Notes under the pieces: generated by a model
Databases searched by the model: none
What the model was told of the DNA's origin: nothing
Seen by the model: the letters and a program-made list of their open reading frames with translations, nothing else
Translations under genes and position numbers: made by a program
NCBI GenBank assembly: GCA_018818425.1
Contig: JAHISB010000032.1
Span: forward strand, 1-42,059
DNA: 42,059 bases
Direction: 5' to 3'
Source: Patescibacteria group bacterium
GTDB taxonomy: Bacteria; Patescibacteriota; Patescibacteriia; UBA1558; UBA10009
Part shown: positions 1-42,059 of the stretch, one piece after another
How the letters are laid out: the number at the start of each line of letters is the position of its first letter
How positions within the stretch are numbered: position 1 is the first letter of the stretch

Positions 1-71
1 AAAGAAAAAGAAATTTGAAAATTTTTTAAAACAATTGGGCGATAGCCCAAAAAAGAAAAGGAATATTTCAG

Positions 72-197
72 CTAACGTTCCTGCGTATGCGATGTTTGCC
101 AGTGGTATAATTGCACGAAGTGCTTACCACTGGCAAATATGGGTGGAGGCTTGCGGAGGTACGGAGCAAGCCGTAACCGCATACGCAGTGTTATATG
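72..197 (-). repeat. attC-like branched imperfect palindrome (putative recombination site)
   Basis: Arms TAAC 73-76/GTTA 190-193 and CTGCGTATGCG 81-91/CGCATACGCAG 178-188 with unequal spacers (extrahelical bases). Inner stems TTTGCCAGTGGTA 95-107/TACCACTGGCAAA 125-137, GCAC/GTGC 113-123 and GGCTTGC/GCAAGCC 148-172. Confidence 0.6.
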
Positions 198-261
198 ATG
201 TACATGTTTTCCTTTAATTTCTGAAAGAAATTGCTCTTAAAAAGAATCCGATTTTGTTTTT
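190..261 (-). repeat. Left terminal inverted repeat of defence cassette
   Basis: Reverse complement AAAAACAAAATCGGATTCTTTTTAAGAGC-(hairpin)-AAAGGAAAACATGTACATCATATAAC matches 5914-5984 except for the central hairpin and two or three bases. Confidence 0.85.
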
Positions 262-263
262 CC

Positions 264-316
264 GTTTTGGGTGGTGGGCAGAGGGGATTAAGGGGTGAAT
301 GCCCGCCACCCAAAAC
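264..316 (-). terminator. Long stem-loop A (17-bp stem), downstream of the minus-strand operon
   Basis: GTTTTGGGTGGTGGGCA 264-280 pairs with TGCCCGCCACCCAAAAC 300-316 (one G-T wobble). Confidence 0.6.
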
Positions 317-327
317 ACCTATTTCTG

Positions 328-382
328 GTTTGAGGGAGGGGCAAGAGGGGAACAAAAGGGGTGAATTGCCCCTCCCTCAAAC
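328..382 (-). terminator. Long stem-loop B (17-bp perfect stem), downstream of the minus-strand operon
   Basis: GTTTGAGGGAGGGGCAA 328-344 pairs with TTGCCCCTCCCTCAAAC 366-382; lies just after the stop of the 389-1972 ORF. Confidence 0.6.
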
Positions 383-388
383 ATCTAC

Positions 389-1972
389 TTACTTGTTCAA
401 TTTTTCAACAATTTCTATAAGATAATTTACCTTTTCAAATATCTGATCTAATAATGGGTTGCTCTTGAATATCGAAAAAATAGTTAAACCAACAATGATT
501 ATTGTTAGCCAAAAAACATTTCTTTGAATTTTTAAATTGGCAATAGCCGAGGTAAGATTCCCGCTTGCGTTTATTGATTCATTAACTTGTTTTTCTTGAG
601 TTTTTAAAGTTTTTACCCTCATTTCATCCTGCTGTCTAAGCAGTTCAAGAAAATCAGGTAGGCTTTTATAATGTTCTGGTGGTGTAAAGTCTAAACAGTC
701 GTCTGAATATCTATTTTTAGACTTTGTTAGATTTTCTATGTCATGACTGATAGCTTGAATATCCGTGCTAATTGAAAGGAATTGCGACCTGATAAAATTA
801 AGGTTTTGTATAGCATGTCCGATTCTTTTTATTGGGGATACGGCTTTATCTCTAAGGCTTGAAAGTTGTTTTTCGCAATTTAGCAATAAATGGTGAGTAG
901 ACCATAGTCCTGCCGTATTTTCCATGTATAAATTGAGCTTATTTGTAATTCCAGCCCTATTTGCACCTCCATATTGTTCCATGTCTTTTTGAGTGAGGTC
1001 GCCAAAATTACCAAATAATATCCCTAGAGAGTTTTTATTTGATTGTACTCTAAGTTCAAGTTCAGGCACTTCTTTACCTGTCCAATCCTCATTACCATAA
1101 TCAAACAATAAATCAGAGTAATGATCTTTTAATATGCTTTTTTGCGAATTAGATTTTTTATACTCTGCTGTGGTCACTAAACTAATTGTTGGTAAATCAC
1201 CTTTTGATGAGGCAAAATGCCCTGGCAGATTTTTGTTGAACCACGAAAAAAGATTTTTATGCACATTAGTAAACTGTTGTTGTACGGATTTTCTTTTTTG
1301 TGAGGCTGGTCCGATAAAACTAATTATATTTCGGGATTTTCGCTCGATTTTTGTTTTGTGCAAAGTTTTAAATAGTGGATTTAACGAACTTGCTAGATCA
1401 TCACTAAAAACAAATTGTATCGTTACAATAGTTATGCTCGAAGTAATATTTCGTAGTGATAAACTGCAATAATCAATTCCTTTTGGTAATTTGGCACGCC
1501 TTATATCAGCCCCTAAAAAACGTGATTTATCGGTTTTGGATAAAATGATTCCGCCATTTATCCAAGAGCTTTGGTTTCCATAGCTTCGTCCATGTTTAAC
1601 CCAGTCTGTTAGGTTTATTTTGTTGCCTGTATTGGATTCAGGGGCATCCCAACCAAGTTTTTTTAGCGATTTTAGTAATGAATTGATGTTTGACGGCGTA
1701 AATACTTCTGATACCCAAGCACAATGTATTTCAATTTTTTCCGATTCAGGGGGAGTTGTACTTTTTAGCTCTTTTGGATCACGTTCATCATGAAAATACT
1801 TCAAAGATTGTTTGATGTGTTTTTTGGAATCCCACTTTCTTTTTAAGAATTTGATTAACGGGATTTTATCAAGTAATGATTTTTCGTTATTTTTCGATTG
1901 TTGCGATTTCTTCATCGGTGAGATTATAAAGTTTATAAATTGCTCGATCAATTTTTTCGTCCAGTTTTTCAA
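389..1972 (-). CDS. Hypothetical protein with C-terminal coiled coil and transmembrane helix
   Basis: Long ORF overlapping the methyltransferase 3' end. C-terminal hydrophobic VFWLTIIIVGLTIFSIF. An alternative start at MKKSQQ (about 1915) would reduce the overlap. Confidence 0.75.
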   Translation of the reverse strand: MKNWTKKLIEQFINFIISPMKKSQQSKNNEKSLLDKIPLIKFLKRKWDSKKHIKQSLKYFHDERDPKELKSTTPPESEKIEIHCAWVSEVFTPSNINSLLKSLKKLGWDAPESNTGNKINLTDWVKHGRSYGNQSSWINGGIILSKTDKSRFLGADIRRAKLPKGIDYCSLSLRNITSSITIVTIQFVFSDDLASSLNPLFKTLHKTKIERKSRNIISFIGPASQKRKSVQQQFTNVHKNLFSWFNKNLPGHFASSKGDLPTISLVTTAEYKKSNSQKSILKDHYSDLLFDYGNEDWTGKEVPELELRVQSNKNSLGILFGNFGDLTQKDMEQYGGANRAGITNKLNLYMENTAGLWSTHHLLLNCEKQLSSLRDKAVSPIKRIGHAIQNLNFIRSQFLSISTDIQAISHDIENLTKSKNRYSDDCLDFTPPEHYKSLPDFLELLRQQDEMRVKTLKTQEKQVNESINASGNLTSAIANLKIQRNVFWLTIIIVGLTIFSIFKSNPLLDQIFEKVNYLIEIVEKLNK

Positions 1973-4583
1973 TCTCTGTTTTTAGTCGGGCGTGTTTGTC
2001 GGTGTTGCTTGTAATCTCGTGAGCTTCTTTTTGTAGATTAAGCATAAGCTCGGCAAGTTTGGTGATTTCGGCTTGTTCTTTTTCGTTGGCTTCGGGAATA
2101 GGAAAAATTGCAAGCTCTTTCACCTTGAATTGCGGAAAAGTTTTGCGTTGGAATTTATCAAAAGTGTTGGCAAACCAAAATGTTGTTAGCTTTGAATTGA
2201 TGACAGCAAGAAGAAAAAGAGGCTCAACCTTAAAATCAAAAATAACCATGCTGTTAATGTCGTTCAAATATTTGCCCTCTGTAAAAACTGCATTTATTGC
2301 GTATGGTGGCTGTGAGGGAATTTGTCGAACTAAAATACGCTTTCCGTCAAAAGGTACTGATTTTCTAGGTTCTGCGAGCCAATCGCCATAACTCAAATAT
2401 TCGCCAGACCAACCAAGTGCGTAACGCTTAACATCACGACCTTCTAAGTATTTTATGTAATTTTCATCTTCTTTGTTTTTAGAATGGAAAACTCTGTTAT
2501 TTTTGATTTCTTCCGTTTGTGGTGGTTTGCCCTTTCCTGTTTGATAGGCTTTTAATCCAGTTGAGGCTGTTGCGCTATCTTTGAGCTGTTTTGACTTTTC
2601 CGCAACTTTTTTCAAAATCATCATTTTGTCTTTGTCTTTCGCCAGTGAAATATTGATAATGTGATTATTGTCTTTAAAATCATCTGGTGAGAATTTGCCA
2701 ACAATTTTTAGTTTACTGTCTCTAAATTCGCCGAGTGTTACCTTGCTTCTTCTGCCCTTTTTGAAAATTACAAGGCAAGTGTCCACGTTTGCATCGCCAA
2801 AAACTTTGTCGTAGATGTTGATGATTTGTAGACTGCCGACTTCTTCAAGCAAAAATTTTCTAAGTGGTGCGAAAGTATCAATCGTCAGCCAAGTATTTGG
2901 AACAATAAAGCCGAAATATCCGCCCTCTTGCAAAAGATTGTAGGCTCGTTCAATAAAAAGCAGATAAGTGTTAAGTTGGTAGTTTGCCAGTTTGTAATTT
3001 TCGTAGAAATATTTTTTGGCAGAGTCATCAAAATTTTTGCCTCGTGCGAAAACATAGGGCGGATTTCCAATAATCACACTAAAGCCCTCATGTTCAAATA
3101 CTTCTGAAAATTCCTGTTTCCAGTTAAAGGCTTTTTGCTCACGCCATACATCATCAAAATACTGTTGTAGTTTTTCCATGTCGCCGTCAACAAGCGAATT
3201 TCCAATGCGGATATTATGCGAAAGTGTCGGTAGTTTTGTTCTTTGCTGTAAAACACGCAAAAGCAAATTGAGTTGAGCGATTTCTATGGCTTGCTCGTCC
3301 AAGTCAACACCATAAATATTGTTTTTCAAGATTTCAAAACGATCAAAAAGCCCTGTTTGTTTATCCAGTTTGGTTTTGGCTTCGAGCATTTTGTCGTAGG
3401 CGGAGATAAGAAAAGAACCACTACCACAAGCAGGGTCAAGAATTTTGATGTTTGGGATATCTTTTGCTTTGGCTTTTTTCAAAACTTCGCCGAGTGTTTG
3501 CTCAATCAGATATTCAACAACATATTTTGGTGTGTAATAAATTCCTTGTGATTTTCGTTTCGATTTTTTCTTGTCGTCTTTTTGCGCTTTTTCCTGAACA
3601 TAGCCCAAATACTGCTCGTAAATTCCGCCCAGAACATCGGTTGAAATGGCGGAAAAATCGTAGCGGTAGCCGTCGGTAGTTTGGTATAGCCCTTTGATGA
3701 TTGTTTCAAAAACTTTGTCATCGGCTTTCCAGTTTTCCAGCGCGTGCGAAGAAAAAAGTTTTGAATTGTAGTGATCGTCAAACCAACGAAAGCCATCATT
3801 GAGTCTTTTAAAAATGTTGTGCTTTTTGCCTGCGGATTCCCATTCACGAACAAGCGAAAGCAAAATATTTTGTTCAATTTTTCTGTCTTCGGCGGTGCGG
3901 ATAAAAATAAGGCGATCCAAAACTTTTTGCACGCCTTCATCAAGAGCGTCCTCGTCAATGTTGCTGTTATTTTTCCTGAAGTCTTTAGTCAGGAGCGCGC
4001 GCCAAGTCGTCAAATCTTCAAAAAGTTTTTCGCCGACCTGTTTTCGTTTGGTGAGCTTGCCCCATTTTTCCGCTTGTTCGGCGAGCTTCTTTTCTTCAAA
4101 ACTTTCTTTGGAAAGTAGCCATAACTGGTCAAAGCGGTCTAAATATTCGTGCCATTTTAGCTCAAAGAAAAGATTTTGCGATAGGCTTTTTGGTGGAATT
4201 TCGGCGTTGAAAACTTTTATACCCTCAAAGTCGGAAAGAATCGCCCATGTTACGCTTTTGTTCCAAGAATAATTTATGGCTTGTTCCGCCCATTTCCACT
4301 CGTCCAAATCTACTTTCAATGCTTTAGCTTCCAAAAACATGACAGGAATATGATTAAGACGAAAAGCCAGATCAACACGCCCCTTTGAAACGGTTTCTTC
4401 GGTGGTAACTTCATTTGGATTTTCAAGGTTTCTCATATCCCAGCCCAAAAACTCAAAAAGTGGCTCGATAAATTCATTTCGGGTTTGGGCTTCGTTGTAT
4501 GATTTTACCTTTCGGGTATCAACAAGGCGTTGATATTTTTCAATCAATTTTGCTATTTGTTGTTTTGCTTCTTGTTTTGTCAT
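1887..4583 (-). CDS. Type IIG-like restriction enzyme/N6-adenine DNA methyltransferase (Eco57I-like)
   Basis: N-terminal HSDR_N-like segment (RVDLAFRLNHIPVMFLEAKAL), GIYYTP, DPACGSGSFL (motif I) and VIIGNPPYV (motif IV). Confidence 0.9.
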   Translation of the reverse strand: MTKQEAKQQIAKLIEKYQRLVDTRKVKSYNEAQTRNEFIEPLFEFLGWDMRNLENPNEVTTEETVSKGRVDLAFRLNHIPVMFLEAKALKVDLDEWKWAEQAINYSWNKSVTWAILSDFEGIKVFNAEIPPKSLSQNLFFELKWHEYLDRFDQLWLLSKESFEEKKLAEQAEKWGKLTKRKQVGEKLFEDLTTWRALLTKDFRKNNSNIDEDALDEGVQKVLDRLIFIRTAEDRKIEQNILLSLVREWESAGKKHNIFKRLNDGFRWFDDHYNSKLFSSHALENWKADDKVFETIIKGLYQTTDGYRYDFSAISTDVLGGIYEQYLGYVQEKAQKDDKKKSKRKSQGIYYTPKYVVEYLIEQTLGEVLKKAKAKDIPNIKILDPACGSGSFLISAYDKMLEAKTKLDKQTGLFDRFEILKNNIYGVDLDEQAIEIAQLNLLLRVLQQRTKLPTLSHNIRIGNSLVDGDMEKLQQYFDDVWREQKAFNWKQEFSEVFEHEGFSVIIGNPPYVFARGKNFDDSAKKYFYENYKLANYQLNTYLLFIERAYNLLQEGGYFGFIVPNTWLTIDTFAPLRKFLLEEVGSLQIINIYDKVFGDANVDTCLVIFKKGRRSKVTLGEFRDSKLKIVGKFSPDDFKDNNHIINISLAKDKDKMMILKKVAEKSKQLKDSATASTGLKAYQTGKGKPPQTEEIKNNRVFHSKNKEDENYIKYLEGRDVKRYALGWSGEYLSYGDWLAEPRKSVPFDGKRILVRQIPSQPPYAINAVFTEGKYLNDINSMVIFDFKVEPLFLLAVINSKLTTFWFANTFDKFQRKTFPQFKVKELAIFPIPEANEKEQAEITKLAELMLNLQKEAHEITSNTDKHARLKTEIEKLDEKIDRAIYKLYNLTDEEIATIEK

Positions 4584-4586
4584 AGC

Positions 4587-5687
4587 TTATTTATTGAGTA
4601 ATTTTATCAGTTCATCAAAGGCATACACCTTATTTCTACGCTTTTTTGGAGTTGTGTCTTTGATTATTCCCGCTTCCAGAAATTTGGCAATCAGATTAAA
4701 GAATGTTTGAGTATTTTTTACTTTAGCCTCTTTTCTGATGCTTGCGGTTCTAAAAATCGGATGAATGAAAATAGCGTCCAAAAGATTGATTGCATAGACG
4801 GAGTTAATCTCAATAATTTTTTCTTTATACTTCGCGTGTAAATCTAAAATTGCCTTGCCTGTTTTTTCGGCTTCTTCCGCTTGTGTCGCCAGAGCCGTGA
4901 GGAAAAACTTGATCCAGTCTTCCCATTTCTCTTTTTCGCTGACCAATCGAAGCAGTTCGTAATAATCTTCACGATGTTCTTCAAAAAATTCGCTGAGATA
5001 TAAAAACGGGTGAGATAGGAGTTGCTGTTCATAAAGAAATAACGAAACAATAAGTCTTCCCACTCTGCCATTACCGTCCAAGAACGGATGAATAGCTTCA
5101 AATTGATAATGGGCGATTGCTATCTGAACAAGTGGATCTTTTTCGTCTTCGGAGTTTAAATATTTTTCTAAATTACTGAATAAAGGAATGATTTCATTTG
5201 CCGGTGGCGGTACAAAACTGGCATCTTCAATAGTCGCGCCCGGTCTGCCAATGTAAACCTGTGCTTTTCTAAACTCTCCCGGGGCTTTGTTCTGACCTCG
5301 TCCTGAACGAAGCAGGATTGAATGCAGTTTTTTGATGAGATTTTCAGCGAGTGGGGTTTTTTTCAGGGTTTTTACACCAAGTTCCAAGGCTTCACGGTAA
5401 TTGATGATTTCGTGAATATCTTTTTTTCTCTCTGAATCATCTTTTTTTTCGTCTTGTGCTTCGTATTCCAAAACTTCATTGAGCGTTGCCTGCGTTCCTT
5501 CAATTTTGGAGCTTAAAACTGCTTCTTTGGTCTGCATGGTTCGACCAAGCAGTTCGGGGTTTGGCAGTTGATTTAAAAGCGAATTCAAAGAAGCAATCGC
5601 TCTATGTGCTTTTGTGATATGACCGATTAAACTTGAATAATCAATTTTTATCGGTAACTTTTGCGGAATGAAGGGTTTTTTGCTCAT
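4587..5687 (-). CDS. Fic family protein (Fic_N plus Fic core, C-terminal winged-helix-like region)
   Basis: HPFLDGNGRVGR Fic motif; N-terminal SSKIEG matches the (S/T)xxxE(G/N) inhibitory motif. Confidence 0.92.
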   Translation of the reverse strand: MSKKPFIPQKLPIKIDYSSLIGHITKAHRAIASLNSLLNQLPNPELLGRTMQTKEAVLSSKIEGTQATLNEVLEYEAQDEKKDDSERKKDIHEIINYREALELGVKTLKKTPLAENLIKKLHSILLRSGRGQNKAPGEFRKAQVYIGRPGATIEDASFVPPPANEIIPLFSNLEKYLNSEDEKDPLVQIAIAHYQFEAIHPFLDGNGRVGRLIVSLFLYEQQLLSHPFLYLSEFFEEHREDYYELLRLVSEKEKWEDWIKFFLTALATQAEEAEKTGKAILDLHAKYKEKIIEINSVYAINLLDAIFIHPIFRTASIRKEAKVKNTQTFFNLIAKFLEAGIIKDTTPKKRRNKVYAFDELIKLLNK

Positions 5688-5695
5688 ATTTTTGA

Positions 5696-5775
5696 TTAGA
5701 ATAAGGAATTACGTTATTCCAACGATTAGAATAAGAAACACTGTTATTCTAAATATAGTCAATTTATTAGAATAA
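5696..5775. promoter_or_regulatory. Repeated TTAGAATAA operator-like sites upstream of the Fic gene
   Basis: TTAGAATAA at 5696-5704, 5726-5734 and 5767-5775; inverted TTATTCTAA at 5744-5752. Confidence 0.6.
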
Positions 5776-5913
5776 TGCAAGTATGCTATCAACAGAATAA
5801 AATAAACTGCTTTCGGAGCGAAGCGGAGAAAGCAACCTTCTTATTCCCCTTATCAAATAAATGTTTTCGTAGCGGAGCGAAGAAAACTCCATATACCCCC
5901 TCTATAATAAAAG

Positions 5914-5984
5914 AAAAACAAAATCGGATTCTTTTTAAGAGCTGGGGCGATAGCCCCAAAAGGAAAACATGTATTTCATATAAC
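5914..5984 (+). repeat. Right terminal inverted repeat of defence cassette
   Basis: AAAAACAAAATCGGATTCTTTTTAAGAGC-TGGGGCGATAGCCCCA-AAAGGAAAACATGTATTTCATATAAC; inverted match to 190-261. Confidence 0.85.
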
Positions 5985-6000
5985 GTAGTATATGCGAACC
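5977..6000 (-). other. Half-site resembling one attC arm (attI-like position next to the recombinase)
   Basis: CATATAACGTAGTATATGCGAACC compared with CATATAACACTGCGTATGCGG in the 72-197 palindrome (minus strand). Confidence 0.45.
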
Positions 6001-6062
6001 TATTGACATTTTGGCTAATTTCAGACAAGATAAGGGCATCTAATTATTAATCAGAAAAGCTT

Positions 6063-6974
6063 ATGTTCGTCAAAGACGAATCCGCCTTTGGCGGGAAAAG
6101 TGTTAATTTTGATGGCTTAAAGCCGCAAATCCTACCTTCCAATTATAAACCATTTCTACCAAAAGTCCATCCTTTGGCTAGATTGGCGCAAGAATTGATT
6201 ATTAGGGGGTTTTCAAAAAGAACAATAAAAGCGTATCTGGAAATAAATCAACGATTTATGATTTTTGTCCGCAAGTCCTCTAAAGAAGTTGCGGCGCAGG
6301 ATATTAAAAATTATCTTCTTTATCAAAAAGGCAGGGGATTGGGCAATACTTCATTGAATCTTATTATTTCAGCTTTGCAATTTTATTATCAGCAGGTTCT
6401 GAAACGGAAACTGTTTTTTAATATCAAAAGGCCAAAAAAGGAGCATTATCTGCCTATTGTTTTATCCCGGGAAGAAATTCAGGCCATTATTGATTCCATA
6501 ACCAATATCAAGCATAAACTGATGATTGCCATGGCTTATGGTTCCGGCCTAAGAGTCAGCGAAGTAATAAATTTAAAAGTTAACGAGGTAAATCCTGACG
6601 AGCTGACTTTGCACATCAAACAGTCAAAGGGCCGGCGCGGCCGGCTGACAATTTTGCCGGAAAAAATAAAATCTGAACTTCAGCAATATATTTTAGGGAA
6701 AAAAGCGGATAATTTCGTCTTTATCAGCCAGCGGGGCGGCAAAGTAACGGCCAGAACCGCTCAAAAGATTTTTGAAAACAGCTTAAAAAAAGCAGGCATA
6801 AAAAAAGAAGCGACTTTCCATTCCTTAAGGCACAGTTTTGCCACTCATCTTTTGGAAAACGGCGTTGATGTCCGCTATGTGCAGGAGCTGTTGGGGCATC
6901 AAAATATCAGAACCACCCAGATTTATACCAAAGTCACCAACCCCAAACTAAAAAGCATAAAAAGTCCGTTATAA
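6063..6974 (+). CDS. Tyrosine recombinase/integrase (Xer-like)
   Basis: SAM-like N-terminal domain; GLRVSEVINLK, HSLRHSFATHLLENGVDVRYVQELLGHQNIRTTQIYTKV with R-H-x-x-R-H-Y catalytic pattern. Confidence 0.93.
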   Translation: MFVKDESAFGGKSVNFDGLKPQILPSNYKPFLPKVHPLARLAQELIIRGFSKRTIKAYLEINQRFMIFVRKSSKEVAAQDIKNYLLYQKGRGLGNTSLNLIISALQFYYQQVLKRKLFFNIKRPKKEHYLPIVLSREEIQAIIDSITNIKHKLMIAMAYGSGLRVSEVINLKVNEVNPDELTLHIKQSKGRRGRLTILPEKIKSELQQYILGKKADNFVFISQRGGKVTARTAQKIFENSLKKAGIKKEATFHSLRHSFATHLLENGVDVRYVQELLGHQNIRTTQIYTKVTNPKLKSIKSPL

Positions 6975-7012
6975 TAATTAAATCGTGATACATTTGCGCG
7001 ATTCGCGATTTT

Positions 7013-7041
7013 TGACAACTTTTACCCCATCAATTATACTT
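7013..7041 (+). promoter_or_regulatory. Sigma70-type promoter
   Basis: TTGACA (7013-7018), 17-nt spacer, TATACT (7036-7041), upstream of the ORF at 7080. Confidence 0.7.
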
Positions 7042-7079
7042 AATAAAACAGGGTCAATTTTATCATTAATTTAAAACCT

Positions 7080-7379
7080 ATGACCAGAAAAGCGAATCGA
7101 GTTAAGCTCGAGAACATTAACCAAGAAACCATGTCTAAAAATAAATTGGAGTATTATTTCACGGCCATCCAGCAACGTTTTGAAGAACAGGATCAAATGA
7201 TCCAGCAACGTTTTGAAGAACAGGATCAAATGATCCAGCAACGTTTTGAAGAACAGGATCAAAAGTTTAAGTCGATTTTAGACATTGTCGGATTTTATGA
7301 CACCGAGAGGAAAGATATAAAATCCACGCTTTGGGAGCATGAAAGACGTCTGATTAAATTAGAAAAACAGTCAGCTTAA
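7080..7379 (+). CDS. Small coiled-coil protein with 11-aa tandem repeats
   Basis: Three IQQRFEEQDQM/K repeats, upstream promoter and downstream terminator. Confidence 0.75.
   Translation: MTRKANRVKLENINQETMSKNKLEYYFTAIQQRFEEQDQMIQQRFEEQDQMIQQRFEEQDQKFKSILDIVGFYDTERKDIKSTLWEHERRLIKLEKQSA
7167..7265 (+). repeat. 33-bp x3 in-frame tandem repeat
   Basis: ATCCAGCAACGTTTTGAAGAACAGGATCAAATG repeated at 7167, 7200 and 7233; the last copy ends AAG. Confidence 0.95.
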
Positions 7380-7390
7380 TTATTATAGTA

Positions 7391-7420
7391 AAAGGCCCGG
7401 CTTGCTGTCGGGCTTTTTTT
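7391..7420 (+). terminator. Rho-independent terminator
   Basis: AAGGCCCGgcttgctgtCGGGCTTTTTTT. Confidence 0.8.
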
Positions 7421-7439
7421 ATTTTATTATTAACATAAT

Positions 7440-8675
7440 ATGAAGACCAAAAATAAAAAAGTAATCGTCGCGCTTTCCGGCGGCGTGGATTCATCGGTGG
7501 CCTGCGCTTTGTTATTAAAACAGGGCTATGAAGTAGAAGCGGTTTTTATGAAGAACTGGACGCCCAGGTCCGAAGCCGAAGGCCTGCTGATGTGCCCGCT
7601 TCAGGCCGATGAAAAAGATGCTCGGGTTGTAGCTAGTCAGCTAGGTCTTAAATTTTCAACTGTCAGTTTCGAAAAAGAATACAGAAGCCAGGTGGTTGAC
7701 TATCTTTTTAAAGAATACCAGGAAGGCCGGACGCCCAATCCGGATATTCTTTGCAATTCCAGGATTAAATTTAGAGCGTTTTTGGATTATGCGCTAAAAA
7801 GGGGAGCGGATTTTGTGGCAACGGGTCATTATGTTAGAAAGAACCAAATAAAAAGAACCAAGAACCAAACAAATCAAAAATCAAAAATCAAAAATTCCCC
7901 TCGACAAGCTCGGGACGGGGCAAAATTCGAAATTGAATCAAAATTTGAAATTCAAAATTCGAAATTAATTAATCATCAATTACTAAAAGGCATGGATAGC
8001 AACAAAGACCAGTCGTATTTTTTATACCAAATTACGCAGGAGCAGTTGTCAAAATGTTTATTTCCGATCGGGGAGTACGAAAAAGCAGAGGTCAGAAAAC
8101 TGGCAAAGAAATATGGCCTGATTACTCACGCCAAAAAGGATAGTCAGGGCATTTGTTTTGTGGGCGAAGTGGAAATGAAAGCATTTTTAAAACAGAAGAT
8201 AAAATCAAAGAAAGGTGATATAATAACTACGGATAATAAAAAAATCGGAGAGCACGAGGGAGTGTGGTATTATACGATTGGCCAGCGTCGAGGCATTGGA
8301 GTCGGCGGAGGCATGCCTTATTACGTGGTTGATAAAGATTTGAAAAATAATGTTTTGCTTGTGGCGCGGGGCGATAAGGATGAAGCGTTGTTTAAACAAG
8401 AACTTATGGCTGACGAAGTTCATTGGATAGCGGGCGTTGAACCAAAATTTCCGTTAAAATGCAAAGCTAAAATTCGTTACAGGCAGAAAGATCAGGAATG
8501 TATCGTGAATAAATCACAAATCTCAAATTACAAATCACAAATAAATCCAAAATTCAAAATCAAAAATCAAAAAATAATGATCAAATTTACAGAAAAACAG
8601 CGGGCCATAACGCCAGGGCAGTTTATAGCGCTTTATCAAAAAGATGTATGTTTGGGAGGGGGGAAAATATTATAA
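7440..8675 (+). CDS. mnmA: tRNA-specific 2-thiouridylase MnmA
   Basis: ALSGGVDSSVAC PP-loop, FMKNW, NPDILCN, FLDYALKRGADFVATGHY, DSNKDQSYFLYQ, GQRRGIGVGGG. Confidence 0.95.
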   Translation: MKTKNKKVIVALSGGVDSSVACALLLKQGYEVEAVFMKNWTPRSEAEGLLMCPLQADEKDARVVASQLGLKFSTVSFEKEYRSQVVDYLFKEYQEGRTPNPDILCNSRIKFRAFLDYALKRGADFVATGHYVRKNQIKRTKNQTNQKSKIKNSPRQARDGAKFEIESKFEIQNSKLINHQLLKGMDSNKDQSYFLYQITQEQLSKCLFPIGEYEKAEVRKLAKKYGLITHAKKDSQGICFVGEVEMKAFLKQKIKSKKGDIITTDNKKIGEHEGVWYYTIGQRRGIGVGGGMPYYVVDKDLKNNVLLVARGDKDEALFKQELMADEVHWIAGVEPKFPLKCKAKIRYRQKDQECIVNKSQISNYKSQINPKFKIKNQKIMIKFTEKQRAITPGQFIALYQKDVCLGGGKIL

Positions 8676-8953
8676 TAAATTCCAAATTCCCCCTCGACTC
8701 CGCCCGTTCGGCCTTGAGCTCACGGCCGAAAGGTCGGGGCCTGTCGGCAAATTTCAAACAAATCCAAAATCCAAAATAACAAACAAATCGTTCGACTGAG
8801 TCGCTCACGACGAAGTCTCAAATTATAAAAATAAAGAATAGCTGATAAGCGCGGAGAACGCTGACCATTAGCGGATACGCGCGGATATACGCTGATTAAT
8901 GATTATTCAACTTTTCAGCGCATCTCAGCGAGTATCCGCGAATAATCAGTCTT

Positions 8954-9586
8954 ATGGAAAAATTTATAAAATCATCGGGCAAATATTTTGTTAATCTGGT
9001 TATTTATATTTTAATCGGCGCTGGTTTGATATTTTTGGTTTTTGGCGATTATTTGCGGCTTTCTGGTTTTGCGGTTTCTATACTTTTAATACTGCTGCCT
9101 CATTACTGGTACAGCCGTTCGCCTAAATTTCAGCGAAAGGTGGATAAAATATTCATCGACCTGGCTCAAGTAATTATTGCCTTTGCCTGTTTTGCCAACT
9201 TTTTTGGTTCGGTGGATTTTTACAGCAATCCCAAATTCTGGTGGTACGATTCAGCGCTTCATTTTATTAATCCCAGCTTTATTTTTTTAATTACCGCCCT
9301 GTTTGTTGTTTTATTCCAGCTTCATTTTTTTCAAAAGTCATATCTGTCAATTACTTTGATCGTCAATTTTGTTTTAATCATTTTTTGTTCCTTCCTTTGG
9401 GAATTTTATGAATATATAATCGACGCTATTTTTACCGGCGCTTCTATGTTCGGCCAGAATGGTGAAATCTATACCGATACTTTAACAGATCTATCGGCCG
9501 ATTTAGCCGGCGGTTTGGCGGCAACCTGGTTGATTTATAAGTATTTTTATGGTTATATATTGAGGAATGTTAAATTAGGTGATTAG
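8954..9586 (+). CDS. Multi-pass membrane protein (YjdF/DUF2238-like)
   Basis: Hydrophobic helices; DSALHFINPSF, WEFYEYIIDAI, DTLTDLSADLAGG pattern. Confidence 0.6.
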   Translation: MEKFIKSSGKYFVNLVIYILIGAGLIFLVFGDYLRLSGFAVSILLILLPHYWYSRSPKFQRKVDKIFIDLAQVIIAFACFANFFGSVDFYSNPKFWWYDSALHFINPSFIFLITALFVVLFQLHFFQKSYLSITLIVNFVLIIFCSFLWEFYEYIIDAIFTGASMFGQNGEIYTDTLTDLSADLAGGLAATWLIYKYFYGYILRNVKLGD

Positions 9587-9685
9587 GTTGAATAGGTTAC
9601 TCTCCGTTTGGAGCCATCTCTTGGCCTCGAGCCTTGAGCAAAGCTGAAAGGCCGAGAGGTAGATGGCGACCTTCAATTAAACAAA

Positions 9686-11440
9686 ATGACAATAAACCAA
9701 ATTAGACAAAAATATCTTGAATTCTTTCAGACCAAAGGGCATACCCTTATTCCCAGCGCTTCTTTGATTCCGGAAAACGATCCCTCGGTTTTATTCACTA
9801 CTGCCGGCATGCATCCCTTAGTTCCTTTTTTAATGGGTGAAAAACACCCTGCTGGGAAACGTTTGGCCAGTTCTCAAAAATGCATCCGAACCGGCGATAT
9901 CGATGAAGTGGGCGATAATCACCATTTAACTTTTTTTGAAATGCTGGGCAACTGGTCATTAGGCGATTATTGGAAGGATGAGGCCATAAAATGGAGCTGG
10001 GAGTTTTTGACTGATAAAAAATGGCTAGGGCTTGATCCGCAGAAAATCGCCGTATCTGTTTTCGCCGGTGATAAGGACTGTCCGTTCGACCAAGAATCAT
10101 ATAATCTCTGGAAAGAAATAGGCGTTGCAGAAGAAAGAATCGCCCAGCTGGACAAGAACGCCAACTGGTGGCCGGCCGGAGGCAACAGTGTTGGACCTCA
10201 AGGTCCTTGTACCGAAATATTTTATTGGACTGGCGGAGGCCAAGCTCCAAAAAAATTTGACCAGGAGGACAATCGCTGGTTCGAAATCTGGAACAATGTG
10301 TTTATGGAGTTCGAAAGAACAGCAGACGGCCAATATAAACCGCTTAAACAAAAAAATGTTGATACAGGCATGGGTTTAGAGCGAACAGCCGCAGTATTGC
10401 AGAACAAAAAATCAGTTTACGAAACAGAATCATTTGTACCGCTAATGGAGCAGATAAAATCAATAGCCAAAGATTATCAGGAAGAATCAGCCAGAATCAT
10501 TGTTGACCATCTGCGCGCCGCCATTTTCATCATGTCGGACGATTTGGGCATAGTTCCTTCCAATTTAAATCAGGGCTACGTGGTCAGAAAATTAATTCGC
10601 CGGGCCATCCGCCATGCTAAAAAAATCGGCATTCCCATAGAAGTCGATGTTACTACGCCGATTGTTGAGCTGATAGTCAGCCAATATCAAAATGTTTATC
10701 CGGAACTTTCTAAAAATCAGCGGAAGGTCATTGAGGAGTTGAATAACGAAGAAAATGGTTTTGAAAAGACTTTAGAGAAGGGACTTAAGGAATTCAGCAA
10801 GCTGTCTTCAAATAAAAAAATTAGCAGTCAGCAAGCGTTTGATTTATATTCAACTTACGGCTTTCCTTTAGAAATAACTAAAGAGCTGGCAGATGAAAAA
10901 AATATTAAAGTTGATGAAAAAGGTTTTATAAAAGAATTTAAAAAACACCAGGAGTTATCTCGGACTGCTAGTCAAGGCATGTTCAAGGGCGGATTAGTTG
11001 ATAAATCAGAACAGGCAATTAAATATCACACCGCCACACATTTATTGCATCAGGCCTTGCGCGAGGTTTTGGGCAGTCACGTAGAACAGCGGGGGAGCAA
11101 TATCACCGATAAGAGATTGCGTTTTGATTTTTCGCATCCGGAAAAAATGACCGAAAAAGAAAAACAAAAAGTTGAAGCTTTAGTCAACCAAAAAATTCAA
11201 GAAGACCTGCCGGTTTGCGTTGAAGAAGTAAGCGTGGAGGAAGCCAAGAAGCGCGGCGCCATTGGTTTATTTGGAGATAAATACGGCGATAAGGTCAAAG
11301 TCTTTACCATAGGCGATTACTCTAAAGAGATCTGCGGCGGTCCTCATGTTGAATCAACCGGAGCTCTGGGGCGTTTTAAGATTGTTAAGGAAGAAGCTTC
11401 ATCAAGAGGAGTTAGGAGGATTAAGGCGGTGTTGGAATGA
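9686..11440 (+). CDS. alaS: Alanyl-tRNA synthetase (short form)
   Basis: Catalytic core RLASSQKCIRTGDIDEVG, editing HTATHLLHQALREVLG and CGGPHVESTG; ends after KAVLE. Confidence 0.95.
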   Translation: MTINQIRQKYLEFFQTKGHTLIPSASLIPENDPSVLFTTAGMHPLVPFLMGEKHPAGKRLASSQKCIRTGDIDEVGDNHHLTFFEMLGNWSLGDYWKDEAIKWSWEFLTDKKWLGLDPQKIAVSVFAGDKDCPFDQESYNLWKEIGVAEERIAQLDKNANWWPAGGNSVGPQGPCTEIFYWTGGGQAPKKFDQEDNRWFEIWNNVFMEFERTADGQYKPLKQKNVDTGMGLERTAAVLQNKKSVYETESFVPLMEQIKSIAKDYQEESARIIVDHLRAAIFIMSDDLGIVPSNLNQGYVVRKLIRRAIRHAKKIGIPIEVDVTTPIVELIVSQYQNVYPELSKNQRKVIEELNNEENGFEKTLEKGLKEFSKLSSNKKISSQQAFDLYSTYGFPLEITKELADEKNIKVDEKGFIKEFKKHQELSRTASQGMFKGGLVDKSEQAIKYHTATHLLHQALREVLGSHVEQRGSNITDKRLRFDFSHPEKMTEKEKQKVEALVNQKIQEDLPVCVEEVSVEEAKKRGAIGLFGDKYGDKVKVFTIGDYSKEICGGPHVESTGALGRFKIVKEEASSRGVRRIKAVLE

Positions 11441-11521
11441 TAGATTATTTGAATATTAGACTATTTGACTATTAGATTAATAGATTTTTTTATTTTTGGG
11501 TGTCAGGGTGGTTTTTAAATA

Positions 11522-11550
11522 AAAAAATCCCCAAGGATGTGCCGGGGATT
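11522..11550 (-). terminator. Rho-independent terminator for the minus-strand ORF
   Basis: Minus strand AATCCCCggcacatccttGGGGATTTTTTTAT. Confidence 0.65.
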
Positions 11551-11573
11551 GATTGTATTTTGGAGTTAGAGAT

Positions 11574-11807
11574 TTAAGCAGAGATTTTAATAACCTGAAT
11601 CTCAAATATTTCTGGTTTTTCTTCATCAGTCCAGATTTTATTTATTGCTATTGTTAAATCTCCATAATTTTGTTTTGTAATAGTAACTTTATTTCCGTTT
11701 TTTGAATTTATGCCTTCTGCTCGGAAAGCTCTTACAACAGTTTCTTTTGTAGCTTGTTTGAAAAGCGTAGAGATTTTTATTCCTGTATTAGAATGATTTT
11801 TTTTCAT
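11574..11807 (-). CDS. Hypothetical protein, 77 aa
   Basis: ORF with GGGGGG SD-like run upstream and a terminator downstream. Confidence 0.6.
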   Translation of the reverse strand: MKKNHSNTGIKISTLFKQATKETVVRAFRAEGINSKNGNKVTITKQNYGDLTIAINKIWTDEEKPEIFEIQVIKISA

Positions 11808-12063
11808 TTATCCCCCCTATTATTTATTTCAGATTTGTGCGTTTGATAATGTATATTACAGAGTTATTAAATAAAGTCAAATCGCTTGACATATTCCACA
11901 GATTAGGTAAAATATTATTACCTGTTTAAAAAGTTGTTAAAAATTCAAAAATCGCCTTATTTTAAGGAAAATTCTTACAAAGTTCGAGTAATAGTTAAAA
12001 ACGTGGCAGGGTTTTGCAAAGGATTTCTTTTTTAATACCCGGGATTGTGTCCGGAAAGATTTA

Positions 12064-12297
12064 ATGGAAAATACTCCAAAAACAAACAAAAAGGGCTTTA
12101 TCGAGGTGGTAGGGATAATCGAAGAGTTATTGCCTTCAGCCAGTTTTAGAGTCAAGCTGGAAAACGGCCACGAAATTTTGGCCCATCTTTCCGGCAAAAT
12201 GAGAATGTTTAAAATCAGGCTGCTACCTGGCGATAAAGTCAGAGTGGAAATGACGCCTTACGATTTAACCAAGGGCAGAATCACCTATCGGATGTAA
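12064..12297 (+). CDS. infA: Translation initiation factor IF-1
   Basis: [63 protein letters not shown]. Confidence 0.97.
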
Positions 12298-12411
12298 GGA
12301 TTGAGGATTGATGACTAAAGATTGAGGACTAAAGATTGAGGATTGTTTTTTAATAAATTGATGATCTTAATTTATAAAGAATTAAATAATAATTCATAGG
12401 AATATCATATT

Positions 12412-12525
12412 ATGAAGGTTCGCGCTTCAGTAAAAAAAATCTGCAAAGACTGCAAAGTTATCCGCCGCAAAGGCCGGCTGGTTTGTATTTGCAAGAATCC
12501 TAAACACAAACAGCGCCAGGGCTGA
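12412..12525 (+). CDS. rpmJ: 50S ribosomal protein L36 (absent from the ORF track because it is short)
   Basis: [37 protein letters not shown]; zinc ribbon C-x2-C...C...H. Confidence 0.96.
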
Positions 12526-12640
12526 TTATTAGAACACTGGAACATGAGAGCACTGGAACACTGGAACATATGATCAAATACTCAAATGTTCTAATGCTCC
12601 CATGCTCTAATATTCTATCAATCTAATAATCAAATAATAT

Positions 12641-13033
12641 ATGGCAGTAAGAATAGCCGGAGTAACATTACCAAACGAAAAAAGGGTTGAAGCTGGACTT
12701 CAGGCCATTTATGGCATTGGTTTTGCCAAAGCCAGAGAGATTTTAAAATCCACCAAAGTTAATTCCAACACCCGGATTAAAGATTTAACCAACGATGAGG
12801 CCAATAGACTAAGAGAATTTATTGAAAAAAATTATAAAGTAGAGGGCAATTTAAAAAAAGATGTGCTGTTGAATATTAAAAGATTAAAAGAAATTAAAGC
12901 TTACCGTGGGACCAGGCATCAAAAAAATCTACCAGTCCGCGGGCAAAGAACCAAAACTAATTCCAGAACCGTCAGGGGCAACGTCAGAAAAACGGCTGCC
13001 AGCGGCAAAAAGCTGTCGGCCCAAAAAACATAA
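12641..13033 (+). CDS. rpsM: 30S ribosomal protein S13
   Basis: [24 protein letters not shown]...[23 protein letters not shown]. Confidence 0.97.
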
Positions 13034-13074
13034 CTAAAATTATCAATTACTGATTACTAATCACCAATTTTTAT

Positions 13075-13470
13075 ATGACTGCGGTTAAAACAGTTAAAAA
13101 AAGAAAAAAGAAAGTTAAAAGGAATATTAAAAGGGGGCAGGCCCACATCCAGGCCAATTATAACAACACTATGGTCACTATCACCGATCAGAATGGCAAT
13201 GTAGTGGCTTGGTCTTCGGCCGGCGCCTGCGGTTTTAAAGGTCCTAAAAAAGCTACTCCTTATGCTGCCGGTGTTATTGTCAGAAAGGTAGCCGAAAAGT
13301 TAAACGATACCGGCATGCAGGAGATTGATGTTTTTGTCAAGGGCGTTGGTTCCGGCCGCGAATCGGCCATTAGGGCTTTGCATGCCAATGGTCTGCAGGT
13401 AATGTCCATAAAGGATGTAACGCCCATACCTCACAACGGCTGTCGGCCGCCCAAGGTTCGCCGGGTTTAA
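13075..13470 (+). CDS. rpsK: 30S ribosomal protein S11
   Basis: [43 protein letters not shown]...[10 protein letters not shown]. Confidence 0.97.
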
Positions 13471-13554
13471 TTATCAAGAACATTGGAACATGAGAACATG
13501 TGATCAAATGCTCTCATGCTCCCATGCTCTAATAATCTATCAATCAAATAATAT

Positions 13555-14187
13555 ATGGCCAGAAATTTAGATCCTAAATGCAAACAATGTCGTAGAGAGA
13601 GCAACAAGCTTTTCTTAAAGGGAGAAAAGTGCTTTTCGCCTAAATGTCCTATGTTAAAAAGAAATTATTTTCCGGGAGTGCATGGTCCTGGTAAAAAGAG
13701 GTTTCATATTTCTTCTTACGGCAGACAGCTTAGAGAAAAGCAAAAAGCCAAGCGAACCTATCGCTTGCTGGAAAAGCAGTTTAAAAATTATTATACCAAA
13801 GCTTCCCGGCAGAGCGGCGATACTTCGGAAAATTTTTTGCGTTTATTAGAAACCAGATTAGACAATATTGTTTACTATTTAGGTTTTGCCCTTTCCAGAG
13901 ATGCGGCCAGACAGCTTGTTAACCATGGCCATATTTTGGTTGATAATAAAAAGGTTACTATTCCCAGCTACCAAGTTAAGGTTGGCCAGGAAATCAGTTT
14001 TAATAAAAACATCCTGTCTAGGCCGGTCATTAAAGAACGTTTAGAAAAGCTCAACAAGGTTCAGGTAGCCGGCTGGCTGGCTTTAGACGCTGCCCTTGCC
14101 GCCGGTAAAATAGTTTCTTTGCCTAAAAAAGAAGAGTTAGCTCTGGCTTTTGACCCCACCTTAATTATTGAATATTATTCACGATAA
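13555..14187 (+). CDS. rpsD: 30S ribosomal protein S4
   Basis: GPGKKRFHISSYGRQLREKQKAKRTYRLLEKQF...LETRLDNIVYYLGFA. Confidence 0.96.
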   Translation: MARNLDPKCKQCRRESNKLFLKGEKCFSPKCPMLKRNYFPGVHGPGKKRFHISSYGRQLREKQKAKRTYRLLEKQFKNYYTKASRQSGDTSENFLRLLETRLDNIVYYLGFALSRDAARQLVNHGHILVDNKKVTIPSYQVKVGQEISFNKNILSRPVIKERLEKLNKVQVAGWLALDAALAAGKIVSLPKKEELALAFDPTLIIEYYSR

Positions 14188-14216
14188 TTTTAATATTAAT
14201 TTTTTAAGGAGGATTT

Positions 14217-15068
14217 ATGAACATAACTTTGCCAACCAAACTAGAAATAAAAGAAGCCAAGGATAATCGAGCCGAGGTGATTATCGAACCTTGTTATCCC
14301 GGTTATGGCGTAACCTTGGGCAACGCTTTGAGAAGGGTCCTGCTTTCTTCTTTAGAAGGCGCGGCTATTACTTCTTATAAGATCATCGGCGCCATGCATG
14401 AATTTGCTACCTTGCCTAATGTTAAGGAAGATTTGGTAGAATTAATGCTTAATTTAAAAAATATTCGTTTAAAATGCCATAGCGATGAACCGGTCATTTT
14501 AAATTTAAAAGTTAAGGGCGAAAAAACAGTGACTGCCGGCGATATCGAAAAGAATGCCGATGTGGAAGTTATTAATACCAGCCAGCCCATTTTGACTTTA
14601 ACCGATAAATCAGCGGAAATCGACATGGAATTGACCGTTAAAAAGGGCCGGGGCTATTTAACGGTCGAAGACCGTTCTAAAGAGAAGGTGGAACTGGGAG
14701 TAATTATGATCGATGCTTTGTTTTCGCCGGTAATTAATGTTGGTTTTGAAGTTGAACATGTGCGCGTGGGCGATAGGACGGACTATGATAAAATAATTTT
14801 AAAATTAGAAACAGACGGCTCTTTTGCCCCTCAAGAAGCTTTGGAAAAGTCAGCCGAAATTTTAGTCGAGCATTTTAATTTTATTTGCCATAAACAAGAA
14901 ATTCCTTCTGCGGCAGCAGAACCCCAAGAAGTTAAGGCAGAAGCAAAAGAAGAAGTTGAAGAATTAAAGTCAGAAAAAAAAGAGTCTAAAAAGAAAGAAG
15001 AAAAAATTGCCGAAGAATCAATAGAAAAGCCCAAAAGAAAAAGAGGCCGGCCTAAGAAAGTTGAATAA
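14217..15068 (+). CDS. rpoA: RNA polymerase subunit alpha with atypical C-terminus
   Basis: EPCYPGYGVTLGNALRRVLLSSLEGAAIT...; AAGGAGG-like SD upstream; C-terminal tail ends KPKRKRGRPKKVE. Confidence 0.95.
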   Translation: MNITLPTKLEIKEAKDNRAEVIIEPCYPGYGVTLGNALRRVLLSSLEGAAITSYKIIGAMHEFATLPNVKEDLVELMLNLKNIRLKCHSDEPVILNLKVKGEKTVTAGDIEKNADVEVINTSQPILTLTDKSAEIDMELTVKKGRGYLTVEDRSKEKVELGVIMIDALFSPVINVGFEVEHVRVGDRTDYDKIILKLETDGSFAPQEALEKSAEILVEHFNFICHKQEIPSAAAEPQEVKAEAKEEVEELKSEKKESKKKEEKIAEESIEKPKRKRGRPKKVE

Positions 15069-15147
15069 GTCGGATAAGTCAAATAAGTTTGATAAGAGGT
15101 ACGTTTATAGAGAGAAGTAAACTTATTAAACCTATTAAACTAATAAC

Positions 15148-15498
15148 ATGCGACATCGAAACAAAATTAAAATTTTAGACAGAAAGAAAGCTCCCAGGGA
15201 GTCCTTGCTTAATAATTTAGCTTGCCAGTTGATTTTATACGAAAAAATTACTACTACTTTGGCTAAAGCTAAAGTTTTGCGTCCCCGGGCAGAAAAGTTA
15301 GTTACCAGGGCTAAACAGGATACAGTGGCTAACCGCCGTTTGATTCTCGCTAAACTGCCGGTTAAAAAAGCGGTTAAAAAATTATTCGAGGTCATCGGGC
15401 CAAGGTATAAAGAGCGGGCCGGCGGCTATGTCAGGATCACTAAAACGGGCGTTAGGAAAGGCGACGGCGCTTTAATGGCGGTGATTGAGTTTGTTTAA
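15148..15498 (+). CDS. rplQ: 50S ribosomal protein L17
   Basis: MRHRNKIKILDRKKAPRESLLNNLACQLILYEKITTTLAKAKVLRPRAEKL. Confidence 0.96.
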   Translation: MRHRNKIKILDRKKAPRESLLNNLACQLILYEKITTTLAKAKVLRPRAEKLVTRAKQDTVANRRLILAKLPVKKAVKKLFEVIGPRYKERAGGYVRITKTGVRKGDGALMAVIEFV

Positions 15499-15502
15499 TA
15501 AA

Positions 15503-15892
15503 ATGATAAAAAAAATGAATAAAAATAAATCCACCAATCAAATACAACGCGAACAGCATCAACTAGACGCCAGCGGCAGGATTGCCGGACGGCTGGCTTC
15601 GGAAGCGGCCATTCTTTTAATGGGCAAGCATAAGGTTAATTATCAGCCGAATATAGATGCGGGTGATTTTGTGGAAATTGCCAATGTGGATAAAATGAAA
15701 TTTTCCGGCAATAAAATGGAGCAGAAAGTTTATTATCATGTCACCGGATATATCGGCGGAGTAAGAGAGACTCCCTTAAAGAAATTTTTTCAAGAAAAGC
15801 CGGATGAGCTTTTTATCAAAATGATTAAAAATATGTTACCGAAAAATAAACTTAGAAAAGAAATGTTAAAAAGATTAACTTTCAAAAAATAA
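15503..15892 (+). CDS. rplM: 50S ribosomal protein L13 (track start 15485; MIKK start follows the rplQ stop)
   Basis: LDASGRIAGRLASEAAILLMGKHKVNYQPNIDAGDFVEIANVDK...HVTGYIGG. Confidence 0.93.
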   Translation: MIKKMNKNKSTNQIQREQHQLDASGRIAGRLASEAAILLMGKHKVNYQPNIDAGDFVEIANVDKMKFSGNKMEQKVYYHVTGYIGGVRETPLKKFFQEKPDELFIKMIKNMLPKNKLRKEMLKRLTFKK

Positions 15893-15894
15893 CT

Positions 15895-16485
15895 ATGGCT
15901 ACCGAAAAAAAGAAAATTGATTCAAAGTCAAAAACGACAAACTCTGTTCATCAGTCTTCTGCATCAAAATCGTCTAAACCCAAGCGTCAGAGCAAGTCTC
16001 AAAGAAAGCCTGCAGAAACCAAAAAAGGCGTTGGAAAAGTTAAAGAAGTTAAGCCCGTTCAGACGGAAATTAAAAAGAAGACGGTTAAAAAACTGCCTTA
16101 TCTTTTTGCCGTGGGCAGAAGAAAAACAGCCGTAGCCAGAGTCCGCCTGTATCCCAAAGATAATCGCGGTGAAATCAAGATCAATGCCAAAGACTATAAA
16201 GAATATTTTCCTTATTTTGAATTCCAGAAAAATATAGAAGAGCCGTTAAAGAAAGTTAATCAATTCGGCAAGTGTTTTATCAGCATTAAGGTTGAAGGCG
16301 GCGGCAAGCGCGGCCAGGCAGACGCGGTGTGCCATGGACTGGGCCGTATTTTATTAAAGTTTGATGAAAGTCTAAGAAAAACTTTGCGTTCAAGCGGCTT
16401 TTTAACCCGCGATTCCCGCAAAAAGGAACGAAAGAAGCCGGGCTTAAAGCGCGCCCGCCGGGCTCCGCAATGGGCAAAACGTTAA
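15895..16485 (+). CDS. rpsI: 30S ribosomal protein S9 with Lys-rich N-terminal extension
   Basis: FAVGRRKTAVARVRLYP...GGGKRGQADAVCHGLGRIL...DSRKKERKKPGLKRARRAPQWAKR. Confidence 0.96.
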   Translation: MATEKKKIDSKSKTTNSVHQSSASKSSKPKRQSKSQRKPAETKKGVGKVKEVKPVQTEIKKKTVKKLPYLFAVGRRKTAVARVRLYPKDNRGEIKINAKDYKEYFPYFEFQKNIEEPLKKVNQFGKCFISIKVEGGGKRGQADAVCHGLGRILLKFDESLRKTLRSSGFLTRDSRKKERKKPGLKRARRAPQWAKR

Positions 16486-16502
16486 ATTATTTTACTTTTT
16501 TT

Positions 16503-16542
16503 AAAGAAGGTCGGGTGGCGCGCCCGACCTTCTTTGATTTTT
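16503..16542 (+). terminator. Strong Rho-independent terminator
   Basis: AAAGAAGGTCGGGtggcgcgCCCGACCTTCTTTgatttttt. Confidence 0.9.
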
Positions 16543-16659
16543 TAAACCCCATCTTGAGTTTATCGAAAGGTGAGGTTTTTTAAATCGTCGTGTATCGCGA
16601 GTCGCAAATCGTGTATCGTTGTATTTTAGAGTATTGTCAGCAAATAGTGGTATAAACCA

Positions 16660-16688
16660 TTGCAATTTATTATAATAATTAGTATAAT
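16660..16688 (+). promoter_or_regulatory. Sigma70-type promoter for the polysaccharide cluster
   Basis: TTGCAA (16660-16665), 17-nt spacer, TATAAT (16683-16688), 15 nt before the flippase ATG. Confidence 0.7.
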
Positions 16689-16703
16689 TCAGCTACATTT
16701 TGT

Positions 16704-18149
16704 ATGGAACTAACGCAGAAAGTCGCTAAAAATACCAGTTATTACACAGTCGCCCTGGTTATTCAAAAAATCATTTCTTTTGGATATTTTTCTTATTTGG
16801 CAGTGCAGATCGGGGCCGAGAATTTAGGCAAATATACGTTTGCTTTGTTTTTTACCACCATGTTCGCCGTGCTTATTGATTTAGGCCTGGCCAACGTTAT
16901 CACCCGCGAAGTGGCCAAGTTTCAGGAAAAGGCCGGGCAGTATTTAACGGCTGTTCTGGCAGTTAAAGTTCCCTTGTCAATCATAACTTATCTTATTGTT
17001 GTCGGCTTGATCAATTTAATGGGCAATCCGGAAATTACCCGGCAGCTGGTTTACATCACCGGCATAATCATGGTGATTGATTCATTTACTCTTACTTTTT
17101 ACGCCATCTTCAGGGGCTTCCATAATTTAAAAATTGAAAGCATCGGCACCATTATCTTTCAGGTTTTAGTGGCCGGTGCCGGAATAATTTTGGTCCAACA
17201 GACTCATGATGTCAGGATTTTGATATTAGCGTTATTGCTGGGCAGCGCCTTCAATCTTTTTTATTCAATGATTCTGCTGATTAAGAAGCTGAAAATCAGA
17301 TTAACCTTAAAAGCCGACAAAGGCCTGTTAAAGTCCATGATGATTATTACCATTCCTTTTGCTTTGGCCGGAATTTTTACCAGAGTTTATGGCTACATCG
17401 ATTCTGTCTTTTTGCATCAGTTTATCAGCGACGAAGCCGTCGGCTATTACAGCATTCCTTACAAGATTACCTTTGCCCTCCAGTTTATTCCCTTGGCTTT
17501 TATTGCGGCTTTGTATCCTGCTTTTTCCACATTCTTTGTCCAGTCAAAAGAAATGTTAAAGATGACTTTTCAGAAGTCAATTATTTATCTGGCCATTATT
17601 GCCGTGCCTATTACTTTGGGCATTATTTCTATCGCCGATAAGGTGATGGTCGGTGTTTATTCCGACGAATACCTGCCTTCCATTATCCCTTTGCAAATTT
17701 TAATAGCCAGCTTGCCGTTTTTGTTTATCAATTTTCCTTTAGGCGCTTTGCTTAATGCCTGCAATCGCCAGATCAGAAATACTGTGAATATCGGCATAGT
17801 TATGGTCATCAATGTTATTTTAAATTTAATCTTAATTCCCAAATACAGCGTGATCGGCGCGGCTGCCGCTTCTACCATCAGCACTTTTATTATGTTTATT
17901 TTGCAGATTTATGTGGCTAAACAGATTACTCCGCTCGATGTCTGGTATCTAGTTCGCCAGTTTTTAAAAATTCTTTTAGCCGGCGCGGTGATGTACGGAA
18001 TAATTGTATTGCTTAAGCCGTCATTATATTATCTTTTTTTAATTCCTGTCGGCGCCGCTGTTTTTTTTGGAGTTTTATTCATCACCAGGGGCTTTACCAT
18101 CAGAGAATTTAAAGATCTGCTAAAAAGCATTTCCCAAAAAAATGTATAA
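16704..18149 (+). CDS. Polysaccharide flippase (Wzx/MATE-like)
   Basis: 481-aa multi-pass protein with polysaccharide biosynthesis/flippase features; first gene of the glycan cluster. Confidence 0.85.
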   Translation: MELTQKVAKNTSYYTVALVIQKIISFGYFSYLAVQIGAENLGKYTFALFFTTMFAVLIDLGLANVITREVAKFQEKAGQYLTAVLAVKVPLSIITYLIVVGLINLMGNPEITRQLVYITGIIMVIDSFTLTFYAIFRGFHNLKIESIGTIIFQVLVAGAGIILVQQTHDVRILILALLLGSAFNLFYSMILLIKKLKIRLTLKADKGLLKSMMIITIPFALAGIFTRVYGYIDSVFLHQFISDEAVGYYSIPYKITFALQFIPLAFIAALYPAFSTFFVQSKEMLKMTFQKSIIYLAIIAVPITLGIISIADKVMVGVYSDEYLPSIIPLQILIASLPFLFINFPLGALLNACNRQIRNTVNIGIVMVINVILNLILIPKYSVIGAAAASTISTFIMFILQIYVAKQITPLDVWYLVRQFLKILLAGAVMYGIIVLLKPSLYYLFLIPVGAAVFFGVLFITRGFTIREFKDLLKSISQKNV

Positions 18150-18167
18150 AAAATTTAATTAATTTAT

Positions 18168-18839
18168 ATGATTAGAGAGATTTTTTGTTCTTCAGAAGCA
18201 GAGAAAAGTGAGCCCGTGATTAAGATATTAAAAGGCAGTGAAGCTCTGGAAGAAAGCAAAAAAAATCCATTTTATGATGAATATCATTGGGGGCTTGCTG
18301 ATTGGGAAGATGGCAAATTATATTTGCCTGAATCAGATCAGGCAATCTCGTGGGTTATTGCTGTTCATGAAATTGGCCATCTTGTAAAAGAGGGAAGATT
18401 TGATCTTTCTGAATCTGATTTTGATTCTGTTAAGGCAGAAGAAAAAAGAGCCTGGCAGCAGGGTTGGGGTTACTTAAAAAAGTATATATCAGAATATTAT
18501 CCAAATGAACCGGAAGTTTTAGTTGCCATTGAAGAAGTTAAAAAGGTAATTGAAGATGAGATGATTGCTATAGTTGAGTTAAGTAAGCCGTTTTATGAAG
18601 GTGCGTTAGAGGATATAACAGTAAGCAGAGTTAATTTTGCAGAAACCGAATTAGGAAAACAAATTAAACAAAGAATTGACGGATTTAAGAGGCTCGTTAG
18701 GAACAAAACTGCCGAGATTAATCAACTGCAATTAAACGAACAAGTTGATTGGGATAAATATATCGGAGTTGTAAAAAAAGCCCTTTTAGACATCGAAAGG
18801 GATAATGAAATATTTGAGTCGCAAAAAGATAATAATTAG
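18168..18839 (+). CDS. Hypothetical protein with HEIGH zinc-metallopeptidase-like motif
   Basis: WVIAVHEIGHLVKEG (HExxH) followed by an acidic helical region. Confidence 0.65.
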   Translation: MIREIFCSSEAEKSEPVIKILKGSEALEESKKNPFYDEYHWGLADWEDGKLYLPESDQAISWVIAVHEIGHLVKEGRFDLSESDFDSVKAEEKRAWQQGWGYLKKYISEYYPNEPEVLVAIEEVKKVIEDEMIAIVELSKPFYEGALEDITVSRVNFAETELGKQIKQRIDGFKRLVRNKTAEINQLQLNEQVDWDKYIGVVKKALLDIERDNEIFESQKDNN

Positions 18840-18852
18840 TAAAATTATTTAC

Positions 18853-20145
18853 ATGAAAATTTTATTAGTCACAATGGAATTTCCGCCGTTTAGAGGGGGC
18901 GTTGGGAATTATTACTATAATTTGATTAAGAATCTTGGTGGTGTTGAGACTGTTGCTTTAGTTAGTCAAGAAACAAGTAACAACAAATCCGCTTCCGCTG
19001 AAGCTACGGCGGACGGGCCGGCGGACATGCAAGAAACAAATAAATTTCAAATTATAAATTCCAAATTCCAATCCCCGATCATCCCCGATTCAATCGGGGA
19101 GGGGACAAAATCCAAAATCCAAAGTTCCTCTCGACAAGTTCAGGGCGGGGCAAAATTTCGAGTTATATACTCATCATTCTTTTATAGATATTTCTGGCCG
19201 AAATGGCTGAAGTTGTTCTTTGAAGTCAGGAAGATCATTAAAAAAGAAAAATTTGATTTAATTTGGTGCGGGCAGGTTTTGCCGGTCGGCGCTGTCTGCT
19301 ATTTAATCAACAAATTTTTTAAAATACCATATTTTGTTTCAAACCACGGCATGGATATAATGCTGCCGCAGAAATCATCCAGAAAAAAGAAGCTGATGAT
19401 GAAAGTTCTGCAGTCAGCGAAATTCATCACCGCCAACAGTCAATATACAAAAAATCAGCTTTTAAAACTGGGAATAAATGACCGGAAAATCCAGGTAATT
19501 TACCCCTGCTCCAACATTGCAGGTGAATTCATCGCTTTAGAGGGTAAAGCCGCTCAAATTAGGCAAAAATTGGGCCTGAAAGGCAGTAAAATCCTGTTAT
19601 CTGTGGGCCGCTTGGTCAAAAGAAAGGGATATGATAAGGTGATAGAGGCCTTGGCTCAACTTTCAGCTCAATATCCCAATCTAGCTTATTTAATTGTTGG
19701 CCAGGGGCCAGAAAAAGAAAATTTTCAATTTTCAATTTTCAATTTTCAATTAAAAGATAAGGTAAAGATTTTTGATGATGTCAGCGATGAAGACTTGCCG
19801 TATTATTATCAACTGGCTGATATTTTCATGATGCCGGCCAGGGATATTCAGGGAGATGTGGAGGGCTTTGGCCTGGTGTATTTAGAAGCGGCTAACTTTA
19901 AATTGCCCGTAATAGCCGGCAGATCAGGCGGCGCTGCCGAAGCAGTGATTGATAATGAAACAGGAATTATGGTTGACCCAGAGAGCGTTGAAGAAATCAA
20001 AGAAGCGATTATCAAATTACTAAATGATGAACAATTAAGGAATCAACTGGGAGAAAATGGTTATTTAAGAAGTCAGAAAGAATTTAATTGGGCGCGGCAG
20101 GCAGATAAATTAGAAGATTTGATATTATCAATTAGTCACGGATAA
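18853..20145 (+). CDS. Glycosyltransferase, GT4 type (track start 18805; MKILLVTMEFPPFRGG start likely)
   Basis: EFPPFRGGVGNYYYNL, SVGRLVKRKGYDKVIEAL, EGFGLVYLEAANFKLPVIAGRSGGAAEAV. Confidence 0.93.
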   Translation: MKILLVTMEFPPFRGGVGNYYYNLIKNLGGVETVALVSQETSNNKSASAEATADGPADMQETNKFQIINSKFQSPIIPDSIGEGTKSKIQSSSRQVQGGAKFRVIYSSFFYRYFWPKWLKLFFEVRKIIKKEKFDLIWCGQVLPVGAVCYLINKFFKIPYFVSNHGMDIMLPQKSSRKKKLMMKVLQSAKFITANSQYTKNQLLKLGINDRKIQVIYPCSNIAGEFIALEGKAAQIRQKLGLKGSKILLSVGRLVKRKGYDKVIEALAQLSAQYPNLAYLIVGQGPEKENFQFSIFNFQLKDKVKIFDDVSDEDLPYYYQLADIFMMPARDIQGDVEGFGLVYLEAANFKLPVIAGRSGGAAEAVIDNETGIMVDPESVEEIKEAIIKLLNDEQLRNQLGENGYLRSQKEFNWARQADKLEDLILSISHG

Positions 20146-20211
20146 ATCGCTGATAATTCACCGATCTATTACAGATGAATCATGGATAAATCACGGATGT
20201 TAATATTATTC

Positions 20212-20241
20212 GAGTCAGACTCGATCAGTCGAGTCTGACTC
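20212..20241. repeat. Perfect hairpin within a larger palindromic intergenic repeat
   Basis: GAGTCAGACTCGA-TCAG-TCGAGTCTGACTC. Confidence 0.85.
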
Positions 20242-20374
20242 AATCAGTGATTCATCAGCGTATATCTGTGATAGATCCGTGTATATCCGCGTATTATCTG
20301 TGGAAGAGAATCACAAACTAACACTAACGACGCGAACATTCGCGAACCTAACGCGAACTAACTTTGTTAATACA

Positions 20375-21538
20375 ATGAGTGAGCAAAAACTACAAATCGT
20401 CATGTTTTCCATGTCTTCTTATTCCGAATGGCAGGCAGGCGTGCAGAACCGCAACTATCATATTCTGCAGAATTTAATTAAGGATGAAAGAGTGGGCAAG
20501 GTGATTACTGTTGATTATCTGCCGCCCACCTGGAAAAGATTTTATAAGAACTGGCAGAGGAATATCCTGGCTAAAACGGCAGGGGAAATAACAGTTTCTA
20601 ATCCTCTGGTTAAAATCATCAAAATAAGCGATAAATTAACGGTTTATTCTTCGGTTTTTTCAAAAATTTCCAAGAAAAAGTTTTATGGTCAGCTGAAGCG
20701 GTTTTTAAGCCGGGAAAAGTTTAAAAATTTTATTGTCTGGTCGTATTATCCTCTGGACGTGGATTATTTTAAGGAACTGCCGGCCAAACTGTTTATTTTT
20801 GATACCGTTGACAACTGGTGCGAACATCCTTCTTACGAAAAATTCAAAAATCAGCTAAAAGAAAATTATCAAATTATCGACCGGCAGGCCGATCTGATTT
20901 TTACGGTGTCCGCGGATTTGCAGAAGCTTTATGAAGATTCTAATAAAGTTTATTGGATTTCCAATGGCGTCGATCTAAAGCATTATCAGCAGAGCTATCC
21001 TATTATTAATCGCGATATCGGCGAGATTAAAAAGCCCATTATCGGTTATGTGGGCACTATTCAGGATCGTTTGGACCAGGATTTGCTGGAGTATTTAGCC
21101 AAGAGCAACCCCGACAAGTCTATAGTGATGGTCGGCCCGATTTGGTATCCGCAGATTAAGGAAAGATTTAAAAAATTTTCTAATATCTATTTTTTAGGCC
21201 GGAAGTCTTACGAAGAAGTGCCTATGTATATTCAGCAGTTTGACGTGGGCATTATTCCCCATAAAATAGACAAGTTTATCAAATCCACCAATCCGATGAA
21301 GATGTATGAATATTTGGCCTGCCAAAAGCCCGTGGTCTCCACTGCGGGCGGCGATATTGAGCAGTTTAAGGATTTAGTTTATATCACTAACGATTTTAAG
21401 CAGTTTAACGACTATCTGCAAAAAGCTTTAAAAGATGACAACCATCAGTTAAAAGAGCGGAGATTAGCCAGCGTTAAAGATCACAGCTGGCTTAAAAAAG
21501 TGGAGGAAATGTTGAATTTATTAGAACAAAAACTATGA
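20375..21538 (+). CDS. Glycosyltransferase (GT1/4-like; real start probably MSEQ at 20375)
   Basis: DTVDNWCEHPSYEKF, FTVSADLQKLYEDSNKVYWISNGVDLKHY, PMKMYEYLACQKPVVST. Confidence 0.88.
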   Translation: MSEQKLQIVMFSMSSYSEWQAGVQNRNYHILQNLIKDERVGKVITVDYLPPTWKRFYKNWQRNILAKTAGEITVSNPLVKIIKISDKLTVYSSVFSKISKKKFYGQLKRFLSREKFKNFIVWSYYPLDVDYFKELPAKLFIFDTVDNWCEHPSYEKFKNQLKENYQIIDRQADLIFTVSADLQKLYEDSNKVYWISNGVDLKHYQQSYPIINRDIGEIKKPIIGYVGTIQDRLDQDLLEYLAKSNPDKSIVMVGPIWYPQIKERFKKFSNIYFLGRKSYEEVPMYIQQFDVGIIPHKIDKFIKSTNPMKMYEYLACQKPVVSTAGGDIEQFKDLVYITNDFKQFNDYLQKALKDDNHQLKERRLASVKDHSWLKKVEEMLNLLEQKL

Positions 21539-22389
21539 AGGAAATTGATTTAACAGTTATTATTGTCGGCTGGAAGGTAAAAGATTCGCTTAAAAATTGC
21601 CTGGTTTCTATTTTTCAAGAAACTTCTAAAATCAATTTAGAGGTTATTGTTGTTGATAATGCTTCGTGCGATGAAACGGTGGAAATGGTAGCTGAAGATT
21701 TCCCTAAAGTGGCGCTGATTTCCAACCTGCATAATCGCGGTTTTGCCCGGGCTGTCAACCAGGGGCTTAAACAGGCGCGGGGCCGATATGTTTTGCTGCT
21801 TAATCCCGATACGATAATCGTCGACCAGGCCTTGGATAGAATGGCGGCTTTTATGGACAGCCGGCCGGAAGCGGGCATTGCCGGCTGCCGCCTGCTGAAC
21901 GGCGATAAATCACTGCAGCCGTCAGTCAGAAAATTTCCATCTTTTTGGGGCCAACTGGCCATGATGTTTAAATTGCACCATCTTATTAAATTAAACAGTT
22001 ATTTAATGACTGGCTTTAATTATCAAAAAGAAGGCGAGGTCGATCAAGTGATGGGCGCCTTTTTTATGATTAACAGAAAAGTCATGGAAACCATCGGCCT
22101 GTTCGATGAGCAGTATCATTTGTGGTTCGAAGAAGTTGATTACTGCTTTAGGGCTAAAAAGCACGGTTTTAAGGTGATTTATACCCCCCAGGCCCAAATT
22201 ATTCATCTGGGCGGACAAAGCTTTGCGCAAACTTACAGAATTAAAAGCCAGTGGAATTTTTCCAAAAGCCGCTTAAGGTATATTAAAAAGAACCAGAGTT
22301 TTTGGCTATTTTTGATTATTTTAATTTTGATGCCTATAAGCTTATTATTAAGTTTTTTATTCAGCTTAATTTCGCCTAAAAATGTTTAA
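21535..22389 (+). CDS. Glycosyltransferase family 2 (rhamnosyltransferase-like)
   Basis: VIVVDNASCDETVEMV, NRGFARAVNQGLKQARGRYVLLLNPDT, DEQYHLWFEEVDYCFRAKKHGFKVIY. Confidence 0.92.
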   Translation: MKEIDLTVIIVGWKVKDSLKNCLVSIFQETSKINLEVIVVDNASCDETVEMVAEDFPKVALISNLHNRGFARAVNQGLKQARGRYVLLLNPDTIIVDQALDRMAAFMDSRPEAGIAGCRLLNGDKSLQPSVRKFPSFWGQLAMMFKLHHLIKLNSYLMTGFNYQKEGEVDQVMGAFFMINRKVMETIGLFDEQYHLWFEEVDYCFRAKKHGFKVIYTPQAQIIHLGGQSFAQTYRIKSQWNFSKSRLRYIKKNQSFWLFLIILILMPISLLLSFLFSLISPKNV

Positions 22390-23872
22390 CCAGTTATTTG
22401 GAAAATATTTTAAAATCAGTTTTATTGTTTTTATTATTATTGATGTGCTGTCCTTCTTTGCTTATCAGGACGACTGCAGCCATCTGATTATTTTTATTGT
22501 TTTGACTCTTTTATCCTTGGGCTTAACTTTATATAAATTAGAATTGGGATTATACATTTTTTTAGCTGAATTATTTATCGGCTCCCAGGGGCATCTTTTT
22601 TCTTTGGCTACTCCTTACTTTGGCTTTTCGATCCGCATGTCTGTTTTTGCCATTTTCTTTTTAGTTTGGCTTAGCAAGGTTATAGCCGGTCGGCGGTTGG
22701 ATTTTTTCACCAAAAATAATCAGTTTTTATATATTTATCTGCTTTTGTTTATAGCGGTGGCTGCCGGCGCCTTAAGGGGTATTTTAAATAATCCGCTCAA
22801 TCAAACTTTTTTCGATTTTAACGGCTGGCTGTTTTTGGCGATTGTGCCGGCAGTTTTCAGCATTGTTCGGTCGTTCAAGGTAATTAAAAATATTTTGGCC
22901 ATCCTCTTGTCGGCCGTCGGCTTTATTTCGTTGAAGACTTTGGTTGTTTTACTGCTGTTTGCTTATAAACTGCCTATTAATTTATCCATATTTTATAACT
23001 GGTTAAGAGACAGCCGCATCGGAGAAATTACTCACGTGACCGGCACTTTTTATCGCATATTTTTTCAGGCCCAAATTTATGTCCTCATCGGTTTTTTATT
23101 ATGCTTTTTTTTATTGTTGATGAGGCAAAAGCTCGATTTGGATAAAGTTACCGTAAAATGGTTAAGGGTAATTATGTTATTTTCCAGCACCGTGCTGATT
23201 GCCTGCCTGTCCAGAAGTTTTTGGGTAGGCGCTGTTTTTGCTTTGCTGTTCGTTTTTATTCTTTTAGTTTGGAGGCATCGATTCAGCTTGATTAAGATGG
23301 TTAGATTGTTTGTTACCATGTCGCTGATCGTTGTGGTAGAAATAGCTTTTTTATTTATTATCACCGGCAATATCCCTGTTAGCTTTACTCATAATTTGAT
23401 CCGCGACAGGCTGGACGACCCCACCGAAGAAGTGGCCGGCATGTCTAGAATCGCCCAGCTGGGCCCTTTATGGAGCGCCATCAGCCAAAATTGGTTTTGG
23501 GGCTCTGGTTTTGGCAAAGCCGTCACTTATTATACCGACGATCCGCGCATTCTGGCTAAGTCTCCGACCGGCATTTATAACACCTATGCTTTTGAATGGG
23601 GCTATTTGGATATCTGGTTAAAATTGGGCTTAAGCGGGCTTTTAATTTATTTATATCTTTATTACCTTGTCTTTAAGAAGGGGATTTATTTAATTAGAAA
23701 AAAGGCAGATTCATCTATTTTTATTATTGCCCTGCTTTTAGGCATGGCTGCTTTACTGGCCACTAATATGTTTAGCCCTTATTTAAACCATCCCCTGGGC
23801 ATTGGTTATTTGATACTGTTAAGCGCCATCATAAATTTTTCTATTAAAGAATATGTCGTTAAAACCAGCTAA
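22382..23872 (+). CDS. O-antigen ligase/polymerase-like membrane protein
   Basis: Multi-pass protein with a large periplasmic loop (LGPLWSAISQNWFWGSGFGKAVTYYTDDPRILAKSPTGIYNTYAFEWGYLDIWLKLGLSG). Confidence 0.8.
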   Translation: MFNQLFGKYFKISFIVFIIIDVLSFFAYQDDCSHLIIFIVLTLLSLGLTLYKLELGLYIFLAELFIGSQGHLFSLATPYFGFSIRMSVFAIFFLVWLSKVIAGRRLDFFTKNNQFLYIYLLLFIAVAAGALRGILNNPLNQTFFDFNGWLFLAIVPAVFSIVRSFKVIKNILAILLSAVGFISLKTLVVLLLFAYKLPINLSIFYNWLRDSRIGEITHVTGTFYRIFFQAQIYVLIGFLLCFFLLLMRQKLDLDKVTVKWLRVIMLFSSTVLIACLSRSFWVGAVFALLFVFILLVWRHRFSLIKMVRLFVTMSLIVVVEIAFLFIITGNIPVSFTHNLIRDRLDDPTEEVAGMSRIAQLGPLWSAISQNWFWGSGFGKAVTYYTDDPRILAKSPTGIYNTYAFEWGYLDIWLKLGLSGLLIYLYLYYLVFKKGIYLIRKKADSSIFIIALLLGMAALLATNMFSPYLNHPLGIGYLILLSAIINFSIKEYVVKTS

Positions 23873-24884
23873 ACTGGCGGTGAATTTAGTTACCCATAAT
23901 GCGGAAAAGTATTTGCCTTTCTGCTTAAACAGTTTGTCCGAACAAAGCCGGCAGGACTTTTCGTTATTAATAATCGATAACGGCTCTAACGATGAAACAG
24001 TCAGATACTTAAAAGAAAATTATCCTCAAATTAAATTAGTGGTTCATCCGCAGAACATCGGTTTTGCCAGAGCCCATAATCAGGGGATAGCCTGGTCTAA
24101 CAGCCAGTATCTGATGCTGCTTAATCAGGATGTTATTTTGGATAAGAATTATTTTGCCAAGGCCATAGATTATTTGGATAGCCATCCGGATGTTGCCGCT
24201 TTAACCGGCAAGATTCTGGTTTGGGATTTTGAGAACAATCAAAGGACTTCAACTATAGATTCTTTGGGCTTAAAGGTTTATAAAAATCATCAGGTAGCCG
24301 ACGCCCATCAGGGCGAAAAAGATGCGGGACAGTTTGCTGAAGTTAAGGAAATCTTCGGCCCTTCCGGAGCCATGCCCATTTATCGCCGCTCTTTATTAGA
24401 AAAAGTCAAAATTGATTTTCAGGCGGCCATGCGGCATCAGGAGTATTTTGACGAAGATTTTTTTTCTTATAAAGAAGATGTTGATTTAGCTTTTAGAATG
24501 CGTCTGGCCGATTTAAAATCGGTCTATTTCCCCGGGTGCGCGGCCTACCATGACCGCAGCGTTAAGGGACCGATAAATTACAGCAGCCGGGCTATTAAAA
24601 AGAGCCGCCAAGACAGGGATAGGGCGGTCAAGATGTATTCTTATAAAAACCACTTATTACTGCTTTTAAAAAATGAATTTTTTGTTAATTTGCTAAGATA
24701 TTTTTTTCCTATTTTTTGGTATGAATTTAAAAAGATCGCCTTTATTTTATTATTCGAACCGTCAACTTTTAGGGGCCTAAGCCTGTTTTTTAAGCAAAAG
24801 TCCAAGATTCTCAAGAAGCGCAGGTATATTAAAAAAAATATCTGTAAAATTAAGGCCAAGCAGTTGGCTATCTGGTATCAATAA
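23853..24884 (+). CDS. Glycosyltransferase family 2
   Basis: LLIIDNGSNDETVRYLKENYP, NIGFARAHNQGI, LMLLNQDVIL, DEDFFSYKEDVDLAFRMRLADLKSVYFP. Confidence 0.92.
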   Translation: MSLKPAKLAVNLVTHNAEKYLPFCLNSLSEQSRQDFSLLIIDNGSNDETVRYLKENYPQIKLVVHPQNIGFARAHNQGIAWSNSQYLMLLNQDVILDKNYFAKAIDYLDSHPDVAALTGKILVWDFENNQRTSTIDSLGLKVYKNHQVADAHQGEKDAGQFAEVKEIFGPSGAMPIYRRSLLEKVKIDFQAAMRHQEYFDEDFFSYKEDVDLAFRMRLADLKSVYFPGCAAYHDRSVKGPINYSSRAIKKSRQDRDRAVKMYSYKNHLLLLLKNEFFVNLLRYFFPIFWYEFKKIAFILLFEPSTFRGLSLFFKQKSKILKKRRYIKKNICKIKAKQLAIWYQ

Positions 24885-25028
24885 ATATTAGATTATTTGA
24901 ATATTTGAGTAATTGGAATGAATCAAATAAACAAATAATCTATCAATCAGATAGTCTAATATTCTATCAATCAAATAATCTATCAATCTATGATTCTAAT
25001 AATCAAATAGTCAAATAATCAAATAATA

Positions 25029-25820
25029 ATGGATATTTCAATAATCATTTTAAATTACAAAAGTCTGGGATTGGTAAAAAATTGTTTAAAGGCAGTTAAA
25101 GATTTAGATTTGCCCTACAAGTACGAAATTATCGTAGTTGATAATAATTCTCAAGACAATTCTGTTAATTATTTTAGGGAACATTACTTTGACATTAAAT
25201 TGATTGAATCTTCAAAAAATCTGGGATTTTCCGGCGGTAATAATTTAGGCATTAAAAAAGCCCAAGGCCGGTATATTTTAATATTAAATCCCGATATTTT
25301 AATTTTATCCGAAGCGGTCAGTAAAATGTATAAGTTTATGGAAGAAAATCCCCATGCAGGCATTGCCGGACCTAAATTATTAAATCCTGACGGCAGTCTG
25401 CAGTATAGCTGCAGCCGTTTTCCGGACTGGCGCCTGCCCTTTTACCGCCGGACGTTTTTAGGCAAAACTCGTCAGGGCCGAGAATGGACCAGCCACTATT
25501 TAATGAAAGATTGGGATCATCAGACTGATAAAAAAGTCGACTCTCTTTACGGCGCCTGTTTAATGGTCAGACAAAAAGCCATTGACCAGGCCGGGCTTTT
25601 AGACGAGCGCTACTTTATGTATTTGGAAGATCTGGACTGGTGCAGAAGGTTTTGGCAGAAAAATTGGGAAGTTTGGTATCTTGCTAGAGCTTCGGTTATT
25701 CATTATCATCAAAGGGAGTCTGCAGTCGGCACCGGCCTGAAAGGTTTATGGAAAAAATCAGGACGTATTCATTTAGTCAGCTGGCTTAGGTATTATTTCA
25801 AGTGGAGGGGTAAAAAATAA
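25029..25820 (+). CDS. Glycosyltransferase family 2
   Basis: IIVVDNNSQDNSVNYF, NLGFSGGNNLGIKKAQGRYILILNPDI, DERYFMYLEDLDWCRRFWQKNW. Confidence 0.93.
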   Translation: MDISIIILNYKSLGLVKNCLKAVKDLDLPYKYEIIVVDNNSQDNSVNYFREHYFDIKLIESSKNLGFSGGNNLGIKKAQGRYILILNPDILILSEAVSKMYKFMEENPHAGIAGPKLLNPDGSLQYSCSRFPDWRLPFYRRTFLGKTRQGREWTSHYLMKDWDHQTDKKVDSLYGACLMVRQKAIDQAGLLDERYFMYLEDLDWCRRFWQKNWEVWYLARASVIHYHQRESAVGTGLKGLWKKSGRIHLVSWLRYYFKWRGKK

Positions 25821-25857
25821 TTTTGTTTTACTTAGTATAATTTGGTAAAATATAAAT

Positions 25858-26154
25858 ATGTCGATAACTAAAAAAGAAATTGAGCATTTAGCCAAATTGG
25901 CCAGATTAGAACTTAGCGATACGGAGCAGGAAAAGTTCTCCAAGGATATTTCTTCTATTTTGCAATACGTTAATAAATTGCAGGAGTTAAGAATAGACCA
26001 GGGCTTGCTTAATAAATCTGTAATTAAGCCGGCAGCCAGCCGATTGCCTCGCGAAGACAGGGTGATTGGCATGGGCAGCAGTGAACAGCAGGAGCTGATT
26101 CAACAGGCCCCGGAAAAAGAAGACGGGCTGATTAAGACTGAACCGGTGTTTTGA
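25858..26154 (+). CDS. gatC: Asp-tRNA(Asn)/Glu-tRNA(Gln) amidotransferase subunit C
   Basis: ITKKEIEHLAKLARLELSDTEQEKFSKDISSILQYVNKLQEL. Confidence 0.94.
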   Translation: MSITKKEIEHLAKLARLELSDTEQEKFSKDISSILQYVNKLQELRIDQGLLNKSVIKPAASRLPREDRVIGMGSSEQQELIQQAPEKEDGLIKTEPVF

Positions 26155-26271
26155 TGTCTAGGGTTTAAAACTTTGGCCAAAGGCCGACCAGCTTCTGGCT
26201 GGGAAGACTGAAGACCTAAGACTTAGGACTTAAGGCTTTTAAATAATATTTAATCATCGATTGATTTTATT

Positions 26272-27729
26272 ATGTCATTTGAATATTTAACCATAAGCAG
26301 GGTTAAAAAAGGCTTGGAAGAAAAACAGTTTTCCTGCCAGGAACTGACAGATTATTATCTCAAAAGAATCGATTCTTTTAAAGAACTGAATTCTTTTATT
26401 ACCGTTACGGCGGATACGGCCTTAGCTCAAGCTGAAAAAATTGATGAAAAAATCAGCCGGCGCTCAAAGTTAGAGCTGTTGGAAGGCATGCCCATGGCCG
26501 TTAAAGATATTATTATGGCCAAAGCCGTTAAGACTACGGCCGGCTCAAAAATTTTAGCAGATTATCTGGCGCCTTACGATGCCGCTGTTGTTTCTAAGCT
26601 AAAAGAGAGGGGAGCGGTGATTTTAGGCAAAAACAATTGCGATGAATTTGCCATGGGTTCTTCTAACGAAACCAGCGCTTTTGGCCCGGTCAAAAATCCC
26701 TGGGATAAACAAAGAGTGTCTGGCGGTTCATCGGGCGGTTCAGCCGCGGCCGTGGCCGCTGATTTGTGCGTTGCCGCTCTGGGCACCGATACTGGCGGCT
26801 CTATTCGCCAGCCGGCAGCTTTTTGCGGGTTGGTTGGCTTAAAGCCGACTTATGGCAGGGTCAGCCGCTATGGCCTTATGTCTATGACTTCTTCTTTAGA
26901 CCAGGCCGGACCGATTGCCAAATGCGTTGAAGATGCCGCTATTTTATTAAACGTTATAGCCGGTCCGGATGAAAATGATTTTACTTCCTCTACTTATGAA
27001 GCTGAAGATTATTTGTCTGATTTAAATTCAGATATTAAAGGCAGAACCATAGGAGTGCCTAAAGAATATTTTACCAGCGGCATGGACGCAGAAGTTGAAA
27101 AAAGTATTAAAGAAGCCATAAAAAAGTTCGAAGAATTGGGTGCGGTCGTGAAAGAGGTCAGCTTGCCGCATACTGTTTATTCTTTGGCGGTTTATTATAT
27201 TATTATGCCGGCCGAGGTCAGCAGTAATCTGGCCCGTTATGACGGCGTTAGATATGGCTTTAAAAGCCAGCTGGCTAAAAATTTGTTCGAAGTTTATGCC
27301 AAATCTCGTTCCGAGGGCCTGGGCGCGGAAGTTAAGCGGAGAATAATGATGGGCGCTTATGTTTTATCAGCCGGCTACCAGGATGCTTACTATAAGCAGG
27401 CCAAAAAAGTTCAGAAATTAATTCAGCAGGAATACCAGAAAATTTTCAGCCAGGTCGAGGTTCTGCTGACGCCCACCGCTCCAACCGCGGCTTTTAAAAT
27501 CGGCGATAAGTTTGATGATCCCTTAACTATGTACCTTTCGGATATTTATACTGTTTCGGCCAATATTGCCGGTTTGTGCGGACTTTCTGTGCCCGGCGGT
27601 TTTTCTAAAGAGGGCCTGCCCATCGGCTTGCAGCTTTTAGGAGCGCCTTTTGAGGAAAAAAAGATTTTACAGTTTGCTTATAATTATCAGGAAGCAACAG
27701 ATTGGCATCTTAAACATCCTAATTTTTGA
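26272..27729 (+). CDS. gatA: Asp-tRNA(Asn)/Glu-tRNA(Gln) amidotransferase subunit A
   Basis: Amidase signature VSGGSSGGSAAAVAADLCVAALGTDTGGSIRQPAAFCG. Confidence 0.96.
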   Translation: MSFEYLTISRVKKGLEEKQFSCQELTDYYLKRIDSFKELNSFITVTADTALAQAEKIDEKISRRSKLELLEGMPMAVKDIIMAKAVKTTAGSKILADYLAPYDAAVVSKLKERGAVILGKNNCDEFAMGSSNETSAFGPVKNPWDKQRVSGGSSGGSAAAVAADLCVAALGTDTGGSIRQPAAFCGLVGLKPTYGRVSRYGLMSMTSSLDQAGPIAKCVEDAAILLNVIAGPDENDFTSSTYEAEDYLSDLNSDIKGRTIGVPKEYFTSGMDAEVEKSIKEAIKKFEELGAVVKEVSLPHTVYSLAVYYIIMPAEVSSNLARYDGVRYGFKSQLAKNLFEVYAKSRSEGLGAEVKRRIMMGAYVLSAGYQDAYYKQAKKVQKLIQQEYQKIFSQVEVLLTPTAPTAAFKIGDKFDDPLTMYLSDIYTVSANIAGLCGLSVPGGFSKEGLPIGLQLLGAPFEEKKILQFAYNYQEATDWHLKHPNF

Positions 27730-28343
27730 AATTATTTATGGATTGGCAGTCGTTATTTTCCAGTTATGGCTATCTTCTTCTTTTTTTAATTTTACTTATC
27801 GAGGGTCAGCCATTTATTATTTTCGCCGGTTTTTTGATTTCTTTGGGCGTTTTAAAATTAAGCTGGGTAATTTTAATCGGCTGGCCGGCCTTAGTCTTGG
27901 GAGATTTTATTTTTCATCGCATAGCTTATGTTTGGGGCAGGAGAATTTTAGATAGGTTTGGCCGTTTTTTATTTTTAACGCCGGAAAAAATTGTTAAATT
28001 AAAAACTTTTTTCGATAAGCACGACGGCAAAGTAATTTTTTTGTCTAAATTTATTTACGGCTTGGGCAGAAATATTTTGATTGTCGCCGGCTTATTGGGC
28101 AGGCCGTATAAAAAATTATTCAAGTATGATTTGGGCGGCTGCTTTGCTTCTATGGCGATTTTTTTATCTATTGGATATTTTTTGGGCCATGGTTATCTTT
28201 GGCTTAATAATTTAACTAAAGGCATTGGCTTAATAGCTGTAGCAGTGATTCTTTTGGTAATTATTTTAGAAAGACTCGGGTTATGGAAAGTGTTCGGCAA
28301 ATTAATAAATTTTCACAGTAAGGATTCGGAAAAAATAAGCTAA
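27726..28343 (+). CDS. DedA/SNARE-associated family membrane protein
   Basis: LLFLILLIEGQPFIIFAG...KFIYGLGRNILIVAGLLG. Confidence 0.85.
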   Translation: MKLFMDWQSLFSSYGYLLLFLILLIEGQPFIIFAGFLISLGVLKLSWVILIGWPALVLGDFIFHRIAYVWGRRILDRFGRFLFLTPEKIVKLKTFFDKHDGKVIFLSKFIYGLGRNILIVAGLLGRPYKKLFKYDLGGCFASMAIFLSIGYFLGHGYLWLNNLTKGIGLIAVAVILLVIILERLGLWKVFGKLINFHSKDSEKIS

Positions 28344-28370
28344 AAAGCCTTTTAGCAGAATATTAAGTTT

Positions 28371-28500
28371 TATACCCCTTCGCTTTTATAATTCCGAATT
28401 TATTTAATTTATTAAAGTGAATTTTTTACTTTAATATCAGAGGATTTTTTAAAGTAAAGCTTCGGGGCATTATACGGAATTATTTAAGCACTTGAGTATA
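28371..28500 (+). mobile_element. 130-bp MITE-like element, copy 1
   Basis: Imperfect TIRs TATACCCCTTCGCTTTTATAATTCCG / TATACTCAAGTGCTTAAATAATTCCG; copy 2 inverted at 37456-37585. Confidence 0.75.
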
Positions 28501-28560
28501 AAATTGAAAATTGGTAATTGAATATTAAGTTTATACTATCTAATATTATTTTAGCGCCTT

Positions 28561-29214
28561 ATGATGTTTAAAAAGTTTTATTGGCTGATTATTACAATTA
28601 TTTTGTTTATGGTAGCGGCTGTTATAATTATTCAGGCCCTAACTAAAAAGACTGAATATGCTGAATTTACCGCTAAACGCCCCATAAAGGGAAATTTAGA
28701 AGCCAGTATAGCCATAGTGGAATGGTCAGATTTTGAATGTTCGGCTTGCGGGGCCGCTTATCAATTAATAGAAGAAGTTTTTAGTCAATATCAAGAACAA
28801 ATAAAGTTTGAATACAGGCATTTTCCCCTTTCCTATCACCGCTATGCTTACCAGGCGGCCGAAGCCAGCGAGTGCGCTCAAGACCAGGGTAAATTTTGGG
28901 AATACTATGATAAACTTTTTGCCAACCAGCAGAATTTAACCAGCAGCGATTTACTTAAATACGCTCAAGAAAGCGGGTTAGACGTTGAGCTTTTTGACGA
29001 TTGTTTAAAATCCGATGTCAAAAAAAAGGCAGTTGACAGCGATCTGGCAGAAGCTTCGCGTTTGGGCCTGACTTTTACGCCCAGCATTTTTGTTAACGGC
29101 GAATTAATCGAGGACTGGGCAAACTTGCCGAATATTATCCGATCCTTGCTTAAGCCGGCCGTCCAAACTGATGCCAAAAATGAATTTTCAATAATATTGG
29201 AATCAGAAACATAA
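28561..29214 (+). CDS. DsbA-family thioredoxin-fold protein, membrane anchored
   Basis: N-terminal TM; DFECSACGAAYQ (CxxC), EYRHFPLSYHRYAYQAAEASECAQDQGKFWEYYDKLF, TFTPSIFVNG. Confidence 0.92.
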   Translation: MMFKKFYWLIITIILFMVAAVIIIQALTKKTEYAEFTAKRPIKGNLEASIAIVEWSDFECSACGAAYQLIEEVFSQYQEQIKFEYRHFPLSYHRYAYQAAEASECAQDQGKFWEYYDKLFANQQNLTSSDLLKYAQESGLDVELFDDCLKSDVKKKAVDSDLAEASRLGLTFTPSIFVNGELIEDWANLPNIIRSLLKPAVQTDAKNEFSIILESET

Positions 29215-29217
29215 TTT

Positions 29218-30012
29218 ATGTTTTTTTGGCTACAAAATTTTTTGCCTCAGCCGGTTTTGCTGGATTTAGGCGCAATAAAGGTTCATTGGTACGGCCTTTT
29301 GATTGTTTTGGCCATCATTGTTTGTCTTATAACAATCAGCCGTTTGGCCAGGGTTAAAAATTTATCACCGGGGCATTTAAGCAACCTCTTTTTTTATTTA
29401 ATTATCTTTAGCATTATCGGCGCCCGGCTGTATCATGTGTTATTTTATAATTTTAATTATTTTATTAACCGCCCGATAGATGTCTTAAAAGTTTGGCAGG
29501 GAGGAATGGCGATCCACGGGGCTATTGTAGCAGGCATCATTGTAGTATTTTTTTACTGCCGAAAGCATCAGCTTAATTTGTTAAAGTATTTTGATATTTT
29601 TGCGGTAGTCCTCCCCTTGGGCCAGGCCATTGGCCGCTGGGGCAATTTTTTTAATCAGGAATTATTCGGTCGGCCTTGCGATTACAGCTGGTGCCTTTTC
29701 ATCCAATTAGTTAATAGACCCGCTTTATATCAAAATTTCCATTACTTCCACCCGGTCTTTTTATATGAATCGTTACTGAACATTATTTTATTTATTATTC
29801 TTTTATTTGGCTATAAAACAAAAAAATGGCCGGTTGGCGCAGCCACTTTTATTTATTTAATCGGTTATTCAATCATCAGATTTTTTATGGAGTTTTTACG
29901 GCTGGATGTTAGTCAGATATTCTTAGGTTTAAAATGGGTGCAGTGGTTGAGCTTGTTAATTATTATGACAGTCGTTTTATTTTGGAAGAGCCGCAAAAGG
30001 GGAGCGCTATAA
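29218..30012 (+). CDS. lgt: Prolipoprotein diacylglyceryl transferase
   Basis: VHWYGLLIVLAI, GGMAIHGAIV, PLGQAIGRWGNFFNQELFG, RFFMEFLRLD. Confidence 0.95.
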   Translation: MFFWLQNFLPQPVLLDLGAIKVHWYGLLIVLAIIVCLITISRLARVKNLSPGHLSNLFFYLIIFSIIGARLYHVLFYNFNYFINRPIDVLKVWQGGMAIHGAIVAGIIVVFFYCRKHQLNLLKYFDIFAVVLPLGQAIGRWGNFFNQELFGRPCDYSWCLFIQLVNRPALYQNFHYFHPVFLYESLLNIILFIILLFGYKTKKWPVGAATFIYLIGYSIIRFFMEFLRLDVSQIFLGLKWVQWLSLLIIMTVVLFWKSRKRGAL

Positions 30013-30699
30013 TCCCTGTCCTTTTAATAACACAATAATTGATTTGCCTAAAATTTTAAAATCAAAAAGCAGTATTTTCCAGTTCGGATTATGCCGGCAA
30101 AATTTAATATACTGATTATCAAGCAAGAGGTCATTTTTATGAAAACCCTTGGATACCTGGACTAAGCCGGTAATGCCGGCTTTGATTACTTTTTTGCGAT
30201 AAACGCCCCTCTCGATCTCGTCTTTATAATCAACCAGATTCCAGGGCCTGGGCCCGACAAAGCTCATTTCTCCCCAAAAGACACTGAAGATTTGCGGCAG
30301 TTCATCAAGATAAAATTTTTTTAGAAATCCGCCGGTGTAGGTGAGATTATCCTGTTTGTTTTCTAAGGGTTTAGTATGAATAAAGCCGTCATTTTTTAAA
30401 ACTTCATCAAGGACAGCTTGCTTGAAAATTCTGAACTTCCGGAATTTAAAAGGACGGCCCTGCGAGACTCTGGTTTCGGTGTAAAAAAGCGGACCTCTGG
30501 ATGCTGGTTTTATCAGACCTTCTGATTTATAAACAATAAAAATTATCAAAGTTATCGGTAAAATGGGCAGAATTAAAATTGCAGACAGTAAAATATCAAA
30601 AAACCTTTTAAGAAAGGGGATCCTGACTATTTTATCAGTTATCTCAAAGTCGCTATTTTTCATACAGCATATACTACATTTTTTTGAGAAAAAAATCAA
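30007..30699 (-). CDS. Bacterial sugar transferase (undecaprenyl-phosphate phosphoglycosyltransferase family)
   Basis: KRFFDILLSAILILPILPI, TETRVSQGRPFKFRKFRIF, LDELPQIFSVFWGEMSFVGPRPW, KAGITGLVQVSKG. Confidence 0.92.
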   Translation of the reverse strand: MIFFSKKCSICCMKNSDFEITDKIVRIPFLKRFFDILLSAILILPILPITLIIFIVYKSEGLIKPASRGPLFYTETRVSQGRPFKFRKFRIFKQAVLDEVLKNDGFIHTKPLENKQDNLTYTGGFLKKFYLDELPQIFSVFWGEMSFVGPRPWNLVDYKDEIERGVYRKKVIKAGITGLVQVSKGFHKNDLLLDNQYIKFCRHNPNWKILLFDFKILGKSIIVLLKGQGL

Positions 30700-30780
30700 C
30701 CCTAAAAAATTATTGACAAATTAAGGAGATAGTATAAAGTAATGGTGTTCTTCCAATCAAGGTAAAAGGAGGTGAGATCA

Positions 30781-31335
30781 TTGAAAGACGGCTGTCATGA
30801 AAAAAGAATAGTCGTGACTGTGAGTTATGTCGTTCGAGGCAATGATATACTGCTTTACTTAAGAAATTCAGGCATTGGCCAAGGTCTTTGGAACGGCTTC
30901 GGCGGTCATGTAGGGTCCGGTGAAACAGTTGAACAAGCAGCTGCCAGGGAATTTAGAGAGGAAAGCGGATTGACTGCTCTTAAGCAGAAAAAAGTAGGCA
31001 TCGGTTATGTCACTATTGATGGCGTAGATAAAATGTTTGAAATCCATTTTTTCTTAGTCACGGAGTTTGAAGGTAAACTTCAGGATTCCGATGAGATGAT
31101 TCCCATGTGGCTACCAATGGAAAGAATCCCTTACTCGCAAATGTGGCCGAGCGATAGGCATGCCCTCCCTATATTTTTACATGGAGGAAAATGCATCTGT
31201 CGTTTTCATCTTCAACAGTCCTGGAGTTGGCACTGGATTCGCAAAACAGACAAGATTCCTGATGGCTTTGACCTTTATGAAGAAAATAAAATCCGAGATA
31301 ATTTTAACCTCCATCAAAAACTCCCGACCCTTTAG
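30781..31335 (+). CDS. NUDIX hydrolase (8-oxo-dGTPase-like); TTG start at 30781 (track start 30772)
   Basis: GGHVGSGETVEQAAAREFREESGL Nudix box; AAAGGAGGTGA SD before TTG. Confidence 0.92.
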   Translation: MKDGCHEKRIVVTVSYVVRGNDILLYLRNSGIGQGLWNGFGGHVGSGETVEQAAAREFREESGLTALKQKKVGIGYVTIDGVDKMFEIHFFLVTEFEGKLQDSDEMIPMWLPMERIPYSQMWPSDRHALPIFLHGGKCICRFHLQQSWSWHWIRKTDKIPDGFDLYEENKIRDNFNLHQKLPTL

Positions 31336-31371
31336 TGCTTTAATAGAAAGACATTAAAGGGTCGTTTTTTT
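31325..31371 (+). terminator. Rho-independent terminator overlapping the NUDIX stop codon
   Basis: CGACCCTTTA (31325-31334) pairs with TAAAGGGTCG (31355-31364), then TTTTTTT. Confidence 0.85.
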
Positions 31372-31666
31372 ATCTTGAAGTATGCGCAGGTGTAATTTTA
31401 AGGTAAACAAAATAACACCCTAATAGGGGCGTTTTTATGTACCTGTTTTCGGCTTAGATATATCTTGTCCGAACAAGGCTTTCGCCCACAGGTATAAGTC
31501 AAATATAGCATACTTGTATAAATTGTGATTGTTTGCCAACCACAGTTGTAAAATGAACAGAAAAATAGCTAATTCAAAGGTCTAAAAAGAGCTATTGATA
31601 ACCCAAGTAGAGTGGGCATACTTTAGATGAATAGCCAATAAATTAATACGATATAGGGCAGTCATT

Positions 31667-32338
31667 TTATTTAAATTGAGTTGCGAAATCAATCCAATCT
31701 TCAAGTTCAGATTGAGTTTGGACATAACCGCGTATATCAATATCATTTCCTTTATGAATTCCTAAATGTAAATGTTTTCTTTCATTATCAGTTTCATCGC
31801 TAAAACCTTGACCCAGAATTCCGAGCGGACTTTCTGCCTTAATTGATTGATTTAGATTATCAGCGATGCTGCTCAAGTTTAGGTGGCCATAAATCACCGT
31901 AACATCATTGTTATCGATTTTACATTGCTGGACAGCCGCTCCGCCATATCCGCTGACAAACTGTTTAAAAACCAAAGGTCCGTCGCAGATAGCATAAATT
32001 TTTACTTTCTGATTTTGTTCGTCCGGATAAGTTTCGAAATCAACACCGGTATGGTAACCGGCAAAACGTTCAGGAGCAATAGGGGATTGTTCCGGGGAAA
32101 TTTTAATGCCAAAGGGTTTTTTAGTTATTCTGATTAAAGCGTTATTAATCGGTGCGGAGATAATATTTAATCCATTTAATTGATTTGTTGCGTGACTGTC
32201 GTCAACATTATTTTTTATTGAAGCGTCGTTATTTAAAGGATTTTGGATATCGGATTGTTTATTAAATAATAAATATACCGAAGTTAAGATAATAATCACA
32301 AGAGTAAAAATACCAATAAAAATAATTTTTCTGTTCAT
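31667..32338 (-). CDS. M23-family (LytM-like) peptidase, membrane anchored
   Basis: N-terminal TM; HTGVDFE, VIYGHLN, KHLHLGIHKG. Confidence 0.85.
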   Translation of the reverse strand: MNRKIIFIGIFTLVIIILTSVYLLFNKQSDIQNPLNNDASIKNNVDDSHATNQLNGLNIISAPINNALIRITKKPFGIKISPEQSPIAPERFAGYHTGVDFETYPDEQNQKVKIYAICDGPLVFKQFVSGYGGAAVQQCKIDNNDVTVIYGHLNLSSIADNLNQSIKAESPLGILGQGFSDETDNERKHLHLGIHKGNDIDIRGYVQTQSELEDWIDFATQFK

Positions 32339-32453
32339 ATTTTTTAGTATAACAAAAAACCGCCTACTCGGCGATATAAAAAATTATTTCCATTTAGGAG
32401 GTGGTTTTTTATTTATCGCTGATAGCTCGCGGATTATAAAGCAGACATTCGGC

Positions 32454-32530
32454 TGGCGGGACGGACGGGACTCGAACCCGCGACCTCCGCCGTGACAGGG
32501 CGGCATTCTAACCAACTGAACTACCGTCCC
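32454..32530 (-). tRNA. tRNA-Asp(GTC), CCA encoded
   Basis: Minus strand GGGACGGTAGTTCAGTTGGTTAGAATGCCGCCCTGTCACGGCGGAGGTCGCGGGTTCGAGTCCCGTCCGTCCCGCCA; anticodon GTC, G73. Confidence 0.96.
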
Positions 32531-32606
32531 AGCAGTCGAATGTCTGCTATAACAAACTGGCTTGGAGAGTACGATTGTTCAAGTTGAGCCAGGTTTAACA
32601 AAAATT

Positions 32607-32951
32607 TTATTTAACTTTCTCAACAATTTTCTTGAAGATCTCCGGATTTTTTTCAGCTATTTGGGAAAGTATTTTTCTATCCAACTCTATTTTATTCTTT
32701 TTTAAAGCATCAATGAATTTGCTGTAACTAAGACCGTGCTGGCGCACAGCGGCGTTAAGCTTAATTTGCCAGAGCCGGCGGTTAACCCGTTTTTTTACTT
32801 TGCGGTCATGGTAAGCATGAGCGCCGGCTTTTTTAATGGCCGGTTTTGCCAGACGGACTTTTTTCTTGCGGCCCCATTTATAGCCCTTGGCCTGGCTTAA
32901 TAATTTTTTTCTTTTATGAGCTCTGACTCTGCCTCTTTTGACTCTTGCCAT
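32607..32951 (-). CDS. rplT: 50S ribosomal protein L20
   Basis: MARVKRGRVRAHKRKKLLSQAKGYKWGRKKKVRLAKPAIKKAGAHAYHDRKVKKR. Confidence 0.97.
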   Translation of the reverse strand: MARVKRGRVRAHKRKKLLSQAKGYKWGRKKKVRLAKPAIKKAGAHAYHDRKVKKRVNRRLWQIKLNAAVRQHGLSYSKFIDALKKNKIELDRKILSQIAEKNPEIFKKIVEKVK

Positions 32952-33001
32952 ATAATTAGTGTGTAGTTAATAGTTAATAGTAAGTAGTAAGTAGTGAGTA
33001 G

Positions 33002-33196
33002 TTAAGAATAGGGGATGAGTTTTTTGATGTTTTTAATATTAGCTTTGGAAAGATTCTTATTGCGTCTTTTGTTTCGGCGGACTTTGCCGGATTCGCGGGC
33101 ATTAAAATGATCCTGGCCGCCGGCGCGGATTTTGACTTTTTTGCCTTTAGTTATTCTCATCCTTTTGTTAATGGCTTTATTGGTTTTGAGTTTCAT
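33002..33196 (-). CDS. rpmI: 50S ribosomal protein L35
   Basis: MKLKTNKAINKRMRITKGKKVKIRAGGQDHFNARESGKVRRNKR. Confidence 0.95.
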   Translation of the reverse strand: MKLKTNKAINKRMRITKGKKVKIRAGGQDHFNARESGKVRRNKRRNKNLSKANIKNIKKLIPYS

Positions 33197-33211
33197 ATAA
33201 TTTAATAATCA

Positions 33212-33757
33212 CTATTTTGTTAAAGAAATTAAGGACGAAATTTTTCCACCTTGAACTTTTACCATTTGTTCCATTTTGATGTTTTCGCCCATAGAGTTAA
33301 TAAAATCTTTAATAATGTCTACGGCCCGGTATTTATGCTGGCGTTCACGGCCTCTTAAAATCATCTCAATAGAAACTTTGTGGCCCTTCTCTAAAAATTT
33401 TTTAGCCTGATTCTGCCTTAACTCTAAATCGTGCCGGCCGATTTTGAAAGATATTCTAATTACTTTAGTTTCTAATTTTTTAGTCTGGGCTTTTTGAGCC
33501 TGCAGTTTTCTGGACTGCTGGTACTGGAATTGGCCATAGTTGATAATTTTGCAAACAGGCGGCTGAGCCTTGGGTGAAACTTCAATTAAATCCAGTCCTT
33601 TTTCCCTGGTTATAGCCAAGGCTTTTAAAATGGGCATTTCTCCCAGGTGTTGTCCATCCTCGTCAATAATCAGAACTTTTGGGGCCCTGATGCGTTCGTT
33701 GATTCGGAAAAATTTTTTGTCGCTTTCATGCGACCTTCTTCTTCTTGAGCGTATCAT
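33212..33757 (-). CDS. infC: Translation initiation factor IF-3
   Basis: FFRINERIRAPKVLIIDEDGQHLGEMPILKALAITREKGLDLIEVSPKAQPPVCKIINYGQFQYQ. Confidence 0.97.
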   Translation of the reverse strand: MIRSRRRRSHESDKKFFRINERIRAPKVLIIDEDGQHLGEMPILKALAITREKGLDLIEVSPKAQPPVCKIINYGQFQYQQSRKLQAQKAQTKKLETKVIRISFKIGRHDLELRQNQAKKFLEKGHKVSIEMILRGRERQHKYRAVDIIKDFINSMGENIKMEQMVKVQGGKISSLISLTK

Positions 33758-33925
33758 GTTTTATAAATTATTATTTTATATATTGCTATATTGCCTCTCG
33801 ACTCGTCGCCCCTGCTCCTCGCTCGAGACATTCGACTCCTAATACGAATGGTCGGAGTTTCTGAGCGAAGCGAAAAAACGGAGACCATGAGCGACGTTTC
33901 TAACGAAGTTAGAAACGGAGTCGAA

Positions 33926-34359
33926 TGGTGGAGATGGTGGGTCTTGCACCCACGTGTAGCAACTAAAAATTAATAATTTCTACTAGAATAGTTCTTTTGT
34001 TGTTTTGAAAAGAAAATTTCGACCATTGGTCGATCAGCCTATGGCTGAAAAAGAACAAAATTTATCTTTTCTGAGTTTCAAGCAGTTTTCGTTTAATTAA
34101 CTGAAACCTTAATTAAACTATCCTGATAATATAACACCCTAGCTTGCTATCAGGAATCGCAAGTTCGGATGGCTGCAGATTTTAAGCTACAGCAGAAGCT
34201 AAAGCTGGAATGCTAAAAGCATTTTTCACCCTAGCCAATAAGTTCTTGGCATTTATCCAAGCAATAGTTTTTATAGAAAGTTAGACTTCCTACAGAAGTT
34301 CTATTAACTTCTTCTAGCTGTTATTAACTTTAAGTGTGCTGGCAAATTAAAACATCCCC
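33926..34359 (-). ncRNA. ssrA: tmRNA
   Basis: 5' GGGGAUG pairs with 3' CAUCUCC-A-CCA; T-arm GTGGGTGCAAGACCCAC; internal tag ORF GCC...TAA (34182-34250, minus) reading AKNLLARVKNAFSIPALASAVA; smpB upstream. Confidence 0.93.
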
Positions 34360-34465
34360 ATAATCAATTTTCAATTATAATTTTTTAATAAATTTACAAT
34401 GAAATAATTATCAAACAAATTTTTAATTCTTTAATCTTCAATCATCAGCCCCCAATCCTAAGTCC

Positions 34466-34927
34466 TTAGTTTTTTACCATCGTTTGCTTTCTTTTTTGAA
34501 AATCGCGTTTTTTTAACTCTTCCCTTTTATCGAATTTTCTTTTCCCTTGGACCAGGGCAATTTCAACTTTAACTAATCTTTGAGAAGTATACACTAAAAT
34601 AGGGATAACTGTCAAGCCTTTTTGGTTGATTTTGCCTAAAATTGAGTTTATTTCCTTACGGTTTAACAGTATTTTTCTTTTCCTTAACGAATCATAGTTT
34701 TTTTGGCTATAGCCGCTTTTTGGATATTTAGCAATATTTGCCCCAATCAGCCAAGTTTCGGGAATATTATTTTTAGGATTGATGCTGATACCAAGGTAAC
34801 TGCCCCTTAGATCGATTCTTCCCATTTTTACGGCTTTAACTTCCGGACCGGTTAGCTTGATGCCGGCTTGCCATTTTTCCAGAATTTTGTATTCATGAAG
34901 GGCCTTTTTGTTCTCGGTTATCATCAT
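34466..34927 (-). CDS. smpB: SsrA-binding protein SmpB
   Basis: NKKALHEYKILEKWQAGIKLTGPEVKAVKMGRIDLRGSYLGI...LVQGKRKFDKREELKKRD. Confidence 0.96.
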   Translation of the reverse strand: MMITENKKALHEYKILEKWQAGIKLTGPEVKAVKMGRIDLRGSYLGISINPKNNIPETWLIGANIAKYPKSGYSQKNYDSLRKRKILLNRKEINSILGKINQKGLTVIPILVYTSQRLVKVEIALVQGKRKFDKREELKKRDFQKRKQTMVKN

Positions 34928-35046
34928 ATTTATAAGTATACCTTAACGCTTCCTTATTTCAAGCAATAAAAAACTCTAAAAGCAGGGCAGTAGAGTTTTT
35001 TACCCCGCACCATAGAACGCCACAAGCTAAGTCTGCGGCGCGCGGT

Positions 35047-36627
35047 TTACATTTTTTCAGGAGCGCTTATCCCCAGTATATCAAATAAAGATTTCAGAAT
35101 AATTTTAGCAGCCTGAATCAATTTGACCCTCGACCAGTTTACTTTGCCGTTGTTGATAACTCGGCAATGAGCGTAGAATTGATGGAATTTGTCAGACAGA
35201 TTTATAGCGTATTGAGTTAAATTTTGGACTTGGTAGTTTTGAGAAACGCCGACAAGCAGATCCGGTAATTTAACCAGTTCTTTAATTAAGCTTAACTCGG
35301 GCGGCGATTGAAATTCCAACGTTGCTTTGGCTGGAATTTTTTTAATTTCCTTTTGTCTTAAAATACTGCAGATTCTGGCATAGGCATATTGAACATAATA
35401 AACGGGATTTTTTTCCGACCTTTCCTTGGCCAGATTTAAATCGAAATTAATATGAGTAGCGGCGCTGTATTGGAGAAAGTAAAATCTGGCAACGTCCGCG
35501 CTCACTTCGTTGATTAAATCATCAATATAAATTGAGTTGCCGGCTCTTTTGGACATCCTAACCTCTTGGCCGTTTTTTATAATACTGACAAATTGAGTGA
35601 GGATAATTTTTAGTTTATTTTTATGGCCTAAAACATCAGCCGCGGCCTGCAGACGTTTAACATCGCCGTGATGGTCGGCGCCCCAGATATTGATTACTTG
35701 GTCAAAACCGCGGTCAAATTTGTTTTTATGGTAGGCAAAGTCTTGGGCAAAATATGTCGGCTCGCCGCTGCTTCTGATTAAAACCCGGTCTTTGTCGTCC
35801 CCGTAGCTTGTGGATTTAAACCATAAGGCGCCATCTTTTTCATAAACATAATCGTGGCGCCGGAGCCATTTAATAATTTGAGGAATTAATTTTTTTTCTC
35901 TAATTTCTTTTTGTTCAGAAAACCAGACATCAAATTCAATGTTCATTTTTTTTCTAACTGTTTTTTTAATGTAATTGTTAAGGATTTTTTTGGCTGCCTG
36001 TTGCCCGGCCAGGCAAGGGTCTGCCTCCTTTATTTTATCGTGAAGATTATCGATATACTCTCCTTGGTAAACCGCCTGTTCATTTTTTAAAATAGAATGG
36101 CCCAAGTTTTCTATTTGGCTGCCGGCGTCGTTGATTAAATACTCTTTGGTGATTTTATAACCGCAGCTTTTCATAACATTGCCCAGAACGTCGCCTAAAT
36201 AGCCGCCCCGGGCATTGCCGACGGTCAGCGGTCCAGTAGGGTTGGCCGAAATAAACTCAATTTGAATTTTTTTATTATCACCGCCCTTGGTTAAACAAAA
36301 TTTATGTTTCTTTTTTAAAATTTCGGTTAGCAGATTTATTAAATACTTATTGCTAAGAGTAAAGTTAATAAATCCCGGTTCGGCTGTTTCAATTTTGGCC
36401 AAGAGGGGAGAGTTTGCTTTATTGATTTGCTGAACAATGTCATCAGCTAAATTCAATGGCTTTTTTTTGAGCTTTTTAGCCAAGCTAAGAGCGATATTGG
36501 TGGAGTAGTCGCCAAAGGCCTGATTTTTAGGGCAGGCAATTTCAATCCTGCCTATCGATAAAGACCTATCGATGGGCATGATGCTCTTGTGGATTAATTT
36601 GATTATTTGTTGTTCAGCGGTTTCCAT
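35047..36627 (-). CDS. argS: Arginyl-tRNA synthetase
   Basis: IEFISANPTGPLTVGNARGGYLGDVLGNVMKSCGY, MSKRAGN, C-terminal anticodon-binding domain. Confidence 0.95.
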   Translation of the reverse strand: METAEQQIIKLIHKSIMPIDRSLSIGRIEIACPKNQAFGDYSTNIALSLAKKLKKKPLNLADDIVQQINKANSPLLAKIETAEPGFINFTLSNKYLINLLTEILKKKHKFCLTKGGDNKKIQIEFISANPTGPLTVGNARGGYLGDVLGNVMKSCGYKITKEYLINDAGSQIENLGHSILKNEQAVYQGEYIDNLHDKIKEADPCLAGQQAAKKILNNYIKKTVRKKMNIEFDVWFSEQKEIREKKLIPQIIKWLRRHDYVYEKDGALWFKSTSYGDDKDRVLIRSSGEPTYFAQDFAYHKNKFDRGFDQVINIWGADHHGDVKRLQAAADVLGHKNKLKIILTQFVSIIKNGQEVRMSKRAGNSIYIDDLINEVSADVARFYFLQYSAATHINFDLNLAKERSEKNPVYYVQYAYARICSILRQKEIKKIPAKATLEFQSPPELSLIKELVKLPDLLVGVSQNYQVQNLTQYAINLSDKFHQFYAHCRVINNGKVNWSRVKLIQAAKIILKSLFDILGISAPEKM

Positions 36628-36837
36628 AGTTAATAGTATAAACTAAAATCATCTATCTTGGAAGGTGCGCTAGATAAATTTTCGGAAAAGTTTCGGTAAA
36701 TCCCATAACTTTATCCTATGCTATTTTTAAAGAAAAGCAGTGTATGATTAACCGCATGACCTTGCACAACCCGTGACAAGAAAGTGATGTAATTTTGCCT
36801 CAAAAACCACGTTTAGTGGTTTTATTTATAAATTCAG

Positions 36838-38404
36838 TAATATCGGATAAAGTTAAAGCTTGGCTATTTAGTGATATAGTAGACAATTTAATAATATCGG
36901 ATAGAAAGATTATATAATCATCGCCATAAAATAATCTTTATTTTTTTATAAATATTAAGTAAAATTTTATAATTTTGTTAGCATTATCCACTTTAAGTAA
37001 TATCGGATAATTTTTTAATTAATTTGAAACGTAAAATAAAGCATGTTTTTTGTTTAAGGCTACCCGATATCGGATTTTTTATTTTATAAATCCAATCATT
37101 TTTAGAATGGAAAACAGATATTTTATTCATTTCATCACTTTTTTAGAAAGATTTTTTTTTGTACTTTTGGCGGCAACCCGACTGCCGGCAAGGCAGGAAG
37201 TACCAAAATCGCTGGGGGCAGCAAAACTCGCTCTTGGTACTAATCATCTCTTTATGGCTAAACACGACGCTCCTGCCTGCCGGTCTTCGACTCTGATGGA
37301 TGTGCTCTCAGACTTAGACTTGACTGAGCAGTCAGGCAAACATTTGCTGCACCAACTTTAAGTTGAAAATAACGAATAATGCTTTAATCTACTGATATCG
37401 GATAGAATAAAAACCGCCACATTTTGGAGTGATTATTAGCTTATATTTATGGGTTTATACTCAAGCGCTTAAATAATTCCGTATAATGCCCCAAAGCTTT
37501 ACTTTGAAAAATCCTCTGATATTAAAGTAAAAAATTCACTTTAATAAATTAAATAAATTCGGAATTATAAAAGCGAAGGGGTATAATTGGAATTCTTTCT
37601 ACCCAGTTTCAATTAAAATAACGGTTATTTTGCTCCATATCTTGAGTCAATTACGTTGGACATTTCTTCGGATATATATCTAGGCGAGCAGGTAAAATCA
37701 AGCGATATTTGAGCCCTGTTAAGAGGGATCTATCTGCTTTCTTTTTATCCGATATTACCTTTATTTTATACTAAACAGTGTTGATGAATTTATTTCCAAA
37801 ACGGGCCTTAGGTAGCCAGGTAAAGCGAAGAGTAAATTCCACGCCATTGCTTATGGTTTTATGATGCGGGGCAGAGCGGCCTCCACAGGGTAACAATTGA
37901 GTCGATGATCGGCATGAAGTAATACTTGTTTAGTGACAGATTCCGTGGTTCTGACGGAGCTTAATTTGAGTGAATCAGAACTATTGTATAAGTCATTTAA
38001 ACGTCTTTGATTTTTAGATTAATTTAGACATCTAAAGAGGCCTTTAAGGATAGTTAAAGTAGTGGATAACTGTTATTAAATTCCCGCTTTTTTAGTTTGT
38101 AAAGTTATTGTTGTGGATAATTTATTATTTGAAGTAAAATATCGTTAAAATAGCTTATAAATTTGATAAAAAAACAAATATCGGATAATTGGATAAGCTG
38201 TGTGAAAATACCTGTAAAAAATGGGGATAATGTGTTATAATTAATATCGGATAGCCGATAATTTACCAAGCTATTTTTAAGCTAAATTTGGCGTTAAAAA
38301 TAGCTATTAACCGATATTACTTTTTTAAGTAATATGACGGTAATTTTTATTAGTCCCCATGCCAAAAACAAACAAGGAAAGAAAGACAAAAATATCCGAT
38401 ATTA
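36838..38404. promoter_or_regulatory. Iterated TAATATCGGATAA motif cluster
   Basis: Copies/variants at 36838, 36892, 36998, 37064 (palindromic CCGATATCGG), 37393, 37745(-), 38176, 38242, 38307(-), 38392(-). Confidence 0.85.
37456..37585 (-). mobile_element. 130-bp MITE-like element, copy 2 (inverted relative to copy 1)
   Basis: Reverse complement aligns to 28371-28500 over the full 130 bp with about 3 mismatches. Confidence 0.75.
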
Positions 38405-41400
38405 CAGAATCTGGCCAAATAGATAATAAGCTCAAAGATGAAGAGTTGGATGAGTACATATCTTTAAGCCGGGCAGCTGAGCTTTGCTCTTATTCTCAGG
38501 AGTATTTAAGTTTGCTTTCCAGAAAGGGACAGATCAATTCTAAAAAAATGGGGCGCAATTGGTTTATTACCAAGAGGGTCCTTTTTGAATACGTTGAAAA
38601 GAATTCTGCTGACCAGAAAGGCAATAAAAAAGGCGAGCTGGCAGAGAGCATTAAAAAGAAATATTATTTTTATGACAACTTATTAACCAAAAGCATTAAA
38701 GAGTCGGTCCGGTTAATACTTGAAAGCGTTAACCAGAGGATAGTTCAGGGGATAAGTAAAAAGTTATTCCATCGCTTAAAAGGTTTTTTTGCCAAGCTGA
38801 ATGCTCAAGAAAAAGTGGTCGCCAGTTTTGTCAGCAGACAATCAACGCTAAAAACACTAAGACAGGCAACTATTCTGCTGTTACTATTTACCTTGACTTT
38901 TAGTTCTATCATTTATGCCCCCGAGGCGATGGCTCACTACCAAGACGGTTTAGTGAAATTGAAAAAATTGACCGACGCAACTCTCGGCAGATCGTTAAGA
39001 GCCACAGAAGACAGTTTGCAAAAAACATTTGAGATCTATCGGGACACTTTGGCTTTTATCAAGGATCCTTCCAGTTTGGATTTTAAGACAGGCTTTAATT
39101 TGTTGGGCCAGGGCTTTGAAAAGTTAGGATCCGATACTATTTTAGACGCTTTAGTTCTTTCAGATAAATTATCGGATAAATTTTTGGCAGGCGTGACTGG
39201 TAATTTAAATTGGCTATCCGCCAATTCTCAAAAAGTCGCCATAAAAATAACAGCAACGCCCGGAATTTTTGCGCTTAATCAGGGAGAAAATTTTTCTAAT
39301 CTTTTTTCCCGACTTACTGCTCAGATTAATCACAGGCAACAGCTGGCCCTTGGCGGCGCATCCAGATCTGTCAATAGACTTTTTTCCAGAACGGGCAGTA
39401 TTCTTGAAGATAGGGCAAGTTCTTTATTGCGGGTCGCTCAGAATTATTTTGGAACCAAGCTGGCTTTTATTGAAAAACCCGGCCTAAAATTAGAACCGCA
39501 AATCGCCGGTGTTTACGAACAACGGCAGGAAAGCAAAATCGATCAGAGAATTCAAGATTTCTTTTTTGAAGTCTATTTAAAACCCGATCAGTATTTAGAC
39601 CGGAAGGAAGAGATGTCAAAATATGAAACGAATCAGAGAGTTCAGGATTTGTTTGCCGAAGTCTACGGTGGTTATGAAAAGTATCCCGAGCCAGAAAAGC
39701 TGGTAAAATCTTCTAGAGAAAACATCTTAAACGCCGTCGCCGCTACTTTTGTCGGCGATCTAAAAGAGTTGAGTCAATTTGTTCAGCGAGCGGTGGAGCG
39801 GGTTTCGGAAATACCGGATCAGTTAGCCAGGCGCAGCCAGACAACCAAAGTAAAATCGGCGGCCCTGGGTTCTGTTATTAAAGCTGCGGGAGAGGCCCTG
39901 TCTTTTATAACGGACAGTTCGCTGGTTGAGTTTAAAAAGCAGCTTAAAGATTTAGCTTTAGCCAGTCAAAGGTTATATAAAAATATTTGGCTGGGAGCCG
40001 ACACCCGTTTCGTTAAAAGCGATGAATATTTAACAGACGAAATTCAAACATTACTTGGCCAGCTTAGCGAAAGTTTTCAGTCTATCAAAGATGGCGAAGG
40101 CAAGCTAGTTTATATGCAAGGGCCACAGGGGCCGGCAGGCTTTGCCGGACCCCAGGGACTGCCCGGTGAACTGGGCCTGCCCGGTCCGGCGGGATCGCCG
40201 GGCGAGCCAGGCCTTCAGGGTGAAAAGGGTCAGGATGGATTAGCTTTTGGCAACAATACTTATAATTACGGCGGCACCGTAGTTTATGGCGGTGACACAG
40301 TGGTAGTCCAGAGTTTATCAGCAATAGACAGTTTAGCGGTCGGTGGCGGCGGTTTAGGCGTGGGCGGTAATTTAACCGTTGGCGGCAATACTCAACTGGG
40401 AAATAACAGCGGCGATACTTTGACCGTTTCTGGTCCGGCAACTTTTCAGGATTCAGTTAACATTAATGGTTCCTTAACAGCTGCTAACGCAACTATCAGC
40501 GGTCTGCTGACTGTAAATGACAATTCAACTTTTAATGATTCAATCGTAATTTACTCAACTTCACTGCCTCAAGTAAAAATTGGTTATAACACTCTCAACT
40601 ATTGGCAGAGTTCTACTGATTCTTCCGGCAGAACCACTTTTGATGCAGTAGGCACTTCCACTGATAATTTTTTATTTTATGACGAGGTAGCCATAACAGC
40701 GGCTTCCACCTCTGCTTTTAAAGTAGCTGCCGCCGGAGCAACTACCACTTTTGTTGTTGATACGGTTAATCTTAATGTCGGTATCGGCACTTCAACGCCA
40801 AATTACAATTTAGATGTAAGCGGCAATATTAATTTTACGGGCAACCTTTATCAGGCCGGCTCTATTTTTACATCAGGCGGCGGCTATTGGACCCAAACCG
40901 GCAATGATCTTTACTATTTAACCGGCAACGTAGGTATTGGCACTACTTCTCCGGCAGCTCTTTTGTCTTTAGCCGGTACAACTTCGCCCATGATTATGGT
41001 TGACGCCCCTTCTGGATATGCCAACCGGCTTTTTGACCTAAAAGTGGCTTCTTCTTCTGTCTTTACTATAAACCAAGCAGGTACTATTACCACTAATTTA
41101 GATATCGGAGGCCTGGCCACTATTACCGCAGCAACAGGCAATTTCATCACTGCTGGCAACATCAATGCCACCGGCACTCTCTCGGTAACGGGCAATACAA
41201 AATTATTTTCTAATATCGAGGTTTTGGGAACTGTTACTTTAGGCGATACCAACTGGAATGACAATGACCTTTTAACTGTTTATGCCACTTCTACCTTTTC
41301 AGCTACCGGCACCACCCCTGGCTTTACTATCAGACAAGGAGGAACAGGAGATATCTTTAATCTCTATGACGCAGATACCGAAGTTCTAACTGTTTTAGAC

Positions 41401-42059
41401 GGGGGCAATGTGGGCATCGGCACCACCACACCGGCAGCTCAATTATCTGTCCATGTCCCGACTGCCGCAGAAACCGCTATTATGGTTGACAGCGTGGTCG
41501 GCTACTCCAGCAACTTTTTAGACCTTAAAGTGGCTTCTTCCACCGTATTTCTTATCGATTCAACGGGAACCATTACCTCTGGCTCCTGGACCGCCACAGT
41601 GATTGAAGAAATATACGGCGGCACCGGTCAAAGCAGTTATGCTGCCGGCGATATTCTTTATGCTGGTGGCGCTGATTCACTCACCCGTTTAGCCAAAGGA
41701 GCAGACGGCAAGGTCTTAAAGTTAGCAGGCGGCGTTCCCACCTGGGCAGATGATAATAGCGGCAGTGGCGGTAGTCCTAGTTTTTGGTCAACTACAACCA
41801 ATAACAGAATTGTTTATCCAATAGATACTACCGATATAGTAGTAATTGGAGATAATGCCACCAGAACCACCAGCTCTATTTTTGAAGTTATTGGTTCATC
41901 ATATTTTTCTAATAATGTCGGCATCGGCACCACCACCCCGGCGGCCCGTCTTTCGGTAGCCGGCGGCTCTTCGCCCATGATTATGGTTGACGCCCCTTCT
42001 GGCTTCACCAATAATCTTTTAGACCTTAAAGTGGCTTCTTCCTCCAAATTCACCATTAA
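38359..42059 (+). CDS. Very large surface protein (3' incomplete): HTH + hydrophobic/signal segment + collagen-like + tail-fibre-like repeats
   Basis: Open frame from ATG 38359 to the window end (not in the ORF track). HTH: DEYISLSRAAELCSYSQEYLSLLSRKGQINSKKMGRNWFITKRVLFEYV. Hydrophobic: TLRQATILLLLFTLTFSSIIYAPEAMA. Collagen-like: GPQGPAGFAGPQGLPGELGLPGPAGSPGEPGLQGEKGQDG. Repeats: VGIGTTTPAA. Confidence 0.9.
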   Translation, partial: MPKTNKERKTKISDITESGQIDNKLKDEELDEYISLSRAAELCSYSQEYLSLLSRKGQINSKKMGRNWFITKRVLFEYVEKNSADQKGNKKGELAESIKKKYYFYDNLLTKSIKESVRLILESVNQRIVQGISKKLFHRLKGFFAKLNAQEKVVASFVSRQSTLKTLRQATILLLLFTLTFSSIIYAPEAMAHYQDGLVKLKKLTDATLGRSLRATEDSLQKTFEIYRDTLAFIKDPSSLDFKTGFNLLGQGFEKLGSDTILDALVLSDKLSDKFLAGVTGNLNWLSANSQKVAIKITATPGIFALNQGENFSNLFSRLTAQINHRQQLALGGASRSVNRLFSRTGSILEDRASSLLRVAQNYFGTKLAFIEKPGLKLEPQIAGVYEQRQESKIDQRIQDFFFEVYLKPDQYLDRKEEMSKYETNQRVQDLFAEVYGGYEKYPEPEKLVKSSRENILNAVAATFVGDLKELSQFVQRAVERVSEIPDQLARRSQTTKVKSAALGSVIKAAGEALSFITDSSLVEFKKQLKDLALASQRLYKNIWLGADTRFVKSDEYLTDEIQTLLGQLSESFQSIKDGEGKLVYMQGPQGPAGFAGPQGLPGELGLPGPAGSPGEPGLQGEKGQDGLAFGNNTYNYGGTVVYGGDTVVVQSLSAIDSLAVGGGGLGVGGNLTVGGNTQLGNNSGDTLTVSGPATFQDSVNINGSLTAANATISGLLTVNDNSTFNDSIVIYSTSLPQVKIGYNTLNYWQSSTDSSGRTTFDAVGTSTDNFLFYDEVAITAASTSAFKVAAAGATTTFVVDTVNLNVGIGTSTPNYNLDVSGNINFTGNLYQAGSIFTSGGGYWTQTGNDLYYLTGNVGIGTTSPAALLSLAGTTSPMIMVDAPSGYANRLFDLKVASSSVFTINQAGTITTNLDIGGLATITAATGNFITAGNINATGTLSVTGNTKLFSNIEVLGTVTLGDTNWNDNDLLTVYATSTFSATGTTPGFTIRQGGTGDIFNLYDADTEVLTVLDGGNVGIGTTTPAAQLSVHVPTAAETAIMVDSVVGYSSNFLDLKVASSTVFLIDSTGTITSGSWTATVIEEIYGGTGQSSYAAGDILYAGGADSLTRLAKGADGKVLKLAGGVPTWADDNSGSGGSPSFWSTTTNNRIVYPIDTTDIVVIGDNATRTTSSIFEVIGSSYFSNNVGIGTTTPAARLSVAGGSSPMIMVDAPSGFTNNLLDLKVASSSKFTI
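40120..40236 (+). repeat. Collagen-like Gly-X-Y tract (13 triplets)
   Basis: In-frame GPQ GPA GFA GPQ GLP GEL GLP GPA GSP GEP GLQ GEK GQD. Confidence 0.9.

Follow-up and report, generated by a model that had tools for sequence, protein, structure and literature searches.

A predicted autoregulatory operator array at a patescibacterial gene encoding a collagen-like surface protein with an N-terminal winged helix-turn-helix domain

Transmembrane transcription regulators are, by a working definition, proteins that possess both a DNA-binding domain and a transmembrane region; the main text of the survey that gives this definition mentions neither Patescibacteria, nor collagen, nor HTH_17 (PMC10269533). 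The membrane-bound regulator CadC finds its DNA about twice as fast with a two-site mutant (PMC7888679). BldC, a free MerR-like protein of 68 amino acids with its own regulon, binds head-to-tail on direct repeats (PMC5859096). Among collagen-like adhesins, control of the pclA gene lies with PclR, a separate activator (PMC9276737). The surface protein described here meets the definition of a transmembrane regulator, as it combines a predicted winged helix-turn-helix (wHTH) domain with a transmembrane segment, its action on transcription from the membrane being inferred. No description of such a system, made of an HTH surface protein and its operators, was found in the literature searched, the coverage of which is incomplete.

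The window, that is, the whole stretch of 42,059 nucleotides that was analysed, is contig C4 of a 54-contig, 1.23-Mb genome (1,225,946 bp) that counts Candidatus Komeilibacteria and other Patescibacteria among its family and order relatives. A 1.73-kb gap separates the divergent argS (start 36627, minus strand) and surface-protein (start 38359, plus strand) genes, whose main features are the following.

35047 to 36627, minus strand: argS, the divergent neighbour.
38359 to 42057, plus strand: gene for a membrane-anchored surface protein (anchoring predicted) with an N-terminal wHTH, at least 1233 amino acids, open at the contig end (42059).
38449 to 38634, plus strand: predicted wHTH domain, amino acids 31-92 (HTH about 34-83), beta-H-H-beta-beta-H, MerR/Xis/BldC type.
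38866 to 38922, plus strand: predicted single transmembrane segment, amino acids 170-188, preceded by a K/R-rich stretch, predicted N-in, from hydropathy on homologues.
40120 to 40239, plus strand: collagen-like Gly-X-Y stretch, amino acids 588-627 (PF01391, E=8.8e-07).

The protein is laid out as a wHTH, a linker, a transmembrane helix and a long outer part that contains the collagen stretch and β-rich repeats; by hydropathy, a transmembrane segment comparable to residues 170-188 is present in nearly all homologues. The first-pass annotation had held that the open reading frame (ORF) starts with a DNA-binding HTH, and this is now supported as a prediction. Pfam HTH_17 matches the window protein weakly (E=0.0021, below cut-off) and one homologue above cut-off. 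The AF2 model of the wHTH, built on an alignment of 49 homologous domains, has a confident core, with a mean pLDDT of about 91-92 over residues 1-50 (from the single sequence, amino acids 1-206 reach a pLDDT of only 46). Among its nearest Foldseek neighbours are BldC, RdfS, NmlR and Xis (probability 0.92-0.99, TM-score 0.6-0.74, E>0.05), the first three at a probability of 0.96-0.99 and BldC at a probability of 0.97-0.99 and a TM-score of 0.64-0.74 (E>0.05); these weak E-values are due to the short length of the domain. A PDB sequence search returned no match. As modelled, the domain fits a wHTH fold related to those of MerR, BldC and Xis. The window gene is the sole member of its HTH family in its own genome (profile search, E<=1e-10); the wHTH is tandemly duplicated in three relatives (G002, G008 and G014).

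With Gly-X-Y repeats on a segment whose export is predicted and not shown, the protein also qualifies as collagen-like; the NCBIfam models of the Scl1/Scl2 adhesins match it weakly, below family cut-offs. An A-x-A-like site follows the transmembrane segment (APEAMA followed by HYQ; window 38902-38927), likewise in G002, G005, G010 and G016; in some lineages, signal peptidase might release the outer fibre from the HTH-transmembrane stub, the cleavage site being inferred. A self-cleaving S74 design similar to that of MYRF was considered and rejected, as no S74 domain appears in the Pfam scans, though the window protein is incomplete at the contig end. Many HTH surface genes have a TCCCCATG start context and no obvious Shine-Dalgarno sequence (window 38346-38361 and relatives), and GCATGGGGA is an enriched 9-mer upstream of these genes.

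The order rplT-infC-smpB-(argS)-sites-surface gene, with its housekeeping neighbours, is kept across families; argS is inverted in the window genome and co-oriented with the surface gene in G002, G005, G010 and G016. The gap also holds a repeat of about 65 bp (37274-37340), of which seven further partial copies exist elsewhere in the genome at 81-88% identity. A hidden RNA gene was considered and rejected, there being no tRNA or tmRNA and no credible Rfam match in the gap. What the gap does contain is a series of short repeated sites, which extends into the surface gene and surrounds a predicted promoter and a DnaA box.

36838 to 36850, plus strand: putative operator copy TAATATCGGATAA, exact.
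36892 to 36904, plus strand: putative operator copy TAATATCGGATAG.
36998 to 37010, plus strand: putative operator copy TAATATCGGATAA, exact.
37061 to 37076, no strand assigned: putative fused inverted pair of operator cores TACCCGATATCGGATT, containing CCGATATCGGAT at exactly 37064-37075.
37393 to 37405, plus strand: putative operator copy TGATATCGGATAG.
37745 to 37757, minus strand: putative operator copy TAATATCGGATAA, exact.
38112 to 38120, minus strand: exact DnaA-box sequence, TGTGGATAA on the coding strand.
38176 to 38188, plus strand: putative operator copy AAATATCGGATAA, promoter-proximal.
38236 to 38241, plus strand: predicted -10 TATAAT, extended TGTTATAAT, with no good -35.
38242 to 38254, plus strand: putative operator copy TAATATCGGATAG, over the predicted transcription start.
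38307 to 38319, minus strand: putative operator copy TAATATCGGTTAA, in the leader.
38392 to 38404, minus strand: putative operator copy TAATATCGGATAT, within ORF codons 12-16.

The first-pass annotation had counted about ten copies of the motif in both orientations within some 1.57 kb, including a fused palindrome and a copy that overlaps codons of the ORF, and all three statements are borne out: positions 36838-38404 hold eight exact copies of ATATCGGATA and, counting variants, about 11 sites in both orientations, of which about ten of the TAATATCGGATAA type (0-2 mismatches to TAATATCGGATAA) lie in the gap and one within the ORF. Its further statement that the core is absent from the rest of the window stands for exact ATATCGGATA (eight copies in the 1.57-kb array, none in the remaining 40.5 kb) but not for one-mismatch variants, which occur deeper in the surface-protein ORF (TTATCGGATA, 39169-39178) and outside the array at 32247 (ATATCGGATT); at no more than one mismatch, the window has 14 matches to ATATCGGATA versus 2.6 +/- 1.6 in shuffles. 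Over the 1,225,946 bp of the genome, exact ATATCGGATA occurs 11 times and the reversed control pattern once; the three copies outside the array are all located inside ORFs.

The motif accompanies the gene well beyond this genome. A profile search with the HTH finds matches in 77 of the 389 genomes of the class. When all k-mers in the 800 bp upstream of each of 42 long or surface-type homologues were ranked blind to the motif, TATCGGATA came first, with 59 copies at 30 of the 42 loci (0.30 expected); in a second, independent set, drawn from named genomes and with repeats of the first set excluded, it is present at 22 of 36 loci (0.25 expected). The exact sequence is missing upstream of the other homologues (12/42 and 14/36), some of which have TATCGG variants. 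Two relatives contributed 340 kb of unlinked sequence, in which TATCGGATA is absent; their own HTH genes have four and one copies, respectively. Relatives keep the site though the flanking intergenic sequence differs, and the sites cluster from -300 to +20 relative to the start codon. The spacings between adjacent sites peak at a period of 10.5 bp (25 spacings, R=0.59, p about 2e-4), which is consistent with cooperative binding on one face of the DNA, binding itself being inferred; tandem pairs 10-12 bp apart are found only at some relatives' loci, the window sites lying mostly tens to hundreds of base pairs from one another.

That the HTH reads the motif is best supported by a different protein family, in which promoter motif and recognition helix switch together. 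Some of the HTH-profile matches are Fic proteins with a C-terminal HTH. Those with a YSQEYLSL helix have TATCGG sites in their own promoter, within 150 bp of the start and often as an inverted pair, in nine of nine cases (the start codon of one locus, L222, is uncertain). Those with a SAKYLNL-type helix have ATATGGT in their own promoter, generally as an inverted pair about the -10, in 21 of 21 cases, and TATCGG in none. As far as sequence comparison can tell, the motif association goes with the HTH domain and not with the surface architecture, and a specificity code can be predicted in which a YLSL helix reads TATCGG and a YLNL helix reads ATATGGT. Shared ancestry within each helix group limits this evidence; since each group is partly one clade, Fisher-type p values overstate the independence of the covariation. 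In the genes with the SAKYLNL-type helix (L244-L263), a strongly conserved inverted operator, TTAATATGGTATA...TAAACCATATTAAG, surrounds the -10, and is predicted to represent a second autoregulatory specificity among patescibacterial Fic-HTH genes.

The motif clustering, the class-wide association of motif and HTH, the covariation of specificity, the helical phasing and the predicted fold are all computed results. They are best explained, with a probability of roughly 0.85 and in the absence of any binding or expression data, if the repeated sites serve as an operator array for the gene that starts at 38359, which its own membrane-tethered wHTH would autoregulate. The N-terminal MerR/Xis/BldC-type domain, which the single transmembrane helix would keep at the cytoplasmic face of the membrane, would bind TATCGG(ATA) sites around its own promoter and most probably repress the gene; physical binding, action from the membrane and the sign of regulation are inferences. 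The autoregulatory binding array that the first-pass annotation had thought plausible gains strong support from the de novo recovery of the motif, its near-absence elsewhere in the genome and the covariation of Fic helix and motif. The dedicated regulon suggested alongside it does not, as this genome has no other intergenic copy of ATATCGGATA; a genome-wide regulon was likewise rejected in G041, where 15 of 17 copies lie inside ORFs, as do the remaining copies in the window genome. In one relative (G001, contig C61; L045:1515-1610), an inverted pair of TATCGGATA sites spaced by 63 bp immediately precedes trxB and adjoins an IS200-like transposase gene; it is a possible extra target.

Repression is considered likeliest because the nearest site covers the predicted start (TATAAT-taa-TATCGGATA) and others fall within the leader and the first codons. 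The TATAAT at 38236-38241 sits three bases from the TATCGGATA core, and a TATAAT followed after 2-3 bp by TATCGGATA is the arrangement in G000, G002 and G005, which places the site on the predicted start. Class-wide, a -10-like hexamer with a site no more than 14 bp after it is found at 14 of 81 loci (shuffles average 0.69); the per-bin excess of this coupling over independent placement (81 loci) is modest, and the inference of start-site occlusion therefore rests chiefly on the Fic promoters and the closest relatives. For the same reason, and because the window promoter region lacks a strong -35, the transcription start is only predicted.

The array could instead be activating, the membrane-bound HTH recruiting RNA polymerase in the manner of ToxR or CadC and generating positive feedback on fibre production. 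Many characterised transmembrane regulators named in the survey are activators (PMC10269533), many of the sites lie upstream of the promoter, and the predicted promoter has no good -35, a frequent trait of activator-dependent promoters. This reading keeps some standing but is the less probable one, as in G000, G002 and G005 the closest sites lie on the predicted start or downstream of it, and the inverted motif pair of the Fic promoters with the related HTH straddles the -10 and start, a repressor geometry; negative autoregulation is clearly favoured over activation.

Another, unlinked transcription factor could bind the motif, the HTH of the neighbouring protein being a coincidence. Direct binding data that would exclude this are lacking, and the motif is not the only conserved element: an exact DnaA box is found upstream of 20/42 and 23/36 homologues, usually one per locus, TGTGGATAA ranking second (42 set) and first (36 set) among upstream 9-mers. 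Because this box is co-conserved, more than one factor may act on the surface-gene promoter. Such an unlinked factor remains unlikely, however: the motif switches with the recognition helix in the Fic genes, occurs elsewhere in the genome only inside ORFs, and no second HTH of the family was found in the genome. In the window genome, TGTGGATAA occurs 34 times (reversed control 11), mostly in intergenic DNA; many copies precede a gene by 60-350 bp, rpoB and two lexA-like genes being examples, and positions include C43:32502/32599, C16:18937, C42:5366 and C1:4807. Since the same nonamer precedes rpoB, lexA-like and other genes, it is regarded as a promoter-associated element of unknown meaning.

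A long AT-rich intergenic region with iterated sites and a DnaA box would also suit a replication origin, an iteron or a partition (centromere) site, the alternative raised by the first-pass annotation. This is very improbable: dnaA is on another contig, and 200 kb off in G002, a single-contig relative (masked in parts), whose GC-skew switches (near 130-240 kb and 670 kb) do not coincide with the array (3.6 kb); G012 has no GC-skew switch at 57.6 kb; exact DnaA-box sequences are also present ahead of rpoB, lexA-like and other genes; and in the Fic genes the motif is found in promoters that are short. A pair of DnaA-box sequences (C43:32502/32599; 165 kb in G002) was considered as oriC and rejected, as it lies upstream of rpoB in the window genome. 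Least tenable of all is the view of the motif as a repeat of a general kind, whether uptake sequence, REP or palindromic element, accumulating in intergenic DNA, for which the separate 65-bp dispersed repeat in the same region might speak, but eight of the 11 genomic copies of the 10-mer ATATCGGATA are at the array, the rest are inside ORFs, and relatives keep the site amid differing intergenic sequence.

The outer part of the surface protein is a predicted collagen-like surface fibre, probably trimeric (trimerisation being inferred). The resulting local concentration of HTH domains, together with the helical phasing of the sites, would make it easier for several heads to bind cooperatively. 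The array may also shorten the search for DNA, as two sites do for membrane-bound CadC. The distal sites, 0.6-1.5 kb upstream, are not accounted for by simple promoter occlusion; looping by a multi-headed fibre is one possibility. That the surface fibre is its own transcription factor, trimeric fibres docking at least three cytoplasmic heads on the phased array, can only be put forward tentatively. In that event, the number or engagement of surface fibres, possibly through host contact, would be coupled directly to transcription; the gene would be pinned at the membrane, with synthesis, export and feedback forming one machine; and the co-conserved DnaA box would add a cell-cycle input.

Regulation in Patescibacteria is almost unexplored. 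A predicted autoregulatory operator system of this kind occurs class-wide, its binding and sign not being shown, and the regulator-operator pair can be tested in E. coli or in vitro with no need to grow the organism. If true, it would link the state of a surface fibre directly to gene control and yield a ready-made promoter-regulator part for use in Patescibacteria.

The excisionases of phages and integrative and conjugative elements (Xis, RdfS) have a wHTH structurally similar to that of the surface protein, and Xis-type excisionases bind clustered sites cooperatively; in comparison, the surface-gene locus has no integrase or att context. BldC resembles the domain in fold class, as a small wHTH without effector domain that uses multiple sites, but is a free protein with a regulon, whereas here a membrane-anchored protein carries the wHTH at its N-terminus. 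Collagen-like adhesins (Scl1/Scl2, Lcl, PclA) share the Gly-X-Y stretch and surface exposure; pclA depends on a separate activator, whereas here a domain of the adhesin-like protein itself is the proposed regulator. ToxR, CadC, TcpP and BcrR carry a cytoplasmic DNA-binding domain and a transmembrane segment on one polypeptide, as is predicted here, and a search for DNA from within the membrane would be a further shared trait. By comparison with them, the only target detectable in this genome is the gene's own promoter, the DNA-binding domain is of the MerR/Xis type, and the part outside the membrane is a large collagen-like fibre and not a small sensor.
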